From: Pyrobaculum sp. WP30 | GTDB lineage: Archaea > Thermoproteota > Thermoprotei > Thermoproteales > Thermoproteaceae | Direction of reading: 5' to 3' | Assembly: GCA_001189275.1 (NCBI GenBank) | Contig: CP012158.1 | Span: forward strand, 1,851,704-1,915,703 | Length of the DNA: 64,000 nucleotides | Shown: positions 1 through 64,000 of the stretch, piece by piece | Position numbering within the stretch: position 1 is the stretch's first letter | Layout: each line of letters begins with the position of its first letter | Program-made: the position numbers and the translations under genes | The notes under the pieces: model-generated | What the model saw: only the letters and a program-made list of their open reading frames with translations | What the model was told of the DNA's origin: nothing | The model's database searches: none

Positions 1-532
1 TCTGCCTCACCACCTCCCAAAACCCAAGCCTAGCCCCCACGTCTAGACCAACGGTGGGCTCGTCCATGAAAAGTATCTCGGGCCCGTGTAGGAGGGCCAT
101 GGCCACCTCGAGGCGTTTCCGCATACCCGTGGAGAACTTCCCCACGGGCCTATTCGCCGCATCGGCGAGGCCGAAGTACCTCAGGAGCTGGAGAGCCCTC
201 TCCCGCCAGTTAGACACGCCGTGCAACCTGGCCTGGATCTCCAGGTTCTCCAAGGCTGTGAGCTCGTCGTCTACTATGATCTCGGATGAGATCCACCCGA
301 TCCTCCGCTTCACCTCCCGCGTCTCCTTAACCACGTCGAAGCCCGCCACCAAGGCCCTGCCAGACGTCGGCCGCGTTAGGCCGGTCAAGATCTTGATGGT
401 GGTGGTCTTCCCCGCCCCGTTGGGGCCCAGCAAGCCGAAAATCTCGCCGCCGGCCACCGAGAAGGAGATCCCGTCCAGCGCCACGACGTCGCCGTAACGC
501 TTCACAAGGTTCTCAACCAGCACCGCGTCCAT
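1..532 (-). CDS. ABC transporter ATP-binding protein (3'-truncated by window edge)
   Basis: This is the nucleotide-binding subunit of an ABC transporter; the gene runs off the left edge after about 177 codons. The Walker A motif GPNGAGKT lies near residues 36-43, an ABC signature of the form FSTGMRKR near 133-140, and Walker B ILFMDE near 153-158 followed by the D-loop. The FSTGM-type signature and the short spacing are usual for DrrA/CcmA-type exporters or ABC-2 systems. The ATG at 532 was chosen because MDAVLVENL reads directly into the first beta strand. No permease is visible in the window; it may lie to the left. The substrate cannot be told from this fragment. Confidence 0.9.
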   Translation of the reverse strand, partial: MDAVLVENLVKRYGDVVALDGISFSVAGGEIFGLLGPNGAGKTTTIKILTGLTRPTSGRALVAGFDVVKETREVKRRIGWISSEIIVDDELTALENLEIQARLHGVSNWRERALQLLRYFGLADAANRPVGKFSTGMRKRLEVAMALLHGPEILFMDEPTVGLDVGARLGFWEVVRQ

Positions 533-559
533 GACAGCGACCGATCGGATGTATATAAG

Positions 560-702
560 CTAGTTGCCGGCGAGCATCCGGTTAAGCAACTCCTCACGGG
601 CCTTCCGCACTGCGGCGAAAAACAACACTAAGCCGATCAACCCTATGACGAGCGATAAGGCTTCGATGAAGCTGAACAGAGCCGAGAGGACTTCTGCAAC
701 AT
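560..702 (-). pseudogene. Small membrane protein with apparent frameshift at its start
   Basis: A reading frame of about 47 codons ends at the TAG at 560-562 and encodes one long hydrophobic helix (centre LSLVIGLIGLVLFF) followed by a basic tail ending RMLAGN. A good TATA box (CTTTATAAG, minus strand, 721-729) places a leaderless start at the ATG at 702, but that ATG is one frame off and meets a stop after 19 codons. Either one base has been lost just after the start codon, a non-standard start is used, or the sequence has an error. It lies directly upstream of the ABC ATPase gene in the same orientation and could be a small partner of it, which is inference. Confidence 0.35.
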
Positions 703-765
703 ATACTAAAGAAGTTACGACTTATAAAGTAAAAAGGTAATTCCTACGCCTAACCACGCCAATGT

Positions 766-1176
766 TCAGAACTGCGAAACCCGCCAGAACCGTCCCCCTC
801 TGAATATCAACACTGTGCACCTCCCGGCGGCCTTGACGGCGTCGTAGTCTCTCGTCACCACGGCGCATCTGGCGCCGCACTCAGCGTCGCAGAGCTCCAC
901 TGCGTATATCTCCGCCGGCTTCTGCTCAGAGAGGCGGCAGTCCAAGCCGTACCTCCGGCAAAGCTCAAGATAGCGCCTCGCCAGCGGCAGATGGTTTTCA
1001 TGCCAGGCGTCTACCACAAAGACGGCGTCGAGACCGGCCTCAGCCGCCGACCAAAACAACTCCTCCGGCTCGCTGAGCGAGGTCGCTATGGAAAAGACGT
1101 CTACGTAGATCCTGCGGTAGTTTACAATGGAGTCGGGGCGTAGGTCGAAGCGGCCCTTTCTATTCTTCACCTTCAT
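766..1176 (-). CDS. Hypothetical protein, possibly PIN/NYN-like
   Basis: A 136-residue protein beginning MKVKNRKGRF. It has alternating hydrophobic strands and acidic residues (YVDVFSIA, DAVFVVDAW, CAVVTRDYDAVK, CTVLIF) that resemble a Rossmann-like or PIN/NYN-type fold in which strands end in Asp, but no family was recognised with confidence. The ATG at 1176 is preferred to the upstream one at 1236 because the extra 20 residues are a shadow of the neighbouring SWIM gene. The start overlaps the end of the SWIM-domain gene by 17 bases, so the two are probably co-transcribed leftward. A nuclease role is only a guess. Confidence 0.6.
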   Translation of the reverse strand: MKVKNRKGRFDLRPDSIVNYRRIYVDVFSIATSLSEPEELFWSAAEAGLDAVFVVDAWHENHLPLARRYLELCRRYGLDCRLSEQKPAEIYAVELCDAECGARCAVVTRDYDAVKAAGRCTVLIFRGGRFWRVSQF

Positions 1177-1768
1177 ACAGCTTCTCCACGAGGAACCTGG
1201 CCACGGCCAGCGGCACCTCTTCCCCCTCTGCCTCAAGCACCACGTGGCCTGAACATTTCACGGTAATGTATCTGTGGGCTGAGATGACGACTATGCGGTA
1301 TTTCGGGTTGGCGAAAGACGTCAGCCTAGCTGTCTCGCCGCTCCTCTCCACGAGAGACTTTATGTAAAGCTCGCCGTTGGCCTCAAGCCTGCCGGGGCAC
1401 TCCACCTCAGCCTCCACGACGTATACCCGCTTGTTCTCCAGTTTCTCCAGCGCCTTTCTGTACCGCCGGTACAGCATCACCGCCGCTATGTGGGTGCATA
1501 TCTCTCTGCGGCGCCTAAAGCCGAAAGCCGAGGTAAAACATGTACAGTGCCAACGGCCCTCCCTCTTGGAATACCAGACTTGATAGAGAGGCTTCCAGTC
1601 GCCTAACTCGCGGCGGCCGTAGACGACGTAGAGGTCGTCTCCGGCTTCACGGACGTCGCCGAGCCTCATGAGGGTCCTCTTTATCCAGCGGCGGGATTTC
1701 CCGGGGAAGGTTCTCGATAGGGACTCCACAGCCCACTTGAGGGGGTCCGCCGGGCGGCGGAGCGACAC
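1160..1768 (-). CDS. SWIM zinc-finger domain protein
   Basis: A 202-residue protein with a SWIM-type zinc-binding motif in the middle: WHCTCFTS followed by a basic stretch and ICTHIAAVMLYRR, giving the CxC...CxH ligand pattern. SWIM domains occur in archaeal DNA-associated proteins and helicase partners; the actual partner is unknown. The start is a GTG at 1768, 26 bases downstream of TATATATAC (minus strand, about 1783-1793), as expected for a leaderless message. The overlapping downstream gene of unknown function (766-1176) is presumably in the same transcript. Confidence 0.75.
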   Translation of the reverse strand: MSLRRPADPLKWAVESLSRTFPGKSRRWIKRTLMRLGDVREAGDDLYVVYGRRELGDWKPLYQVWYSKREGRWHCTCFTSAFGFRRRREICTHIAAVMLYRRYRKALEKLENKRVYVVEAEVECPGRLEANGELYIKSLVERSGETARLTSFANPKYRIVVISAHRYITVKCSGHVVLEAEGEEVPLAVARFLVEKLYEGEE

Positions 1769-1789
1769 TTATAGACTCTCTATGTATAT

Positions 1790-2188
1790 ATAACAATCCG
1801 CCGCGGCCCCGACCCTTTTAGGACTGAGGGGTCGAGACGTTGCGGAGACTCTGCCCAAGTCTCGGCGGCGTGGGTCTGCGAGACTTAGGGGCGTTGTGAG
1901 AGGCGGATATCGCGGAGAGGTTTTAGAGGAGGACTTGTGAGAGACGCGGCAGACCGGCGGCGGTCAACCCACGTCATCTGCACGGCTACGTCGTCGACTG
2001 GTTAGGTCAGGGGACGAGGCCTGGGCAACGTGTGGGCGTCTAGGAGACGAAGAGTCGTAGTGGAGATAGTTTTCCACAGCCGCCGCTTGATTACCTAAAG
2101 CGCTGTGGCTGGTCCCGGCGGTTCTCCGCTGGAAGCGCAGCAGAGAAACGGTGGTTATGCCTATGCCGCAGATGCTACCGGGCCCCGC
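1790..2188. other. Intergenic region without recognised gene
   Basis: About 400 bases between the SWIM gene promoter and the 3' end of the flippase-like gene. Several short open frames exist but none has a recognisable product, a start with a TATA box at the right distance, or coherent composition. The segment near 2080-2130 can form short GC stems. No function is assigned. Confidence 0.5.
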
Positions 2189-3589
2189 TCACCGCCGCAG
2201 GATGCCCAGGCGCCTCAGCGAGGTTGAAAGCGCCTCCCGGGCCGCCGGCGAGGAGGCCGCGAGGAGGGCAAGCGACAAGCCGCCGAGCAACAGTGCGTTG
2301 GGGAGATACGTCAATATCGTCTCCAGTGCCCCGCCTCTTACGTAGGGGAGGAGGGGTATGGGGGCGGCGTAGATTAGGGCTAGGGCCGCGGCGGCGGGTA
2401 GGTAGAGTTTTGTCAACAGCGGTAGGTAGCCCCGCCCCAGGAGCCACAGCCTGTAGGCGGCTGCCAAGGAGCCGGAGATCGTAAATGCAATAGCCATGCC
2501 CGGCGCGCCGTGGGCCTTGGCGAGGAGGTAGGTGAGCGTTATAGTGAACGGCGCCGACGCTATGTCAAGCATGAGTGCCTTCGCTGGCTTGTCTCTAAGG
2601 GTGAAGACCGTCTTCTCCTCCGCGCCCTTCAGCACGGTGTCTGCGTGGAGTAAAATACCTGAGGCTAGGAGCGCGGCGCCGTTTAGCCAGACGGCCTCTA
2701 TCAACGGGACGCTTCCGAGCTCCGACGGCCGCAGAAGCGTTACGTACCACTCTGGGCTTTTAGCCATCACCGCCGCCGCGACTAGGTATAAGTAGAGTAA
2801 GACCGCCCCGTCTAGGAGGGCGCGCCGAAGCTTATTGGCTTCTGCAAGGAGAGAGCCGTACATAAGGGGCACTATTGAAAGAGCTGGGTAGACCGACTTG
2901 CCTATTTGAAATAGGACGTAGTTGTAGGAGAGGAGGAGGTCTCCGCCGGCTACGAACACCGCGTATGTGGCTAAGCCGCCTATAAGCGCTGAGAAAAGGT
3001 AAAGTGTTTGGTATGGGGCTCCGCGGATGAGTTGTCTTAACGTCGCAAGGTGGATCCTCGGCTTGGCTAGTTTTGCAAGCGTCGTGGGTAGAGACATAGC
3101 TACGTTGATCAACAACACGGTTGACACCGCGGGGCTGAGTCTGATGATAAACGCGCCGGCTAGCTTCGCGGTCTGGCTTACGTAGCCCAGCAGAGCCAGC
3201 GTCCTCTGCCGATATATGGATAGGTAGGCGCCGGCCGGCCACGCCGAGAGGATAAGAAGCGTTAAGCCCAGCGCAAGGACTGCGGCGTCGAATTTGCCGT
3301 ATACGGCGATGTAAACCGCGAGGGAGACCCACGCCAAGAAGGAGGCTAAGACGCCGGCGCCGGCCAGCTCAGAGAAGCGCTCCGGCTCCTTCGCCAACAC
3401 GCGTGGGTACCAGCTGGTGACGTATCCAAGGATAGACAGGGCGATGGCGTAGCCTGAGTTGAAAACTGTCAACACCGCAAGCTCCTCGGCAGGGAGACGC
3501 CTCGTCACTACCAAGGTATAGATGACGGAAGCAACAAGCGCGTAGACGCCGCCCAGCACCGCAAGCGACCTAGACCCAAGCCTAACCAT
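2189..3589 (-). CDS. Polytopic membrane protein, flippase-like (MOP/polysaccharide exporter type)
   Basis: A protein of about 466 residues with roughly twelve hydrophobic segments spread evenly along its length, short connecting loops and a basic C-terminus (STSLRRLGILRR). The pattern and length fit the MOP superfamily of lipid-linked oligosaccharide flippases (Wzx-like), but no diagnostic motif was seen, so the family call is tentative. The start chosen is the ATG at 3589, preceded by a good ribosome-binding site (GGAGGTG) eight bases upstream and giving an N-terminus that enters the first membrane helix; the longer upstream extension is not hydrophobic. No glycosyltransferases are adjacent. 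Confidence 0.6.
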   Translation of the reverse strand: MVRLGSRSLAVLGGVYALVASVIYTLVVTRRLPAEELAVLTVFNSGYAIALSILGYVTSWYPRVLAKEPERFSELAGAGVLASFLAWVSLAVYIAVYGKFDAAVLALGLTLLILSAWPAGAYLSIYRQRTLALLGYVSQTAKLAGAFIIRLSPAVSTVLLINVAMSLPTTLAKLAKPRIHLATLRQLIRGAPYQTLYLFSALIGGLATYAVFVAGGDLLLSYNYVLFQIGKSVYPALSIVPLMYGSLLAEANKLRRALLDGAVLLYLYLVAAAVMAKSPEWYVTLLRPSELGSVPLIEAVWLNGAALLASGILLHADTVLKGAEEKTVFTLRDKPAKALMLDIASAPFTITLTYLLAKAHGAPGMAIAFTISGSLAAAYRLWLLGRGYLPLLTKLYLPAAAALALIYAAPIPLLPYVRGGALETILTYLPNALLLGGLSLALLAASSPAAREALSTSLRRLGILRR

Positions 3590-3861
3590 CGCAACCACAC
3601 CTCCACACGTATTTAACAAGTCGCGCCTTTCTCTATGGCAAACCACGGCGAGTTCTAGGCCTTCCCGAACTTCAGCGGCACGTCGCGTCTGGCCGCCACA
3701 TAATATCCAGTTTAAGACGCCAAGTTTGATGTAAGAGGAGGAAAACTGCAAACCACATAACCACCACGTCCGCCCTCCTAATCTCTGAAGCGAGTTCTAG
3801 GCCTAAACGCCCCGGCCACCTGACGCCGCCGGTCTCTCTAAGCCTGGGGCTCCCTCTCGTG

Positions 3862-4374
3862 TTATATAAGCCTCCTCCTGTATGCGGTGAGGATAGCTAT
3901 TATTGTTTTTCCGTCTTTTATCTCCCCGGCCTCTATCATGTCGAGGACTCGGCTGGGCGGGAGCTTCACCACCTCCATGTCCTCCTCGCCGGGGTCTCTT
4001 CCCTGGACGCCTACGTGTTGGAGGGCGTCTGTGAAGTAGATGGTTATACGTTCGTTGGAGAGGCCGGGAGTGGGGTAGAAGTCAAGAAGCGGCTCCAGCC
4101 TCAGCGGCTTGAAGCCGGTCTCCTCCACCATTTCGCGTATAGCCGCCTCGGCGGGGTCCTCCCCAGGCTCCAGCGTCCCGGCGGGCACCTCCAGCGTCCA
4201 CTGGCCCAGCGCCCCCCGAAACTGCCGCACAAGCAAAACCTCGCCCTCCGCCACGGCGAGCACCGCCACCGCGCCCGGATGGACGAGGTACTCCCCCCAC
4301 ACGGTCCTCCCGCCCACCGACCGGGCCCTCTTGACCAGGCTGAACTTCCTTCCGCGGTAGATCACCTCCTCCAT
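3862..4374 (-). CDS. Nudix hydrolase, ADP-ribose pyrophosphatase-like
   Basis: A 170-residue protein with a complete Nudix box near residues 67-89: G-x5-E-x7-REMVEETGF, holding the metal-binding REUxEExGU core. The surroundings (VRQFRGALGQWTLEVPAG before the box and a PTPGLSNERI stretch after it) are typical of ADP-sugar pyrophosphatases, which hydrolyse ADP-ribose to AMP and ribose 5-phosphate in the cytoplasm. The ATG at 4374 lies about 26 bases after TTTTAAAA on the minus strand, consistent with a leaderless transcript. It stands alone between the flippase-like gene and tRNA-Ala. Confidence 0.9.
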   Translation of the reverse strand: MEEVIYRGRKFSLVKRARSVGGRTVWGEYLVHPGAVAVLAVAEGEVLLVRQFRGALGQWTLEVPAGTLEPGEDPAEAAIREMVEETGFKPLRLEPLLDFYPTPGLSNERITIYFTDALQHVGVQGRDPGEEDMEVVKLPPSRVLDMIEAGEIKDGKTIIAILTAYRRRLI

Positions 4375-4593
4375 GAGAGGCGGGGCAAACGGGTTTTAAA
4401 AGGTCAGCGACCAGAAACCGTCCGCACCCATCGGCGCCCTGGGTATCGTCACTGGAAGAGAAGAGGTGGGGAGTTATTTCTTTTCTCCACAACACGGCGG
4501 TCACCAACGACTGCCGCAGGTTAGCCCAGCGAAACGGCTTGAAGCCATGCGGAGACTTGCTGAGGTACCGGGTTTGAACCTAGCTAGAAGAAT

Positions 4594-4699
4594 TGGTGGA
4601 CCGGCCGGGATTCGAACCCGGGATCTCCCGCGCGCGAGGCGTATGCGCCGCGGGCCTAGAGCCACGCGGCAGGGCATCCTTCCGCTAGACTACCGGCCC
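4594..4699 (-). tRNA. tRNA-Ala(CGC) with a 31-nt non-canonical intron, CCA encoded
   Basis: Acceptor stem GGGCCGG/CCGGUCC contains the G3:U70 pair that marks alanine tRNAs; the T arm is CCGGG-UUCGAAU-CCCGG, and CCA is encoded at 4594-4596. The anticodon arm CCCGC-CUCGCGC-GCGGG (anticodon CGC) forms only if 31 bases are removed between positions 29 and 30. The junctions form a textbook bulge-helix-bulge: bulge CC|U, 4-bp helix AUGC/GCAU, bulge AC|G, then an inner GCCGCG/CGCGGC stem. Introns at 29/30 are known in Thermoproteales. A TATA box (TTTTTAAAG, minus strand) lies about 25 bases upstream. Without the intron the gene could be misread as tRNA-Glu. Confidence 0.93.
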
Positions 4700-4704
4700 C
4701 GTTG

Positions 4705-5170
4705 TTTCGTTGCTTCATCTTTAAAAACTTTATCGGTGATAGACATTTGCTGTACCGACAGATAATTCGTGGGAGTTATCTCTCCACCATTATTAAAAGA
4801 CGTAGCGAATAACTACCTGGACGTGCGGCTCTACTTTGCAGTGATTCCATACAGCGGTCGAGTTCGGCGTCTTCGTTTAGTCCTGGCTCTCGCCGCGCAT
4901 CTCAGTTTCGCGCAGGTACGCCTATCCGCAATAATTCCTTACAAGCCCAGACCCACTGGGTCAGACCTATAGAGCGGACTCACAAGCAGGCTGTCTGTGG
5001 ATATTTGCGGGCCCGCATGTGTTTGGTTAGTCATAATATTGTGGCGAGTCTCCTTACGTCGAATCTGTCTCGACCGTTGTTGCCAGACAGGTTTAAGCTT
5101 CCGCCGAAGCTCCCCCAGTGGGCCGGCGGAGCCCGCTTGACGCGCTCCGGTTTCGAATTCGGGCTGTCAC
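4705..5170. other. Intergenic region; promoter of tRNA-Ala, otherwise nothing recognised
   Basis: The first ~30 bases hold the leftward tRNA promoter. The remainder contains one open frame of 67 codons (4769-4972, rightward) with no TATA box at a suitable distance and no recognisable product, and is treated as non-coding. A short TTCGAA-containing segment near 5152 resembles a T loop but its flanks do not pair, so it is not a tRNA. Confidence 0.5.
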
Positions 5171-5205
5171 CTTTAATTTTATTAGTGCCGTTTTTTGGGG
5201 GTCCC

Positions 5206-6201
5206 ATGGCTGAGGTTTCTCTCGTCCCGTCGATTGGGCCTTTTGGGGTTGTGGCTGGCGTTGTCTTGACTATCTTGGCTGGTCTTTTGATTGAGCAGTT
5301 GGTGCACTACATGTCTTGGAGGTTTCAGCGGGCGGCTGTGGGGGTCGCCGCGATATTTGTGCCCATCATTACGTCGAGCCCCGAGCTCGCCATGTTTACT
5401 GTGGCGCTTTTGTGGGGGCAGGTGGAGATCGCTTGGGGCTCCATCGTGGCTGAGCCCTTCATGGCGGCTACCGTGATATACCCCGTGGTTATAGCCGTCA
5501 GCTTGGTGGCTTGGGCGTTGGGGTGGCGGAGGTATAGGTTGCCTCATGTACGTCGAAGAGTGGCTGTCCCCTTGTTGGTCTTCACCATACCGCTTCTGCC
5601 TATTCTCTTCCTGCACCCCGAGCGCTATGGTATCTACGGCCAGCTATATGGCGTGTTGTTGCTTGCGCTTTATTTCGTATACGCTAAGTTCATGCTTCGT
5701 AAGGAGGAGGTGAAGAAGGCGGGTTCTTCGTTGTGGTTGAGGAATCCCGTGTTGCAGACGGTGGCGGCGGTGGTGGCTATGGCCTTCGGCGCCGAGTGGA
5801 TGGTGGGCGGCATAAAGGAGCTGGGTACGGCGCTGGGTCTCGACAAGCTTGCTCTCTCCGTGATACTGGTGCCCGTGGCCACCGTGATACCTGAGTCCAT
5901 CGTCGGTCTCATATTTATCGCTAAGGGGGAGGACGACGAGGGTGTCGTCGTTATCGTGGGCGAGAAGGCGCTTTACAGCACCTTCTACCCCGGACTGGCG
6001 ATGGCCTTCGGCGTCTACAGCCTAGAGCCAGCTGCGGCGACCGCCTTAACCATAGCGATAATCGTATCTATGTTTGAAATCGTGGCCATCCGGTTCGGCT
6101 ACTTCGGCCTCACAGCCCCCATAGGGCTGGGCGGCTACGTATATTACGTCGCATGCTACACACTACAAATGCCCTGTCCGCAACTCGGCGGCTTCGCCTA
6201 G
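5206..6201 (+). CDS. Sodium/calcium exchanger family membrane protein (CaCA-like)
   Basis: A 331-residue membrane protein with about ten hydrophobic segments and an internal duplication. The two alpha-repeat regions are recognisable: ITSSPELAMFTVALLWG in the first half and PVATVIPESIVGLIFIAKG in the second, each with the Glu inside a membrane helix that binds the cation in Na+/Ca2+ exchangers. It probably swaps Na+ or H+ for Ca2+ or a similar ion at the cytoplasmic membrane. The ATG at 5206 was chosen because TTTAATTTT (5172-5180) lies 26-30 bases upstream and the longer upstream extension is not membrane-like. Confidence 0.8.
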   Translation: MAEVSLVPSIGPFGVVAGVVLTILAGLLIEQLVHYMSWRFQRAAVGVAAIFVPIITSSPELAMFTVALLWGQVEIAWGSIVAEPFMAATVIYPVVIAVSLVAWALGWRRYRLPHVRRRVAVPLLVFTIPLLPILFLHPERYGIYGQLYGVLLLALYFVYAKFMLRKEEVKKAGSSLWLRNPVLQTVAAVVAMAFGAEWMVGGIKELGTALGLDKLALSVILVPVATVIPESIVGLIFIAKGEDDEGVVVIVGEKALYSTFYPGLAMAFGVYSLEPAAATALTIAIIVSMFEIVAIRFGYFGLTAPIGLGGYVYYVACYTLQMPCPQLGGFA

Positions 6202-6301
6202 ACGCGGCTTGGCGTTAAACGTCTCTAGAGACGGCCCTAGCTGAGGCCTTGCGTGTCTCTGATGCTCTTCAAAGTATATAAAGTGGCTTTTTAGATAGCC
6301 T

Positions 6302-6583
6302 ATGCATCGGGATAAGGTTATCGGCGTTGGTCTTATGGCTGTGGGTGTGATTGGGATTTTGTTGTACGGCTGGCTTGTGTTTTTCTCGCCGTGGCAGGTC
6401 CTTATACTTCAGCTGACGGCGTTTGTGGCGGTGGCCGCCGTCTTGGGCATACTGGCCTGGGTGGGCTACGCGCTGGCCACCACGCCGCCGCCGAAGCCCA
6501 TAGAGGAGATAGAAAAGGAGGTCCAGAAAGCCTTGGAGGAAATTGAAAAACAGCTAAAGGAGGAGGCGCAGACCACCTCGTAG
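6302..6583 (+). CDS. Small two-helix membrane protein with charged C-terminal tail
   Basis: A 93-residue protein with two hydrophobic helices (about residues 5-28 and 32-60) followed by a proline-containing linker and an acidic/basic helical tail rich in E, K and Q (EEIEKEVQKALEEIEKQLK), which is a likely short coiled coil. The start at 6302 lies 26 bases downstream of TATATAAAG (about 6274-6282), so the message is probably leaderless. No family is recognised. The tail may mediate oligomerisation or contact with a soluble partner; this is inference. Confidence 0.65.
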   Translation: MHRDKVIGVGLMAVGVIGILLYGWLVFFSPWQVLILQLTAFVAVAAVLGILAWVGYALATTPPPKPIEEIEKEVQKALEEIEKQLKEEAQTTS

Positions 6584-6589
6584 GTTTCG

Positions 6590-7012
6590 ACAAGGCAATT
6601 TTCAGGTACCTCTTCGTTTACCTCGTGTATAACCTGGAGGATGTCCATGGGGCAGACCTCTTTGCAGTTTCCCGCGTGGACGCACTTCAGCGCGTGGGGC
6701 CCCGCCGCCTCTTTTCTCCTCGTCACAGCCCAGTCTCAATGGCCGCGTTGTTATTTCCCAGGTCCACCTTCTCTCTGCCTACGATATTCGCCGGGGTCTC
6801 CACGGCGTGTTCCCTCTTCCCGGCTGGTTGCAACGGCCTCCGACCCTCTCATCGGATTTTCTGATTTAGTGGTCTATGTTCTTGATTACCTCCTCCTTCG
6901 CCTTCTTCACCTCGCGGGCTGGTTGCTGAATGTGGGGGTGTTTTGCTAGGGTCTCGTATGTCTTAGGTACGCTGTGTGAGGTAGCTCTCTCGATGGCGAT
7001 CACCTGGCTCAT
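6590..7012 (-). pseudogene. Decayed LutB-like iron-sulfur protein gene
   Basis: Leftward fragments in different frames add up to the remains of an iron-sulfur protein. An intact 48-codon start (ATG 7012 to TAA 6866) ends REVKKAKEEVIKNIDH, which resembles the N-terminal helix of LutB/YkgF lactate-utilisation proteins. Farther on, near 6590-6715, another frame encodes ALKCVHAGNCKEVCPMDI, a ferredoxin-type cluster in which the second cysteine is replaced by Ala. A third frame between them (REHAVETPANIVGREKVDL) also looks like former coding sequence. Stops, frame changes and the lost cysteine argue that it is dead. The LutB assignment is moderate; another Fe-S oxidoreductase is possible. Confidence 0.45.
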
Positions 7013-7143
7013 AGCTCCACTACCTCGGCTGCATCCCTAGCCTCTGCTGTCTTGGTTCGCGAGAGGGTCAAGCAGATTCCCTGTTTAAAAATTGGTCGTT
7101 GTTATTTTGTCGGTTAGTGCAGGCCGTTGCATTGCTAAGTGTG

Positions 7144-8064
7144 CTAGGGGGGTTTAGAGGTGGTTGAGGGGTGTGACTCGGTGGGTTTCTGGGTGGTTGC
7201 GCATGGCTCTACGTGGACTGAGACATCGCCGCCGAGCTCCTCTTTGACTGATTTCTCCACCTTGTCGGCGATTTCGTGTGCCTCCCTTATGGTGAGGTTC
7301 TCGTCCACGGTTATTGTCACTTCGGCGTGGTATATGCCCCCGGACTTCCTAACCTTTACCGCCTTCACGGTGCGGACGCCGGATACCTCCTGGGCCCTCC
7401 TCCTCGTCTTCTCGACGATGTCGGGAGGCGCGTAGTCCAGTAGCTCCGACACGGAGGATTTGAGGAGGTTTAGGCTCAGCCTCACGAAGTAGACGGTTAT
7501 CGCGGCGGCAAGGGCCACGTCCAGCGCGGGGCCCCACCGCACAAACGCCTCCGGGGCGTATATAGACGCCGCCGCGCCGGCTACGAGCATCGCCAGTATT
7601 GCTGAGGAGGAGGCGAAGTCTGAGGCGAAGTGGATGGCGTCGGCCTCCAGCGCCCTGGAGACCCCCTTGAAGCGTCGGAGGAACACAACTCTGTTGAGGT
7701 CTATGAATATCGCCGCCGCCATTATGGCTATGCCTATCAGAGTAGGCGTGTAGGGCTCCCAGTGGATCATCTTCATGGCGGCCTCGTAGGCTACGAAGGC
7801 GGCTGACGCCAACACGGCCAGCGACCCGCCGACGCCGCCTAGGGTCTCCGCCTTGTGGTGACCGTAGGGGTGCTCCTCATCTGGCGGCTTCAGACTTGCC
7901 TTTACGGCGAGGTACGTTATGGTGACGGCGAGGAGGTCGACGGCTGAGTGCACGGCGTCGGCGAGGATGGCCACGGAAAAGCTCTGGGTCCAGGCCAACA
8001 GCTTGAGCGTGGTAACCGCCAGGCCTGCGAGGAGCGAGGTTAGGGCGGCTCTCAGCTTGTCCAT
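7144..8064 (-). CDS. Cation diffusion facilitator (CDF) family metal transporter
   Basis: A protein of about 306 residues with six hydrophobic segments and a soluble C-terminal domain. Helix 2 carries ADAVHSAVDLLAV and helix 5 HFASDFASS, giving the HxxxD/DxxxD-type metal site of CDF proteins, and the loop after helix 3 has the usual DEEHPYGHHKAE histidine-rich signature. These proteins export Zn2+, Fe2+ or Mn2+ from the cytoplasm against H+. The C-terminal region (about 205-290) is the ferredoxin-like regulatory domain with metal-sensing potential. The ATG at 8064 overlaps the trpC stop (TGATG), so it is co-translated with trpC, an odd pairing with no obvious pathway link. Confidence 0.9.
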   Translation of the reverse strand: MDKLRAALTSLLAGLAVTTLKLLAWTQSFSVAILADAVHSAVDLLAVTITYLAVKASLKPPDEEHPYGHHKAETLGGVGGSLAVLASAAFVAYEAAMKMIHWEPYTPTLIGIAIMAAAIFIDLNRVVFLRRFKGVSRALEADAIHFASDFASSSAILAMLVAGAAASIYAPEAFVRWGPALDVALAAAITVYFVRLSLNLLKSSVSELLDYAPPDIVEKTRRRAQEVSGVRTVKAVKVRKSGGIYHAEVTITVDENLTIREAHEIADKVEKSVKEELGGDVSVHVEPCATTQKPTESHPSTTSKPP

Positions 8065-8813
8065 CACCGCCTCGCGAGGCATCTCTCGGCGGCTGCCCTC
8101 AGCTCCTTGGCCAGCTGGGGGTTCTTCATGAGCGCTGTCCCCACGAGGATCCCCCTGGCGTAGAGGAGGCATGCCTTCTCTGCCTCTTCTGGCCGTGAGA
8201 TGCCGCTCTCCACTATGAACTCCACGTCGCCTCGAAGTGCCTTCGCTATCTCGAAGGCTTTCTGAAGGCTCACCTCTAGGGTCCGTAAATCTCTGGCGTT
8301 TATGCCAATTACCACCTTTCCGCCCCAGGTAGCCACCTCCTTGGCGTCTCGTACGTTGTCCACCTCGACGATGGGGGTGAGGCCTAGCCTCTCGGCGTGT
8401 TCCGCCAGCTCCATGGCCTTTTCCCGTTCCACAAGCCTGTATATTATCAAGACGGCGTCTGCCCCGTAGCCGTAGGCCATCTCCACCTGTCTTTTGTCTA
8501 TTACGAAGTCTTTCATCAAGACGGGCCGGAAGGCTTTTGCCATGGGGATGAAGCGGTAGTCGCCGAGGAACCAGAAGGGCTCCGTCAACACTGAGTAGGC
8601 CGCGGCGGAGTTCTGTAGCTCTGCGAAGTAAGCCCAGGGGGGTAGGTCCAGCCTCACTACGCCGCGGGGGGAGGACCTCTTGTACTCGGCGATTATGCCG
8701 AAGTCGCCGAGCGCCTTTACGAAGTCGACCAGAGGCGCCGTGCGGGGCGGCGGCTGAGGCTCCGTAGCTAGGCGCAACTCCACAGACCTCTTGACGGCGG
8801 CTAGGAAGTCCAC
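8064..8813 (-). CDS. trpC: Indole-3-glycerol-phosphate synthase
   Basis: Catalyses ring closure of CdRP to indole-3-glycerol phosphate in tryptophan synthesis. The (beta/alpha)8 barrel markers are present: IIAEYKRSSPRG with the catalytic Lys, LMKDFVID, GADAVLIIYRLV, PIVEVDN, IGINARDL and EFIVESGIS near the C-terminus. A GTG at 8813 gives 249 residues, matching archaeal family members, and lies 26 bases from AAATATAAAG on the minus strand; an alternative ATG at 8867 would overlap the divergent gene's start codon. No other trp genes are present; the downstream partner is a metal transporter. Confidence 0.92.
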   Translation of the reverse strand: MDFLAAVKRSVELRLATEPQPPPRTAPLVDFVKALGDFGIIAEYKRSSPRGVVRLDLPPWAYFAELQNSAAAYSVLTEPFWFLGDYRFIPMAKAFRPVLMKDFVIDKRQVEMAYGYGADAVLIIYRLVEREKAMELAEHAERLGLTPIVEVDNVRDAKEVATWGGKVVIGINARDLRTLEVSLQKAFEIAKALRGDVEFIVESGISRPEEAEKACLLYARGILVGTALMKNPQLAKELRAAAERCLARR

Positions 8814-8829
8814 GAATTCGACAAATGCC

Positions 8830-8848
8830 TGCTTTATATTTTTAAACG
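8830..8848. promoter_or_regulatory. Shared bidirectional TATA region for trpC and the queuosine-precursor transporter
   Basis: GCTTTATATTTTTAAAC contains TTTAAAC read rightward, 25 bases before the ATG at 8866, and AATATAAAG read leftward, 26 bases before the GTG at 8813. One AT-rich box therefore serves both divergent leaderless genes. Confidence 0.6.
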
Positions 8849-8865
8849 CGCCCCGTCTAGACGCC

Positions 8866-9558
8866 ATGCTCGCCCTGTTTATAGCCTGGGGATACGGGGT
8901 GGCACTCTACCTTTTCTATCTGTTGCTTCTGCGGCTGTGGAGAGAGAAGGCAGACGCAGTTCTCGTGGGTCTCTTCTTCGGTAGCTTGACGGCGGCGCAG
9001 TTCATCGCGAATAAGCTCGTGGACTACGGAGTCGGCGTCGCGCCGGCGGGCACCGTCATATTTATGACAAACGTGGCTGTGCTGGACGCCATGGCGATAT
9101 ATTTCGGGAGGCAGTTCGCCCTCCGCGCCGTGAGGCTGGGCTTCTTCTTTCAAGCCGCTGTGGCGTTTGCGGCGTGGAGCGCCTCCACCCTTCCACCCCC
9201 GGCCTGGTTTGCCGACAGAGCTACCGTTGTGGATTCCGTCATAGCCCCCTCGGCAAGGATCGCCGTGGCCTCGCTTACTGCGTACCTCGTGTCTTCTACT
9301 GTAGACGTCTACATAGTCACCAAGTGGCCTCGTCTACATGTCTTGGTGAGAGCCTACAGCTCCTCCTTGGCGGCGCAGGTGGTTGATACTGCGGTATTTA
9401 TCTCGCTGGCCTTTGGGCCTGAGCTTCAGATTATCTGGGGCCAGATCCTTGTGAAGTGGCTACAGATACCGCTGGAGGCGTTGCTTATCTACGGCTCGCG
9501 GAGGTACATCTCTGCCCTAACCGGCGAGAACCCTCAACAAGCCTCCAGCCACAGCTAA
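8866..9558 (+). CDS. Queuosine-precursor transporter (YhhQ/VUT family)
   Basis: A 230-residue membrane protein with about six hydrophobic helices. The order of motifs follows the YhhQ/VUT (DUF165) family: a helix ending in an Asn-rich turn, APAGTVIFMTN with Asp soon after, LPPPAWF, ARIAVASLTAYLVSSTVDVYIV, and AQVVDTAVFISLAF near the end. YhhQ imports deazapurine precursors (preQ0/preQ1/queuine); in archaea these feed archaeosine in tRNA. The substrate here is inferred from the family. The ATG at 8866 sits 25 bases after TTTAAAC. The last 42 bases overlap the convergent uppP gene. Confidence 0.85.
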   Translation: MLALFIAWGYGVALYLFYLLLLRLWREKADAVLVGLFFGSLTAAQFIANKLVDYGVGVAPAGTVIFMTNVAVLDAMAIYFGRQFALRAVRLGFFFQAAVAFAAWSASTLPPPAWFADRATVVDSVIAPSARIAVASLTAYLVSSTVDVYIVTKWPRLHVLVRAYSSSLAAQVVDTAVFISLAFGPELQIIWGQILVKWLQIPLEALLIYGSRRYISALTGENPQQASSHS

Positions 9559-10323
9559 GGCGCCTATCACGAAATTTACTAAGACGACGTGTTTGCTTCT
9601 GGCGAATTTCAACAACGTCTCTATCGTGGCGAGACTTATCGCTATGCCTACTGCAAATGCGGCTAGGGCCGTGGACGTCGCCACGGCGCCCCCCTCGGAG
9701 AGGTACGACAGGACTGTGGCGCCGAGCCCAGCCACGGGGACGAGCACAAACGACGCCTTAAAGGCCTCGTCCGGCCTAAAGCCGAGGAGCAGAAGAGTGG
9801 TTGTGGTAATTCCTGATCTGCTGACGCCCGGAAGCACAGACAGCGCCTGGGCGACCCCCACCAGCGCCATGTCTTTGATCTTCATGTCGTTGAAAGTCTT
9901 CAGCCCGGCGGCCGACGTCTTGGCTCTCTGTAGCAGTACCGCGTTGAGGATCACGGCGGCGCCTAGAGCCACCATGAGCCAGCCTGCGCTTGCGCCTACT
10001 AGAAGCCACCTCTTCGCGAGGTAGTACAGCGGAATTCCCAAGGCGCCCGTTATTAGAGTCGTTACCAACAGGTACATAAGCCATCTCCGCCCCTCCACGT
10101 CGCCTAGGAGGCCCCGGATGATTTTGAGGTAGACCCGCCAGAAGTATATAAGCGCGGCTAGGACAGAGGCGGCTTCTAGAAAGAGGCCGAGGGAGTAGGC
10201 GAGCTCGGGCGAGGCTCCTAGGAGGTACTGCGAGACGAACATGACCTGAGTTTTGCTGCTGACGGGAAGCCATTCGCTTACGCCCTGCACCACGCCCAGT
10301 ATCAAGGCCGTCGTTATGTCCAT
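9517..10323 (-). CDS. uppP: Undecaprenyl/polyprenyl-diphosphatase, UppP (BacA) family
   Basis: A 268-residue membrane enzyme that removes a phosphate from polyprenyl diphosphate, recycling the lipid carrier for glycan assembly; in archaea the lipid is presumably dolichyl-type. Both family signatures are present: GVVQGVSEWLPVSSKTQ near the N-terminus and LPGVSRSGITTTTLLLLGF in the middle, with Glu, Ser and Arg as the catalytic residues. It has about eight membrane segments. The ATG at 10323 is preceded by an AT-rich stretch on the minus strand about 30 bases upstream. It overlaps the end of the preceding rightward gene by 42 bases. Confidence 0.92.
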   Translation of the reverse strand: MDITTALILGVVQGVSEWLPVSSKTQVMFVSQYLLGASPELAYSLGLFLEAASVLAALIYFWRVYLKIIRGLLGDVEGRRWLMYLLVTTLITGALGIPLYYLAKRWLLVGASAGWLMVALGAAVILNAVLLQRAKTSAAGLKTFNDMKIKDMALVGVAQALSVLPGVSRSGITTTTLLLLGFRPDEAFKASFVLVPVAGLGATVLSYLSEGGAVATSTALAAFAVGIAISLATIETLLKFARSKHVVLVNFVIGALAVAGGLLRVLAG

Positions 10324-10360
10324 GGCGAGCTGTTAATAACCCCTAAATAACTGTTGCTAT

Positions 10361-10825
10361 GTGTTTTCCGTTGTCGCCAATTGCACCAAAGAGAAGCTGA
10401 ACGTAGCAGCACCTGCAAGACAGCTGTATAGAGGCCCCTCGGTCTGGCGAGTTGTGAAGGTTGTAGATGAGGTTAGGGCGGCCGGCGCGCCGGTCGCGTT
10501 GTACATAATCTCGGCTAAGTACGGACTAGTCCGCGAAGACCAAGTGCTGGAGCCGTACGACGAGACTCTCAGCGGCAGGCCGCCTCATGAGATAAAGATG
10601 TGGGCTCGGCAGATCGGCGTCGTGGAGGCCATAGAGAGGCTGGCGCAGGTCTCGACTGTAGTTTTGGTGGTTTCTAAGCCCTACTACACCGCCGTCGAGG
10701 ACGTCGTCTGCGCCTACGACCCCTACGTCCTCTCGCCCTACAGGGCGTGCGGGCGGTGGATAAAGACGGGCAACTTCGACAGGCATATAGCTTTGAGGAG
10801 GCTACTCTTCCAGCTGTGGAGGTGA
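10361..10825 (+). CDS. DUF6884-like protein
   Basis: A 154-residue soluble protein starting with GTG at 10361. Motifs in order: CTKEK near the N-terminus, APARQLYRGP, YIISAKYGLV, LEPYDETL, then a C-terminal half with VVSKPYYTAVE and a basic end. The PAxxLY...SAKYGL...PYD series matches the DUF6884/YaaA-related group, some members of which are thought to act on nucleic acids; no reaction is known. A TATA-like GTTAATAAC lies about 26 bases upstream. It stands alone between uppP (divergent) and the tetrapyrrole genes (convergent). Confidence 0.65.
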   Translation: MFSVVANCTKEKLNVAAPARQLYRGPSVWRVVKVVDEVRAAGAPVALYIISAKYGLVREDQVLEPYDETLSGRPPHEIKMWARQIGVVEAIERLAQVSTVVLVVSKPYYTAVEDVVCAYDPYVLSPYRACGRWIKTGNFDRHIALRRLLFQLWR

Positions 10826-10873
10826 CAATCTCATAGCCCCTCGTGACCTCGCAATAGGGGTCCGGAGACGGCG

Positions 10874-11527
10874 TTAGGCTTGGCTGTTGTGTGCTACTTT
10901 CTCCAGCAACTCCCTCCCCCTTGCGAGAGCCTCCTCCTCGCGTCTATTCTTGACGTGACTCATGAAGATCTCGTCTTCTGCCAGCATTTGATAAAACCTC
11001 AATCTCTTTTTGGCGTCTGGTATCTTGGCCTTCGCCTCTTTTTTGAGCGCGCTGTAAACGGCGTAGAAGAGAGGTATCCAGCTCCTCTCCAGACACTTCT
11101 CTATTACATCTAGCGAAAGCCTGGCAGGTGTGCCCGCGGCGCCTTCGCTAGTCACGGCGATTCGCAGGCCGGCCACCTCCCTCTCGTAGGGCACCACCAC
11201 GTGGGTGCGGGAGGCGTCTGTGGCGTCGTTTACCAGCTTCCCCATGCTATCGGCGAGTTTATACAGTCTTTCCGCCAGCTCCACGTCGCTGACGGCTATC
11301 ACCACCACGTCGGCCCACTGGATGTCCGGCGAGGGGTCGTACATGCGCAGATCCACGCGCTTGATCTCGACCCCCAGCGTCCCCAGCTCAGGCGACACCT
11401 CCCTAGCCACAACCCTCACCTCGGCCCCAGCGGAGCGGAAAAACCTGGCCCTCCGGGTCCCAACGGAGCCGCCGCCGAAAACTAAAACCCTGAGGCGGGA
11501 GGCCTCGACCCACAGGGGGATTCGCAT
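10874..11527 (-). CDS. Precorrin-2 dehydrogenase (Met8/CysG-N-like)
   Basis: Oxidises precorrin-2 to sirohydrochlorin with NAD+, and may also insert iron, in sirohaem and archaeal haem synthesis. The N-terminal Rossmann motif VLVFGGGSVGTRRARFF (about residues 11-27) is typical, followed by VVIAVSD, LVNDATDASRTHVVVP (the substrate-side Asp region) and GLRIAVTSEGAAGTPARLS. The ATG at 11527 (MRIPLWVEA) is favoured over the one four codons earlier because family members begin with this strand. It belongs with hemD and cobA just to the right, although the pilin-like gene intervenes. Confidence 0.9.
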   Translation of the reverse strand: MRIPLWVEASRLRVLVFGGGSVGTRRARFFRSAGAEVRVVAREVSPELGTLGVEIKRVDLRMYDPSPDIQWADVVVIAVSDVELAERLYKLADSMGKLVNDATDASRTHVVVPYEREVAGLRIAVTSEGAAGTPARLSLDVIEKCLERSWIPLFYAVYSALKKEAKAKIPDAKKRLRFYQMLAEDEIFMSHVKNRREEEALARGRELLEKVAHNSQA

Positions 11528-11604
11528 AACCCCACACACCGCCTACTTTATAAAACTGCCCCCGGATCCTGCCCTTAAGAAGTTTATATTGAGCGATATA
11601 TTAC

Positions 11605-11793
11605 GTGAGGGGCGCGGTACTCGTCGAAGAGGTCCTGCTGTTGCTGGTGGCGGTGGCGCTTATAAGCGCGTTTGCGCTCACTGTAACGGGCGTGGTTCAG
11701 GGCGCGGTTAATCAGATACTAGGCTTCAAAAACTCCACCAACCACATCCTGGACCAGCTAGTATCTGCTGTGCGTCAGTTAATAGGGATATAG
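11605..11793 (+). CDS. Tiny type IV pilin-like (class III signal) protein
   Basis: A 62-residue protein starting with GTG at 11605, 26 bases after TTTATATTG (about 11580). The N-terminus MRGAVLVEEVLLLLVAVALI has an Arg-Gly followed by a hydrophobic helix with Glu at the fifth position after the Gly, the layout recognised by archaeal prepilin peptidases (cleavage after Gly-3). The rest is a short amphipathic domain with one Asn-Ser-Thr sequon. This small size suits a minor pilin or archaellin-like adhesin core. No PibD, ATPase or other pilus gene is close. The assignment rests on the signal alone. Confidence 0.55.
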   Translation: MRGAVLVEEVLLLLVAVALISAFALTVTGVVQGAVNQILGFKNSTNHILDQLVSAVRQLIGI

Positions 11794-11799
11794 TAAACC

Positions 11800-12438
11800 C
11801 TATTTTTTTCTCAGATATCTCCAAGCCGTCTTCACAGAGCCTTCTATCGTGGCCTCTTCCGCAACTATGTGCGGTACTGCGAGTTCCGCTAGTTTTTTCG
11901 ACGTGACGGCGCCTATGGCCACCACGAGCTTGTCTGAGAGGTCTAGGCGCCTCGCCACGGCCTCGGCCGCGGCGGAGCTGGTGAGGACCAGGGCGCGGGC
12001 GCTTGCGGCGATCTGCACGGCTTCGCGGAGCTTCGCCTCGTCGATTACGACGTCGTATACTGGGACCTCAACCACGTCGGGGATGAGACTTTTCAACACG
12101 TCGTTGCCGGCGCTTGAGCGAAGCACTATAGTCCTCCCCGGCGTCAGCGCTTTGATGAGCCGAGCCACGCCGTAGCTGGTATACTCACGGGGCACAACGC
12201 AACCACCCACCGCAACCGCAGTAGAGGGGCCTACACAGATAACACATTTGAACCGCTTCGCCACCTCTCTCACGTTGACCGCCTGCACAACGGCGGGACT
12301 CATCACCACCAGGTAATCGCCGTCGGGCACCGCCACTCCTCGCCGCGGCACAACCCCGCCTATTGATACGCAGAGGGCATCCCCGGGGCAGGGCCCCTCC
12401 TTAATCCTCACAACGACAACCTCCGCGCCGCCTCCCAT
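11800..12438 (-). CDS. hemD: Uroporphyrinogen-III synthase
   Basis: Closes hydroxymethylbilane with inversion of ring D to give uroporphyrinogen III. HemD proteins are poorly conserved, but the two-domain alternating layout is visible: VVMSPAVVQAV, VICVGPSTAVAVGG, YTSYGVARLI, IVLRSSAGNDVL, VPVYDVV, ALVLTSSAAAEAVAR, VVAIGAVTSKKLAE and a C-terminal ATIEGSVKTAW. The order of these motifs and the overlap of its start with the end of cobA (31 bases) make the call secure. It is translated leftward after cobA. Confidence 0.88.
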   Translation of the reverse strand: MGGGAEVVVVRIKEGPCPGDALCVSIGGVVPRRGVAVPDGDYLVVMSPAVVQAVNVREVAKRFKCVICVGPSTAVAVGGCVVPREYTSYGVARLIKALTPGRTIVLRSSAGNDVLKSLIPDVVEVPVYDVVIDEAKLREAVQIAASARALVLTSSAAAEAVARRLDLSDKLVVAIGAVTSKKLAELAVPHIVAEEATIEGSVKTAWRYLRKK

Positions 12439-13151
12439 AGCCTCACCCCCCGCTCCACCACTTTGCCCACCACAATTACGCTTGGGTTAGGCACCGAGGA
12501 GAGGTTGGCGAGGGTCGTCGCGAAGAACTCCTCATCGCCGAAATAAGCCGACTTGACTACGGCGGCCAGCGTGTCTCCCGGCAGGCCGCCGGCAATGAGC
12601 TCCCTGGCGATTTCCCCAGCCGCCGAGGCCCCCATGTAGATCACCACCGTATCCACCGCAGACGCCAACTTCTTAAAATCCACTTGCCGTGTCTCCTTCC
12701 TGGGGTCCTCACGCCCAGTCACCAACGCCACTGAGCTGGCGACGCCGCGGAGCACCGGCGGGATGAAATACTTCGCAGGTGCCGCCAAGCCGCTGGTGAC
12801 CCCCGGCACAACCTCGCACGGAACTCCCCGCGACACGAGAAACTCACACTCCTCAAAGCCGCGGCCAAAGACCAGCGGATCCCCACCGTGAAGTCTAACA
12901 ACCAGTTCGTACCTCTCGCAGTAGTAGAGAAGCAGTTTGTGTATCTCCTCTTGACCGGGCCCTGCCCCGCCGGGCCGCTTCCCCACGTCAACCACCACGG
13001 CTCCCGGCTTCGCCCGGCGAAGCAACTCGCGAGAAACAAGCCGGTCGTGGAGCACAACATCCGCCCTCTCTAGGAGCTTAAGGCCCTTGACAGTTATAAG
13101 CTCTGGGTCCCCTGGCCCAGCGCCCACTATGTAGACGCGGCCCATGGACAT
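12408..13151 (-). CDS. cobA: Uroporphyrinogen-III C-methyltransferase (SUMT)
   Basis: Transfers two methyl groups from SAM to uroporphyrinogen III, making precorrin-2 for sirohaem, haem and cobalamin. The family landmarks are intact: VYIVGAGPGDPELIT at the N-terminus, the P-loop-like VVRLHGGDPLVFGRG, VVPGVTSGLAAPA and ALVTGREDP. Two ATGs (13151 and 13145) are both possible starts; a TTTTTATG box on the minus strand is about 20-26 bases away. It overlaps hemD and is divergent from hemL across only about 22 bases, so the two promoters must interleave. Confidence 0.95.
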   Translation of the reverse strand: MSMGRVYIVGAGPGDPELITVKGLKLLERADVVLHDRLVSRELLRRAKPGAVVVDVGKRPGGAGPGQEEIHKLLLYYCERYELVVRLHGGDPLVFGRGFEECEFLVSRGVPCEVVPGVTSGLAAPAKYFIPPVLRGVASSVALVTGREDPRKETRQVDFKKLASAVDTVVIYMGASAAGEIARELIAGGLPGDTLAAVVKSAYFGDEEFFATTLANLSSVPNPSVIVVGKVVERGVRLWEAARRLSL

Positions 13152-13173
13152 AATTTCAAATACATAAAAAATT

Positions 13174-14457
13174 ATGGAACTCATGTTCTTTGAAAGAGCG
13201 AGGCGGGTCTTCCCCGGGGGCGTTAACTCGCCGGCGCGGGCCCTGAAGCACCTCCCCACGCCTCTCGTCGCCAGAGGCGCGTCGGGGCCGTACCTATCCA
13301 CAGACAGGGGCCAGCTGGTGGACTACTGCCTCGCCTTCGGCGCGGTGATCCTAGGCCACGCGCACCCCCGCGTGAGGAGGGCCGTGGAGGAGCAGTTGGG
13401 ACGGGGCTGGATATACGCCCTCCTGACGGAACAGGAGGTGGAATTCGCCGAGAGGATAAAGAGACATATGCCCTCCGTGGAGAAGATGCGCATAGTCAAC
13501 AGCGGCACCGAGGCCACCATGAACGCCATAAGGCTGGCCCGCGGCTTCACGAAACGGGACGTCTTGATCAAATTCGACGGCAACTTCCACGGCTCCCACG
13601 ACTACGTGCTAGTCAAGGCGGGGTCAGGCGCTGCCACCTGGGGCGTCCCCACAAGTGCAGGGATACCGCAAGACGTAGTTAAGCTAACCATCGTCGTGCC
13701 CTACAACGACACAGACGCCTTCATAAAGGCCGTAAGAGATGTGGGCGACCGCTTGGCCGCGGTGATTGTAGAGCCAGTCGCCGGCAACTACGGCTTGATA
13801 ATCCCCGACTTGGAGTTCCTCAAGGCGTTGAGAGAGGAGACGGAGAGAGACGGCGCGCTTCTGATCTTCGACGAGGTCATCACAGGCTTTAGGCTGGGGC
13901 TCTCCGGCGCTCAGGGCCGCTTCGGCATAAGGCCTGACCTTACCACCTTGGGCAAGGTGATTGGCGGCGGCTTCCCCATCGGCATCTTCGGCGGCAGGGC
14001 AGACGTCATGGATCTCGTGGCTCCCAGCGGCCCCGTCTACAACGCCGGCACCTACAACGCCCACCCGGTCTCCGTGGCGGCGGGCCTCGCCGTGTTGGCT
14101 GAGCTCGAGACAGGGGAGCCCTACCGCGCGGCGGACGAGGCGGCCCGGCGGCTGGCCAAGGCTGTGGAGGACGCCGCGGGCCGGGCCGGCTTCGACGTGG
14201 TGGTTAAGCAGATAGCCTCCATGTTCCAGTTCTACTTCAAGAAAGGCGACGTAAAGACGCCGCAGGACGTAAGAGAAAGCGACGAGAAGCTCTACCTAAA
14301 GCTACACGAAATAGCCCTCAAACACGGCGTCTACCTGGCGCCGTCGCAGTACGAGGTGAACTTCACCTCGGCCGCCCATACCCGCGAGGTGGTGGAACAG
14401 ACGACAGCCGCGTTGGAAGAGGCGTTCAAAGAGTTAAAAAGAGAAGTCGGGAGGTAA
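13174..14457 (+). CDS. hemL: Glutamate-1-semialdehyde 2,1-aminomutase
   Basis: Converts glutamate 1-semialdehyde to 5-aminolaevulinate in the C5 route; a PLP enzyme of the aminotransferase class III fold. The start is FERARRVFPGGVNSPAR, the PLP Asp lies in LLIFDEVITGFR, and the PLP Lys in TTLGKVIGGGFPIG, followed by AGTYNAHPVS. Length 427 is normal. ATG 13174 and ATG 13183 are both plausible; the second is 25 bases from AAATACATAAAAA. Only three bases separate it from the radical SAM gene, so they form an operon. HemA, which supplies its substrate, is at 39503-40693. Confidence 0.95.
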   Translation: MELMFFERARRVFPGGVNSPARALKHLPTPLVARGASGPYLSTDRGQLVDYCLAFGAVILGHAHPRVRRAVEEQLGRGWIYALLTEQEVEFAERIKRHMPSVEKMRIVNSGTEATMNAIRLARGFTKRDVLIKFDGNFHGSHDYVLVKAGSGAATWGVPTSAGIPQDVVKLTIVVPYNDTDAFIKAVRDVGDRLAAVIVEPVAGNYGLIIPDLEFLKALREETERDGALLIFDEVITGFRLGLSGAQGRFGIRPDLTTLGKVIGGGFPIGIFGGRADVMDLVAPSGPVYNAGTYNAHPVSVAAGLAVLAELETGEPYRAADEAARRLAKAVEDAAGRAGFDVVVKQIASMFQFYFKKGDVKTPQDVRESDEKLYLKLHEIALKHGVYLAPSQYEVNFTSAAHTREVVEQTTAALEEAFKELKREVGR

Positions 14458-14459
14458 AC

Positions 14460-15563
14460 GTGAACGTAAAGGAGCTCATCGCCAGGTTCCACACGGCGCC
14501 TCTTCTCGTCTTTTGGGAATCCACAAAGGCCTGCCCCCTGGCTTGCAAACACTGCCGGGCAGACGCCATCTTGAAGCCCCTCCCCGGCGAGCTCACCACC
14601 GCCGAGGGGAAGCGCCTAATAGACCAGGTGGCGGAGTTCGGCGACCCCAAGCCGTTGCTCATAATAACTGGCGGAGACCCCCTCATGCGGAGAGACCTCT
14701 GGGAGCTTGTGGACTACGCCAACGCCGTAGGGGTCCCGGTCTCGCTGGCGCCTGCGGTCTCCCCCAACCTAAACGAAGAGACGCTTAAGGAGGTAAGGGC
14801 GCACGGTGTCAAGTCCATCTCCATCAGCCTAGACGGGGCGCGGCCCGAGACGCATGACGAGCTGAGAGGCATCCCCGGTAGCTTCCACGACACTGTGAAG
14901 GTCATAAAGACAGCAGTGGAGGTGGGCGTCCCCGTCCAGGTAAACACAGTAGTCTGGCGTAAGTCGCTCCCGGAGCTTCCCGAGGTGGTGCGTCTGCTAC
15001 GTGACCTGGGGGTGAAGGTGTGGGAGGTCTTCTTCCTAATCCTGACGGGCAGGGCCAAAGAGGAGCTAGACATCACGCCGGAGCAGTACGAGGCGGCTGT
15101 GCAGTTCCTGGTGGACGTAAGCACCTACGGCATGCAGATCCGCACCGTGGAGGCCCCCTTCTACAGAAGGGCGAAGCTAGAACGTCTCGAAGGCAAGACC
15201 TACGACCACCCCCTCTACCGCGACTTGACGGAGAGACTCCGCAAGTTGCTGGGCCCGCCGACTAGGGGCGTAGACCCCACCATCGTACCGACTAGAGACG
15301 GCTTCGGCATAATCTTCGTGGCGTACGACGGCACTGTGCATCCAAGCGGCTTCCTCCCCTATCCCCTCGGCAACGTGAGGAGACAAAGCCTCGTCCAGAT
15401 CTACCGGGAACACCCACTTCTGCAGAAGATGCGGAGGGGGGAGTTTGGCGGCAGATGCGGCGTCTGCAGATACAAAGACGTGTGTGGCGGCTCCCGCGCC
15501 AGGGCCTACGCCCACTTCAAAGACCCGCTGGCGGAGGACCCTGCATGCCTCTACCAGCCGTGA
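14460..15563 (+). CDS. Radical SAM/SPASM tetrapyrrole enzyme, AhbD/NirJ-like
   Basis: A 367-residue radical SAM protein with the cluster motif CPLACKHC near residues 24-31, the GGDPLMRRDLW motif and a C-terminal SPASM-type cysteine set (CGVCRYKDVCGGSRARAYA and a final Cys). This C-terminus is characteristic of AhbD, which decarboxylates iron-coproporphyrin III to haem, and of its relative NirJ in haem d1 synthesis. Between hemL and a CbiX-like chelatase, the AhbD role (last step of the sirohaem-dependent archaeal haem route) is the better guess. Start is GTG at 14460, three bases after hemL. Confidence 0.85.
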   Translation: MNVKELIARFHTAPLLVFWESTKACPLACKHCRADAILKPLPGELTTAEGKRLIDQVAEFGDPKPLLIITGGDPLMRRDLWELVDYANAVGVPVSLAPAVSPNLNEETLKEVRAHGVKSISISLDGARPETHDELRGIPGSFHDTVKVIKTAVEVGVPVQVNTVVWRKSLPELPEVVRLLRDLGVKVWEVFFLILTGRAKEELDITPEQYEAAVQFLVDVSTYGMQIRTVEAPFYRRAKLERLEGKTYDHPLYRDLTERLRKLLGPPTRGVDPTIVPTRDGFGIIFVAYDGTVHPSGFLPYPLGNVRRQSLVQIYREHPLLQKMRRGEFGGRCGVCRYKDVCGGSRARAYAHFKDPLAEDPACLYQP

Positions 15564-16093
15564 TCCTCCTCTTCCACGGCTCCAGCGACCACCAGCACAA
15601 CGAGCAGGCCAAGGCCCTAGCCGAAGCCGTCGGCGCCGGCTACGCCTTCATGGAGGCGGAGCCTCGATTCGCCGGCGGGGGGCTGGCCATACCCATGTTC
15701 ATTGCAGACGGCGAAGACTACCGCAAGGCCTTGGCGGCGGCCACGGTCAAGTCGCCTCCCCTGCTTAAGTGGCCCGGCTTCGTTGACTATCTGCGGAGCC
15801 TCGGCGCGCAGCTGTACATCTTCCACGGCCCCGACGCTACCGGCGAGGTAAAAGCCACAGGCATACCTGCCGCCTTCCTCTACGGCGAGCCCAACGTAGA
15901 CACGGCGCCTTGTGTAGACGTCGCGGCGCCCGTCGTGTTCACCCGCGGCTACATCTACAAGAAGATCCAAGAGAGATACGGCAGATGCAAGGCAAAGCTC
16001 CTCCCCCCACTGGCAGAGCAACCGGAGTTCATAAATTACCTGCGGGAAACCATCCCAAAAATCCTCAAATACTATGCACCACAACCCCCGTAA
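15545..16093 (+). CDS. CbiX-like sirohydrochlorin chelatase
   Basis: A 182-residue protein beginning MPLPAVILLFHGSSD, the short CbiX-S signature with the metal-coordinating His, then HNEQAKALAEAVG and FMEAEPRF (helix with the Glu). A second His in LYIFHGPDA lies about 85 residues later. It would insert Fe2+ or Co2+ into sirohydrochlorin. It is longer than the ~120-residue CbiX-S of euryarchaea and the second half is atypical. The ATG at 15545 overlaps the AhbD-like gene by 19 bases, so it is translationally coupled. The neighbouring haem genes favour iron insertion. Confidence 0.7.
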   Translation: MPLPAVILLFHGSSDHQHNEQAKALAEAVGAGYAFMEAEPRFAGGGLAIPMFIADGEDYRKALAAATVKSPPLLKWPGFVDYLRSLGAQLYIFHGPDATGEVKATGIPAAFLYGEPNVDTAPCVDVAAPVVFTRGYIYKKIQERYGRCKAKLLPPLAEQPEFINYLRETIPKILKYYAPQPP

Positions 16094-16119
16094 TAGCTAG
16101 AAACAACTCGTGAAGCTTG

Positions 16120-17046
16120 TTACCGGATTTCTATTCCGTTTACTACCAGCGGACCTGTTTCTTTCACTTGGCCTATTATCTTGGGGTTGAAGGGCTCTAA
16201 GAAGGCCAGGGCGTGTTCTACGTTGTTTTTGTCTGTGTATACGACCATGCCTATTCCCATGTTGAAGACCCGGTACGCCTCTGCGGCGTCTACGCCGCGT
16301 TTAACCACTTCTTTGAATATGCAAGGCACTTCGAAGTTTAGCTCTGCGCCTCTGTCGCCGAGCGCTTTTTTCAGCTTCTTGTAGGCGCCGCCTGTTATGT
16401 GGACGGCGCCTGCCACCGCGCCGTTTTTCATGGCCTCGAGGACGGCGCTGTAGTTGGCGACCTCGGCGAGGAGCAGGTCGGCGGCGCGGGCTCCGCAGAC
16501 CTCCTCCCCCGGCTTGAAGAGCCGGCGGAGCAGGCTGTAGCCGTTGGCGTGGGGGCCCGTGGAGGGTAGCCCTATCAACACGTCGCCTGGCTGCGGGGGG
16601 CGCGTCTTGGCGACGCGGATAGCCAGCACGGTGCAGACCACGTCGATGCCGGACACCACGCCGGGGAGCACCGCAGTCTCGCCGCCTAGGAGCACGGCGC
16701 CTACCTCCTCCGCCTTCGACGCCACGCCCTCCACCAACCTGGGCACCTTCTCTAGGTGCGCCGGCTCCACGGCGACGTAGTCCACCACGGCGACGGTCCT
16801 AAAGCCGTCGCACACCACGTCGTTGACGTTGACAGTGACGCAGTCGCGTCCCGCCGTCTCCAGCCTGTCTAGCTCCAGGGCGAGTATTGCCTTCGTGCCG
16901 ACGCCGTCTACGTGAAGCGCCGTCTCCACGCCGCCCACCTCGACCCACCCGGTGTAGAGGCCCCGGGCGCCCCCTAACCTCCGCGCCACCTCTCTATGCA
17001 CAGCCCAGTGCTTGTCTATGTCGACCCCCACGTCGCGGTACTTCAT
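16120..17046 (-). CDS. purM: Phosphoribosylformylglycinamidine cyclo-ligase (AIR synthetase)
   Basis: ATP-dependent closure of FGAM to AIR, the fifth step of purine synthesis. The ATP-grasp-unrelated PurM/PurL fold is clear: YRDVGVDIDKHW, HVDGVGTKAILALELDR, CVTVNVNDVVCDGFRTVAVVDYVAVE, VLLGGETAVLPGVVSGIDVV, GLPSTGPHANGYSLLRRLF and AVHITGGAYKKL. Length is 308, slightly short. The start overlaps the stop of the PurF-like gene by four bases (ATGA), so it is the last gene of the leftward purD-purS-purQ-purF2-purM operon. Confidence 0.95.
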   Translation of the reverse strand: MKYRDVGVDIDKHWAVHREVARRLGGARGLYTGWVEVGGVETALHVDGVGTKAILALELDRLETAGRDCVTVNVNDVVCDGFRTVAVVDYVAVEPAHLEKVPRLVEGVASKAEEVGAVLLGGETAVLPGVVSGIDVVCTVLAIRVAKTRPPQPGDVLIGLPSTGPHANGYSLLRRLFKPGEEVCGARAADLLLAEVANYSAVLEAMKNGAVAGAVHITGGAYKKLKKALGDRGAELNFEVPCIFKEVVKRGVDAAEAYRVFNMGIGMVVYTDKNNVEHALAFLEPFNPKIIGQVKETGPLVVNGIEIR

Positions 17047-18152
17047 GCCCTCATGCAGAGGGTGCAGACGGGGAGCCCCAGTTCTTTGAACACCTCCTCC
17101 AGCTCCTCCCAGCCGAGGAAGGTGAGCCCGTCTAGCTCGAGGACGTGTTTTACGTCGTCGGGCGGCACGGCGTTGAATATCATGTGGCTGGCCGGCGGCA
17201 TCTTAACGCCGTGTGGGCACTGCCTCCTCAGCGGCGGCGCAACGACGGCGGCGTGGACCTCGAGGGCGCCTCCCTTCTCTCTGAGGAGCTTGGCGATCAG
17301 CCTAAGGGTCACGCCGCTGATGACGCTGTCGTCCACGAGGAGCACTTTCCTCCCCCTAACCGCCGACTCTATCACGTTGGCCTTCAGCTGGATCACGGCC
17401 ATCCTCTCCCGTAGCTCGTCTAGAAGCGCGCTTCTGCCCCTCGCCGTGGCCACGAAGGCAGGTATATACGGCTTCCCCAACGCCGCGGCGATGTGGGCGG
17501 CGTAGTAGCTACCGGTCTCCGGCACCCCCACCACCACGTCAGGGACGACTCCGATCTTGGCGGCGAGCCTCTCGGCGACCTTCGCCCTCGCGGCGGCCAC
17601 CTCCACGCCGTCTATCCTGCTGTCGGGTCTCGCCGTATACACAAACTCAAGGGCGCAGACCGGCCCCCGCAGCCCCCCTCTCCTGGCCTCCACCGAGAGC
17701 TCCGTTATCTCCAGCTCCTCGCCCGGCGCTAGGCTCCTCCGCACTTCACCGCCGAGTATCTCCGCGGCGGCGCTCTCAGTAGCCACGATGGCGAAGTCGA
17801 AGCCGTGGGTCCCCACCGCAAGGTGCCAAAGCTGTGCGCCCCTCTTCGCCCTCAACACGCCGTCTCTGCCCAGCTCCACGTAGGTGCCGCCGGAGCCACA
17901 TCTGACGCCCCCCGGAGACTCCGCACAGCAGCCGCCGTCCGGCGAGACGCATCCCACGGCGGCCACGCCCCTCAGCGACTTCTCCGCCTCCCGAGCCAGG
18001 TCCACCTCTACCCTCCTCAAGCTACCTCCGTCGTAGACGTAGGCCTCGGCGGAGTCACCCCGGTTCGCCATGGCCTTCAACCCGTAGAAGACCAAAGGCC
18101 ACAGCTCGGCGGCGCCGCCGAAGCTATAGACGCCGAGGAGCCCCGCCGACAT
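17043..18152 (-). CDS. PurF-like protein lacking the glutaminase nucleophile (second amidophosphoribosyltransferase homologue)
   Basis: A 369-residue relative of PurF. The C-terminal phosphoribosyltransferase half is well kept: DVVVGVPETGSYYAAHIAA, the PRPP loop RKVLLVDDSVISGVTL (canonical RGTT is changed to SGVT), and a terminal CTLCMR like the iron-sulfur cysteines of PurF. The N-terminal half begins MSAGLLGVYSFGG, so the Cys that must follow Met in PurF is Ser, and the HTRYST and FNG motifs are missing. It cannot hydrolyse glutamine in the usual way. The canonical PurF is at 23293-24582. It sits between purQ and purM with two-base and overlapping junctions, so it is certainly expressed with them. 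Confidence 0.85.
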   Translation of the reverse strand: MSAGLLGVYSFGGAAELWPLVFYGLKAMANRGDSAEAYVYDGGSLRRVEVDLAREAEKSLRGVAAVGCVSPDGGCCAESPGGVRCGSGGTYVELGRDGVLRAKRGAQLWHLAVGTHGFDFAIVATESAAAEILGGEVRRSLAPGEELEITELSVEARRGGLRGPVCALEFVYTARPDSRIDGVEVAAARAKVAERLAAKIGVVPDVVVGVPETGSYYAAHIAAALGKPYIPAFVATARGRSALLDELRERMAVIQLKANVIESAVRGRKVLLVDDSVISGVTLRLIAKLLREKGGALEVHAAVVAPPLRRQCPHGVKMPPASHMIFNAVPPDDVKHVLELDGLTFLGWEELEEVFKELGLPVCTLCMRA

Positions 18153-18153
18153 G

Positions 18154-18795
18154 TCACCTCTTGAGCCACTCTTTTAAGCTGAGCCACAGCTTAAGCCCGC
18201 CCGTTCCTCCCCTCGACACGTCTCTGTCCACCGCCCGCTCGGGATGCGGCATGAGACCCAAGACGTTGCTCCTGGCGACTCCCGCCACGTCGTCAAAGGA
18301 GCCGTTGGGGCTCTCCACGTATTTAGCCGCGGCCGAGTAGGAGCCCGACGGCACGTAGCGGCCCTCGGCGTGGGCTATAGGCATGTACACCACCTCCCCC
18401 GGCTCGTAGAGGTGCGTAAAGGGGGTCTTCACGTCGTTGATCCTCACTCTTATCCACTTGGAGATGAAGCCCGGCGGCTCGTTGGGGGCCAGGGCGCCTG
18501 GGAGCAAGCCCGCCTCTGTCAATATCTGGAAGCCGTTGCATATGCCCAACACCGGCACTCCCCTCTCCGCGTCTCTGCGGACGTGCTCCACGGCCGGGGT
18601 CTGGGCCGCCACGGCGCCGGCCCTCAGGTAGTCGCCGTAGCTGAAGCCCCCCGGAAGTATCACGGCGTCGTAGAGACCGCTCTTGTAGTCTCTATGCCAC
18701 ACAAGCTCCCCCCTCAGCCCCGCCAGCCCTAAAGCCCTCAACACGTCGTAGTCGCCGTTTGTCCCGGGGAACTTCAACACCGCGACTCTATGCAT
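18154..18795 (-). CDS. purQ: FGAM synthase glutaminase subunit
   Basis: Releases ammonia from glutamine and passes it to PurL. Class I glutaminase triad: Cys in GVPVLGICNGFQIL (about residue 85), then His and Glu in LMPHPERAVD near 193-197. The start is MHRVAVLKFPGTNGDYD at 18795; the longer upstream frame belongs to purS. It overlaps purS by eight bases and is followed after one base by the PurF-like gene. With PurS and the small PurL it forms the three-part FGAM synthase usual in archaea. Confidence 0.95.
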   Translation of the reverse strand: MHRVAVLKFPGTNGDYDVLRALGLAGLRGELVWHRDYKSGLYDAVILPGGFSYGDYLRAGAVAAQTPAVEHVRRDAERGVPVLGICNGFQILTEAGLLPGALAPNEPPGFISKWIRVRINDVKTPFTHLYEPGEVVYMPIAHAEGRYVPSGSYSAAAKYVESPNGSFDDVAGVARSNVLGLMPHPERAVDRDVSRGGTGGLKLWLSLKEWLKR

Positions 18796-19042
18796 GGGCC
18801 ACCCGAACCACCTCGACCACGTGTACGTTGGGGTTCCCCAGCCTGAGCTCCCACGCAAGCTTCACGGCCTTCTCCCTAGCCTCATCCTCGCCGGAGGCCT
18901 CCAGCGTCAGGACAAGACACCTGCCGGCCCTCACATCTACGTCGAGGCCAGCCCGGCTGAAGAGCTCTCTCTTTATGGTGTCGCCTTCGGGGTCTCTAAC
19001 CCCGGGCTTATACGCTATGTTTAGATAAACCGCGAACTTCAT
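18788..19042 (-). CDS. purS: FGAM synthase small subunit
   Basis: An 84-residue protein, the PurS dimer that bridges PurQ and PurL. Typical sequence pattern: VYLNIAYKPGVRDPEGDTIKRELF with the basic, Pro-Gly-containing first hairpin, and a DEAREKAVKLAWELRLGNPNVHVVEV C-terminal helix and strand. It overlaps purD by four bases upstream and purQ by eight downstream. Confidence 0.95.
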   Translation of the reverse strand: MKFAVYLNIAYKPGVRDPEGDTIKRELFSRAGLDVDVRAGRCLVLTLEASGEDEAREKAVKLAWELRLGNPNVHVVEVVRVAHA

Positions 19043-20475
19043 AGCCTATACTCCCTAAGCCCCACGCCGGGCTCCCAGAGGAGCACCCTCCCATCTAGAC
19101 CGTGCGCCCTCCTCCACCTGTAGACCAGCCTGGTCTTCTCCGCCTTCTCTCTCATGGCGGCCATGTACTCCGGCGACCCTATGTCCCTCCTGTAGAACAG
19201 CCCGCCGCCTCTCACAGCGGCCATGCAACGCTCAGACCGGATGTACGCCTCCTCCGGCGTGGCGCCGTAGGCGAGAACCTCAAGCGCTCTAGATCCCAAC
19301 GTGACGTAGAGGCCGTCTCGCTCCTCTACTGAGGAGAAGAAGATCAAGCACCCTTCCCTCCTAATCACGTCCCAGTCTATCGAGACGACGCGCCCCTTTG
19401 CCAAGTCTTTTCTGTGGGGGTAGCCGAGAGGCGCCGCGGCCTTGACGACGACATGGCCGTCTTTAAACGTAGGCTTGGCTTTGTGGAGCTTCCCGTCGGC
19501 TGTGAGGCTGAAGAGCTCATAGACGTCCCCCTCGTAGAGGAACAGAGCGTTGAGGGCCTCCGGGTCGCCGAGTCTGCTGTAGTACTCAATCACCACGGGG
19601 CCCCTCGCCGTGAGCATCATCTGGCCGCTTATGACGCCGACGTAGCGCTCCCCCACCTCCGTCTGAAGCGCCTTTACGGTCGCCTCCACCGCCTTCTTCG
19701 CCTCCTCCACCTCCCCCTCCTCGAGGAACGGCAACGGCGAGACAGTGCCCATGCCGCCGCACTCCGGCCCGAGGCCGTACTCGAAGGCGTGGGGGTTGTC
19801 CTGCACAGGGGGGAAGAAGAAGAGGGTCTCCCCGTCGGTGAGCGCTTGCAGGGTGAACTCGACGCCCCGCACGGCCTCCTCCACGAGGACAGCTACCTCG
19901 ACATCGTCGTAGTGGGACAGCTGCCTCAACACGTCCTCGGCCCCTCTCTTGTACATCTCGTCGAGCTCCAGATACTGCACGTCGCCGTAGACGACCCTAA
20001 CGCCTTTCCCCCCGGCCTGTCTAATCGGCTTTATGGCCACCGCGCCGAGGGCCTTGCTGAAGCCGTACGCCTCCTCCACGTTCTTAAACACGCCGTAGAT
20101 AAGCCTCCCCGGGACTCCATATTTCCACTGCAGAGACCTGGCCAAGTCCTTCCGCATCTCCACCACAGCCAACCTCCTCGACGCTCCTACCACCCTAAAC
20201 CCCCTCTCCCGCAGGGCGTCAGCCACCCCGGCGAAAAGCGGCTCCTCCGGCCCAACCACCACTAGGTCAGGCGAGAACTCCTCCGCAGACTTAACCACAG
20301 CCGCCGGGTCCGTAGGCGGCTGTCTGAAGACGCGGCCTCCCGTCCTCCTGGCGACCTCCACCAAGCCTGGGTTTAAATGACCAGCTACGGCGCCTACAAC
20401 GACGCCGGACCTCTCCAAGGCCCACGCAATGGCGTGCTCCCTAGCCCCGTCTCCAACCACCAAGACTTTGTCCAT
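19039..20475 (-). CDS. purD: Phosphoribosylamine-glycine ligase (GAR synthetase)
   Basis: Joins glycine to phosphoribosylamine, step two of purine synthesis. The N-domain begins VLVVGDGAREHAIAWALER, followed by VVVGPEEPLFAGVADALR, the ATP-grasp KPIRQAGGKGVRVV, ECGGMGTVSPLPFL and VIEYYSRLGDPEALNAL. At 478 residues it is longer than bacterial PurD (~430) because of insertions in the ATP-grasp part. The ATG at 20475 (26 bases after TTTTAAATT, minus strand) is preferred to the GTG two codons earlier. It heads the leftward purD-S-Q-F2-M operon. Confidence 0.95.
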   Translation of the reverse strand: MDKVLVVGDGAREHAIAWALERSGVVVGAVAGHLNPGLVEVARRTGGRVFRQPPTDPAAVVKSAEEFSPDLVVVGPEEPLFAGVADALRERGFRVVGASRRLAVVEMRKDLARSLQWKYGVPGRLIYGVFKNVEEAYGFSKALGAVAIKPIRQAGGKGVRVVYGDVQYLELDEMYKRGAEDVLRQLSHYDDVEVAVLVEEAVRGVEFTLQALTDGETLFFFPPVQDNPHAFEYGLGPECGGMGTVSPLPFLEEGEVEEAKKAVEATVKALQTEVGERYVGVISGQMMLTARGPVVIEYYSRLGDPEALNALFLYEGDVYELFSLTADGKLHKAKPTFKDGHVVVKAAAPLGYPHRKDLAKGRVVSIDWDVIRREGCLIFFSSVEERDGLYVTLGSRALEVLAYGATPEEAYIRSERCMAAVRGGGLFYRRDIGSPEYMAAMREKAEKTRLVYRWRRAHGLDGRVLLWEPGVGLREYRL

Positions 20476-20604
20476 ACCCACCCGAAATTCTCAATTTAAA
20501 AGCCTATTGAAAAAACACGAAGCGGTAGACGGGGCGTCTGCCACGTCGTTGAATCGTTTGCTTAAAACTGCACAAAGCTTATAAGATGGGAGGTTGTGCC
20601 TCCT

Positions 20605-21336
20605 ATGGAACTTATATACGAGGGCAAGGCAAAGCGCGTCTACGCGAAGGGAGACAGGCTGATCCTCGTGTTTAAAGACGAGGTCACGGCCTTCGACGGG
20701 ACCCGGCGAGATCAGGCGCCGGCTAAGGGAGAGCTGGCGGCGGAGCTCAGCGCCTTGCTGTTCCAGCATCTGAGGGCCGTCGGCGTGGAGAACCACTACG
20801 TGGCCCGCGCCGGGCCCAACGCGCTGGAGGTCCTCCGCGCCGAGGCCCTCCCCCTGGAGGTCATCGTGAGGTTCAAGGCCTACGGAAGCTACCTCAAGAG
20901 GATGCCCCGCGTAAAGCCCCTCCAGCCGTTCAAGAGACCCATCGTGGAGTTCCACCTTAAGGACGACAAGTTGCACGACCCCCTAATCCTCCCCCAAGAC
21001 GCAGTAGAGGGCGGAGTCGCCGCGGAGGAAGAGCTCAGCCAGATGACGGAGGCCGCCGCCAAGGCCGCCGAGGCCCTCAAGACGCTCTACGCCGCGGTCA
21101 ACTGCGACTTTATAGACGTCAAGTTCGAGTTCGGTCGGGTGGGGAGCCGCCTCCTGCTGATCGACGAGATCTCCGGCGACACCTTCAGACTACTCTGCAA
21201 CGGCGAGCACCTAGACAAGGAGTATTACAGGAAGACGGGGGACGTGGTGGGCCTAATCCAGCGCTACGACAAACTCCTCAAAATAACCAAAGAGGCACTA
21301 ACAGCCTGCTACGCCGCAACCCCCAAACCACTCTAG
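20605..21336 (+). CDS. purC: SAICAR synthase
   Basis: ATP-dependent addition of aspartate to CAIR. The N-terminus MELIYEGKAKRVY is the hallmark, followed by FKDEVTAFDGTRRD, VIVRFKAYGSYLKR, LLLIDEISGDTFRL and a final helix. Length 243 is standard. The ATG at 20605 lies 26 bases after GCTTATAAG (20578-20586), giving a leaderless mRNA. It faces away from purD with separate TATA boxes for each direction. Confidence 0.95.
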   Translation: MELIYEGKAKRVYAKGDRLILVFKDEVTAFDGTRRDQAPAKGELAAELSALLFQHLRAVGVENHYVARAGPNALEVLRAEALPLEVIVRFKAYGSYLKRMPRVKPLQPFKRPIVEFHLKDDKLHDPLILPQDAVEGGVAAEEELSQMTEAAAKAAEALKTLYAAVNCDFIDVKFEFGRVGSRLLLIDEISGDTFRLLCNGEHLDKEYYRKTGDVVGLIQRYDKLLKITKEALTACYAATPKPL

Positions 21337-21540
21337 GGGACGCCTCCCCCGGAGTAGTTTAAGAGACGCTTGTTAAGCTATCTAAGCTCTATATCAGTGC
21401 TGTGGAAAAAGGTGAGGTTAGAGATCATCGCGATAGCTCCTAGCCCTCTGGGGTCTCTGACCTCCTTCCTAATCTGAGCGGCGGAGGCCCCCTTTGGGGC
21501 GGCTCTTCGGCAACCTAATCCCGCCTAGCCCCTCCAGCTG
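21337..21540. other. Convergent intergenic region
   Basis: About 200 bases between the ends of purC and folD. No open frame of interest; GC-rich with short pyrimidine runs that may include the two transcription ends. Confidence 0.4.
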
Positions 21541-22479
21541 TTAGAGCGTTAAGAGCCTCGGCGAGGTGGTCTGTGTCGCAATCATGTAGGTGGTCAATAT
21601 GAGGTTTTTGATGAGACGCGCTCTGGTGGCTAGGCCGACTCCGCCTATGTTGGGGGTGAGGTAGGAGGCTCTCTGTGCCACCGAGTTCTCGTCCACGTCG
21701 AAATACCACTTCTTTGTGGCAGGATCGACCTTGCCGCCTACGCCCACCACCACGGCGCCCTCCTTGACCATGTCGCCAGTGAGGCGCCAGGGGTTGTCGC
21801 TGTAGAGCTCCGGGGGGCGGCCGACGGCGGATATGACGACGTCGGCGTTGCGGACGTAGTAGAGCCTGTCTTTGGAGAGAGCGTGGAGAACCGTCACCGT
21901 GGCGTCCATCTGCATGAGCATGACGGCCAGGGGGAAGCCCACAAGCGTCCCCTTGCCCACCACAGTCACGTCGGCTCCCCGCACCTCAACGCCGTATTGC
22001 CTAAACAGCTCCAGAATGCCGGCGGGCGTGCAGGGCAGTACGTCTCTGTTGAGGTCGAAGCCCGCCACGAGGCGTTTCTTGTTCTCCGGCGTGAGACCGT
22101 CCACGTCCTTCATGGGGCTCAGGCGCTCGAACAGCTTGGCCTCGTTGATATAGGGCGGGAGGGGCTTCTGGATGAGAACCCCCGTCACGTCGTCGGCGTT
22201 GTTAAGCCTCTCGATCAGCCTCAGCGCCGCGGCCTCCCTAACCTCCGGCGGCTCTCTATACAGCTCATACACCTCAACCTCCCCGCCCACCTCCTTCACG
22301 TCTTTCGCCTTCAGCGACACGTAGCGCCTCTGCGTCTCCAACTCGACGGAGTCGTCGTTGAGGAGCAGGACGGCGAGTTTAGGCGTAATGCCGTACCTCT
22401 CCTCCAGCCGCCTCACGTGCTCCGCGGCCCACCGCCTAGCCTCTTTGTGAAGGCCGTCGCCCCTAATCCAGACAACCAT
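21541..22479 (-). CDS. folD: FolD, methylene-THF dehydrogenase/cyclohydrolase-like
   Basis: Would interconvert methylene- and formyl-tetrahydropterin. The Tyr/Lys of the active site is in RRYVSLKAKDVKEVG (near residue 55), the second motif is VLIQKPLPPYINE, the NAD(P) region is LPCTPAGILELF...VTVVGKGTLVGFPLAVML (canonical GRSxIVGxP), and the end is LTPNIGGVGLATRARLIKNL. It is 312 residues, slightly long. The start overlaps purN by 17 bases, so formyl donor production and use are coupled. The natural C1 carrier in Thermoproteales may be a modified pterin. Confidence 0.92.
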   Translation of the reverse strand: MVVWIRGDGLHKEARRWAAEHVRRLEERYGITPKLAVLLLNDDSVELETQRRYVSLKAKDVKEVGGEVEVYELYREPPEVREAAALRLIERLNNADDVTGVLIQKPLPPYINEAKLFERLSPMKDVDGLTPENKKRLVAGFDLNRDVLPCTPAGILELFRQYGVEVRGADVTVVGKGTLVGFPLAVMLMQMDATVTVLHALSKDRLYYVRNADVVISAVGRPPELYSDNPWRLTGDMVKEGAVVVGVGGKVDPATKKWYFDVDENSVAQRASYLTPNIGGVGLATRARLIKNLILTTYMIATQTTSPRLLTL

Positions 22480-23296
22480 GGGGACAGATGAGATGCATGG
22501 GCCTCCCGGAGTCCCGCCACTCTTTTAGTTGAAACTCCACATAAGCCCTCTGTCTCTCTCTCCACTGCTGCATCCAGGCCCCGTCGATGTTTAAAATGGC
22601 GTAGGTCCTCTCAACCTCCTCCTCTATGTACCTAATGCGTCCCCCCTCCTCAACCACGCGCGGCACCTTTACTTTCTCCGTCCGCACCTCCAGCTTCCCC
22701 TCCGCCACTGCCTGTATCACGCGGGAATACAGCCTGTGTTCATATATCAAGACGCGGTCTGCCACTATGCCCAACTTCTCCTCGTAGGGTAGGTTCAATG
22801 CGTAGATGTCGCCTATGTAGACGGGCCACTGGTCCAGTACGGGGCCTCCGTCCACCGACTCGTCCACTAGGTGCACTGTGGGGCCCGTCACCTTCGCTCC
22901 TGACCTGTACACCTCGGCGTGCACCCGCATGCCGTACATGCCCTTGCCGCCGGCAAAGGGGAGGAGGGAGGGGTGTATGTTGAGGATCCTCCAGCGGTAC
23001 TGCTCTATGAACGAGGCGCTGAGGATGTAGTCGTACCCCGCCAACGCCACTAGGTCCACGCCGTAGCGCCTAAGCGCTTCTAGAATCTCCCTCTCCCGCG
23101 CCGCGCGGGGAACTCCCCGGTGGGGGATAAAGAGGGCATCTACGCCGTAGGCCTCTGCTATCTTCCTCACGGGGGCCTCGGCGTCGCTGTAGATGAGCAG
23201 AACCGGCTCGACACCCCTCAAGACGCCCAACCTCACGTGGTCGAAGATAGCCTTGGCGTTGGTGCCTCTCCACGAGGCGAGAACCGCGAGCCTCAT
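22463..23296 (-). CDS. purN: Phosphoribosylglycinamide formyltransferase with C-terminal extension
   Basis: Formylates GAR with a formyl-tetrahydropterin. Core motifs: LAVLASWRGTNAKAI at the N-terminus, VALAGYDYILS, ILNIHPSLLPFAGGKGMYG (catalytic Asn and His) and VTGPTVHLVDESVDGGPVLDQ (catalytic Asp). The 277-residue length exceeds the usual ~200; the last ~75 residues (KVPRVVEEGGRIRYIEEEVER and a basic amphipathic tail) are extra. It overlaps purF by four bases and folD by 17. The other archaeal choice, formate-dependent PurT, is not seen in the window. Confidence 0.93.
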   Translation of the reverse strand: MRLAVLASWRGTNAKAIFDHVRLGVLRGVEPVLLIYSDAEAPVRKIAEAYGVDALFIPHRGVPRAAREREILEALRRYGVDLVALAGYDYILSASFIEQYRWRILNIHPSLLPFAGGKGMYGMRVHAEVYRSGAKVTGPTVHLVDESVDGGPVLDQWPVYIGDIYALNLPYEEKLGIVADRVLIYEHRLYSRVIQAVAEGKLEVRTEKVKVPRVVEEGGRIRYIEEEVERTYAILNIDGAWMQQWRERQRAYVEFQLKEWRDSGRPMHLICPHGCLD

Positions 23297-24582
23297 GGCC
23301 TCGCCACGGCGGCGGCGCGTCCGCTCGTCACCTCCCTCTCAGCCCAGGCCACGTCTATGTCGTGCAGATATTTTCCGGTGAAGCATGCGTAGCAGACGCC
23401 CTCCCCAAGGATTTGGACGAACCTCTCCATAGACATGTAGCGGAGGGTGTCGGCGCCTATCATGGCTCTTACGTCCTCCACATCTCTGCCCCACATCGCC
23501 AGCTCTCTCCGCGTCTGGAAGTCCATGCCGTAGAAACACGGCCACCTCACCGGCGGCGATACGATCCTCACATGAACTGCTGTGGCTCCGGCGGCCTTCA
23601 GCATGGGCACTATAGACCTTAGGTTTGTGCCTCGTATCAACGTGTCGTCTATCAGAAACACGCGACGCCCAGCCACCAGCTTCTCCACCACGCGGAAGAC
23701 GGCCTCTGCGTCTCTCTCGCCGGGCGGCTTCAGAAAGACGCGGCCGGCGTAGCGGCTCTTCACCACGGCGTCTACCACTTCGAGGCCCAGCCTCTCGGCG
23801 AAGCCGGCCGCCGCGTGTCTAGCCGTCTCCGGCACGTAGCTCACCACGTCCGCACGCTCGGTCTCCTCCTCCGCCAGGGCTCTGCCCAAGAGCCGCCTCA
23901 CCTCTGCCACCAGCCGGCCCCCCAAGCTGGACGCAGGGTGGGCGAAGTAGACGTGCTCCAAGGCGCAGAGGCGAGGCGGCTGGGGATCCACCTTCCAGGT
24001 GGAGATCCTCTTGCCGTAGAGAGCCGCGACGCCGGGGGCCAGCTCCACGCCGTCGCCGTCGAGCGCTATGGTCTCAGAGGCCGCCTTGAACAAGCCGCCT
24101 TCATTACTTACCGCCAGAGGCCTAACGCCGCGGGGGTCTCTCACCGCCAGAAGGCCCCAGGGCAGAAGCGCCACGAGGGAGGCGGCTCCCACGATCTTTC
24201 TGTAGACCTCGGCGACGCCGGCCTCCAGCCCCAGCTCCCAAATCGCCCTCGCGAGGCCTTTGGCAAGGGCCTCGCCGTCGAAAGAGGCGGAGGGGTCCAG
24301 CTGTCTGTAGTTGACGATCGTCCCGTTGAAGGCGACGGCCAGCTCCATGTCTCTATACTTGGCGTATACAGGCTGGGGCTGGACGCCGTAGGCCCCCGTG
24401 GTGGAGTACCGCGTGTGGAGCAGGGCGGCTGGCGCGTCGTCTGGGGGCTGGCCGATCTTTACAGAGCCGCCGTCTAGATAGGCGTAGCCCACCCCCTCCT
24501 GCCCCCTGTGCATGAGCCAAGGCGTCATCTTCGCCACGGCGCTTCCCGCCCCCTCGCCCCAAGCGCCTCCGACGCCGCACAT
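23293..24582 (-). CDS. purF: Amidophosphoribosyltransferase (canonical)
   Basis: Commits PRPP to purines by making phosphoribosylamine. The nucleophile Cys follows the initiator Met (MCGVGGAWGEG), and the glutaminase signatures HTRYSTTG and FNGTIVNYRQL are intact. The PRTase PRPP loop is RRVFLIDDTLIRGTNL, and the C-terminal CYACFTGKYL cysteines match the iron-sulfur site of the Bacillus-type enzyme. Length 429. Compare the cysteine-less paralogue at 17043-18152. Between purL (one base away) and purN (four-base overlap). Confidence 0.95.
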   Translation of the reverse strand: MCGVGGAWGEGAGSAVAKMTPWLMHRGQEGVGYAYLDGGSVKIGQPPDDAPAALLHTRYSTTGAYGVQPQPVYAKYRDMELAVAFNGTIVNYRQLDPSASFDGEALAKGLARAIWELGLEAGVAEVYRKIVGAASLVALLPWGLLAVRDPRGVRPLAVSNEGGLFKAASETIALDGDGVELAPGVAALYGKRISTWKVDPQPPRLCALEHVYFAHPASSLGGRLVAEVRRLLGRALAEEETERADVVSYVPETARHAAAGFAERLGLEVVDAVVKSRYAGRVFLKPPGERDAEAVFRVVEKLVAGRRVFLIDDTLIRGTNLRSIVPMLKAAGATAVHVRIVSPPVRWPCFYGMDFQTRRELAMWGRDVEDVRAMIGADTLRYMSMERFVQILGEGVCYACFTGKYLHDIDVAWAEREVTSGRAAAVARP

Positions 24583-24583
24583 A

Positions 24584-26665
24584 TCAAAGCCTCATGATGC
24601 TCTTGAGGTCCTCCACTCCGCGGCGGTATAAAACAGAGCCGCCGCAACGCAACACGAGCTCGTCGCCGTGTGCCTCGCCTATCTGCACGCCGGGCCCCTC
24701 CTCCCCCGCGGCTAAAAACCTGCCGTTAGACTCGCTGAACAGCAGAAAGTCGAGTCTCGACGTCTCCGAAGGCGCCTTGCACACGTCGACCTCGGCCCCC
24801 ACCCCGCTGTTGACAGCCATCTTGGCGAGGGCGGCCGCGAGGCCCCCAAGGCCGACGTCGGTGGCGCCGCTGATCCTGCCGAGCCAGCTCTGGATCACGC
24901 CGACGATCTCGCGCTCCGCGCCGTAGTCTACCGAGGGCGGAGCCCCCGCCACGACTCCGTGCACCCTCTTGAGGTACTCGCTACCCCCCACCTCGGCTTT
25001 GGTGACACCCCAGAGGAATATCTTGTCGCCGAGACGCCAAACCGCCTTGTTGGCCTTGGAGACGTCGGCAATTTTGCCCAGCACCACCACAGCGACTGTG
25101 GGCTTCACGGGGCGGCCGCCGTATTCGTTGTAGAGGCTCACCTTCCCGCCTACGATCGGCACCTCCAGGGCCTCGGCCGCCTCCCTAAGCCCCTCCACCG
25201 CCTCTACGAACTGCCAATAGACGTGGGGCCTCTCGGGGCTCCCCACGTTGATGGAGTCAACCGCGGCGAGGGGCACGCCGCCAGTCACCGCCACGTTTCT
25301 ATACGCCTTGACGAAGGCGTTAGCGGCGCCCAGTCTGGGGTTGAGGTAGGCGTAGCGGGGGTTGGCGTCGCCCTTAACCACAAGCCCCAGCTGGCCGTAC
25401 TCATAGAGCTTAAGCACCGCCGCGCCGCCCTCGCCCGGCTTGACCGCGGTCCTGACGCCCACGTCGAAGTCGAAGCGCATGTATATCCTCTCCTTAGACG
25501 CCACGTTGGGCGACGAGAGGACGACGTCGATTGCCTTATCTAGAGGAGGCTCAGGTATGTCAGGCAGAGGAGGGGGCTCATACGCCTTGCGCGGCCACTC
25601 GATGTCGGGCGCGCCGTCCGCCAGCTCCACAGGCACGTCAACTACGGCGACGCCCCGCCAAAACGCCCTCACGCGGCCCCCCTCCACGAATCTGCCGGGC
25701 ACAGAGTAGGGCAGTTCGTACTTCTCCAACGCCGAGAGGAGGCAGGGAAGCTTGTCAGGCGCCACGACGAAGATGAGCCGCTCCTGCGTCTCCGATACCA
25801 GAAGCTCCTCCGGCGCCATCGAGGAGTCGCGGAGGTGGAGCTTGTCTAGGTGGAACTCGACGCCTAGGAAGAACCAGTGGGCCAGCTCGGCGAGCGCAGT
25901 GGCCAGCCCGCCGCCGCCTAGGTCCTTTATGTACTTGACGCAACGCCTAGCCTCCCGCACCGCGTCGATGAGCTTCTTCCCCGTAAGCGGATCCGCCACC
26001 TGCACGGCGCCGGGGTCCTCTCCGCCCTCCAGGACCTTGCTGGCGAAGGCCGAGCCCCCCAGGCCGCTCCTATCGGCGCCGAGACCCGCCACCACGATCA
26101 AATCGCCGGGCTCCACCCCGCCGGGAGGCACCGCGTCTCTCTCAACGACGCCTACACAAGTGGCCAAGACAATGGGCGTGTAGGTGAAATCTTCGTCGAA
26201 CCACGTCTCGCCCCCCACCACCGGCACGCCCACTCTGTTGCCGTAGTCAGCTATCCCCCTGACGACGTTGTCCATAATCCACCTGGCGTGGGGGTCGTCA
26301 GGCGGTCCGAAGTGCAGATTCACCAAAAGCGCCACGGGGACGGCCCCCACGGTCAATATGTCGCGTATTATGCCGCCCACCCCCGTCGCCGCGCCGTTGT
26401 AGGGATCCACCGCGCTGGGGTGGTTGTGCGACTCGATCTTGAAGCTGACATAAAGCCCCCGCTCCACCTCGACCAGAGGCGCGTCCGTGCCCCTCCCCCT
26501 CACCACCCAAGGCGCCCGCCCCGGAAGCCTCCTCAGCCAGCGCCTGGTGGACTTGTAGGAGCAGTGCTCAGACCAATGCGACGTGAAGAAGGCAAGCTCG
26601 GCACCGGTCGGCTCCCGGCCAAGAGAAGACTTGATCAAGACAAGCTCCTGTTGAGTAAGACCCAT
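24584..26665 (-). CDS. purL: FGAM synthase large subunit (small-type PurL)
   Basis: Couples ATP hydrolysis to amidation of FGAR. The archaeal/Bacillus-type short form of about 693 residues that works with PurQ and PurS. Motifs: [75 protein letters not shown], and in the second half [13 protein letters not shown] and [11 protein letters not shown]. The ATG at 26665 (MGLTQQELV) is 26 bases after TTTTTATAG on the minus strand, favouring it over the upstream frame. It heads the purL-purF-purN-folD operon. Confidence 0.96.
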
Positions 26666-26749
26666 GGATCTCGAAACCTGTAGACTATAAAAATTTAGCT
26701 GACCAATTAAAAACACTACAGAAGACGGGCGGGCAAACCCCCCACAATT

Positions 26750-27045
26750 TACTCAATCACTTAAATAAACGCAGACGGCCCACGCGGCAAAAGCCGTCCG
26801 CCCCCGAGCCAGCCACGTCTTTAAGACCGGAACCAGGCTTTAACACGCAACTAGGCGTCCACCCGGCGGGGTCCCCCGCGGCTAGACCCCTTCGGTGCCC
26901 CCACATGCGGCCCGCGGCGCTCAGTGGCGTGAGCAACAACCCGCGTTGACGTTCGGCGCGTCTCTCACCGCCATCGCCCCTAGACGCCAACCCGAGGCGG
27001 AGGACGTGCCGCTCCGCGTCGCCGCGTAGCTGGAAATGGCGACTT
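26750..27045 (-). ncRNA. Candidate structured RNA between purL and purE
   Basis: A 300-base gap between two divergent genes holds a run of strong hairpins on the minus strand: GTCGCC/GGCGAC (27007-27032), GCGTCT/AGACGC with a loop of about 20 (26960-26990), GCTCA/TGAGC (26920-26936), GGGGTC/GACCCC (26873-26895) and GCGGACGGC/GCCGTCTGC (26768-26800, one G-U). A palindromic AT box at 27070-27084 could drive it as well as purE. The region is not open in a convincing frame. No RNase P, SRP or other known RNA signature was recognised. It may be a crenarchaeal RNA of known type that I cannot identify by eye. Confidence 0.35.
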
Positions 27046-27067
27046 GCATCTAACGTTTTCGCGTGTT

Positions 27068-27086
27068 TACCTTATATTTAAGCGGC
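27068..27086. promoter_or_regulatory. AT-rich TATA region upstream of purE (possibly bidirectional)
   Basis: CCTTATATTTAAGCGG holds TTATATTTAAG about 26 bases before the purE ATG at 27098. Read on the other strand, CTTAAATATAAGG could start the candidate RNA to the left. Confidence 0.55.
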
Positions 27087-27097
27087 TTGTGTGGGTT

Positions 27098-27583
27098 ATG
27101 AAGGTCGCCGTGATTATGGGCTCCATAAACGACTTAGAGGTCATGAAGGAGGCGTTGGAGGTGCTGGAGGCGCTTGGCGTACCCTACGAGGCCCGCGTCG
27201 TCAGCGCCCACAGGACGCCGGACTTCATGGCGGAGTTCGCCAAGAGGGCTGAGGAGGAGGGGTTTGAGGTCGTCATCGCGGGGGCTGGCGGCGCGGCGCA
27301 CCTCCCCGGCATGACCGCCTCCCACACCCCCCTGCCGGTGATAGGCGTCCCCATACCCACGCGGCACCTCGGCGGCCTCGACTCGCTCCTCTCCATAGTC
27401 CAGATGCCGAGGGGCACCCCCGTCGCCACCGTGGCCATAGGAGGCGCCGCCAACGCCGCCTACCTGGCCGCCAGGATACTAGGCGTCAAGTACCCCGAGG
27501 TGAGGGAAAAAGTGAGGAGACACATGGCGCAGATGCGAGACGACGTCCTCTCGAAAAGCTTCATAAAGTCTTTTAATCCGTAG
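27098..27583 (+). CDS. purE: N5-CAIR mutase, PurE class I
   Basis: Rearranges N5-CAIR to CAIR in partnership with PurK. Begins [38 protein letters not shown] carries the active-site His, and [26 protein letters not shown] is the class I signature. The ATG at 27098 is favoured by the TATA box 26 bases upstream; an earlier in-frame ATG at 27044 lies before the box. 161 residues, normal. Followed after 64 bases by purK with its own promoter. Confidence 0.95.
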
Positions 27584-27647
27584 CTTAAAAACAACGGCGA
27601 CCTCCACAGGTTCCGAAAAGATTTTTTAAACACATGTTTTAAACGAC

Positions 27648-28748
27648 ATGCGTCTGCTCGTACTCGGCGGGGGTCAGCTCGCCTTGATGATGTGCTGGGC
27701 CGCCGCGAGGATGCCGATGGAGTTCCTGGCCCATGACCCAGACCCGCGGGCCCCGGCGTATAGATGCGCAAAGAAGGCGGAGGACCCCCTCCGCGCAGTC
27801 GACGAGGCGGACTACGTGACCTACGAGTTTGAAAACATAGACGAGGCGGTGGCCGACTACGCCCAGCGGCAGAGAAAGCTCAGACCCCACATAGACTACC
27901 TCAAGCTTAAGAAGAACAGGATCGTGGAGAGAGAGACGCTGGAGGGCCTGGGCGTCCCGGTGCCCCGGTGGGCCGTGGCGAGAAACCCCACCGAGGCTCT
28001 CGAGTTAGCGGAGAAGTTCGGCAGAGCCGTGGCCAAATGGCCGGCGGGGGGCTACGACGGTAAGGGCCAGTACCTCCTCCCCCGGGAGACGCCGGAGGGA
28101 GGACCCCTCCTCGTGGAGGAATACGTAGACATCAAGCGGGAGTTCTCCATAGTTGCCGCGAGGGGGGAGGACGGCGACGTCTACTTCTACCCGCCCGCCG
28201 AGAACTACTACGTCGATGGCATTCTGGTCTGGAACTACGCGCCGACTGAGGCGCCCCCCGAGGCGTATAGATACGTCGAGAAGATCCTCGGGTGGCGTAA
28301 ATACGTGGGGGTCCTCGCCGTCGAGTTCTTCGAAGATAGGGAGGGCCGCATCCTCGTCAACGAGATTGCGCCGCGCGTCCACAACACCGGCCACTGGACT
28401 TTAGAGACCGACGCCTCCCAGTTTGAAAACCACGTAAGAGCCGTCGTAGGCCTGCCCATAAAAAGGCCGCAGGCCATCGCGCCGACCGCCATGGTCAACA
28501 TATTAGGCCTGGCGACGCCGCCTATAAGAGAGCTGGAGCAACTCGGCAAAGTGTATTGGTACGGCAAGGCGGAGGCTAGACCACGGCGCAAGATGGGACA
28601 CGTAAACATAGCAACCCCCACCGCCGAGGAGACCAAGGCGAGGGCCCGCACCGCGCTGAAGATCCTCTACGGCAGAGAATTCCCACGTCTCGTCATGAGG
28701 CCCCGCACCGCCCCACGGGCCGCCGCCGAACCCGTTCCGCCCTATTAA
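27648..28748 (+). CDS. purK: N5-carboxyaminoimidazole ribonucleotide synthase
   Basis: ATP-grasp enzyme that carboxylates AIR with bicarbonate. Begins LLVLGGGQLALMMCWAA, followed by VTYEFENID, KWPAGGYDGKGQYLL (nucleotide site), LLVEEYVDIKREFSIVAAR, VNEIAPRVHNTGHWTLE and a C-terminal MGHVNI. 366 residues. TTTTTTAAAC lies about 26-30 bases before the ATG at 27648. With purE it finishes CAIR synthesis. Confidence 0.95.
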   Translation: MRLLVLGGGQLALMMCWAAARMPMEFLAHDPDPRAPAYRCAKKAEDPLRAVDEADYVTYEFENIDEAVADYAQRQRKLRPHIDYLKLKKNRIVERETLEGLGVPVPRWAVARNPTEALELAEKFGRAVAKWPAGGYDGKGQYLLPRETPEGGPLLVEEYVDIKREFSIVAARGEDGDVYFYPPAENYYVDGILVWNYAPTEAPPEAYRYVEKILGWRKYVGVLAVEFFEDREGRILVNEIAPRVHNTGHWTLETDASQFENHVRAVVGLPIKRPQAIAPTAMVNILGLATPPIRELEQLGKVYWYGKAEARPRRKMGHVNIATPTAEETKARARTALKILYGREFPRLVMRPRTAPRAAAEPVPPY

Positions 28749-28796
28749 GGAATATGTTCGTCGGTTATTCGTTTAGCAATCTATTAACCTATCTGA

Positions 28797-28976
28797 GGTC
28801 GCAGAGAGCTACGGGGTCCGACAAGTCCATGATTAGAGTCCGGCGATTGTGTAGAGAATCGCCAACGACTTTAATGTACGCTCGGCCTGAGCCCGTAGGA
28901 GGGTTGCTGAACAGAGTGCCGGTAATCCGCATAACAAAATTTCCAACTGAAGTTATGCCCCGTCTCGATAGCTTAC
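28797..28976 (+). repeat. Dispersed repeat, copy A
   Basis: An imperfect copy of a ~190-bp sequence found again in the same orientation at 32868-33063. A core of about 86 bases (28848-28934 against 32925-33014) differs at roughly nine positions by eye. It has no convincing reading frame. It ends in GATAGCTTAC, and the TTAC is the point where the 208-bp TnpB-derived element begins, so that element inserted at or beside this repeat. Confidence 0.75.
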
Positions 28977-29184
28977 AAATAATGGAAAGCCTTACCCTTC
29001 AGGGCGGAGGTGGGCGAAATTTTAAAAATAGGCGTTGTTGTAACTAGGCCCTCTGCTGGGAGCGGATGATCCGCTATGCTGGCCCGGGTAGCTCCATGAC
29101 CCCCGCCCAAGGGGCCGTTGAAGGCGGGGCGAGGGCGCCGATGAGCCGCCCAAGGGGAACCCTTTAGGGCGGGGAGGAGGTCAG
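28977..29184 (+). mobile_element. 208-bp tnpB-less derivative of the TnpB/IS605-type element
   Basis: Both ends match the full element at 60169-61772. The left end AAATAATGGAAAGCC follows TTAC exactly as AGATAGTGGAAAGCC does there, and carries the same ACCCTTCAGGGCGG hairpin. The right ~115 bases, from GCTGGCCCGGG through CCATGACCCCCGCCC to GGGGAGGAGGTCAG, match the region covering the 3' end of tnpB, where IS605-type elements encode the guide (omega/re) RNA. The stem CCCCGCC/GGCGGGG corresponds to CCCGCC/GGCGGG in the full copy. A TATA-like AAATTTTAAAAATA (29017-29030) lies upstream of it. The transposase-related ORF is entirely missing. Confidence 0.8.
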
Positions 29185-29881
29185 ACCCTCTCGATGACCA
29201 CTGCGGCCCCCTGGCCTCCGCCAACGCAGAGCGTCGCGACCCCTCTGTCCTTGCCCTCCAGCTGCAACTGCCTCGCAAGCGTGCCTATTATCCTCGCGCC
29301 GGTGGCGCCCAGAGGGTGCCCGATGGCTATGGCGCCTCCCCGCCTGTTGACTCTGTCCTCCTCTATCCCGAGCTCCTTTATGGCGTAGAGCGTCACCACG
29401 GCGAAGGCCTCGTTTATCTCCCAGAGGTCTATATCCCTCACGGTAAGCCCGGCCTTCTCGAGCGCCTTCCTGGAGGCGGGGACAGGGCCTTTGCCCATAA
29501 CCGCCGGCGGAACTCCGGCAAATCCGTAGCTGACCAGCCTCGCCATGGGCTGGAGGCCGTACCTCTTCACGGCCCTTTCCGACATGAGGAGGACGTAGGA
29601 CGCGCCTGTGTTGAGCGGCGACGAGTTGCCCGCGGTGATCACTCCGTCGGCTCTGAAGGCAGGAGGTAGCTGGGCCAGCTTCTCGAGGCTGGTGTCGGGC
29701 CTCACCGACATGTCTCTATCCACGACGACCTTCCTCACCCTCCTCCCGTCGGGGGTTTTGAACGACGCTATGACGACGCCCGGTTTCCCGGGGGCTGGAG
29801 CACCCAGACCTTTTCGGGCTTGAGGAGGTACTTCTTGCCTCCCACCTCCACCTCGAACTCCCTATCCAGGTGCTCGGACAT
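29181..29881 (-). pseudogene. Chimeric pseudogene: Cren7 start with frameshift, joined to C-terminal half of a thiolase
   Basis: From the ATG at 29881 the frame reads like the chromatin protein Cren7 ([20 protein letters not shown], then [11 protein letters not shown]). Near 29785 one base is missing; in the next frame it continues [22 protein letters not shown] and then runs without a break into a thiolase C-terminal half (RPDTSLEKLAQLPPAFRADG, EINEAFAVVTLYA, GGAIAIGHPLGATGARI, CVGGGQGAA). The thiolase half lacks the N-terminal nucleophilic Cys. The two genes were joined near the shared RKVVV/VVVDRD sequence. The TATA box (CTTTTAAATC) 26 bases before 29881 is intact, so it is probably transcribed. 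The stop TGA at 29181 is supplied by the adjacent mobile element. Confidence 0.7.
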
Positions 29882-29952
29882 ATGGAATATTGTGGAGAAG
29901 ATTTAAAAGCTAGATCCGGCGGCCGAGGCGGAAGGCCGGCTGAAGACCTCGC

Positions 29953-31065
29953 TCAATCTTCGGGCAGTAGCCGCCTCACCACGGCGTAGTAGAACGCTAT
30001 GCTGAACAGCGCCGTGAAGAGTAGAGTGGAGGCGAGCGCCGTGTAGATAGTTGCTGGAGGCATCTCGATCAGCTGGTTGACCAACTGCGCCACGGGGATC
30101 CCGCCGCCTCCAGTCACGAACATATAGGGGTATCTAGCCCCGTCGTTGACGTACTCCATGAGGACCATGACGGCCTCGGCCAACACTCCAGCTACAACTG
30201 TCGCCAGCTTGGCTACTCTGCCCCTCAGGGCCTCGTAGAAGGCGTAGAGGGCGACCGCGCCAAGCGCCACGACTAGCGCCAACGCGGCGTAGAAAGCGGG
30301 GTAGAAAAGAGCGCTGGGCGGATCGTAGCCCAGGAGAGGGCCGGCGATGTTGGCCGCTATATAGGGGTCGTATCTCTCCAGCACCGCGAAGTAGTAGCCG
30401 CCGGCAACGGCTTGAGGCACCAGCAGGGCGAGCCCCACGCCAAGCGACATCTTTATCCCCTCTAGGCCGGCCTCCTTCCTGGCGACCAACACGGCGGCTA
30501 GGACGAAAGCGCCTATATCGACCGCGCCTATTATGGTGTGGGCTATTAGGGGCGGGTACAGGGGGTTCGCGAAGGCGTCTATGGGCTCGAAGCCGGGGTT
30601 TAAGAACTGGGGGTTGTTCAGCTCGGCGAATAGGTACCTAAAGCCTATGGGCACCAGCAACACGGAGGCCGCCAGGGGGATTCCCAACGCGCTGTGCGCC
30701 CTAGGCCCTATCCTGCCCCAGAGGTGCCAGTAGGCCGCTATAAGCGGTATGCTCGTAACTATCCCCACCAACGCTATAGCTATGGGGTAGAAGTCGGCCC
30801 TCGTGAATATGGCGGTCATAGAGGGGAAGGCAGAAGCCATAAATACCGTGAGTATGGTGGCCCAGACGCCGGCGAAGAGGTCCGTGGCCACCATTAGTCT
30901 GAACATATCGCGGGCCAGGCCGTCGAGCCTCTCGTCGTTGCGCCTATAGGCCAGATATCTAACTACGACCGTCAGAATCGCGGCGCCTATTATCACGTTG
31001 ACGAAGACCAGATGCATCTCGAGGAAGAAGCCGAGCAGGACGAAGGAGAGATAGGCGCTATTCAT
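29953..31065 (-). CDS. Cytochrome bd-type oxidase second subunit, CydA'-like
   Basis: A 370-residue membrane protein with about nine helices beginning MNSAYLSFVLLGFFLEMHLVF. The N-terminal helix with its His and the general layout resemble subunit I (CydA) rather than bacterial CydB, which fits the CydAA' oxidases described in archaea, where a CydA paralogue takes the place of CydB. The start overlaps the end of cydA by eight bases. The pair would reduce oxygen at the membrane; the electron donor is uncertain because the CydA' part lacks obvious quinol-site features. Confidence 0.7.
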   Translation of the reverse strand: MNSAYLSFVLLGFFLEMHLVFVNVIIGAAILTVVVRYLAYRRNDERLDGLARDMFRLMVATDLFAGVWATILTVFMASAFPSMTAIFTRADFYPIAIALVGIVTSIPLIAAYWHLWGRIGPRAHSALGIPLAASVLLVPIGFRYLFAELNNPQFLNPGFEPIDAFANPLYPPLIAHTIIGAVDIGAFVLAAVLVARKEAGLEGIKMSLGVGLALLVPQAVAGGYYFAVLERYDPYIAANIAGPLLGYDPPSALFYPAFYAALALVVALGAVALYAFYEALRGRVAKLATVVAGVLAEAVMVLMEYVNDGARYPYMFVTGGGGIPVAQLVNQLIEMPPATIYTALASTLLFTALFSIAFYYAVVRRLLPED

Positions 31066-32704
31066 GGCTCCCCCTCAGCCTATCTATCAAGCCGGGCCTG
31101 GTGGCCGTGTAGTACATGGCCGCGATGCCGAGAGCAGCTATGGCGGCCAGCACCGCCGCGACGAACGCGGCGAAGCCCGGCGTCACGTCGACGCTCGTCA
31201 CGACCTCGTTCGTGGTGAACAGCCCGTAGACAGTCCAAGGCTGTCTTCCGACCTCCCTCGCCGCCCAGCCCGCAACGGCGGCCACGGCGGACAGGACGGC
31301 CATCGCCGAGGCGAGGAACGGAAGGACGTTGTCCTTGCCCACAACAGGCCCGAGCAATTTGAGGTTTATGAAGTCGGCCGCCGCAGAGAGTACGGGCACC
31401 CTTATCAAGTAGGTGAATAGGGTAAGCAACGCGGCGACGGCAAGCAGTATGCCGGATCCCACCATGGTGTAGTACATGGCGCTCACCAGCGGCGCCAGCG
31501 GCTCCAGCGAGGCGACGGCGGACCTGCAGTTGCTTGCCAAGGTGACGTTTGCCAGAGGCCCGAGATAGCTAAGCGCCTGGGGGTCGAGCTGCCCGTACAG
31601 CTGGCCGAACGTCATGTTGCCCAACGCGCCGCATCGCTGGAGGTAGTACTGGAACCCGTATATGGGGTGGCTGGGGTTGCCGTAGGCGAAGAGGGCCTCA
31701 ATGGGGTCGTTGAAGGAGTAGCCGTATATCTCCTGGCCTCCGGTGAGCGCCACCAGCGCGGTGAACTTGAGGGGCTGATACCTCACCACGTCCTCGCCCA
31801 TGAAGTGGCCCGCCACGGGCTGAGCTATGAGCACGACGACCATTACCCATAGGAGGGGCTTGAGGAGCTCTACGTATTTCTCGTCTCTAGTCTTCAGATA
31901 CCTCGCCGACAGGGCCAGTGCCACTGCTCCGACGCCTATGGCATAAGCCGCGAGCAAGGTGTGGACGGTGGTGCTTATCGCGTCGGGGTTGGCCAGCGGT
32001 AGCCAGGGATCTGCGAAGAAGGGCCCGACTGACTGCGTGAAGTTGACGCTCGTCAGAGCGGCCGAGCCCGCGCCAGCCAGCGTGTGGTTCATAATAAGCG
32101 CGGCGAGGGTCAACGCGGTCGTGAGGTTCGCCGCGTCGGGGCCGTATGTAGGCAGGAAGGGATAGAAGGCCTTCGGTATCCCGCCAGCGCCCCACGGGAC
32201 GTTCATCCAGGCGTTTACGGTCAGGATGAAGTAGCCCGAGAGGGATCCCAGGGCCCAGGCGGCCAACAGTATCGACAGTGTATATCTAGCCCGCCACCTC
32301 CCGATAGCCAGGACGAAGAGACCTAGGAGCACCGCCTCGCCTATGAAGGCTATCGTGGCCTCGTAGAACAGAGGGACAAAGCCGGACGACGAGAACAGCA
32401 ATATGCTGGTAGGCCATATTTCCAGAAGGCCGAACTCGACCACCGTGCCGGTCACGACGCCCAGCGCGAAGTTGACGGCCCAGACTGCGGTCAATGTCTT
32501 GGCGTATTTCAGATACAGCCCGTCCCCCGTTCTGTGCCATTTGACGAGCCACGCCAAGATAGCAAGAGGAAGGCCCAACGTCAACGAGACGAAAACCGCG
32601 TGTAGGTATATACCGAAGGACGAGATGGCCAAGGCGTTGTTGGCGCTCGCAGTATGCGAATACAAGACGTCCAGACCCGATCCGCCACCGGTGGAAAGGG
32701 TCAT
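31058..32704 (-). CDS. cydA: Cytochrome bd oxidase subunit I
   Basis: A 548-residue membrane protein with the subunit I hallmarks: ISSFGIYLHAVFVSLTLGL (haem b595 His), GVVTGTVVEFGLLEIWPTS and YEATIAFIGEAVLLGLF (the conserved Glu residues of the proton path), LIMNHTLAGAG (haem b558 His), FMGEDVVRYQPLKFTAL and VGRQPWTVYG. The Q-loop region is poorly conserved, in keeping with CydAA'-type enzymes. The ATG at 32704 lies about 26 bases after TTTTTAAGG on the minus strand. An AT-rich upstream region (32740-32865) may hold regulatory sites. It suggests an organism that can meet oxygen. Confidence 0.92.
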   Translation of the reverse strand: MTLSTGGGSGLDVLYSHTASANNALAISSFGIYLHAVFVSLTLGLPLAILAWLVKWHRTGDGLYLKYAKTLTAVWAVNFALGVVTGTVVEFGLLEIWPTSILLFSSSGFVPLFYEATIAFIGEAVLLGLFVLAIGRWRARYTLSILLAAWALGSLSGYFILTVNAWMNVPWGAGGIPKAFYPFLPTYGPDAANLTTALTLAALIMNHTLAGAGSAALTSVNFTQSVGPFFADPWLPLANPDAISTTVHTLLAAYAIGVGAVALALSARYLKTRDEKYVELLKPLLWVMVVVLIAQPVAGHFMGEDVVRYQPLKFTALVALTGGQEIYGYSFNDPIEALFAYGNPSHPIYGFQYYLQRCGALGNMTFGQLYGQLDPQALSYLGPLANVTLASNCRSAVASLEPLAPLVSAMYYTMVGSGILLAVAALLTLFTYLIRVPVLSAAADFINLKLLGPVVGKDNVLPFLASAMAVLSAVAAVAGWAAREVGRQPWTVYGLFTTNEVVTSVDVTPGFAAFVAAVLAAIAALGIAAMYYTATRPGLIDRLRGSHE

Positions 32705-32866
32705 ATGGAGATTTACGTTATAACCTTAAAAATTAAATCTATATAGAATAAAGCGGTAATAAATATATATTAAAATTAACTTAACTTATACAACCTGAAG
32801 ATATGATTGAGACTATATAGTTATATTGAAATCGAATATAGAACTAGTTCATTAACATAATGGTTT
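32705..32866. promoter_or_regulatory. AT-rich promoter region of the cyd operon
   Basis: About 160 bases of strongly AT-rich DNA upstream of cydA with several TATA-like runs (TTAATTTTTAAGG on the minus strand, then ATAAATATATATTAA). It contrasts with the GC-rich coding DNA around it and is the likely site of promoter control; no clear operator palindrome was seen. Confidence 0.45.
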
Positions 32867-32867
32867 T

Positions 32868-33063
32868 GAGATCGCAGGAGTTGCGGCCTTGAGTCCGATA
32901 AGCCCATGATTAGAGGTCCGGCGAATGTGTAGAGAATCGCCAACGACATTAATGTATGCTTGGCCAAAGCCCGTAGGAGAGTCGCTGAACAGAGTGCCGG
33001 TAATCCGTATAATATACAAAGTTTTCAACCGATCGGTGAGATCTGCCCCGTCTCGATAGCCTA
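32868..33063 (+). repeat. Dispersed repeat, copy B
   Basis: The partner of the repeat at 28797-28976, in the same orientation, with the shared core TGTGTAGAGAATCGCCAACG and CTGAACAGAGTGCCGGTAAT. It ends GCCCCGTCTCGATAGCCTAC, where copy A has GATAGCTTAC and then the TnpB-derived element; here no element is inserted. No convincing open frame. Confidence 0.75.
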
Positions 33064-33093
33064 CGTGCGTCTAAGCTCCATCTGACGCGTCTG

Positions 33094-34557
33094 CTACGCG
33101 GCCATGTACTTTCTCCATATATCGATGGCGTGTCCCGGCATCGGCCTTCCTCTCACCAGTCTGAACGTCCTTGTCCCGTCTTGCCGGACCTCGGGCACTA
33201 GCAACACCGCCTTCTCCCTGTAGCGGTCTAGGAATCTATTTAGGAAGTCCTGTAGGAAGGTCACATAGAAGACGTACGCGCCAGAATCCACCAGCGCGGC
33301 GACGACCTCTTCGGCGACTACAGACGCCTCGACTTGGTTTGTGGATGAGAACGACTCGTCCATCAAGACGTAGTCGCCCCGCCTTAGGCCCTCGACTATG
33401 GCGCTGAACCTCTTGACCTCCTCTTCAAATTTGCCGTATGAGAGCGTTCTATCCTCCTGACGCGGGAAGTGCGTATAGACCTCGCCTGTAGAGGGCAACG
33501 TGAATTCATCCGCGGGGATGAACAGCCCGGCCCTCGCGAGGACTAACGACTGGCCTACCGCCTTCAGGAAGGTGGTCTTGCCTCCTCTGTTTGCGCCGGT
33601 CACCACCACGGCGAATCCTCCCTCCACCTCCACGTCTAGGTCGTAGGGCACGGGCCTAGACCCGGCGGAAATCGACAGCGATAGGCAGTACATGTTGCTG
33701 AACTTCAGCGCGCCTTTGGACAGCCGTGGGTACGCCGCGGGCAGGCCCAGCTTCTCGAAATACCCGCTGAGGTTTATTGCGCCTACGTAAAACGCCAGTT
33801 GCCTCCGCAGGTACTCGAAGAAGGAATTCAAATGATTGAACGCCTTGAAGATCGTAGAGGCGGCTCTTGCCAAGACCCACTTCCTTATGTCGTCAAGTAT
33901 GTAGGCGCCCGCCTCATCTCTTGGGTCCAGCCGATATACGTATTCATCCCTCCTCAGCATCTTCGAGAGGATGTTGTTCCCCCCTTTCCTGGGCACCAGC
34001 AGGACGGGTTTTTCGAGAATGTTTAGCTCGCCTATCTTGACCGAGAACTGGACTCCGTCCTCGAACCGCAGTATTTTGACGAGCTGTTGCGCCGAGGCTA
34101 GGAACTCGTCGTTTATGTTGTCCAAGACAGACTTGGACATCTGCCTGAAGGCCTCCGAGGAGAATGCGGCTGATTTCAAGACCGCCAGTACGTCGCGGAG
34201 AGACGCCACCATCACCTCTAGCCCGTTGACGGCCTCATGCACCACTAGCACAGGGTCGTGTGGCCTGAACAGAAAGACCCTCCTCTGCACTGCGTCAACC
34301 GTCTCGTTGGCGATCTTGTAGAGCCTCAACACGGCGTCTCTATTCCTCAAGGCATCCCTGACGGCGTCTTGCCTGTAGCTGATAGAGTCGGGCGAGGCAT
34401 CGGCGAGGAGGAGGACCTCCCTCCAGACCTCGGCCACCAGCTCGTCGCCGCCCGACGCAGCGGCCACTATCTTGTCCAGCTCGAGATCCCTCCGGAGGTC
34501 GTCCGCGCCGGCCGCCGGCCGCGCGGCCCCCGTTCTGAGCAAGTCGAACTCTATCAT
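33094..34557 (-). CDS. MutS-like ATPase, second gene of a pair
   Basis: A 487-residue protein with a MutS-type ATPase C-terminal half. Walker A is VVVTGANRGGKTTFLKAVG (about residue 314 on; canonical MutS has TGPNMGGKST), Walker B is YVLMDESFSSTNQVEAS, followed by a strand YVFYVTFLQDF. The N-terminal half is helical, like the MutS lever/clamp core, but lacks the mismatch-binding domain I. Its ATG overlaps the stop of the neighbouring MutS-like gene by four bases (ATGA), which argues for a heteromeric complex. Most Crenarchaeota have no MutS/MutL repair system, so the role is open. Confidence 0.85.
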   Translation of the reverse strand: MIEFDLLRTGAARPAAGADDLRRDLELDKIVAAASGGDELVAEVWREVLLLADASPDSISYRQDAVRDALRNRDAVLRLYKIANETVDAVQRRVFLFRPHDPVLVVHEAVNGLEVMVASLRDVLAVLKSAAFSSEAFRQMSKSVLDNINDEFLASAQQLVKILRFEDGVQFSVKIGELNILEKPVLLVPRKGGNNILSKMLRRDEYVYRLDPRDEAGAYILDDIRKWVLARAASTIFKAFNHLNSFFEYLRRQLAFYVGAINLSGYFEKLGLPAAYPRLSKGALKFSNMYCLSLSISAGSRPVPYDLDVEVEGGFAVVVTGANRGGKTTFLKAVGQSLVLARAGLFIPADEFTLPSTGEVYTHFPRQEDRTLSYGKFEEEVKRFSAIVEGLRRGDYVLMDESFSSTNQVEASVVAEEVVAALVDSGAYVFYVTFLQDFLNRFLDRYREKAVLLVPEVRQDGTRTFRLVRGRPMPGHAIDIWRKYMAA

Positions 34558-36038
34558 TTGACCACCTCCCTTATCTTTTCGTAAGTGAGCTGGTACCGCC
34601 TAGCGATCCTGGCGGCCATGTACTCCGCCGGCGGCCGTCCCGGCGCTATCACGTACGAGGGCCTCTCGGGATCCTCCGGGGAGGGTTGCGCCACGAGGGT
34701 TATGACGCCGTCGAGGTCGGCGGCTTTGTGCAGAAACGTGACGAAAAGACAGTACGAGCCTCTTTTCGCCAGCTCCTCGAAGAAGAGCCTCGTCAAGAGG
34801 AGCCCTTCGTCTGAGGTCGTGTTTGAAAATAGCTCGTTCGCTATGACCAGAGAGCGGCTGTCGGCCTTCTCCATAATCGCCTTAGCCCGCGCGACGTCCA
34901 GCTCGAGTCTGCTCAACCTCTCCTCCACGTCCTCTTCCACGGGGTACGCCGTCATTATCGAGGAGAAGAACGGAATTTTCGCCTCGACAGCGGGCACTGG
35001 GAGCCCCAGCTTGGCAAGGAAGGCGAGCTGTCCGAAGGACGTGGCAAACGTCGTCTTGCCTCCGCTGTTCATCCCAGTTATGACGAAAATCCTCCTAGAG
35101 CCGTCGGTCTGTATGTCGTTCGGAACGGCGGACCCTCTTTTCGCCAGAAGCAGATTGTAGAACTTCCGCACGTAGATGCCGCCGTCGGTGAACGACGGTA
35201 TGGCGAATCGGTATCCCACCTGCTCGAGATTCTTCATATAGTTTACATATATTAAATAGAACTCGGCCTCTTTTGCGAAATTGGCAATTCCATCATCTAT
35301 AAAGCTTGGAAAGTCCTCCGAGAACCTTCTCAGTATGTCGTATTGGGTCCTATATATTTTAAAAGCCCCTCTGAGAATCGCCGCGTGTATGTGGGAGGTA
35401 TCGCCCGTGGTTTTTATGTACTTAACCTCGGCGCCCTCTCCATCCCCCTTGAATCTGGAGAATAGGCTGTCCACCAGCGCCGAGAGGTCCTCGCCGTCTT
35501 CATACCTGGTGACTCTAATTCTATCGCCCTCTATCCACACTCTGATCTTAATCTGGTCTCTGGCCTCGGCGGCCTCGCGGGCCCTTCGCCTCAGCTCGCG
35601 GAATTTCTCGCTCCCCGCAATCTCGCCTAGGTATCTGGTGAAGCTCGCCAAGCCCTCGGACTCTATAGGGAGGCCTCTGAGGCGGCTCCATGCGGTCTCC
35701 ACCGCCTCGGTATAGAGCAGAACCGCGTCCACATGCATCCCGATCTTGTGCTCCTCGTACACGTCCTTCTCCATCGCGAGGATCCTCACGGCCTTATTGA
35801 CGCGCTCCACGAACTCGGCAACGGCGTCGAGGACTTCGCCCTTCAGCAAGTCTCTAAATACGTTAAGCCTAAACACGGCAACTTCCTCGTTGTCCAGAGG
35901 CTCAAGGTAGAGACTCCTCAGAAAGTCGTCGTTGCGTTTGCCGAAGATATCGCCAAGAAGCTCGTGGATTCTGAGATCGTGCGCAACCTGCTCGTCGATA
36001 CGTCTCCCCCTTCCGCCGAGAATACTGAGGTACTCCAC
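34554..36038 (-). CDS. MutS-like ATPase, first gene of a pair
   Basis: A 494-residue partner of the gene at 33094-34557 with the same layout: a helical N-terminal half and a C-terminal ATPase, Walker A FVITGMNSGGKTTFATSFG, a long VEEDVEERLSRLELDVARAKAIME helix, Walker B SLVIANELFSNTTSDEG. The Asp before the catalytic Glu is Asn (NE instead of DE). Sequence similarity between the two is limited, consistent with ancient duplication and specialised subunits. The start is GTG at 36038, 27 bases after TTTAAACC on the minus strand; an ATG nearby is out of frame. Confidence 0.82.
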   Translation of the reverse strand: MEYLSILGGRGRRIDEQVAHDLRIHELLGDIFGKRNDDFLRSLYLEPLDNEEVAVFRLNVFRDLLKGEVLDAVAEFVERVNKAVRILAMEKDVYEEHKIGMHVDAVLLYTEAVETAWSRLRGLPIESEGLASFTRYLGEIAGSEKFRELRRRAREAAEARDQIKIRVWIEGDRIRVTRYEDGEDLSALVDSLFSRFKGDGEGAEVKYIKTTGDTSHIHAAILRGAFKIYRTQYDILRRFSEDFPSFIDDGIANFAKEAEFYLIYVNYMKNLEQVGYRFAIPSFTDGGIYVRKFYNLLLAKRGSAVPNDIQTDGSRRIFVITGMNSGGKTTFATSFGQLAFLAKLGLPVPAVEAKIPFFSSIMTAYPVEEDVEERLSRLELDVARAKAIMEKADSRSLVIANELFSNTTSDEGLLLTRLFFEELAKRGSYCLFVTFLHKAADLDGVITLVAQPSPEDPERPSYVIAPGRPPAEYMAARIARRYQLTYEKIREVVK

Positions 36039-36309
36039 AGCCCAGCCATAGCTGAGGTTTAAACGTTTTATATGTCTAGCGTGCGACCTAACAGTCTAGG
36101 TATCATGACAAGCCAATGCGCAAGATGAGCAGAGGAATTTTTAACTCGGGCCGAGCCTTTTTCTGACAACGGTGTTAGATGCGCCAGCGCTCCGCCTAGA
36201 GCCATTGACGTCGTGAAGCGCGCCGTTAGGCCACAACCACAGCGGATAAGATAGATCGCTATTCCGTTAATATCTGCCGCCAGCCACTGTATTGGGCTTT
36301 ACTTTTAGG

Positions 36310-36999
36310 TTACGAAAAGACGACATAAACTGCCGCTCCTATCATGGTCACCGCTATAATCCGCGTCACCAACAGAGACCGCCCGCACGACACGGCACGT
36401 TGTCCCAGGAAGGCCCCTAGGCCAGCCAAAATGCCCCCTATGACGATCTTTTGCTTCAGCGCCACGGAGGACGCCGCCTCCACCGTCCGTAGCGCAGGTA
36501 TCAACGCCTCTATTTCGCCTATGAAGACCCGCGCCACCGCAAACGACGCCGCCGTGCCCAGGAGGGCGTCTGTGAAGCCGACGAACGCGTTGAAGAGAGG
36601 CCTAAGCTTGCCGCCGCGAACCCGCAAAGTTCTCCTAAAGAGAAGCTGAACCCCCGTCGCGGTGAGGGTAGCCGCCATGATGAACTTCAAAACGCTCCAC
36701 GTCAAGAACAGCCACACCACGACGCCGAGCACCAAGCCTAGGAGGACTGGGACGCTTCTTAGCGCTTCAAAGTGTATGACGAGACCACCCACTGTGAACC
36801 TCTGATAGAGCAGATTCAGAATTCCCAAGATGCCGGTGGCCACAGTGAAGCCCAAGGCCACCACGGGAGGGGACTCGCCCACTGCAAACAGTAGCGGGAA
36901 GACGAAGAGCGTTGCGTACGACGGCTCCTCCACCGCGCTGGACAACACCCCTGCGAAGAAACCTGCATAAAACCACACCAACAAGTCTCCGGCGGCCAT
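36310..36999 (-). CDS. TauE/SafE-family membrane protein
   Basis: A 229-residue protein with about seven to eight hydrophobic helices. The start GFFAGVLSSAVEEPSYATLFVFPLLF and the second-half FNAFVGFTDALLGTAAS-type helix are the duplicated halves of TauE/SafE (DUF81) transporters, which export sulfite, sulfoacetate or similar anions. The substrate is not known here. The ATG at 36999 is 27 bases after TTTATTAAT on the minus strand. Isolated. Confidence 0.75.
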   Translation of the reverse strand: MAAGDLLVWFYAGFFAGVLSSAVEEPSYATLFVFPLLFAVGESPPVVALGFTVATGILGILNLLYQRFTVGGLVIHFEALRSVPVLLGLVLGVVVWLFLTWSVLKFIMAATLTATGVQLLFRRTLRVRGGKLRPLFNAFVGFTDALLGTAASFAVARVFIGEIEALIPALRTVEAASSVALKQKIVIGGILAGLGAFLGQRAVSCGRSLLVTRIIAVTMIGAAVYVVFS

Positions 37000-37002
37000 A
37001 AA

Positions 37003-37440
37003 AAGCCGAAACAGCTAAATTAATAAATGATGATACTCGGCGAAAGGGCGCGCGACTGAACGGCCTAGAGAGGACTGGGGCCGCGGCGAGTTGTCTGGGG
37101 CGGCAGACGAGACGGCAAAGATGCCATTGAGCTTGTGGAGGGCTACGCTCTCTGCGGAGCTCTGCGTATTTCGGCTGAAGGAATGGGGAGCCTCGCCTGG
37201 TTCTCTATGCTCTGGAGGGGCTGTAAAGTTCGTCGAATTCCTAAGGGGCGGCAACTGGTGGAGGTCTCCCGGGGAGAGGCCCAGCATCTACGCGGTGGCT
37301 GACGGCGAGCTTACGTATTACGGCGCCGGCAGGCCTATAGACATTTGTGCGAAAAGCTGAAAAAGGCGCAGGGCGCCGCGGTCGCCGTCTCTGGGCTCAT
37401 CAGGCGGTAAAAGATAAATAGGCCCGAGAACGGGGAAGAC
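37003..37440. other. Intergenic region upstream of tRNA-Pro
   Basis: About 440 bases. It holds the promoter of the TauE-like gene and, near 37400-37440, the promoter side of tRNA-Pro (AAAAGATAAATAGG). An open frame of 89 codons (37091-37360) begins with TTG, has no TATA box at the right distance and shows no recognisable product. ATGATGA at 37027 resembles a C box of a C/D RNA, but no coherent D'/C'/D set follows. Confidence 0.4.
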
Positions 37441-37441
37441 G

Positions 37442-37561
37442 GGGGCCGTAGTCTAGCCTGGTAGGATGCGCGGTTCGGGTTGCCACCGTGGGCAACAAGT
37501 AAAGCGAGGCCCACGGTCACGAGAGTCCGCGTGATCCCGGGTTCAAATCCCGGCGGCCCCA
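37442..37561 (+). tRNA. tRNA-Pro(CGG) with a 46-nt canonical intron
   Basis: Acceptor stem GGGGCCG/CGGCCCC with discriminator A; D arm GUCUAGCCUGGUAGGAU; T arm CCGGG-UUCAAAU-CCCGG. The anticodon arm CGCGG-UUCGGGU-CCGCG (anticodon CGG) requires removal of 46 bases between positions 37 and 38. The splice sites make a good bulge-helix-bulge: bulges GG|U and AG|U flanking a 4-bp helix UUCG/CGAG, and the intron folds with a perfect 9-bp stem ACCGUGGGC/GCCCACGGU. CCA is not encoded. Confidence 0.95.
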
Positions 37562-37708
37562 TCACTGGGCTCTTCTGGTTGTTGTAGACACGATCTGACC
37601 AAACCTCGACTGATTCCGCACGTTGGCCGTCGTCGGTTCTGCAGACCCATATATTGACTAAGTTCGGCGTTTCGATTCGATATCGGCTGACACACAACGA
37701 AGCAAGAT

Positions 37709-38119
37709 TTAAGGACGCAGAAAGACGTTGGGAGAAAAAAGAGGGTTCCTTAGGATTTTTTCGGCTATTTCTCTCTGTCTCGGCGTGCCGTTCTTCACCT
37801 TTTCGGCGAGGTAGAGCGCTATGGCTTTTTTGATGGCTTCGTCTTTTTCTGCGAGCCCTAGGAGGTCTGCCGTGGCGATGTATATCATGTAGTAGGGGCC
37901 TGATTTCACGATGTTGGGCCTCAGCCCTGCCGCCTTGAGCTTGTCGACAATCTCTATTGCCTTCTCCGGCTTACGGACGTGGCGCACGGCCATTAGCGAG
38001 TCGCTTCTTTTGCTGATGAGTTGCAAATGCACTATGAGCCCTGCTACAGCCACGACGCCGAGCTTGTCCGCCTCAATATGCACTTCTCTGACATTGCGGA
38101 CGTAGGCATGTGCTTCCAT
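37709..38119 (-). CDS. PaREP2b-like protein, C-terminal part (split gene)
   Basis: A 136-residue reading frame containing AVRHVRKPEKAIEIVDKLKAAG, RPNIVKSGPYYMIYIATADLLG and a GTPRQREIAEKILR tail, a pattern I associate with the C-terminus of Pyrobaculum PaREP2b repeat proteins. The frame is open back to about 38148, just inside the previous gene's end but one frame off, so the two frames together look like one PaREP2b gene interrupted by a frameshift near 38145. Such frameshifts are common in this family. If expressed it would start at the ATG at 38119. Function is unknown. Confidence 0.55.
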   Translation of the reverse strand: MEAHAYVRNVREVHIEADKLGVVAVAGLIVHLQLISKRSDSLMAVRHVRKPEKAIEIVDKLKAAGLRPNIVKSGPYYMIYIATADLLGLAEKDEAIKKAIALYLAEKVKNGTPRQREIAEKILRNPLFSPNVFLRP

Positions 38120-38141
38120 CGGTTTTGCAAGACTCTTCTGC

Positions 38142-39194
38142 TCAGCTTCTTATGCGTTGCAACGATTCTTTTAGTCTTAATACGGCCTTTTCTCTCTCCT
38201 TCATCAGCTTATAGGCAACCCTTAAGCCGTCGTCTGTGGCCAGCTTTATGTAGGTCCACTTGTGGGCCTTCAGCAGATCCAGCAGTTCGCCGTATACGTC
38301 CGCCGCCTCTCTAAGCTTTACAAACGCCTCTCTGCCCGTGGCCACTAAGGCCTCGTATGTACTTGCGACTAAGCCCAGCCTCCAGGACTCCTTAGCGGCA
38401 ATTGACAATATATACTTGCCGCGTAGAACCTTACTCCACCTAGCATTCCCATCCCCCAGCCACGCAGTGAAGAGGGGGGCCCACTCCCCGCGTCTGAGGT
38501 AATCCACAACTAGACTTATCGCCTCCGCCTTGCTCCACCTATGCCTCCAGCTTCTTGCGATTATGTGGATCGATGCACTCACTCCCTCATGCGTCAAGTT
38601 AACCATGGCGGCGCGTATATAAACATCTCCATATCTCGTCGCAACCCAAGCGAACACCTGCCAAGGCTGTGCTGTCTCCATATCGGGCCATCTCTTCTTT
38701 TGGCTTTCATCGCTTGCCCTCCAGCCCAGCTGAAACAGCTCAAGCCTCTCGTGCGGTAGCTTCAACACGTCGGAAAAACGCGCTGAGGTGCTGATATCGT
38801 TGATCTTGATGTGCGGCGTATTGGCGTTAATATACATCCATGCGCCTGGTGCATAGAGCCTCCCTCTTTCTATTTTGAACATGCCTTCAACAACTGCTTT
38901 GTGCAATGCCGTTAACTTTTCTTTTGTCTGCTTCCACATATCCAGCAGTAGCCGCCTCATAGCATGCCTGAATTGAAGTAATTGCGCCTTTTCCTCCTCA
39001 GTGAGCTGAAAGGACTCTGCAATCTTCTGTACCACATAGTCGACGTACAGCATCCACGCCGGGAATACCCAATCCACAGGCCCCCGCAGAACGCCGCGGG
39101 TGGAGACCTCCTCAAGCACCTCCTCCAAGGTCGGCGGCTTTTCAACGGGCCTCAGCGCGAGCTCTAGACGTTGTTTAATTTTGTTCAACTCCAT
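38142..39194 (-). CDS. PaREP2b-like protein, N-terminal and central part (split gene)
   Basis: A 350-residue protein with LFTAWLGDGNARWSKVLRGKYILSIAAKESWRLG-type centre and AHKWTYIKLATDDGLRVAYKLM near the end, the pattern of PaREP2b proteins of Pyrobaculum. It is mostly helical and charged, without membrane segments. Its stop at 38142 is followed 22 bases later by a reading frame that continues the family pattern, so the gene appears split. PaREP2 genes form lineage-specific repeated families and many are thought to be inactive. It lies beside tRNA-Pro, a common place for inserted DNA. Confidence 0.6.
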   Translation of the reverse strand: MELNKIKQRLELALRPVEKPPTLEEVLEEVSTRGVLRGPVDWVFPAWMLYVDYVVQKIAESFQLTEEEKAQLLQFRHAMRRLLLDMWKQTKEKLTALHKAVVEGMFKIERGRLYAPGAWMYINANTPHIKINDISTSARFSDVLKLPHERLELFQLGWRASDESQKKRWPDMETAQPWQVFAWVATRYGDVYIRAAMVNLTHEGVSASIHIIARSWRHRWSKAEAISLVVDYLRRGEWAPLFTAWLGDGNARWSKVLRGKYILSIAAKESWRLGLVASTYEALVATGREAFVKLREAADVYGELLDLLKAHKWTYIKLATDDGLRVAYKLMKEREKAVLRLKESLQRIRS

Positions 39195-39502
39195 AACGCG
39201 TCAAACGACATAACAGTCGCGATCTTATCCATGTCTCTTCTTTTGCTTTGCTATATAAGCCTTCTCTCTACAGGTAAAGACCGACAGGTACAGAGCCACG
39301 GTCGTAGAGAGATAGGTGGAGGTCGTGTGAGCTGGAGCACCGTGAGTTGCCGACGCGGTATATATCGCCGGATTTTACTCGTCTCTCCGCCGGAGAGATA
39401 TACGCATAGGCGCGTGTACATCTCACGTCGAGGCGGCCTCCGGACCCGCCTAACAGGCGGAGGCTCTACTTGACTATAGAGGAGGGCTTGCTTCTCAGCA
39501 CA
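39195..39502. other. Intergenic region with hairpins
   Basis: About 300 bases between the PaREP2b-like start and the end of hemA. Two perfect short hairpins, CTCTCC-GCC-GGAGAG (39394-39408) and CCGCCT-AAC-AGGCGG (39447-39461), lie downstream of hemA on its own strand and may help end or stabilise the hemA transcript. CGGTATATATCGCC at 39356-39369 is TATA-like. No gene recognised. Confidence 0.4.
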
Positions 39503-40693
39503 TCAGGTGGGGTGAGGCTGAGCTTGGATTAGTCTTGTGACTAGCTGGGCTAGCCTCAACGCCTCCTCCACCTGCCCGTCTTGGGCCATCTCCTTGAGCC
39601 TCTCCACGAGGGGTAGCAGTAGTCTTTTGACTGTGGATCTGGCCGCCAGCGTCGCCGCCGGGTGGCCTGCGCGTCTGCCTTCTTCCTCGGCGGTTCTCAT
39701 GGCGGCTTCCATGAGGGCCGCCACGGCCTCCTCCACGTACCTCCTGGCCAGGAGCCGCGGCAACTGCGCCAGCTCCTCCTCCACTATGGCCTCCGCCTTG
39801 GCTATCTCCGGAGCCCTCTCAGCGTTGAACCGCTCGGCTAATTGCTTAAGGTCCTCTATGCGGACCACCTTCACGGGCAGTCCAGGAGCCACCGTCTGAG
39901 GCACGCCTAGGTCCACTATTATTTTCACCGCCGCGTCAGGCGGCAACGAGTCGACTACGTATTCCAGGGTGTGCACTGAGGAGAAGACGACGTCGCATTC
40001 CCTTAGGCACCTCTCCACCTCTTCTCTAGAGAGGGGCCGGGCCTCTCCGCCGGTTTTAGCCGCCACCTCCACCGCCTTTTCGAAGGTTCTATTCAGTATG
40101 TAGAGCTTGCCGACGCCTCTCGCGGCCAGCTCCATGGCCAGGCCGGCGCCCATGGCTCCTGCGCCCAGCACCGCCGCCCTCGCCTTGGACAAATCCATGA
40201 GCTGGGCGACGTAGAGCACCGCCAGAGAGCCCAGGCCCCTGGGCCCGCGGGAGATGGCGGTTTCGGTGCGGACTCTCTTGCCCGTCCTCACAGCCCTCTC
40301 CACGATCGTCTTCAGAAGGCCTCTGGTGTAGCCGGCCTTTACCTGTCTATCAAACGCCTCCTCCACCTGGCCCAAGATGTCTGTCTCGCCTATCAACATA
40401 GACTCGAGCCCCGCCGCCACGCGGAAAAGGTGTCTCGCCGCCTCGGCGCCTGTTAGGAGCTGGACTGAGTCGACATGCCGCTTGTAGGCCTCCACCACCC
40501 TCCCCACCTCTTCGGGCGTCGCCCCGTATAGGTATGCCTCAACCCTGCCGCACGTGTGTAGCACATACATCGGCCTCCTGGGCCCCAGCTCTTTCATACA
40601 CCGCTGCATCTCCACGCCGATGCGGCCTAAGGCGTCGGCGCTTACCTCCCTGTATGTCAAAATAACCGCAGAGAGGGGGGCTAGTAAATCCAC
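39503..40693 (-). CDS. hemA: Glutamyl-tRNA reductase
   Basis: NADPH-dependent reduction of glutamyl-tRNA(Glu) to glutamate 1-semialdehyde, first step of the C5 route. The nucleophilic Cys is in [14 protein letters not shown] (near residue 48), followed by [23 protein letters not shown], the NADP-binding [21 protein letters not shown] and [11 protein letters not shown], and a dimerisation helix. 396 residues. The ATG at 40693 ([19 protein letters not shown]) is used; the promoter region is shared with the divergent purP. HemL is 26 kb away. Confidence 0.95.
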
Positions 40694-40787
40694 ACGTATT
40701 CAAAACAGATGCCTATTTAAACAATATTACAAACATTGTTGCACGTCTTTCACAATTTTTAAAAACGGCCGTCAACAGCCTCTCGTG

Positions 40788-41825
40788 GTGTCCGTGGCGG
40801 TGTTGGCTTCGCACAGCGCCTTAGACGTACTAGACGGCGCAAAAGACGAGGGGCTTAGGACAATTGCGGTGGCTAAAAAGGGGCGGGAGAGGGCCTACCG
40901 GGAGTTCCCAGTGGTGGACCGCTTGGTGGTGCTAGACGACTACAGAGACATCCTCAAGATCGCGGACTTGCTAAGGGCTGAGGAGGCGGTGTTTGTGCCG
41001 AATCGGTCCTTCGCAGTCTACGTGGGCTACGACGCCATCGAGAAGGAGTTCCCCGTCCCCATCTTCGGCAACAGGTTTCTTCTGCGTTGGGAGGAGAGGA
41101 CTGGGCCTCACAACTACTACCGCCTCCTGGACGAGGTAGGTATCAAGAGGCCGAAGACGTTTAGACCTGACGAGGTGGATAGGCCGGTTTTGGTGAAGAT
41201 GCCGGAGGCGGGGAGGAGGGTGGAGCGGGGCTTCTTCGTAGCACGGGACCGCGACGACCTCTACAAGAAGGCCAGGAGGCTGGCAGATGCTGGCGTCATA
41301 AGGCTTGAGGACCTTGAACACGCCTCTATAGAGGAGCTTGTGTTGGGGGCCCACTTCAACGCCAACTACTTCTACTCAGTCATGCGGAGGCGGCTGGAGC
41401 TACACAGCTTCGACAGAAGGATCCAGAGCAACCTCGACGGGGTCTTCCGCCTCCCCGCCCGGGACCAGATCGAGGTGGATCCAGAGGTGCGGTATATAGA
41501 GGTGGGCCACGAGCCCGCCACCATCAGGGAGTCCCTCCTGGAGAAGGTATTCGACATTGGATACAGGTTTGTAGAGGCCACCAAGCGCCTCGTGCCGCCA
41601 GGCGTGATCGGGCCCTTCACGCTTCAGTTCATAGTGACGCCGGAGCTGGAGCTGGTGGTGTACGACGTGGCGCCGAGGATCGGCGGCGGCACCAACGTCT
41701 ACATAGGGATAGGGGGGCAGTACTCAAAGCTATACTTCGGCAAGCCCATCTCCACGGGGAAGCGCATCGCCATGGAGATAAGAGAGGCGGCAGAGCAAGG
41801 AAGACTCGCCGAAGTCACCACGTAG
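40788..41825 (+). CDS. purP: FAICAR synthetase, PurP family (copy 1)
   Basis: ATP- and formate-dependent formylation of AICAR, the archaeal replacement for the first half of PurH. Begins [22 protein letters not shown] (DUF1246 part) and ends with the DUF1297 ATP-grasp part ([30 protein letters not shown]). Also [21 protein letters not shown]. 345 residues. The GTG at 40788 is 26 bases after TTTTTAAAAAC (40757-40767); the longer upstream frame is an antisense shadow of hemA. A second copy lies at 42887-43888. Confidence 0.93.
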
Positions 41826-41829
41826 CGGC

Positions 41830-42300
41830 CAGCGCGAAGCTCTTTGCCGATAGAGCGAGACGTAGCGCGGCTGGGCTGTGTTCGACGCATCGCCGGCTCG
41901 CCCTCCGCCGGACTCGTCGGAGGGGTTACGGCTGAGAAGGTACGGCGAGCTTATACGACACGGCGGAGCTGAAGAGGAGGTTTGCGGGGATGGGCTGACG
42001 ATGTCGCCCCCTTTCAACTCCCCCACCTTGCGGGGGCTCACAACCTCGGTGGCACGCGGCGTCCCAGGGAGGCCGCAGGCTGGGTGGGGGCGCCGACTGC
42101 CCTCTCCAACGAGGCGTCAGGCGTTTAATCTAAGCGGCGTGCACGGGGGTACCCGGCCCCCGTGGGGTGGCCGCCGCCCGTAGAGAAGCGTTTGGAGGGG
42201 GTTAAGAAGAGAGTAGAAATAGAGGAATTCGTGGAACCTCCTCTGTGCCCGGTACATGGGCACTCGCGGCTACGCGGCTTAAGTTTTTAAGATGGTGGGC
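41830..42300. other. GC-rich gap with strong hairpins; possible transposon remnant
   Basis: About 480 bases between purP and the PaREP1 gene. It contains CACGGGGG-TACCCGG-CCCCCGTG (42142-42164), a perfect 8-bp hairpin, and CCCCC-ACCTTG-CGGGGG near 42021-42037. A reading frame 41878-42183 is rich in Arg, Gly and Pro and resembles the low-complexity tails seen at the ends of IS605-type tnpB genes, but no ribbon or RuvC motif is present. No function is claimed. Confidence 0.35.
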
Positions 42301-42310
42301 CGACGAGGTT

Positions 42311-42805
42311 GTGTATGTGAAGAGACTAAACGTTGGACGGCTTTCTGAGGAGAGGCTTGGGGAGGCTGAGGGGGAGCTGGAGGTGGCTGAGGCGTTTCTG
42401 GCAGATGGTCTCTTGAGAAACGCCGCGGGTAAGGCTTTCCAGGCGTGGAAATCGTTTCTCTCTCACCTTGCGTTGAGGAATCTAGCTCTTCTTGAAGAGA
42501 GGTATAGAGGGTATAAGCGGGTGGGAAACGCCGCGGTGCCGCTATATGAGTGGATCGCCGCGACGGCGCCTACGAGTAGGCTTATGGAAATCGCGGTGTT
42601 GCTAGAGAAGGCGGTGCCCAACGCCGTGGAGCTGACGGCGCTTGCGCTTCAGCTACATGAGTATCAATACAACGGCCCAGACCCCGAGGGCGTGAGGAGC
42701 AAGATACCAGACGACGAAACCGCCGCCCGCCTCATAGCCACGTTCATAGCTAGGCTAAAGGCCTTATTGTTATCTCACAAAGGCGCCAAGGGCGGCGGTC
42801 TGTAG
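42311..42805 (+). CDS. PaREP1-family protein
   Basis: About 164 residues, helical and soluble. The first part EERLGEAEGELEVAEAFLADGLLRNAAGKAFQAWKSFL is a HEPN-like helical pair typical of PaREP1 proteins, small paralogous proteins expanded in Pyrobaculum and relatives. Starts are GTG at 42311 or 42317, about 26-30 bases after AAGTTTTTAAG (42279-42289). PaREP1 proteins are sometimes paired with nucleotidyltransferases in toxin-like systems, but no partner gene is adjacent here. Function unknown. Confidence 0.7.
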   Translation: MYVKRLNVGRLSEERLGEAEGELEVAEAFLADGLLRNAAGKAFQAWKSFLSHLALRNLALLEERYRGYKRVGNAAVPLYEWIAATAPTSRLMEIAVLLEKAVPNAVELTALALQLHEYQYNGPDPEGVRSKIPDDETAARLIATFIARLKALLLSHKGAKGGGL

Positions 42806-42886
42806 CCAGCCGCGTCGCCTCGCTTCAACCGCCGAGCGGCCGTGAGACGTCTTTTAGAAACCGTCTTATACGCCGGCGTGGCTACG

Positions 42887-43888
42887 TCAGGTGAAGAGCT
42901 TGTCTAGCTTGCCTTGTTTCGCCGCTTCTCTTATCTCGTGGGCGATTCTCTCGCCCATGTCTATGGGTCTCTCGAAGTAGAGGACGGAGTAGGGGGAGCC
43001 GTAGCCCATGTATATGTTGGTCCCCGCCACTATTCTGCCGGAGAACTCAAAGACGGAGATGGACATGTCGTCTTTTATGATGGACTCGAGGCAGTAGGGC
43101 CCCGCCATTTCGCACCCAACCGCCTCCTTGACCGCTTTGGCGAACTGGGCTCCGTAGCGCCATATGGTGGGGAGCAGGGACTCCCTCAACACCACGGGCA
43201 GGTTGCCCACCACCACGAAGGTGGGCTCTACCCAGCCGAAGGTCCTCCCGTCGACGTTAGACTCGTAGCGTATGTCGGCGCCGAAGACCTCCACCCGGCC
43301 GTAGACGGGAGAGGCGAAGTAGTGGTAGTAGGCAGGTACGCCGAAGACGTACTCCTGTATTATGTGGGGCTCCTTAACAGCGGCAATTCTCTTCGCCAGC
43401 TCCTCTCTGTCCCGCGCCAAGAAGTACCCCCTGCCGCCCTTGGCGCCGAAGAGCTTCACGATCACCGGCCCGTCCACCTCCTCCGGCGACGTGTAGGTCC
43501 TCGGCGTGGGTATGCCGGCTAGCCTGAGGAGCTCCATCTTCTTGTGTTGGTCGGCCTCCCAACTAAGGAGCTCTCTACACCCCAGGGTGGGGACAGGCGC
43601 CTCCAGGGCCTGGCGCCAGCCGACGTACTCCACGTAGGAGCCGTGGGGTATGAGGACGGCGTTTGTCTCCACCAGCTTCTCCGCCGCCTTTCTGAAGTTG
43701 GAGAAGTCGGCCTCCCAGACCTCGTCGATGAAGGGGAACTGGCGGTAGAACTCGGCGGCTTCCCTCCTGCCCGCCACGGCGATTGTCTTGAAGCCGTAGC
43801 GCTTGGCGCCTCTCAGTATCTGGAGCGCTGTGTGCGACGCCACCGTGGCCACAGCGAGGCGGTCGAGGTCGTAGCGGCTTAGGTCCAT
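42887..43888 (-). CDS. purP: PurP family ATP-grasp protein (copy 2)
   Basis: A 333-residue paralogue of the gene at 40788-41825. Begins [24 protein letters not shown], then [45 protein letters not shown] and REAAKQGKL at the end. Several archaea carry two PurP-like proteins and only one has always been shown to make FAICAR; the second may be a partner subunit or a different ligase. The gene is convergent with PaREP1. The ATG at 43888 is used. Confidence 0.85.
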
Positions 43889-44069
43889 GGCGGGATTTTC
43901 GCATGTCTTTTAAGGGTTTTGTAGTATAGGTTCTGAACCTGTTTCGATCTCGTTTCTGTAATATTTTAGTTTTTGTCTATATTGCATCGATGTAATATTT
44001 TCGTTTATTGATTTTGTTCTTTACTAAACATTTTTGTTAATGCTTTTAAATTGTTTTGGTGAGGCTTCT
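43889..44069. promoter_or_regulatory. AT-rich divergent promoter region with palindrome and direct repeats
   Basis: Between purP2 (leftward) and the dehydrogenase operon (rightward). AGGTTC-T-GAACCT (43928-43940) is a perfect inverted repeat, and TGTAATATTTT occurs at 43957-43967 and 43991-44001, 34 bases apart. The TATA box for the rightward operon is GCTTTTAAATT (44042-44052), about 26 bases before ATG 44070. These are candidate operator sites. Confidence 0.5.
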
Positions 44070-45074
44070 ATGGGCAAGTATAAGGTTGTGGTCTTGTCAC
44101 CTGTGCCTGAAGCTTTGATTAAGATGTGGGTTACTCCGGTGGCGCAGAGATACGGCATCTCGCCGGAGGATATCGACGTCGTGACTGTTTTCGAGCCTAA
44201 CTACGATGAGGTGGCGAGGCAAATCTCCGATGCAGACGTGGTGGTGGGCGACTACACGTTTAGGATCAAGATCGACGCATCGCTCTGCGAGAAGATGAAG
44301 AAGGTGAGACTTATCCAACAGCCGAGCACCGGCTACGACCACATAGATGTGGAGGCCTGCGCGAAGAGGGGCATCCCCGTGGCGAACATAGGCGGGGCTA
44401 ACGCCGTCTCTGTGGCTGAGCACACAGTGATGCTGGCCTTGATGTTGTTGAAGCGCGCCGTATATGCCCACAGTAAGCTCGTCGGGGGGCAGTGGACTCA
44501 GGGAGAGCTTATGAACGTCATCGGCGAGATCTACGGCAAGACGTGGGGGGTTCTGGGGATGGGGAGGATAGGGAGGGGGGTTGCGGCTAGGGCTTTGGCC
44601 TTCGGCGCCAAGGTGATTTACTACGACGTGGCGCGCAAGGAGGAGGTGGAGAAGCTGGGCGTTGAGTACAGGCCGTTTAACAGGTTATTGGCCGAGAGCG
44701 ATATTTTGAGCATCCACGTGCCTCTGACGCCGGAGACCAAGGGCATGATCGGCGAGAGGGGGCTAAGGATGATGAAGCCTACGGCTATTCTCATAAACGT
44801 ATCGAGGGGCGAGATAACAGACGAAGAGGCGTTGGCGAGGGCGGTGCGGGAGGGCTGGATCGCCGGGGTCGGGGCGGACGTCTTCTCCGTGGAGCCTCCC
44901 CCGCCCGACCACCCGCTTCTGCAGGCGGCTAGGGAGGGCTTCAACGTGGTGGTCACCCCGCACATAGGGGGTGCCACCAGCGAGGCGCGTATGCGCATCA
45001 TAAACGTGACGATTGAAAACGTGGTTAGGGCCCTCGCAGGGCTGAGGCCTGAGAACGTTGTTAACATGCCATGA
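44070..45074 (+). CDS. D-2-hydroxyacid dehydrogenase
   Basis: A 334-residue NAD-dependent oxidoreductase. NAD site WGVLGMGRIGRGVAARALAFG; catalytic Arg in LINVSRGEI, Glu in VFSVEPPPP and His in VTPHIGGATS. The substrate cannot be told from sequence; phosphoglycerate, glyoxylate/hydroxypyruvate or D-lactate are the usual options. Its stop overlaps the start of the TPP-enzyme gene by four bases, so the two work together; the pair might interconvert 2-oxo acids and hydroxyacids. ATG 44070 follows the TATA box at the expected 26 bases. Confidence 0.88.
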   Translation: MGKYKVVVLSPVPEALIKMWVTPVAQRYGISPEDIDVVTVFEPNYDEVARQISDADVVVGDYTFRIKIDASLCEKMKKVRLIQQPSTGYDHIDVEACAKRGIPVANIGGANAVSVAEHTVMLALMLLKRAVYAHSKLVGGQWTQGELMNVIGEIYGKTWGVLGMGRIGRGVAARALAFGAKVIYYDVARKEEVEKLGVEYRPFNRLLAESDILSIHVPLTPETKGMIGERGLRMMKPTAILINVSRGEITDEEALARAVREGWIAGVGADVFSVEPPPPDHPLLQAAREGFNVVVTPHIGGATSEARMRIINVTIENVVRALAGLRPENVVNMP

Positions 45075-46714
45075 ACGTCGCCGAGGTTGTCGTCACATGT
45101 CTGAAACAACTCGGCGTTAAGAGGGTCTACGGCCTCATCGGCACCACTATCCTTGATTTCGTAGATGCGTTGAAAGATAGCGGAATTAGGTATGTGTCGA
45201 CGCGCCACGAACAAGTGGCTGTATCTATGGCGGACGCAGAGGGCAGGATGACGGGGGTGCCTGGCGTCGCGGCGGTGCACGCAGGGCCTGGGTTTCTCAA
45301 CTCGCTCATATCTGTGGCAAATGCGTATAAAGACACATCGCCTTTGCTCCTCATATCTGGCGCGGTGAAGAGGAGGTTAGCGGGGCTTGACTCTTGGCTG
45401 GAGGTGCCGCAGAGAGACATAATCAGGCCCATAGTCAAAGCGGTATATAGAATAGACAAGCCGCTTGAGGCCGCTAGAGTAATTGCCGAGGCGTATTCCA
45501 TCGCCGCCTCCCAGCCCCAGGGCCCCGTCTTTGTGGAAGTTCCGGAAGACGTGTGGTCTATGCCGTCTGAATTCTCCAGATGCGAGGCGAAGATAACACC
45601 GCCGCCCACTGTCCCGCCCGACGGCGTTAAACAAGTAGTGGAGCTTCTGCAGAGGTCGAGACGGCTTATGATATTGGCAGGAGGGGGCGTAAATAACGCG
45701 GAGGGTGCCGCGTTGCTTCTTAAGGTTGCAGAGAGGTGGAGGATCCCGGTCGCCGTCACTGGCAACGGCAGGGGGGCCTTCCCGGAGGACCATCCCCTCT
45801 TCCTAGGCAGGGCCGGCTTTGGAGGGGGGAACCCGGTCGCGGACCAGGCCCTGCTCAGGGCCGACTTGGTGCTGGCGGTAGGGGCGGGGCTCTCGGACAC
45901 GACTACATATGGCTACAACTACGTGCCCAGAGGCGACGTAGTGGTGGTGAACCTGGACCCCATGGCTGAGAAGAAGCCAGTGCCCTACACCTTCCGCTTC
46001 TACGCAGACGCTGTGGACTTCCTCAGGAAGCTGGCATCCTTCGACCTCCAGTACAGCCCAGCTGAGGAGTGGTTCAAGGAGCTCGAGGAGGTTAGGGTGA
46101 GCTGGAACAGCCTCCTGCAGGAGGCCCTCTCGCGGAGGTACGAGGGGTTTGTCAATCCGTCTAAGTTCTTCCGCCAGCTGGACGAGGCCCTCCCGCGGGG
46201 TTTCGTGATGGTTGGCGGCCAGGGCATGCACATCGTCTACACCTTCAGCTTCGTGAGGGTCAGATCGACGCGAGGATATTTGGCGGCCTTCAACCTCGGC
46301 GCTATGGGGTTCGCCTTCCCCGCGGCGCTGGGAGCTAAGCTGGCCGCCCCCGAGCGGGACGTATACGCCGTGGTTGGCGACGGGGAGTTCATGATGACCG
46401 TCCAGGACCTGGAGACCGCGGTGCGGGAGAAGATACCGGTCAAGATTATCGTCATCAACGACAACTCTTACAGGGTGCTCTACGCCCGCCAGAAGGCCCA
46501 GAAGATGGGCAGGGTCTTCGGCACACTCCACACGAACCCGGACTTCGTGAAGCTCGCCGAGGCCTTCGGCGTGGAGGCCATGTCGATAAGTAGAGACGAG
46601 GACATCCCCAAGGCGGTGGGGTTCGTCACGGAGCCGGGCCTCAAGTTGCTTGAGCTGAGGATATGTCCCGACGACTTCCCGCCGATGAATATAGAGGCCG
46701 CCCTCCGGTTCTGA
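45071..46714 (+). CDS. Thiamine-diphosphate-dependent enzyme, acetolactate synthase-like
   Basis: A 547-residue three-domain TPP enzyme. The activating Glu is in YVSTRHEQVAVSMADAEGR, the central domain has LAGGGVNNAEGAALLL, and the TPP-binding motif is VVGDGEFMMTVQDLETAVR followed 25 residues later by INDNS. No regulatory subunit (IlvH) is adjacent and the FAD region is not typical, so it may be a 2-oxo acid decarboxylase, oxalyl-CoA decarboxylase-like or carboligase rather than true acetolactate synthase. Coupled (ATGA) to the dehydrogenase upstream. Confidence 0.85.
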   Translation: MNVAEVVVTCLKQLGVKRVYGLIGTTILDFVDALKDSGIRYVSTRHEQVAVSMADAEGRMTGVPGVAAVHAGPGFLNSLISVANAYKDTSPLLLISGAVKRRLAGLDSWLEVPQRDIIRPIVKAVYRIDKPLEAARVIAEAYSIAASQPQGPVFVEVPEDVWSMPSEFSRCEAKITPPPTVPPDGVKQVVELLQRSRRLMILAGGGVNNAEGAALLLKVAERWRIPVAVTGNGRGAFPEDHPLFLGRAGFGGGNPVADQALLRADLVLAVGAGLSDTTTYGYNYVPRGDVVVVNLDPMAEKKPVPYTFRFYADAVDFLRKLASFDLQYSPAEEWFKELEEVRVSWNSLLQEALSRRYEGFVNPSKFFRQLDEALPRGFVMVGGQGMHIVYTFSFVRVRSTRGYLAAFNLGAMGFAFPAALGAKLAAPERDVYAVVGDGEFMMTVQDLETAVREKIPVKIIVINDNSYRVLYARQKAQKMGRVFGTLHTNPDFVKLAEAFGVEAMSISRDEDIPKAVGFVTEPGLKLLELRICPDDFPPMNIEAALRF

Positions 46715-46739
46715 TATAAAACACCACGTCTTTTTCCCC

Positions 46740-47249
46740 GTGATATCCTACTGGCCCCCCAGGACCGACTTCGTGACTAGTTGCGTAGATGCGATCCTTT
46801 CCAACGTGGGGGCCGAGGACGATAGATGCGCCAAGGTTGCCGCCGAGTATATATGCAGGAAGAGGGCGGGCGAAGCGACGCCTCTTGATAAGATAGCCGT
46901 GAAACACGGCGCCTCGTTTTTCTGCGCCTACCAGTGGTACAGCAGGCTGTATCAACAGGGCTTCAGATATCCGAAGGACCGCTTCGAGCATCTGCTGGAG
47001 GCCGTGAAGGAGAAATACGGCCCCCGAGTGGCAGAGGAGATAAGGGCTCTCTACGACTTCCTAAGGAGGAAGGAGGCGCTAGATGGCTTGAAGACGGAAG
47101 GCGTGGTGGCCGCCCTTCTCTACTACGCCGCCAAGAAGCTCGGCCTCCGCTACGACTACGTGAGGGCCGCGGAGGAGTTCGGCGTCTACCCCGAGACAGT
47201 GGCGAAAAACATAGTGCTTTTCCAGTGGTACATCTACGGCATCATCTAG
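46740..47249 (+). CDS. Hypothetical helical protein
   Basis: A 169-residue soluble protein beginning with GTG at 46740, 26 bases after GATATAAAAC. The C-terminal part GVVAALLYYAAKKLGLRYDYVRAAEEFGVYPETVAKNI resembles one cyclin-like repeat of TFB (TFIIB) with a final helix-turn-helix, hinting at DNA binding, but no zinc ribbon is present. Three cysteines occur in the first third. It ends overlapping the serpin gene's end by eight bases (convergent). Function not assigned. Confidence 0.55.
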   Translation: MISYWPPRTDFVTSCVDAILSNVGAEDDRCAKVAAEYICRKRAGEATPLDKIAVKHGASFFCAYQWYSRLYQQGFRYPKDRFEHLLEAVKEKYGPRVAEEIRALYDFLRRKEALDGLKTEGVVAALLYYAAKKLGLRYDYVRAAEEFGVYPETVAKNIVLFQWYIYGII

Positions 47250-48477
47250 AGGGATCCGCTACATGGCCGATGAAGTATATTGTGCCTGTCTTTTTGTCTG
47301 CAAGCACGAACAAGAAGGGCCTGTCCACCACCACCTCTACGCCGCCGATCTTGGCGCATACGGGCTTCATCACAACGCCGGTGGCCGCCGCCGCCACTAC
47401 GCCGTTTTCGTCGGCTCTTATGTATGCGCCGTGGAAGACGTCGTCTATATAAAGCCCCCTGTCTGTGATAAGCGAGAAGTCTGCCCTCCCGGGTTCAAAG
47501 GCGAGGCGGATCCCCATGTCGCTCAACACGGACTTGACCGAGTTGCGGAACTGCGCCTGGAACAGCGGCATCTCCACTGCCGCCACCTCGTCAGTTAAGT
47601 TAGAGATGTCTCTCCGCAACTTCTCGTAGGTCAAGCCCTCTACGTAGTCTCTAAGCGACTTTGGCATCACCACGTACATCGCCACGTCTGTCTTCTCAAA
47701 GGGCAACTCCACCACTGTGAGGTCAGGCGCAACTCTGCCCCTTAGGGAGGGGTCGCCGCAACTTCTCAAATTCAGCGCCATGTACTCCACCGGGCCCACC
47801 CCCTGGAACTCCCTCTTGCCCACCTTGGCAAATCTCTCGGGCCACCAGCTCCCGTTGAAGAAAAGGGCGGAGACCAACACGACGCGGATGTCTTGGCCCT
47901 CTGGGTAGTCGACGGGGACCATGTCCTTCACGTAGCCCCTGGTCTTCTCCTCAACCCAGCGGTTGATCTCGGCAAGCGCGGCGCGGTAGTTGCCTTTGAA
48001 GTCCACACGCCTCACCTCAGCCCCCAGGCAAGACACATTCCTCACATACGACTGGGCCACGTATATGTCCTTCTGGAACCAGGCAGAGGCGGCGTCCTCC
48101 ACGCCTGGGCTGGCCTTCCCCACTGCGCATGGGTCGTCTCCGAAGCCGAAGACCCGCTTGATCTCCTCCCTAGTCTCGCCTGCGGCGCCGGCGTAGGCCA
48201 TGGCAAAGGCTTTATACACGGAGTAGGGAGACACGACTAGGTTGCGGTCTAGACCCCCCAGCGCCAGCCTCCTGTAGAACTCTACGGCGAAGCCGCCGAG
48301 CCCCGCCACGGAGAAGGCCGAACCATTGACCGCGTAGGTTTTGTCGGGCGTCTCGCGGCCGATGGGCGCCTCCGGCGTAGGTCCTCCGGCCGGCGGCTCC
48401 GCTGGTTTAGACATGAGAAGCGCCAGGGCGGCTATGGCAACGATAAGCCCGGCCGCCGCAAGGAGGGCCTTTTTCAT
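47242..48477 (-). CDS. Serpin (serine-protease inhibitor) with N-terminal membrane anchor or signal
   Basis: A 411-residue inhibitor. The first ~25 residues (MKKALLAAAGLIVAIAALAL) are a signal or anchor, so the inhibitor acts outside the membrane. The serpin core includes NLVVSPYSVYKAFAMAYAGAAG, VSALFFNGSWWPERF and the C-terminal DRPFLFVLADKKTGTIYFIG. The hinge of the reactive loop, DENGVVAAAATGVV, has the Gly and the Ala run needed for loop insertion, with Val at P14 instead of Thr; P1-P1' is predicted as Val-Cys (VMKPVCAK). Several cysteines could form disulfides, as in aeropin from Pyrobaculum. It has its own TATA box (TTTATAAC) and an operator-like palindrome at 48509-48527. Confidence 0.92.
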   Translation of the reverse strand: MKKALLAAAGLIVAIAALALLMSKPAEPPAGGPTPEAPIGRETPDKTYAVNGSAFSVAGLGGFAVEFYRRLALGGLDRNLVVSPYSVYKAFAMAYAGAAGETREEIKRVFGFGDDPCAVGKASPGVEDAASAWFQKDIYVAQSYVRNVSCLGAEVRRVDFKGNYRAALAEINRWVEEKTRGYVKDMVPVDYPEGQDIRVVLVSALFFNGSWWPERFAKVGKREFQGVGPVEYMALNLRSCGDPSLRGRVAPDLTVVELPFEKTDVAMYVVMPKSLRDYVEGLTYEKLRRDISNLTDEVAAVEMPLFQAQFRNSVKSVLSDMGIRLAFEPGRADFSLITDRGLYIDDVFHGAYIRADENGVVAAAATGVVMKPVCAKIGGVEVVVDRPFLFVLADKKTGTIYFIGHVADPSR

Positions 48478-48508
48478 GTGGTTCAGCTGGGTCCGGCGTT
48501 ATAAACCT

Positions 48509-48527
48509 GATGTACTGGCGGTACATC
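48509..48527. promoter_or_regulatory. Palindrome GATGTAC-N5-GTACATC upstream of the serpin TATA box
   Basis: Perfect 7-bp arms with five bases between (TGGCG). It lies immediately upstream of the serpin TATA box (48498-48506, minus strand) and overlaps the stop codon of the winged-helix gene. The same ATGTAC-N5-GTACAT pattern recurs at 49504-49520. It is a likely operator, perhaps of the adjacent winged-helix protein. Confidence 0.7.
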
Positions 48528-48762
48528 ACAGCAGTTCGCTGAGGGCCTTGTCCAGCGCCTTGGCCACCTCGAGACCCCGCTCGGTGAGTCTCACGGCGCC
48601 GTCTCGCTCCACCACGAGCCCCCGCTCCTTGAGGTACTCGAGATACTGCATGAAGCGGGGGTAGTTCAGCTTCGTCCTCATGAAGAGCGCCGTCCTGCCC
48701 ATGGGCCCCTGGAGGAGGGCAAGGAGTATGCGGGCCATCACGTCAATGTCGAACTTAGCCAT
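48526..48762 (-). CDS. Small winged-helix transcriptional regulator
   Basis: A 78-residue protein, essentially one winged-helix domain: IDVMARILLALLQGP (helix 1), TALFMRTKLNYPRFMQYLEYLKERGLV (helix 2 and recognition helix with Tyr-Pro) and the wing VERDGAVRLTERGLEVAKAL. The layout is that of the archaeal HTH_45-type family. ATG 48762 is chosen since the longer frame upstream lies inside the membrane-protein gene. It lies between the membrane protein and the serpin, and two copies of one palindrome flank the trio, so it is the natural candidate for their regulator. Confidence 0.75.
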   Translation of the reverse strand: MAKFDIDVMARILLALLQGPMGRTALFMRTKLNYPRFMQYLEYLKERGLVVERDGAVRLTERGLEVAKALDKALSELL

Positions 48763-49427
48763 AGGGCAAGCCTCCTCTTCGCCCTGTAGTAGTGGATTAA
48801 CCCCCAGACGCCTGGGGCAGACAGCGCAAGAAACAGCGGCGACGCCGCAGACAACGCGACAGACGCCAGCACAGTCGCCGCAGACAGCGGCGCTATTGCC
48901 CTGAACCTCCTCCACCGACATACCGGCCCGCCACATGCCGAGAGGTAGAGCCCGTACCCGTAAAACGCCACTCCGGCCGCGCCAAACGCCAAGTGGATCG
49001 CGGGTAGCGCGGCGCCCCCAGCCGCGGCGGTTTGAACCTCCTCGCCGAGCTCCCCCGCTTGAGCCGGCGGCGCTGACTTGGTTAAGACAGCGGAGGCGTT
49101 TGACGCCGAAGTTAATATAGATGTGGTGCAGGTGGTAGTCTGCACAGGGCAGTACTCAACGGCGGTGACATTTGATAGACTCACAGGCCAAGCCTTACGA
49201 AGGATGTTCGTCGAGTTGGGCACCTCTGTGATGTTTATGGCGGCGGCCGGCGTGGCGGCGACCTGCGCCTCCCTTCTCCTCTCGGCTGTGTCGTTGTAGT
49301 GCCGCAGTGGGGGAGCCGCCGTAGCTGGGGCGGAGAACAGCTGGGCGGTTGCGTGCGACGCTATGTTTAGCAGGTATAGGGCTAGGGCCGCCGTGGCCGC
49401 CGCGAGCACCAGCGCGAACCTTCTCAT
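48738..49427 (-). CDS. Membrane protein with large extracytoplasmic region
   Basis: A 229-residue protein. A signal or first helix (RRFALVLAAATAALALYLLNIA) is followed by about 90 residues rich in Ala, Thr, Ser and Asn with several N-x-S/T sequons and a CPVQTTTC pair, then two or three membrane helices at the C-terminus (GAALPAIHLAFGAAGVAFYGYGLYL and after). Such a layout suggests a surface-exposed, glycosylated region anchored by the C-terminal helices. ATG 49427 has a good Shine-Dalgarno (GAGGAGG) and a ~45-base leader, unlike its leaderless neighbours. It overlaps the winged-helix gene by 25 bases. Confidence 0.65.
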   Translation of the reverse strand: MRRFALVLAAATAALALYLLNIASHATAQLFSAPATAAPPLRHYNDTAERRREAQVAATPAAAINITEVPNSTNILRKAWPVSLSNVTAVEYCPVQTTTCTTSILTSASNASAVLTKSAPPAQAGELGEEVQTAAAGGAALPAIHLAFGAAGVAFYGYGLYLSACGGPVCRWRRFRAIAPLSAATVLASVALSAASPLFLALSAPGVWGLIHYYRAKRRLALWLSSTLT

Positions 49428-49489
49428 ACGTCCTCCTCTAGCCCGTACATATATCTTTGCGGCTTGCCCAACAAGAGCAACGGCCTCCG

Positions 49490-49520
49490 GGTTAATAAAC
49501 TGAATGTACTTTGGGTACAT
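49490..49520. promoter_or_regulatory. Bidirectional promoter with palindrome ATGTAC-N5-GTACAT over a start codon
   Basis: The near-symmetric TATA box GTTAATAAAC (49491-49500) can serve the rightward DUF488 gene (ATG at 49519, 26 bases away) and the leftward membrane-protein operon. ATGTAC-TTTGG-GTACAT (49504-49520) lies between the box and the rightward start, overlapping the ATG, and just upstream of the box for the leftward operon. It matches the palindrome at 48509-48527 in sequence and spacing. Confidence 0.7.
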
Positions 49521-50544
49521 GCTTTACACCGTTGGCTACGGCGGCTTCTTCCCCGAGGAGTTCCTCCACGCGTTGAGAAGCCGCGGCGTCGAGGTTCTGG
49601 CCGACGTGAGGCGGTTCCCCAGGTCCAAGACGGGCTTCTACTCCGGCGAGAACTTGAGGGAGGCTCTGCGGAGGGTCGGCGTGGAGTATGTGTGGTTCGG
49701 CGAGCTCGGCGCCTTGGGCGTGAGGGGGCCCGGCGCCGGCTGTGCCGCGTCGAAAACCTTTGACGCATATGTGTGGCGGCTCTACCACTACGCCCCGTCT
49801 CTTCTCCAGCTGGAGCAACTAGTCAGGCGGAGGACTGTGGCGTTGATGTGCAGAGAAGAGGACTGGAGGCACTGCCACCGGCAGTTCTTAGCCGACTTTT
49901 TCGCGCAACGGGGCTTCGAGGTGATACACATCAGGAGGCGGGGCGAGGAGCGGCACATCCCCACGGCTTGCTTCGACACATATGACCCGCCCCCCATCGA
50001 CTTGGTCAAGCGCGTATACGCCGACTTCAGCCGCCTCTGCGGCGGCGCGTCCATATACCTCTTTGGCGGGGCGCTAGACGGCATTACCCACGACGTTGAT
50101 GTGGTGGCGTACGGCGTCGCGGAGGACCTGCCGGAGGGCTACGACGCCCAGGCGCTCCCGAAGCCCGCCGAGGACCTTTTCCACTACTTCATCACCCACT
50201 GGGGAGTCCTCCTCTGCGGGAGGCCCCTAGAGGTGGATTTCCACGCCGCGTTTAAGAACGAGACCGCGGAGGCGGAGACGAGGCTGAGGAGGTTTAAGGA
50301 GGCTGAGGATCCCGTCGTCGTGTGTAAGGCGGCGAAACAGCTGGTGTTCACAGCGGCTGTGGCCCTATGCGGCGCGAGAAACGCCTACACGTGGCGGAGG
50401 GCCGTTGCGTGTCTCGGCGCACGCGGGCTGGAGGTGCCAAGCGCCTTCAAAAACTGCCTCTCCCCACCGCCAATAGAGGAACTGAGAAGGCACGAACTGC
50501 TGGTGGCTAGGCTGGTGGAAATCGTCAGAGGGGTCTTGGGTTAG
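49519..50544 (+). CDS. DUF488 domain fused to a nucleotidyltransferase-like domain
   Basis: A 341-residue protein. Residues 1-150 are DUF488: [59 protein letters not shown] and ERHIPTACF. From about 160 on, [20 protein letters not shown] looks like the G-G...D-x-D core of a nucleotidyltransferase-type fold, followed by an acidic VDFHAAF strand (third carboxylate) and a helical tail. I know of no common fusion of this kind. The ATG at 49519 is 26 bases from the TATA box and inside the palindrome. Function unknown; DUF488 proteins may bind nucleic acid or a cofactor. Confidence 0.7.
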
Positions 50545-52207
50545 TCACAGCGCCCTTATCCGCCTGTTGCACCAGCGCCGCGTATTTCGCCAAGAGGCCG
50601 CCGCTGTATTTAGGCGGCGGGGGCGTCCAGTTCTTCCGCCTCCTCTCCAGCTCCTCGTCGGGCACGTCCAGCTTCAAAAGGCCGGCCCCGCCGTCGATTA
50701 TGATTCTATCACCGTTTTCCACAAGCGCTATGGGCCCGCCCACTGCGGCCTCCGGCGCCACGTGTCCCACCATTATGCCGCGAGTGGCGCCGGAGAAGCG
50801 GCCGTCTGTGATCAACGCCACCGACTCGCCGAGGCCGGCGCCTACTATGGCAGCGGTGACCTTAAGCATTTCGGGCATGCCGGGGGCGCCTCTGGGCCCT
50901 TCGTAGCGGATCACCACCACGTCGCCCTGTTTGATCTCGCCAGCGGCCACCGCCTTGAAGGCCTCGGCCTCCCCATCGTAGACGCGGGCCCTCCCCTCGA
51001 ACTTGAGGACGTTGGCCGCACCGATCTTCATGACGGCTCCGCTGGGCGCCAGGTTGCCCCTGAGTATCCTAATCCCGGAGTAGGGCTTGTAGGGCTTCTC
51101 CACGTCGTATAATATGCCCGTCTCGGGGACGGAGGGGGGTTGCCACCTCTCCAACAGCTTGCCTATGGGCTCGCCCTCCACTGTCAAGGCTTCCGGCCTG
51201 AGAAGGTTTGCTTTATACAGCTTCTTTAGTATCCTCGGCGCGCCGCCTATTCTGTCTAGGTCTTGCATGGCGTAGGGCCCCGCCGGCCGCAGAGCCGCGA
51301 TTACGGGCACCTTTCTGCTTATCTCGTCGAAGTCGTCTAGAGTGAACTTGACCCCGGCCTCGTAGGCGATGGCGAGGAGGTGCAGTATTCCGTTTGTGGA
51401 GCCGGCCGTGGCGAAGAGCGTCACCGCCGCGTTGTACAACGCGTCGTAGGTGACCACCTTCCGCGGCGTTATGCCCAGCTCGGCGGCTTTCAACACGGCG
51501 CGGCCCGACGCCGCTGCGTAGGCCCTCCTCCTGGCGGACGTGGCCGGAGGCGTGGCGGAGCCTAGGAGAGACACGCCGAGAGCCTCGGCGAGGATTGCCA
51601 TGGTGTTCGCCGTGAAGAGGCCTTGGCAGGTGCCGTAGGTGGGGAAAGACAACTCCTCAATCCGCCTAAGCTCCTCCAGAGTGATCTTGCCGGAGAGGTA
51701 TGCGCCGACGGCCTCGAACGTGTCTTCGATGGTTAGCTCTCTGTCGCCGAGCCAGCCCGCCTCGGCCGTGCCGCCGTAGAGATAGACAGAGGGCAACTCC
51801 AGCCTAACCATGGCCATGATTATGCCCGGCTGAGTCTTGTCACATCCGCCTATCCCCACCCAGGCGTCTACGCCGTGGGAGTTAACCTGCGCCTCTATCG
51901 TGTCGGCTATTAGATCCCTGCTGATGAGGGAGTACCGCATCCCGGGGGTGCCCATGTTAATCCCGTCGTTCACCACTATGGTAGGCGCCGCCAACGCCAC
52001 CCCGCCCGCCTCCTTAACCCCCTCCTTGACGTATTTAGCCAGCTCCAGTGTGTGGTAGTTACACGGCCCCAGCTCCGACCAAGCCGCCACCACCGCGACA
52101 AGAGACTTGGAGAAATCCCACTCATTAAAGCCAACAGCACGGAGATAAGACCTATGCGGCGCGTTATCCACACCATCATACCACATACGAGACCTGACCC
52201 TCACCAT
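50525..52207 (-). CDS. ilvD: Dihydroxy-acid dehydratase
   Basis: Dehydrates dihydroxyisovalerate and dihydroxymethylvalerate in valine, leucine and isoleucine synthesis. Iron-sulfur cysteines occur in [20 protein letters not shown] and [12 protein letters not shown]; the C-terminal domain has [19 protein letters not shown] and the catalytic Ser region. About 560 residues. The ATG at 52207 is 27 bases after TATATAAAA on the minus strand; a GTG five codons earlier (52222) is too close to the box. The first 20 bases overlap nothing else, but its end meets the DUF488 gene convergently with a 20-base overlap. Confidence 0.95.
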
Positions 52208-52262
52208 ATCTATAGATTCCACCCATTTTATATAGATTCCACCACGCCGAAAAACGGCGTCG
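52208..52262. promoter_or_regulatory. ilvD promoter with direct repeat and palindrome
   Basis: TATAGATTCCACC occurs twice, at 52211-52223 and 52231-52243, exactly 20 bases apart, flanking and overlapping the TATA box. ACGCCG-AAAAA-CGGCGT (52244-52260) is a perfect inverted repeat just upstream of the box. Either could be an operator for control of branched-chain amino acid synthesis. Confidence 0.5.
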
Positions 52263-52264
52263 GG

Positions 52265-52662
52265 TTTTCGGCGCAGTGGACTCAGCCTTTCGGCGAAGAA
52301 TGACGTTTTGCAATAGACGCAAGCTTGGCGGCGTGTCTGGACATCTGTGGCTTTTGAGGAGGAGGCTTTATCTAAAGACCAGCTAGCGTCCGCGCGACAC
52401 GTTGTTTCTTGGCCCGGATTTTTTGGGCGTCGTGGTGAGGATTAGGAGAGCTCTCCCTAGGCGTGTGGCGGCTGTGTTGGGGAGGGCATTGGCGGCTTCA
52501 TTGTACGTGGCTTGGCGTTGTAGAGATGGTCCCAGGTGGAGGGTGAGGGCTTGGGAGGCGCTTAGAGGCGGTTTCGTTGCTGGCGTGGGCGCGGCTGGCG
52601 GCGTGGAGGCTCGCCAGGCGGGAGCTGGGGAGGCTGGGGGAGAGGCGCCTGTGTAGTGGTGT
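52265..52662. other. Intergenic region without recognised gene
   Basis: About 400 bases. A frame of 84 codons (52402-52656, rightward) is Ala/Gly/Arg-rich, with no TATA box and no recognisable product, and is considered chance. Otherwise nothing seen. Confidence 0.4.
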
Positions 52663-53742
52663 TTAACGTAGTGGTTGGGCTAGGTATATGTTGTGGGTGT
52701 TTTCCAGGATTTTTACGCGTACGCGGCGTCCTATGAGGCTGTCAGATGCCTCTCTGCCGTAGACCACGGTGATTGTTCTGTCCCAAATCGCCGTGTCCCT
52801 CCTCGAAATGGGGACCCCCAGCATTTCCCCTCTGAAGATGCCCCGCGCCACGATCTCGACCTCCAGGTCCTCCCCCACCCTGTGGGGTCTCGGAAGCTCC
52901 GGCGCCTTGTGGATGTTGTATTCGCCCGGCCTCGGTATAAGGGGGACTCCGAGCTCCTTCTCCATCTTCTTCAGACGGCTCCAGAACTCGCCCCAGCTCA
53001 TTGGCCGCACGTTGACGCGGCGGCCCCTCTTGTGCGGTATGTACTTCTGGATAAGCACCGGCGTGTAAACCCCCTTCCCGACGCCGTTCTCCACCGCCCA
53101 CTTCACTATCTTGGGCATCTCCTCGTCGTTTAAGCCGGGGACCCAGACTGGGCTTATCACAACGTTTATCCCCGCCTCCAGCGCCGTCTTGACCAGCTGT
53201 AGCACCCTCTCCACGTCGTACCACCCGGCCCCCGCCAGCTTACTGGCCAGCGCGGGGTCCAGGGCGTCTATGCTAACGTTGAACCTGTCCAGCCCCGCCT
53301 CCGCGAGGCGCCTTATCTTCCCCTCGTCAAGCATGTAGAGGCGGGTTTGCATGGAGACCACAGCGACGCCCCTTATGGCCTTGGCGCCCTCCACCAGCTC
53401 CACCAGTTGGGGGTAGGCGCCGGGGTCCCCCATGCCGTCTATGTGCACCTCCACGTCGTCGGTCTTCTTAAACTTCACCACCTCCTCCAAATCGGACAGC
53501 AAGGCCTCCACCTCAACCACATACTCCGCCCACCTGGCCCTAGACTGGGGACCCGCGTTGACGGAGCAGAAAACACATGAAAGCGCACAGACGCTGGTGG
53601 GCCTGACCTCCAACACGTTGGTTCCCCTGTCGACTACTCCGAAGGCCAAGGTGCCCACCTGCGGCATACCTGGGCCTACGGTGTAGATGGGCCGCCAGCC
53701 CACCGCCGCTTCACCGACCGGCTCTTTTAACCTTTCCCGCAA
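52663..53742 (-). CDS. Radical SAM protein with C-terminal TRAM-like region
   Basis: A 359-residue radical SAM enzyme with the cluster motif SVCALSCVFC (CxxxCxxC), then VHIDGMGDPGAYP (GGE-like motif), RFNVSIDALDPALASKLAG and a second-half VYTPVLIQKYIPHKRGRR. The end RRVRVKILENTHNIYLAQPL resembles a TRAM (RNA-binding) segment, so it may modify RNA, though archaeal members of this group (COG2100-like) have no known reaction. It is divergent from the AOR gene, across a region with two palindromes. Confidence 0.75.
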   Translation of the reverse strand: MRERLKEPVGEAAVGWRPIYTVGPGMPQVGTLAFGVVDRGTNVLEVRPTSVCALSCVFCSVNAGPQSRARWAEYVVEVEALLSDLEEVVKFKKTDDVEVHIDGMGDPGAYPQLVELVEGAKAIRGVAVVSMQTRLYMLDEGKIRRLAEAGLDRFNVSIDALDPALASKLAGAGWYDVERVLQLVKTALEAGINVVISPVWVPGLNDEEMPKIVKWAVENGVGKGVYTPVLIQKYIPHKRGRRVNVRPMSWGEFWSRLKKMEKELGVPLIPRPGEYNIHKAPELPRPHRVGEDLEVEIVARGIFRGEMLGVPISRRDTAIWDRTITVVYGREASDSLIGRRVRVKILENTHNIYLAQPLR

Positions 53743-53750
53743 GGGCCGCC

Positions 53751-53811
53751 TTGAGTATACTCAAATTGAAACCTTAATTAAAAACTATTAATTCACTTTA
53801 CAAATGTAAAG
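53751..53811. promoter_or_regulatory. Two palindromes between the radical SAM and AOR genes
   Basis: TTGAGTATACTCAA (53751-53764) is a perfect 14-bp palindrome, and CTTTAC-AAAT-GTAAAG (53796-53811) is a 6-4-6 inverted repeat. They occupy the divergent promoter region; the AOR TATA box is CTTTAAAAATATC (53821-53833). Candidate operators for one or two regulators. Confidence 0.55.
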
Positions 53812-53849
53812 GGTGGTAATCTTTAAAAATATCATTTTGGGGATAGCTT

Positions 53850-55694
53850 ATGACGGTGTTCAAAGTGGTAAGGGTTGACTTGTCCACAGAGAAGATAACT
53901 GAAGAGGTGTATAAGGAGGATCTCGTCCGTAAGTTCCTCGGCGGCAGGGGGCTTGCCTCCTACCTAGCGCTTAAGGAGATACCGCGGGGCGTAGACCCCT
54001 ACTCGCCCAGTAATAAACTTTACATATTCGCCGGACCCCTCAGCGGTCTCGCCACGCTGGCCACCAGCAGGATTACCGTGGTTACCAAGTCCCCCTTGAC
54101 TGGGTCGCTGACTCACTCCAACGCTGGCGGCAACTTCGCCTACATGCTCCGCCGCGCCGGGTATGAGGGCATAATCGTGGAGGGCAGAGCGGAGGAGCCG
54201 GTGTATATCTTGATCAAGGATGGCGAGGTGAGCATAAGGCCAGCTAAGCACATTTGGGGCAAGTGGACCGGCGCCGCCACGAAGGCCTTGCTGGAGGACG
54301 CGGGGATTGAGCCAGACGAGAAGAAGGCCGGCGTCGCCACGATAGGCCCCGCCGCAGAGAACCTGTCGCGCATAGCCGGCATAAGATTCAGCGACTACGA
54401 GCGCTTCGCCGGGAGGGGCGGCGTCGGAGCTGTAATGGGCTCGAAGAGGCTCAAGGGCGTGGTGGTGTGGGGCACCCGCGACCTCTACTCGCTGGTGGTT
54501 GACAGGAGGAGGTGGATAGAGGAGACGGGCAAGCTGGCGCAGAGGCTGGCGAGCGGGCCCACGGCGAAGGCGCTTCACACGTATGGGACCAACGTGCTTG
54601 CGAACATCATGAACTCCATCGGCGGTTACCCCACGCGGAACTTCGAGACGGGGTACTTCGAAGAGACCGAGAAGATCTCTGGCGAGCACATAAAGCAACA
54701 TTACGTCGTGGAGACCCACGCATGCGCTCAATGTCCTATCGCATGTACGCAACATGTGGAGGTCAAGTCGGGACCGTTCAAGTTCTTCGGCAAGGCGAAG
54801 TATGAGTACGAAACCACATGGGCGCTGGGCGCCAACCTCGGCAACGGCAGTACAGACGCCGTGTTGAAGCTGGAGAAGCTTGCCAACGAGCTCGGCTTCG
54901 ACGCGATTTCGCTGGGCAACACGCTGGCCGTCGCTGTGGAGCTCGCCAAGAAGGGGAAGCTGAATCTACCTATCGACTGGGGCGACCCCGCCTCGTTTAT
55001 CGACCTCGTGATTAAGACGGCCTACAGAGACGGCGTAGGCGACGAGCTCGCAGAGGGCGACTACCGCCTCGCCATGAAATACGGCGAGCCCGAGGCCTTC
55101 GTCGGGTCGAGGGGCCAGGGCTTCCCGGCGTACGACCCCAGGGCGCTTAAGGGCTTCGCCATATCTTACATCACCGCCAACCGCGGCGGGGACCACCTAG
55201 AGGCCTACACCCCCACGTGGGAGGTGCTCGGCGTGCCGGAGAAGGTCGACCCGCTCTGCGACACGCCGGAGTGCATCAAGAAACAGGTGAAGCTTGTGGT
55301 CTACGCACAACACCTCATGGCGTTGGCAGATGCGGTAACTTTCTGCAAGTTCGATACGCTGGACAAGGAGGGCTTGTTTGAGAACGACCTTGCTCATCTG
55401 TTCAACGCCGCCTTTGGGTGGGACGCCACGCCGCAGGAGATGCTGACCATAGGCGAGCGCATCTTCAACGTAGAGAGGCTCTTCCACGTGAAGGAGGGCA
55501 GGTGGGTTAAGGACGAGCTTCCGCCTAGGATGAGGAAGGAGATCCCGACGGGTCCCGCCAAGGGCCACAGCGCGGCGAAGATGTTTGACGAGGGCATAAA
55601 GGAGTTCTACGCGATGAGGGGCTGGGTCGACGGGAAGCCCACCTACGAGACGCTTAAGAGGCTGGGGCTGGAGGAGTTCCAGTACCTCCTGTAG
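53850..55694 (+). CDS. Tungsten-containing aldehyde ferredoxin oxidoreductase
   Basis: A 614-residue AOR family enzyme that oxidises aldehydes to acids with ferredoxin as acceptor. Present are LGGRGLASYLALKEIPRGVDPYSPSNKLYIFAGPLSG at the N-terminal domain, GRGGVGAVMGSKRLKGVVV, the iron-sulfur ligands THACAQCPIACTQHVE, DPLCDTPEC and the late Cys in TFCKFDTLD. The bis-pterin tungsten site is implied by family. The ATG at 53850 lies about 26 bases after the TATA box. No pterin or tungsten genes are near. The exact aldehyde is unknown. Confidence 0.95.
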   Translation: MTVFKVVRVDLSTEKITEEVYKEDLVRKFLGGRGLASYLALKEIPRGVDPYSPSNKLYIFAGPLSGLATLATSRITVVTKSPLTGSLTHSNAGGNFAYMLRRAGYEGIIVEGRAEEPVYILIKDGEVSIRPAKHIWGKWTGAATKALLEDAGIEPDEKKAGVATIGPAAENLSRIAGIRFSDYERFAGRGGVGAVMGSKRLKGVVVWGTRDLYSLVVDRRRWIEETGKLAQRLASGPTAKALHTYGTNVLANIMNSIGGYPTRNFETGYFEETEKISGEHIKQHYVVETHACAQCPIACTQHVEVKSGPFKFFGKAKYEYETTWALGANLGNGSTDAVLKLEKLANELGFDAISLGNTLAVAVELAKKGKLNLPIDWGDPASFIDLVIKTAYRDGVGDELAEGDYRLAMKYGEPEAFVGSRGQGFPAYDPRALKGFAISYITANRGGDHLEAYTPTWEVLGVPEKVDPLCDTPECIKKQVKLVVYAQHLMALADAVTFCKFDTLDKEGLFENDLAHLFNAAFGWDATPQEMLTIGERIFNVERLFHVKEGRWVKDELPPRMRKEIPTGPAKGHSAAKMFDEGIKEFYAMRGWVDGKPTYETLKRLGLEEFQYLL

Positions 55695-55759
55695 GCGTAT
55701 AAACCCTTCCTTTTTTCCCTTTCTGTGAATATATATTAACGTGTGGGGACCTTGCACCG

Positions 55760-56485
55760 GTGTTTGCCGTTTATTACAGGCCTGACTTGCGGCCTCTGGC
55801 TGAGGAGTTTAAGAGCAGATACGGCGCCGTTGACTTGACTTGCGGAGGCGAGCTCAGCCACGTGTTTATTCTGGGAGGCGACGGGACTCTGCTGGAGGCG
55901 CTGAGGCGGTTTCCCTGTGTGTTGGATTCTGTGGTCGTCCACCTGGGGATGGGGAGGGTGAATTTCTACAGGAGCGCGGAGTTCACAATTCCGGTGGAGG
56001 AGGCTGTGGAGAAGATACGGAGGGGGGAGTACCGCGTTCTTGAGTTTTCTACTCTTGAACACGACGGTTGCAGGGCCCTCAACGAAATTTCGATATATAG
56101 GAGGGAGCCGGGCAGGCTTCTGAGCTTCAGGATGAGGACAGACGAGGGGGAGGTGGTCGGGAGGGCCGACGGAGTGATCATCTCCACGCCTCACGGTAGC
56201 TCGGGCTACGTGGTGTCCACCTTCGGCCCGGTGGTGGACTACAGAGCAGAGGCCGTGGTGATCTCCTTCATCGCGCCGTATACGCTGTTTCTCAGACCCA
56301 TCGTCCTCGTGTCTAGCCAGGTGGCTGTGGAGACGGCGGAGGACGCCGTCTTAGTGTGCGACGGAAGGGAGACGCGCCGGGGCAAGAGCTTCCTGGTGAG
56401 GAGAGGGGGGAGGAAGCTTAAGCTGGCGGTATTCGGCGAGTTTCAGTTCCTCCACAGGGTGATGGAGCGGCTTAGGAGCCTATGA
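55760..56485 (+). CDS. nadK: NAD(+) kinase
   Basis: Phosphorylates NAD+ to NADP+. The GGDGTLLEALRRF motif (near residue 35), LNEISIYR (NE motif), GRADGVIISTPHGSSGYVVS and a C-terminal VVDYRAEAVVISFIAP are characteristic. 241 residues. The start is GTG at 55760, 26 bases downstream of AATATATATTAAC. Its stop overlaps the PIN-domain gene by four bases. Confidence 0.93.
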   Translation: MFAVYYRPDLRPLAEEFKSRYGAVDLTCGGELSHVFILGGDGTLLEALRRFPCVLDSVVVHLGMGRVNFYRSAEFTIPVEEAVEKIRRGEYRVLEFSTLEHDGCRALNEISIYRREPGRLLSFRMRTDEGEVVGRADGVIISTPHGSSGYVVSTFGPVVDYRAEAVVISFIAPYTLFLRPIVLVSSQVAVETAEDAVLVCDGRETRRGKSFLVRRGGRKLKLAVFGEFQFLHRVMERLRSL

Positions 56486-56826
56486 CCTGTTTCGTCCTCG
56501 ACGCCTCGGCCTTCTTCCACGCCCGCGACATGAGGGTCTTCGCGGGGCCGCTCTACACCACGAGACAGGTTGCGGAGGAGCTGAGGGACCCCATGGCGCA
56601 GGCGGCGCTGGAGATACTCCGCGTGCATGTGGAGGAGGTGGACCCCAAAGGGGTCGAGGAGCTCAGGAGGAGGTTCAGGGAGCTCTCCGCCGCCGACGCC
56701 TCTCTTCTCGTTTTAGCCGCCGCAAGGGGGTGCGTCCTTGTGACCGACGACGGCAAGCTGGCCGCCGCCGCAAGGAGGCTGGGGATACGGGTAGAGAGCG
56801 TCTTTTACAGGAGGCCGGAGAGGTAG
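56482..56826 (+). CDS. PIN-domain protein, Nob1-like
   Basis: A 114-residue PIN domain: CFVLDASAFFHARDM with the first catalytic Asp, TTRQVAEEL with Glu, ELSAADASLLVLAAARG with Asp, and CVLVTDDGKLAAAARRLGI with the last Asp pair. The N-terminal pattern matches the archaeal endonuclease Nob1 that finishes 16S rRNA; the Zn ribbon of full-length Nob1 is absent. It is translationally coupled to nadK. The last 22 bases overlap the convergent membrane-protein gene. Confidence 0.85.
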   Translation: MTCFVLDASAFFHARDMRVFAGPLYTTRQVAEELRDPMAQAALEILRVHVEEVDPKGVEELRRRFRELSAADASLLVLAAARGCVLVTDDGKLAAAARRLGIRVESVFYRRPER

Positions 56827-57494
56827 GACGCGGCCGCGGCGGCCGGCGGTATCGTCAAGTTGTCCTCGGGGCTTAAGGCATCGGCCAGCACCACAAAGGC
56901 CGTGATCAAAAGCGCAGAGGACGCGGGGTAGCCAACCGCCACAAGCGCCAACATGTTAGAGAGGGCCCCGGCCCCGGTGCCCCATAGGGTGAGCTTCCCA
57001 GCTATCCTCCAGCCATGGAGCAGGGTCCCCACCACGGCGCTTACGGCGTCGTAAACCACCATGCTGACCACGGAGGCCAAGAGGTGGGCCTTGCCGAATA
57101 TGGCCACGGCCACGAGGAACCCCACGGCGCCCATGAGTATCCCCAGGTAGCCGTGTCGCTTCTCGTAGTCTCTCTCGGCCGCCAGCATCAGCTCCTCCAG
57201 TTGCCTAACCGCGGCTTGGTACTGCGACCTGAGAAGAGGCTTATCCAGGGGGAGCAACTGCTCCAGCCTTGTGAACGCCTCCTCCAGAGATCTGAAGAAG
57301 TTCTGCCTAAACTCCTCCCAGACCAAGGGCTGTCTGACCTGTATAGAGTAGACAAACCCCCCGACGAGGGTGAGGACGGCTATGTAGAGCTCCGCGGGGA
57401 CCTCCACGAAGAGAGGCGCCGCTAAAAGCGCGACGAAAATCACGTGGAAGAACTTCCTGGCAAAAAGACTACGCAATTCAGTCCAGCTATGCAT
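56805..57494 (-). CDS. Polyprenol/dolichol kinase-like membrane protein (SEC59/DgkA/VTE5 type)
   Basis: A 229-residue membrane protein with about seven helices. The N-terminal FARKFFHVIFVALLAAP has the RK..H motif of the family, VVYDAVSAVVGTLLHGWRIAGKLTLWGTGAGAL corresponds to the nucleotide-lipid site, and LSPEDNLTIPPAAA at the end is the D-N-x-T-I-P signature. Members phosphorylate dolichol, phytol or diacylglycerol, here probably an archaeal polyprenol used in glycan assembly. A cytoplasmic loop of about 50 residues (VRQPLVWEEFRQNFFRS on) separates the first helices. Confidence 0.75.
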   Translation of the reverse strand: MHSWTELRSLFARKFFHVIFVALLAAPLFVEVPAELYIAVLTLVGGFVYSIQVRQPLVWEEFRQNFFRSLEEAFTRLEQLLPLDKPLLRSQYQAAVRQLEELMLAAERDYEKRHGYLGILMGAVGFLVAVAIFGKAHLLASVVSMVVYDAVSAVVGTLLHGWRIAGKLTLWGTGAGALSNMLALVAVGYPASSALLITAFVVLADALSPEDNLTIPPAAAAASYLSGLL

Positions 57495-57799
57495 AGAGAA
57501 GCCGCGCCGCGGCTATATATACGTAGAACACGCCAGCCACGGCGGCAAATGCAAGCTCCCGCCTAAGAAGTGCTGAAGACAAGCACCGCAGGACGCAACC
57601 CAGAAGAGACGGCGTGCGGAGGGCTGTTGAGGTGTATTCCAATTCGCGTTTAGTTCCCCGGCTACCCCCCTTCGCGTTTAGACGTTTTCTAATTTGTACA
57701 GGTCTTTGCACGTATTCGCGGGTTCTCATTCTAGGCGCGTAAAGTCGCCCCGCTCCACTCCTCGGGGGCCACATGCCGAGGCCCGCCGCTTGGCCGGAA
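57495..57799. other. Divergent intergenic region
   Basis: About 300 bases between the polyprenol-kinase-like gene and the zinc-ribbon gene. It has the TATA-like GGCTATATATACG near 57512-57524 for the leftward gene. Otherwise no recognisable content. Confidence 0.4.
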
Positions 57800-57829
57800 A
57801 GTTTAACTAAGCGTAGTTTTCTGTCTACT

Positions 57830-57967
57830 ATGAAGTTGTGCCCGATCTGTGGGGTTGAGCTTCGGCCGAGAGCTGTGTATGAGGTCGAGGTGGATACATG
57901 CCCAAAGTGCGGCGGCGTGTGGCTTGACGGCGGTGAGCTACAAAAGCTCATCGCCAAAATCAAGTAG
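57830..57967 (+). CDS. zf-TFIIB-type zinc-ribbon protein interrupted by an in-frame TAG
   Basis: A 45-codon frame, MKLCPICGVELRPRAVYEVE followed by DTCPKCGGVWLDGGELQKLI, with the CxxCG...CxxCG ribbon of zf-TFIIB proteins, ends at a TAG at 57965-57967. The same frame then continues open for 35 codons to a TGA at 58073: YREEYYGDERYREWEEEWRE, then KKKKSIFYLFDEIFD, the acidic-basic tail expected of such proteins. Either a nonsense mutation has removed the tail or the TAG is read through. ATG 57830 is 26 bases after GTTTAACT. Function of these small ribbons is unknown. Confidence 0.7.
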   Translation: MKLCPICGVELRPRAVYEVEVDTCPKCGGVWLDGGELQKLIAKIK

Positions 57968-58141
57968 TACAGGGAGGAGTACTACGGCGATGAACGCTAT
58001 AGAGAGTGGGAGGAGGAGTGGCGTGAGAAAAAGAAGAAGAGTATTTTCTATCTTTTTGACGAGATATTTGACTGAGACGCCGCGTAGCTCCACGGCAGAG
58101 GACGCGGTTGATGCGGCGTCAAGCCCGGCTAGGTGGAGCCG

Positions 58142-58597
58142 CTAGTAGCAGATCCCCACCACAACCCGCACGGGGGCTCCTTGTCGTAGCTTGGCTACCA
58201 GAGCCCTGTTTAGGTCTGCGGCGGCCTTGTCTGCCGATACGGCCAGCGTTGAGTCGTCTACATATCTGCTTTTCCTCACCACCATGCGCCATGTGGAGGT
58301 GGGCACGGCGCCTGGGGCTTCTCCGGTCACGACGTCCCACACGTCGCCCGCATCTATTACCACCACCACGACGCCTCTGGAGGCGAGCGCCTGTAGCACC
58401 TCTCTCCTCAGCTCCCCCGCGGCCTTCTCGGCGCAACACGCCACTATGCAGTCGCCGCGGCGCGTGACGTAGGGATCCTTGCTGATTTCAAGCGTCCTCC
58501 TGTTTGTCGCAGTGACGTTCACATGTCCTCTGGCGATGAGCACGTCGCTCGGCGCCTCCCCCCTCAGCACCTTTTTGAGACAGTCCGCAGCATCCAC
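58142..58597 (-). CDS. DUF371 family protein
   Basis: A 151-residue archaeal conserved protein. The start [22 protein letters not shown] and [20 protein letters not shown] match the DUF371 pattern, which suggests a small beta-rich fold with conserved Asn, Thr and Cys. No function is established for the family. The GTG at 58597 is 26 bases from the shared TATA region. Divergent from tyrS. Confidence 0.8.
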
Positions 58598-58612
58598 AGG
58601 TCTGGACGCAAC

Positions 58613-58626
58613 GGTTAATATATACA
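58613..58626. promoter_or_regulatory. Shared bidirectional TATA box for DUF371 and tyrS
   Basis: GTTAATATATAC lies 26 bases before the tyrS ATG (58642) rightward and 26 bases before the GTG at 58597 leftward, so one near-symmetric box serves both leaderless genes. Confidence 0.6.
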
Positions 58627-58641
58627 GGTTTTTCCAGCTCT

Positions 58642-59760
58642 ATGGACGTTGAGGAGAAGATCTCGCTTGTTCTGCGGTACCCAACCGAGGAGGTACTCAC
58701 CGCGGAGGAGCTGAGGGAGCTGTTTCAGGGGGGGTACAGGCTGAAGCACTACATAGGGTTTGAAATAAGCGGACTTATCCACATAGGCACGGGCGTCGTC
58801 AGTATGTCTAAGGTGGTGGATCTGCAGAAGGTGGGGGTCAAGACCCAGATCTTCCTAGCCGATATACATTCTTGGCTAAACAACAAACTGGGAGGTGACC
58901 TAGACGTCATTAGGAAGGTGGCGGTGACGTACTACGTGGAGGCCTTTAAGAAGATAATCGAGGTGCTCGGCGGCGACCCCGACGCCACAAGGTTCGTCCT
59001 GGGGTCGGACCTGTATCACCACAACGACGAGTACTGGTTCCTCCTTATGGACGTAACCCGCCACTTGACTCTTTCCCAGGTGAGGCACAGCCTGACCATA
59101 TTGGGCAGGAAGATGGGCGAGTCCATTCCCCTGGCCTACCTCGTGTATCCGCCCCTCCAAGTCGCCGATGTGTTCGCGCTGGAGGCGCACATACCACACG
59201 GCGGCGTTGACCAGCGGAGGGCGCACATACTGGCGAGGGAGGTGGCGCATAAGATTAGGTTCTACCCGCTGAAGGTAGACGACAAGCGGATAAAGCCAGT
59301 GGCGCTTCACCACAAGCTTCTGCCGGCGCTTAACATCACCTCGAAGCCCGGCAGCAAGGAGGAGCTCAGCGAGTTGAAGATGAGCAAAAGCATCCCGCAG
59401 AGCGCTATATTTGTCCACGACAGCCCCGAGGAGGTTAGGCAGAAGATAGCAAGGGCCTACTGCCCGCCCCGGGAGGTGGAGTACAACCCCGTCCTCGAGC
59501 TGATCCACATAGCCGCCCTTAGGGAGGAGAGGAAAACCCCCCTCGTCGTTAGAAGACCTCCGCAATACGGCGGAGACGTGGAGGTCTGGAGATACGAGGA
59601 GCTGGAGGCCATGTATAGAGAGGGGAAGATCCACCCGGCCGATTTAAAAAACGCCGCCGCGGAGGCGTTGACACAGTTGCTGGAGCCCGTTTACAGATAC
59701 TTCCAGGGACCCGGCGCCAAGCTCCTAGAGGAGATGAAGAACATCTCGATTACCCGCTAG
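58642..59760 (+). CDS. tyrS: Tyrosyl-tRNA synthetase
   Basis: A class Ic synthetase of 372 residues. The HIGH-like IHIGTG follows [15 protein letters not shown], the KMSKS motif is [14 protein letters not shown], and [16 protein letters not shown] and [10 protein letters not shown] follow the archaeal TyrRS pattern rather than TrpRS. It is somewhat longer than many archaeal TyrRS (~320-350) because of a helical C-terminal segment. The TATA box lies 26 bases before the ATG. Confidence 0.93.
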
Positions 59761-60168
59761 GTCGCTGGAGTTCCTAAGGAGGAGGTTCGGCATAGACCGC
59801 CTTGAAATAAAGCCCTGCCCTTGAAGCCCCTTCCTGCAAGATTCAATAATTTTAATTTTTCTGCACCTGTCCCTTCTCACTTCTTTGTTTCAACCCTCCC
59901 TGCCGGAAGGAGCCGCCCTACTGTCTGCATACGCTTAAAAAGAACCGACTAGTCGGCTACACGTCAGCGAGGGCTAGGCTTTTTGAACTAACAGCTTTAG
60001 CATTTTGAACTGAAACGCCGAGACAGATAGCATAAGTTGAACCGACACACCGCAACATGAACAAGTGGAACTAAAGAAATCTATATGTTGAACTAAATGC
60101 AACGCCCTTGCAACTAAAGCGCCTAGGATGAATAGCCCGAGACCCAACGTGTAGGCCTGTCTCTTTAC
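59761..60168. repeat. Gap with irregular TTGAAC repeats left of the TnpB element
   Basis: Between tyrS and the element. From 59981 to 60116 the short word TTGAACTAA and close variants occur six times (near 59983, 60005, 60037, 60066, 60088, 60109) at spacings of about 20-32 bases. On the minus strand the same region is an open frame encoding VQ/FQ heptad-like sequence (LVQHID, SVQLML, AFQFKM, LLVQKA), possibly the tail of a coiled-coil protein cut by the element. Too irregular for CRISPR. The element's target TTAC is at 60165-60168. Confidence 0.4.
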
Positions 60169-61772
60169 AGATAGTGGAAAGCCTCGCCCTTTAGGGCGGG
60201 GATGTAGTTCGTTAAAGTTTTTATGGGTGGTGGGGACATGGAGTGCGTGAGGAGGGCTGTTGCTGTGGAGGTGGAGAGCCCGCCGTCTGAGCTTTACGCC
60301 GTAGAGGAGCCGTACCACCGCATTGTGGAGGAAGTCGCGGCATACGTCGCAGAGAGGGGGACGCTGGAGAAGGAGAAGTACAGCGAGCTGTACCGCCGCT
60401 TCAGAAAGCAGTACCCCCTGCCCTCCCAGCTAATCCAGCAGGCCATAAACCAAGGCGTAGAAATCGGCAAATCGTTTCTCGCGCTGAAGAGAGACTGCCG
60501 AGTCCACAAACCCCACCCCGAGGTTCGGCACATCGCCATCCGCTTCGCTAAAAACAGCTGGAGCTACAAGAAAGCCATCAGCTCTGTAGCCCCCGTCCGG
60601 CTGGCGCTGTCTCTCCCCAGCGGGAGGAGGGAGGTCTGGATTAAGCCGCATAGGAGGTTTTGGCTCTACTGGTGGAAAGTTCTTCGCAAAGAGGCCGAGC
60701 TTGTCTCCACGCTGGTGCTGAAGCGGAGACGGAATAAGTGGTACGCCATCTTCGCCTTCGACGTTAAGCCGAGGGAGGAGCCTCCGGCGGAGGCTGTCGC
60801 CTTCGACGTAAATGAGAACTGGGTCGCAGTCGCCAGAGTGAGTCTCTTGGCGACTGTGGATAAAGTTGCCACCTGGAACAGACAGTACATAAACCCCGCC
60901 GTCTACTCGATAAGGACCGACTTCGGCAGGCTTGCGAAGAGATACGAGGCGGTTAGAGGCAGAAAGCTTGAAGAGCTGAAGCAGAAATACCCATACGCCG
61001 GCAGAGATGAGGATGAGCGGAGGCAGAACGTTACGGACACGAGGGAGTTTAGAAAATTCGTAAGGAGGCTTAGGGAGAGGAGGCGTAAGGAGGGCCGGGT
61101 GAGGCAGACCGCCCGCGAGGTGACGAGGAGCCCCGCCTTGATTATAACGGAGGAGCTGGGCAAAAACCCGCAAGAGGAGATGATCGGCGTTGAGGAGAGG
61201 GCGAAAAAAGGCGCAAAGAAGAAGGTGAAGAAGAGGGAGCTGAGACACCGCGTCAAGCAGACGCCGTTCAAAAAGCTGGTAAGAGTTGTGGAGGAAAAGG
61301 CGGCGGAGGCTGGCTCTGTAGTAGTTTACGTCTCGCCGTATCGCAACAGCAAGGTGTGCCCCATCCACTTCGACTTGCTGAAAAACTGCGGCGGTTGGCA
61401 TACTTTGCACTGCCCCCACGGCCACGATGTTGACCGCGACCATGCCGCTGTGTTGAACATGTTGTGGAAGATTACACCAGAGGGTGCGGCCAAGGCCGTA
61501 TGGTGGGATCTGAAAGACGTGAAGAGGAGACTGGAGAAGGGGGGAGGACTCGTGCCTAAGGAAGCCGTAAGGAGGAAAAATCCGCTTGTCACATGGCCCG
61601 TCGTGCACGCCGTCTGGACCTCGCTCAAGTCACTGAAGGCCAGCGACAAACGGCCCGCGGTGCTGGCCCGGGCCGCCCCCATGACCCCCGCCCAAGGCGC
61701 CGATGAAGGCGGGACGAGGGCACCTCCCCGCCTAAGGGTAACCCCCGCCCTTTAGGGTGGGGAGGAGGTCAG
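60169..61772 (+). mobile_element. TnpB-encoding IS605-type element
   Basis: The left end starts after TTAC (60165-60168) with AGATAGTGGAAAGCC, followed by the GCCCTTTAGGGC hairpin; the right end is ACCCCCGCCCTTTAGGGTGG followed by GGAGGAGGTCAG. There is no TnpA, so it is presumably mobilised in trans. The 208-bp derivative at 28977-29184 has the same ends. The right-hand 3' end overlaps the tnpB coding region, where the guide RNA of IS605-type elements is made. The element ends inside the C-terminus of the geranylgeranyl reductase gene. Confidence 0.85.
60238..61755 (+). CDS. tnpB: TnpB, RNA-guided nuclease/IS605 OrfB family
   Basis: A protein of about 505 residues. RuvC-like catalytic residues: Asp in VAFDVNENWVAVA, Glu in ALIITEELGKN, Asp in GHDVDRDHAAVLNM. 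The zinc ribbon before the last motif is altered: KVCPIHFDLLKNCGGWH and LHCPHGH give CxxH and CxxH rather than CxxC pairs. TnpB proteins cut DNA next to a TAM (here likely TTAC) guided by an RNA from the element's right end. ATG 60238 lies 26 bases after GTTTTTATG. The C-terminal tail (MTPAQGADEGGTRAPPRLRV) is encoded by the RNA region. Confidence 0.88.
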   Translation: MECVRRAVAVEVESPPSELYAVEEPYHRIVEEVAAYVAERGTLEKEKYSELYRRFRKQYPLPSQLIQQAINQGVEIGKSFLALKRDCRVHKPHPEVRHIAIRFAKNSWSYKKAISSVAPVRLALSLPSGRREVWIKPHRRFWLYWWKVLRKEAELVSTLVLKRRRNKWYAIFAFDVKPREEPPAEAVAFDVNENWVAVARVSLLATVDKVATWNRQYINPAVYSIRTDFGRLAKRYEAVRGRKLEELKQKYPYAGRDEDERRQNVTDTREFRKFVRRLRERRRKEGRVRQTAREVTRSPALIITEELGKNPQEEMIGVEERAKKGAKKKVKKRELRHRVKQTPFKKLVRVVEEKAAEAGSVVVYVSPYRNSKVCPIHFDLLKNCGGWHTLHCPHGHDVDRDHAAVLNMLWKITPEGAAKAVWWDLKDVKRRLEKGGGLVPKEAVRRKNPLVTWPVVHAVWTSLKSLKASDKRPAVLARAAPMTPAQGADEGGTRAPPRLRVTPAL

Positions 61773-62820
61773 CCGCTAGGTAGCGCAACGCCTCCTTTAG
61801 GGCGACCACCGCCCGCGGGTCCGTCAAGGCGGCGGCGAGGAGCGTCTTGAGGTGGTCGTCGTAATCAACAGCGACGTAATCCCCCCCGTTTAGCACGGCG
61901 AGGAGGCGGTCCACCAGCCTCTGCCCGTAGAGCACCCTAAACGCGGCGAAGGTAGCCCTCAGCCTGAGCCTAGCGGCCAGGGTGTCCTCCTCATATCTAA
62001 GCGGACGCCCCCGCGCAAGGGCATCAGCGGCGGCGTAGCCACTGCGGAGGGCCAGTATTATGCCCCCTCCGCTCAGCGGCTTTACGAGGCCGGCCGCGTC
62101 TCCGACGAGTATTGTGCGGCCCTCCACGAGGCGCTTAAGCGGGGGACCCGCCAGGACACCGCCGCCGAAGGGCTTCCCCACGGGAGTGCCCCTGACGAGC
62201 TTCACCAGTTTTCTCAGCTTGTCCACGGTGCAACACGTATCTGCGAGCCCCAACCTGTAGAGTCCCTTGTCTATTTCCACGATCCAGGAGAAGTAGGCCT
62301 TGGAGAGCTTCTGGTTGTACACCACCGTTATGCCCCGTAGCCCCACGTCGCTTTTCACGTCCACCTGGAGGCCCGGCAACCGCACCACGTGTCCATAGGC
62401 GCTGGATAGCCTGCGGGCAGAACCCTCCGCCACGACCACGTAGTCGTATGGCCCGTACCGCCTTCCGCCTGAGGTGTAGACGTAGCCCCCCCTCACGGCC
62501 GTCACCTTCTCCCCCAGCCGGATGTTGGGCACCCTCTCCGCGAGCCAGCGCTCCAGGCCCGGCCTGTCGATTAAATAGACTTTATCCTTGACGCCGAAGT
62601 AAATGCGCCGCCCCTCCAGGTCTGTGACCACCAACTCGTCGAATTTATTGAGCACAAGCCTCTCTGGTATCCCCACTGCCTGTGCCGATCTGCCGCTCAC
62701 CAAACTGGTGCAGTGCCTCGGGAGGCCCACCTCTAGGTGCTCCTCGAAGACTTCCGCGTCGCCGTATCTCCCGGCGAATGCGAGGCCGGCCGGGCCTGCG
62801 CCCACCACCGCCACCTTCAC
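61732..62820 (-). CDS. Geranylgeranyl reductase family flavoprotein with element-derived C-terminus
   Basis: Reduces the isoprenoid double bonds of archaeal lipids. FAD motif VAVVGAGPAGLAFAGRYG at the N-terminus, GLPRHCTSLVSG (the active-site Cys region), VVAEGSARRLSS, LADTCCTVDKL and GDAAGLVKPLSGGGIILALRSGYAA. The start is GTG at 62820, 26 bases from the shared TATA box; 362 residues. The last ~12 residues (DLLPTLKGGGYP) and the stop codon are read from the right end of the TnpB element, so the original C-terminus has been replaced. Confidence 0.9.
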   Translation of the reverse strand: MKVAVVGAGPAGLAFAGRYGDAEVFEEHLEVGLPRHCTSLVSGRSAQAVGIPERLVLNKFDELVVTDLEGRRIYFGVKDKVYLIDRPGLERWLAERVPNIRLGEKVTAVRGGYVYTSGGRRYGPYDYVVVAEGSARRLSSAYGHVVRLPGLQVDVKSDVGLRGITVVYNQKLSKAYFSWIVEIDKGLYRLGLADTCCTVDKLRKLVKLVRGTPVGKPFGGGVLAGPPLKRLVEGRTILVGDAAGLVKPLSGGGIILALRSGYAAADALARGRPLRYEEDTLAARLRLRATFAAFRVLYGQRLVDRLLAVLNGGDYVAVDYDDHLKTLLAAALTDPRAVVALKEALRYLAADLLPTLKGGGYP

Positions 62821-62837
62821 GGAGGTGCGTGACTTTC

Positions 62838-62850
62838 CGTTATAAATATC
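62838..62850. promoter_or_regulatory. Shared bidirectional TATA box
   Basis: CCGTTATAAATATC: read rightward, TATAAATA is 26 bases before the GTG at 62866; read leftward, TATTTATAAC is 26 bases before the GTG at 62820. Confidence 0.6.
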
Positions 62851-62865
62851 TGCATTACATGAGCC

Positions 62866-64000
62866 GTGGAGTATAAGAAGGCGATACGCGACCCAATACA
62901 CGGCTTTATCAAGCTGACTGCGGAGGAGATACAGCTGATAGACGGCGAGCCGCTGATACAGCGGCTGAGATACGTAAAGCAACTGGGGTTTGTCTTCCTC
63001 GTGTATCCCACGGCGACACATACACGTTTCGACCACAGCCTTGGGGTTATGCACGTCGCAGGTCTCATAGGCGAGAGAGTTCTGCGAGAGATGAAGATGT
63101 TAGACGAAGGCGTAATTAAGCACCTCAGAGCCGCCGCACTGCTCCACGACATCGGGCATCTGCCGTTCTCCCACTCCTTCGAGGTCTTGACGCGGGAGCT
63201 CCTCCACATGGCCGTGAAGAACAAGTGTGTAGACGTTGACTTGGCGCAGTTCGACGTGGGGAAGCCCCACGAGGTGACTACTAAACTGCTTGTGGAAAGA
63301 CTTACGCCAAGACTCGCCGAGTTAGGTTACGACCCCGAGTTGATTAAGGACATTCTCTTTAGGAGGAGCGAGAAGTATAAGGTGCTTAGCAACATCGTTT
63401 CGGGGGTTTTCGACGCCGATAGGCTTGACTACATCATGCGAGATATGTACTTCACCGGCGCGGCGGTGGGCACAAGCTTTACACATATCGACCTTGAAAG
63501 AATAATTGAAAATCTCGAGGTGGCTGAGGACAAAATACTTTTTGACGAAAAGGCCAGGGTTAATTTAGAGGGGTATTTAATAACGCGGTATAACCTATAC
63601 CGCCACGTCTACCTCCACCACAAAACTGTCTTGTTCACAGAGGTGGGGCGGGCCATACTTGCGGACAACATCGAGAGGTGTGTAGAGGGGAGAGGAGACG
63701 GGATCATCTGCGAATATCTCTGCGAGCTGGCGCGGTTTGTCGCCGGAAAGGCCGGGGACGTAGATGCGTGGAAGGCCACCGATGACTACTTCATCTCTGT
63801 GTTTATGCGCGACCCCAGGTTTAGAGACCTCCTCGCCAGAAGACCTCTGGAGTATATACCGCTGTGGAAAAGAGAGAAGGAGTTTTTAGAAATCTTCAGA
63901 GACCCCGCTAAAATAAACGCGTCTATCGATCGGCTGGGGCCTCTCCACTGGGCTCTTGTGAATAAGCTGAGGAGCTGGCTGGTGGAGCGGCTTAATGTAG
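62866..64000 (+). CDS. HD-domain phosphohydrolase, SAMHD1-like (3'-truncated by window edge)
   Basis: At least 378 residues of a COG1078-type HD protein. Starts with GTG at 62866 (VEYKKAIRDPIHGFIKLTAEE). The metal-binding residues are the His in THTRFDHSLGVMHVA and the HD in ALLHDIGHLPFSHSFE; a second Asp occurs in GVFDADRLDYIMRDMYFTG, all typical of dNTP triphosphohydrolases. It would hydrolyse dNTPs or act on a nucleotide second messenger. The gene runs off the right edge without a stop. Confidence 0.9.
   Translation, partial: MEYKKAIRDPIHGFIKLTAEEIQLIDGEPLIQRLRYVKQLGFVFLVYPTATHTRFDHSLGVMHVAGLIGERVLREMKMLDEGVIKHLRAAALLHDIGHLPFSHSFEVLTRELLHMAVKNKCVDVDLAQFDVGKPHEVTTKLLVERLTPRLAELGYDPELIKDILFRRSEKYKVLSNIVSGVFDADRLDYIMRDMYFTGAAVGTSFTHIDLERIIENLEVAEDKILFDEKARVNLEGYLITRYNLYRHVYLHHKTVLFTEVGRAILADNIERCVEGRGDGIICEYLCELARFVAGKAGDVDAWKATDDYFISVFMRDPRFRDLLARRPLEYIPLWKREKEFLEIFRDPAKINASIDRLGPLHWALVNKLRSWLVERLNV

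What the first reader, a model, noticed from the sequence alone, without database searches (positions are those of the whole stretch)
17043..18152. Second PurF homologue without the glutaminase cysteine inside the pur operon
The protein keeps the phosphoribosyltransferase fold and the terminal Cys cluster but has Ser in place of Cys after Met, no RYST or FNG motifs, and SGVT instead of RGTT in the PRPP loop. It is tightly coupled with purQ and purM, while a full PurF exists 5 kb away. It could be an ammonia-dependent enzyme, a regulatory subunit of PurF, or a new PRTase.
Basis: partly seen in the sequence, partly recalled or inferred. Interest (0 to 1): 0.7.

Follow-up and report, generated by a model that had tools for sequence, protein, structure and literature searches.

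The report
Archaeal PurF' paralogue without glutaminase
[quoted passage not shown] the protein class was described in 2011, and its strict pairing with the normal enzyme across many archaea suggests an obligate partner subunit whose job is still untested.

Summary
ORF 17043-18152(-) is a full-length PurF-fold protein (AlphaFold pLDDT 94.5; best solved match B. subtilis PurF) without Cys1, R73/Y74 and N101/G102 of the glutaminase. It is intact and under purifying selection. Correction: Ala3, not Ser2, aligns with Cys1. It is not a new kind of protein: Brown et al. 2011 (PMC3261824) named it PurF', found it in every crenarchaeon they studied, and suggested an ammonia-dependent activity.

New here: PurF' is one monophyletic family that reaches Asgard, Bathyarchaeota, Methanomethylicota, Brockarchaeota, Aigarchaeota and Methanofastidiosia, usually directly downstream of purF. 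In 397 genomes, 94 have both, 188 only PurF, 113 neither, and none PurF' alone (two apparent cases are contig ends). All 112 unique PurF' keep R261, D263, R332, K349, D366, D367 and G372 of the PRPP site, more strictly than PurF does; none keeps R73/Y74.

Best reading: an obligate partner of PurF with a working PRPP site, probably in a mixed PurF-PurF' enzyme. Whether PurF' catalyses or regulates is open; complex formation is inferred. A control weakened the stronger claim that PRTase chemistry moved to PurF'.

The parts
17043..18152 (-). purF' : PurF paralogue without glutaminase site, 369 aa
   Evidence: ORF; TIGR01134 and Pribosyltran hits; AlphaFold model pLDDT 94.5; Foldseek to PurF structures, TMq 0.81-0.86
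18144..18146 (-). codon 3 (Ala), the position of the catalytic Cys1 of PurF
   Evidence: alignments
17796..17804 (-). GFD motif (G117-F118-D119), near-invariant in PurF' and absent from PurF
17382..17435 (-). PRTase flexible loop RSALLDELRERMAVIQLK (R240 = E. coli R332, K257 = K349), invariant ends in PurF'
17307..17333 (-). PRPP loop DDSVISGVT (D274-T282)
17655..17657 (-). C166, equivalent of B. subtilis Fe-S ligand C236 (ligand role from general knowledge)
17217..17219 (-). C312, equivalent of B. subtilis Fe-S ligand C382
17055..17066 (-). C363-x-x-C366, C-terminal Cys pair
16120..17046 (-). purM, overlaps purF' by 4 nt
   Evidence: TIGR00878; gap
18154..18795 (-). purQ (ATG start at 18795), ends 1 nt before purF'
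   Evidence: TIGR01737
18788..19042 (-). purS-type small protein
   Evidence: NF004450
19039..20481 (-). purD, first gene of the purD-purS-purQ-purF'-purM unit
   Evidence: TIGR00877
23293..24582 (-). purF, the paralogue with an intact glutaminase site (Cys2 codon 24577-24579), in the purL-purF-purN-folD unit

Best explanation
This is PurF', the archaeal paralogue of glutamine-PRPP amidotransferase that has lost its glutaminase site. It most likely works only together with PurF, as the non-glutaminase subunit of a mixed PurF-PurF' enzyme at the first step of purine synthesis. PurF hydrolyses glutamine. PurF' binds PRPP in a well-kept PRTase site, and either helps turn it into phosphoribosylamine with ammonia supplied by PurF or senses PRPP and sets PurF's activity. 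Shown: loss of the glutaminase residues, retention of most PRPP-site residues and the Fe-S cysteines, purifying selection, full-length fold, monophyly, co-occurrence and co-loss with PurF, and purF-purF' gene order. Inferred: physical association, PRPP binding, and the choice between catalysis and regulation.
For: (1) 397 phylum genomes: 94 with both, 188 PurF only, 113 neither, no genuine PurF'-only; the two apparent exceptions are PurF' at a contig edge, one with the end of a purF frame directly upstream. (2) In the order, PurF/PurF' presence follows PurL presence, so PurF' is lost with the pathway. (3) 82 of 102 unique loci with both genes have purF then purF' adjacent on one strand, with frames overlapping or less than 150 bases apart. 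(4) PurF' 112/112: R261, D263, R332, K349, D366, D367, G372; Y258, T304 and S368 111/112. 10 of 15 chosen PRPP-site positions fall among the 17 near-invariant PRTase-domain columns (hypergeometric 4e-9). MD work on E. coli GPATase reports contacts of K349, T333, R371 and T374, among others, with the PRPP analogue (PMC7953260). (5) R73 and Y74 are absent in all PurF', while C1, R73, Y74, N101, G102 and D127 are invariant in PurF wherever the residue is covered. (6) dN/dS about 0.09-0.33. (7) PurF' model: pLDDT 94.5, PurF fold over the whole length.
Against: No complex could be modelled or tested. In the family of this genome purF and purF' are not adjacent (4.5-14 kb apart in most Thermoproteaceae loci, here in separate gene units). 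Co-occurrence counts are not independent across related species. R371 is lost in 46% of PurF' and F334 in all, so catalysis is uncertain. PurF from genomes without PurF' varies at R261, D263 and K349 too, so erosion of PurF's PRPP site does not show that chemistry moved to PurF'.
Confidence: 0.6

Rival explanations
1. PurF' is a stand-alone ammonia-dependent phosphoribosylamine synthase (the proposal of Brown et al. 2011) that makes PRA from PRPP and free NH3, a second route beside PurF.
For: PRPP-site residues are kept in all PurF'. E. coli PurF with Cys1 changed to Ala or Ser still uses ammonia (cited in PMC3261824).
Against: A second route should sometimes replace PurF or be lost alone, but no genome keeps PurF' without PurF, and the one-contig genomes of PurF'-bearing families have both or neither. 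F334 and in many cases R371 are lost.
Confidence: 0.2
2. PurF' is a purely regulatory pseudoenzyme of PurF that senses PRPP or nucleotides and does no chemistry, like PRPP synthetase-associated proteins or HisZ (analogies from general knowledge).
For: Same distribution and gene-order evidence as the best explanation. PurF' has lost the K326/R328 pair; K326 is a GMP-site residue in E. coli PurF (PMC3347571).
Against: Strict retention of K349, D366, D367 and R332 in 112/112, although PurF itself varies at K349 and D366, is more than a pure scaffold or nucleotide sensor would seem to need.
Confidence: 0.25
3. PurF' is a PRTase with another substrate or pathway that happens to lie in the pur operon.
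For: PurF' has a diverged flexible loop with a conserved signature and a family-specific GFD motif.
Against: Co-loss with PurF and PurL, direct tandem with purF in many archaeal classes, never found without PurF.
Confidence: 0.07
4. A decaying duplicate or pseudogene.
For: The Ntn domain is shorter than in PurF: the two long helices H102-117 and H119-129 of the PurF model have no counterpart.
Against: Intact frames across the family, dN/dS about 0.09-0.33, near-invariant active-site residues.
Confidence: 0.01

Closest known systems
PurF' of Crenarchaeota (Brown et al. 2011, PMC3261824)
   Same: Second PurF-like protein, no N-terminal Cys (often Ala or Val), own cluster in the tree, near pur genes, beside a true PurF.
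   Different: No difference that sets this protein apart. The survey here extends the family to Asgard and several other archaeal classes, and adds PRPP-site retention, gene order and co-loss.
Glutamine-PRPP amidotransferase PurF (TIGR01134, EC 2.4.2.14; PDB 1ao0, 1ecb)
   Same: Full-length fold, PRTase domain with DDS motif, R332, K349, four Fe-S-type Cys.
   Different: No Cys1, R73, Y74, N101 or G102; shorter Ntn domain; no KNRY in the flexible loop; R371 is Ser; score far below the TIGR01134 cut-off.
Methanocorpusculum labreanum Mlab_0150 (Brown et al. 2011)
   Same: A PurF duplicate with the active-site Cys replaced (Ser).
   Different: Reported there as a recent duplication of Mlab_0202, not part of this old clade; not examined here.
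PRPP synthetase-associated proteins; HisZ of ATP-PRT (general knowledge)
   Same: Inactive paralogue or regulatory partner working with a PRPP enzyme.
   Different: Different families; an analogy of how it may work, not of descent.

Membership tests
PurF' (Brown et al. 2011) | PurF-like protein lacking the N-terminal catalytic Cys | tested here: met
   Ala3 aligns with Cys1
PurF' (Brown et al. 2011) | falls in a cluster separate from true PurF | tested here: met
   112 PurF' monophyletic in the FastTree tree; local support of the node 0.65
PurF' (Brown et al. 2011) | co-exists with a Cys-bearing PurF, near purine genes | tested here: met
   window PurF 23293-24582; pur genes on both sides
Glutamine-PRPP amidotransferase (PurF, EC 2.4.2.14) | N-terminal catalytic Cys | tested here: not met
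Glutamine-PRPP amidotransferase (PurF, EC 2.4.2.14) | glutamine-site residues R73/Y74 and N101/G102 | tested here: not met
Glutamine-PRPP amidotransferase (PurF, EC 2.4.2.14) | score above the TIGR01134 cut-off | tested here: not met
   128.9 against 350 bits; the window's true PurF also falls short, at 262.8
Glutamine-PRPP amidotransferase (PurF, EC 2.4.2.14) | type I PRTase domain with PRPP motif and flexible-loop residues | tested here: met
   DDS, R332, K349, R261, D263 kept; R371 is Ser and F334 is Ala
Glutamine-PRPP amidotransferase (PurF, EC 2.4.2.14) | glutamine-dependent PRA formation | not testable with these tools
   needs an enzyme assay
Ammonia-dependent PRA synthase | PRPP + NH3 to PRA activity | not testable with these tools
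   needs an enzyme assay
Subunit of a PurF-PurF' complex | obligate co-occurrence with PurF | tested here: met
Subunit of a PurF-PurF' complex | physical association | not testable with these tools
   complex prediction was not on offer

The most novel reading that the evidence does not exclude
Many archaea run the first purine step with a two-gene amidotransferase in which PurF is mainly the glutaminase and PurF' mainly the phosphoribosyltransferase, with ammonia passing between paralogous subunits. In this genome PurF has changed R261 to H, D263 to A, T333 to V, K349 to V and T374 to N, while PurF' keeps all five (T333 as Ser).
Probability: 0.25. Interest if true: 0.7.

Novelty: new member of a known kind. 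Interest (0 to 1): 0.42.

Why it matters
PurF is the committed, feedback-controlled step of purine synthesis and is treated as a single-gene enzyme. If a large part of the archaea, some Asgard lineages included, need a second, glutaminase-dead PurF, then their enzyme is mixed and its regulation differs from the textbook case. The question has been open since 2011. The near-invariant PRPP site, the strict pairing and the tandem purF-purF' loci give clear constructs to co-express and test.

Tried and rejected
Reciprocal degeneration (PurF loses its PRTase site, PurF' takes it over): attractive in this genome, but PurF from genomes without PurF' shows the same kinds of change at R261, D263 and K349, so it is kept only as the novel case. 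Loss of R371 (SGVT) as a sign of PRTase death: many PurF' of other archaeal classes still have VRGTT or VRGNT, so the change is partial. PRPP-sensing transcription factor (GfcR/PurR type): the model has only Ntn and PRTase domains and no DNA-binding domain. GlmS-like matches: those genes lie elsewhere in these genomes and match only the Ntn part of TIGR01134. The first genome-contig scan with the single protein found nothing; the alignment query worked. Paper searches for later work on PurF' found only the 2011 paper as directly relevant; most subscription papers and preprints are not held. Promoter scan uninformative (sigma-70 model).

Full report
What is there. The ORF at 17043-18152 on the minus strand encodes 369 aa from an ATG. 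It is the fourth gene of a tight purD-purS-purQ-purF'-purM unit (gaps -4, about -8, 1 and -4 nt, taking the ATG start of purQ at 18795), while purL-purF-purN-folD form a second unit upstream on the same strand. The genome (1.99 Mb, one contig) holds two PurF-type matches: this protein and the PurF at 23293-24582.

Observation. Pfam finds only a PRTase domain; TIGR01134 purF matches residues 111-367 well below its cut-off. The best solved relatives by sequence are B. subtilis and E. coli PurF. The two paralogues are 33% identical over the PRTase domain. In alignments the N-terminus MSAGLLGVYSF sets Ala3, not Ser2, against Cys1. R73, Y74, T76, N101, G102 and D127 of the glutaminase are all changed or deleted; Y258, R261, D263, T304, R332, R342, K349, D366, D367, S368, G372 and T374 of the PRPP site are kept; T333 is Ser, F334 Ala, R371 Ser. 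The four Fe-S-type Cys are present.

Known or not. Brown et al. 2011 (PMC3261824) described exactly this: each crenarchaeon studied has two PurF-like proteins in two clusters; the second, PurF', lacks the Cys and lies close to purine genes; an ammonia-dependent activity was suggested and left for experiment. No later work on function turned up in the library.

Distribution. With a PurF' profile, 397 genomes of the phylum (at least 90% complete) gave 94 with both proteins, 188 with PurF only and 113 with neither. Two apparent PurF'-only genomes have PurF' at the contig edge; in one the truncated purF end is visible directly upstream. In the order, the genomes with PurF and PurF' are those with PurL; G042, a one-contig genome, lacks PurF, PurF' and PurL, as expected of a purine auxotroph. 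A scan of genome contigs (bacteria and archaea) kept 80 loci, all with archaeal titles: Thermoproteales, Desulfurococcales, Sulfolobales, Bathyarchaeota, Methanomethylicota, Brockarchaeota, Nezhaarchaeota, Aigarchaeota, Thaumarchaeota MAGs, Jordarchaeum and Baldrarchaeum (Asgard), Methanofastidiosia. This is wider than the crenarchaeal range reported in 2011.

Gene order. Of 102 unique loci with both genes, 82 have purF followed directly by purF' on one strand. Exceptions are mainly Thermoproteales: divergent neighbours in some, and 4.5-14 kb apart in the genus of this window and its close relatives.

Anatomy of the family. PurF' is monophyletic in the tree, 112 of 112 (node support only 0.65, so the exact root is uncertain). 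All PurF' lack R73 and Y74; only the three Jordarchaeal ones keep Cys1, and they also keep N101-G102, which looks like an intermediate stage. In contrast 112/112 keep R261, D263, R332, K349, D366, D367 and G372, and 10 of 15 chosen PRPP-site positions are among the 17 near-invariant PRTase columns (p about 4e-9; the site list was compiled from motif knowledge and PMC7953260, and sequences are related, so the p-value is indicative only). The K326/R328 pair of the flexible loop is replaced by a TGR-type motif in most; K326 is part of the GMP site in E. coli PurF (PMC3347571). A GFD motif in a loop that varies in PurF is a family signature of unknown role. R371 is kept in 54%, lost in the lineages that include this one.

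Control. PurF from genomes without PurF' was examined in the same alignment: the glutaminase residues are invariant in both PurF groups, and R261, D263, T333 and K349 vary in both. Hence erosion of PurF's PRTase site is not specific to genomes with PurF', and the idea that chemistry moved to PurF' rests only on the strictness of PurF' conservation.

Selection and fold. dN/dS between this PurF' and those of relatives is 0.12-0.33, and 0.09 for two close pairs of relatives, similar to PurF where it could be computed (dS is near saturation for the more distant pairs). AlphaFold gives pLDDT 94.5, pTM 0.91 for PurF' and 91.2, 0.90 for PurF. Foldseek matches PurF' over its whole length to PurF structures (TMq 0.81-0.86). 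The Ntn domain persists but lacks the two long helices H102-117 and H119-129 of PurF.

Interpretation. Strict dependence on PurF, co-loss with the pathway, the common tandem order and a kept PRPP site fit a partner subunit of PurF better than an independent enzyme, which should sometimes stand alone. Whether PurF' catalyses (with ammonia from PurF's glutaminase) or regulates is not decided by sequence. I put 0.6 on an obligate PurF-PurF' enzyme in some form, 0.2 on a stand-alone ammonia-dependent synthase, and 0.25 on the purely regulatory variant, which overlaps the first.

Noticed in passing
L117:3432-4787, L123:5974-7329, L142: Jordarchaeal PurF' keeps the catalytic Cys and an N-G pair but not R73/Y74, and still passes the TIGR01134 cut-off (376 bits for L117); it looks like an evolutionary intermediate.
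   Followed up: partly
window 17796-17804: GFD motif near-invariant in PurF' and lacking in PurF, in a loop that varies in PurF; role unknown.
   Followed up: partly
window 23293-24582: The true PurF of this genome scores below the TIGR01134 cut-off and has R261H, D263A, T333V, K349V and T374N in its PRPP site plus a 3-4 residue deletion in the flexible loop.
   Followed up: partly
window 18788-19042: The PurS-type protein matches NF004450, still named 'hypothetical protein' in NCBIfam.
   Followed up: no
G042, G069-G075 and other handles: Many archaeal genomes of at least 90% completeness lack PurF and PurF' altogether (113 of 397), presumably purine auxotrophs.
   Followed up: partly
L085 and L086 (G136:C1): In one complete genome of family f27 purF and purF' are about 1 Mb apart, unlike most relatives.
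   Followed up: no
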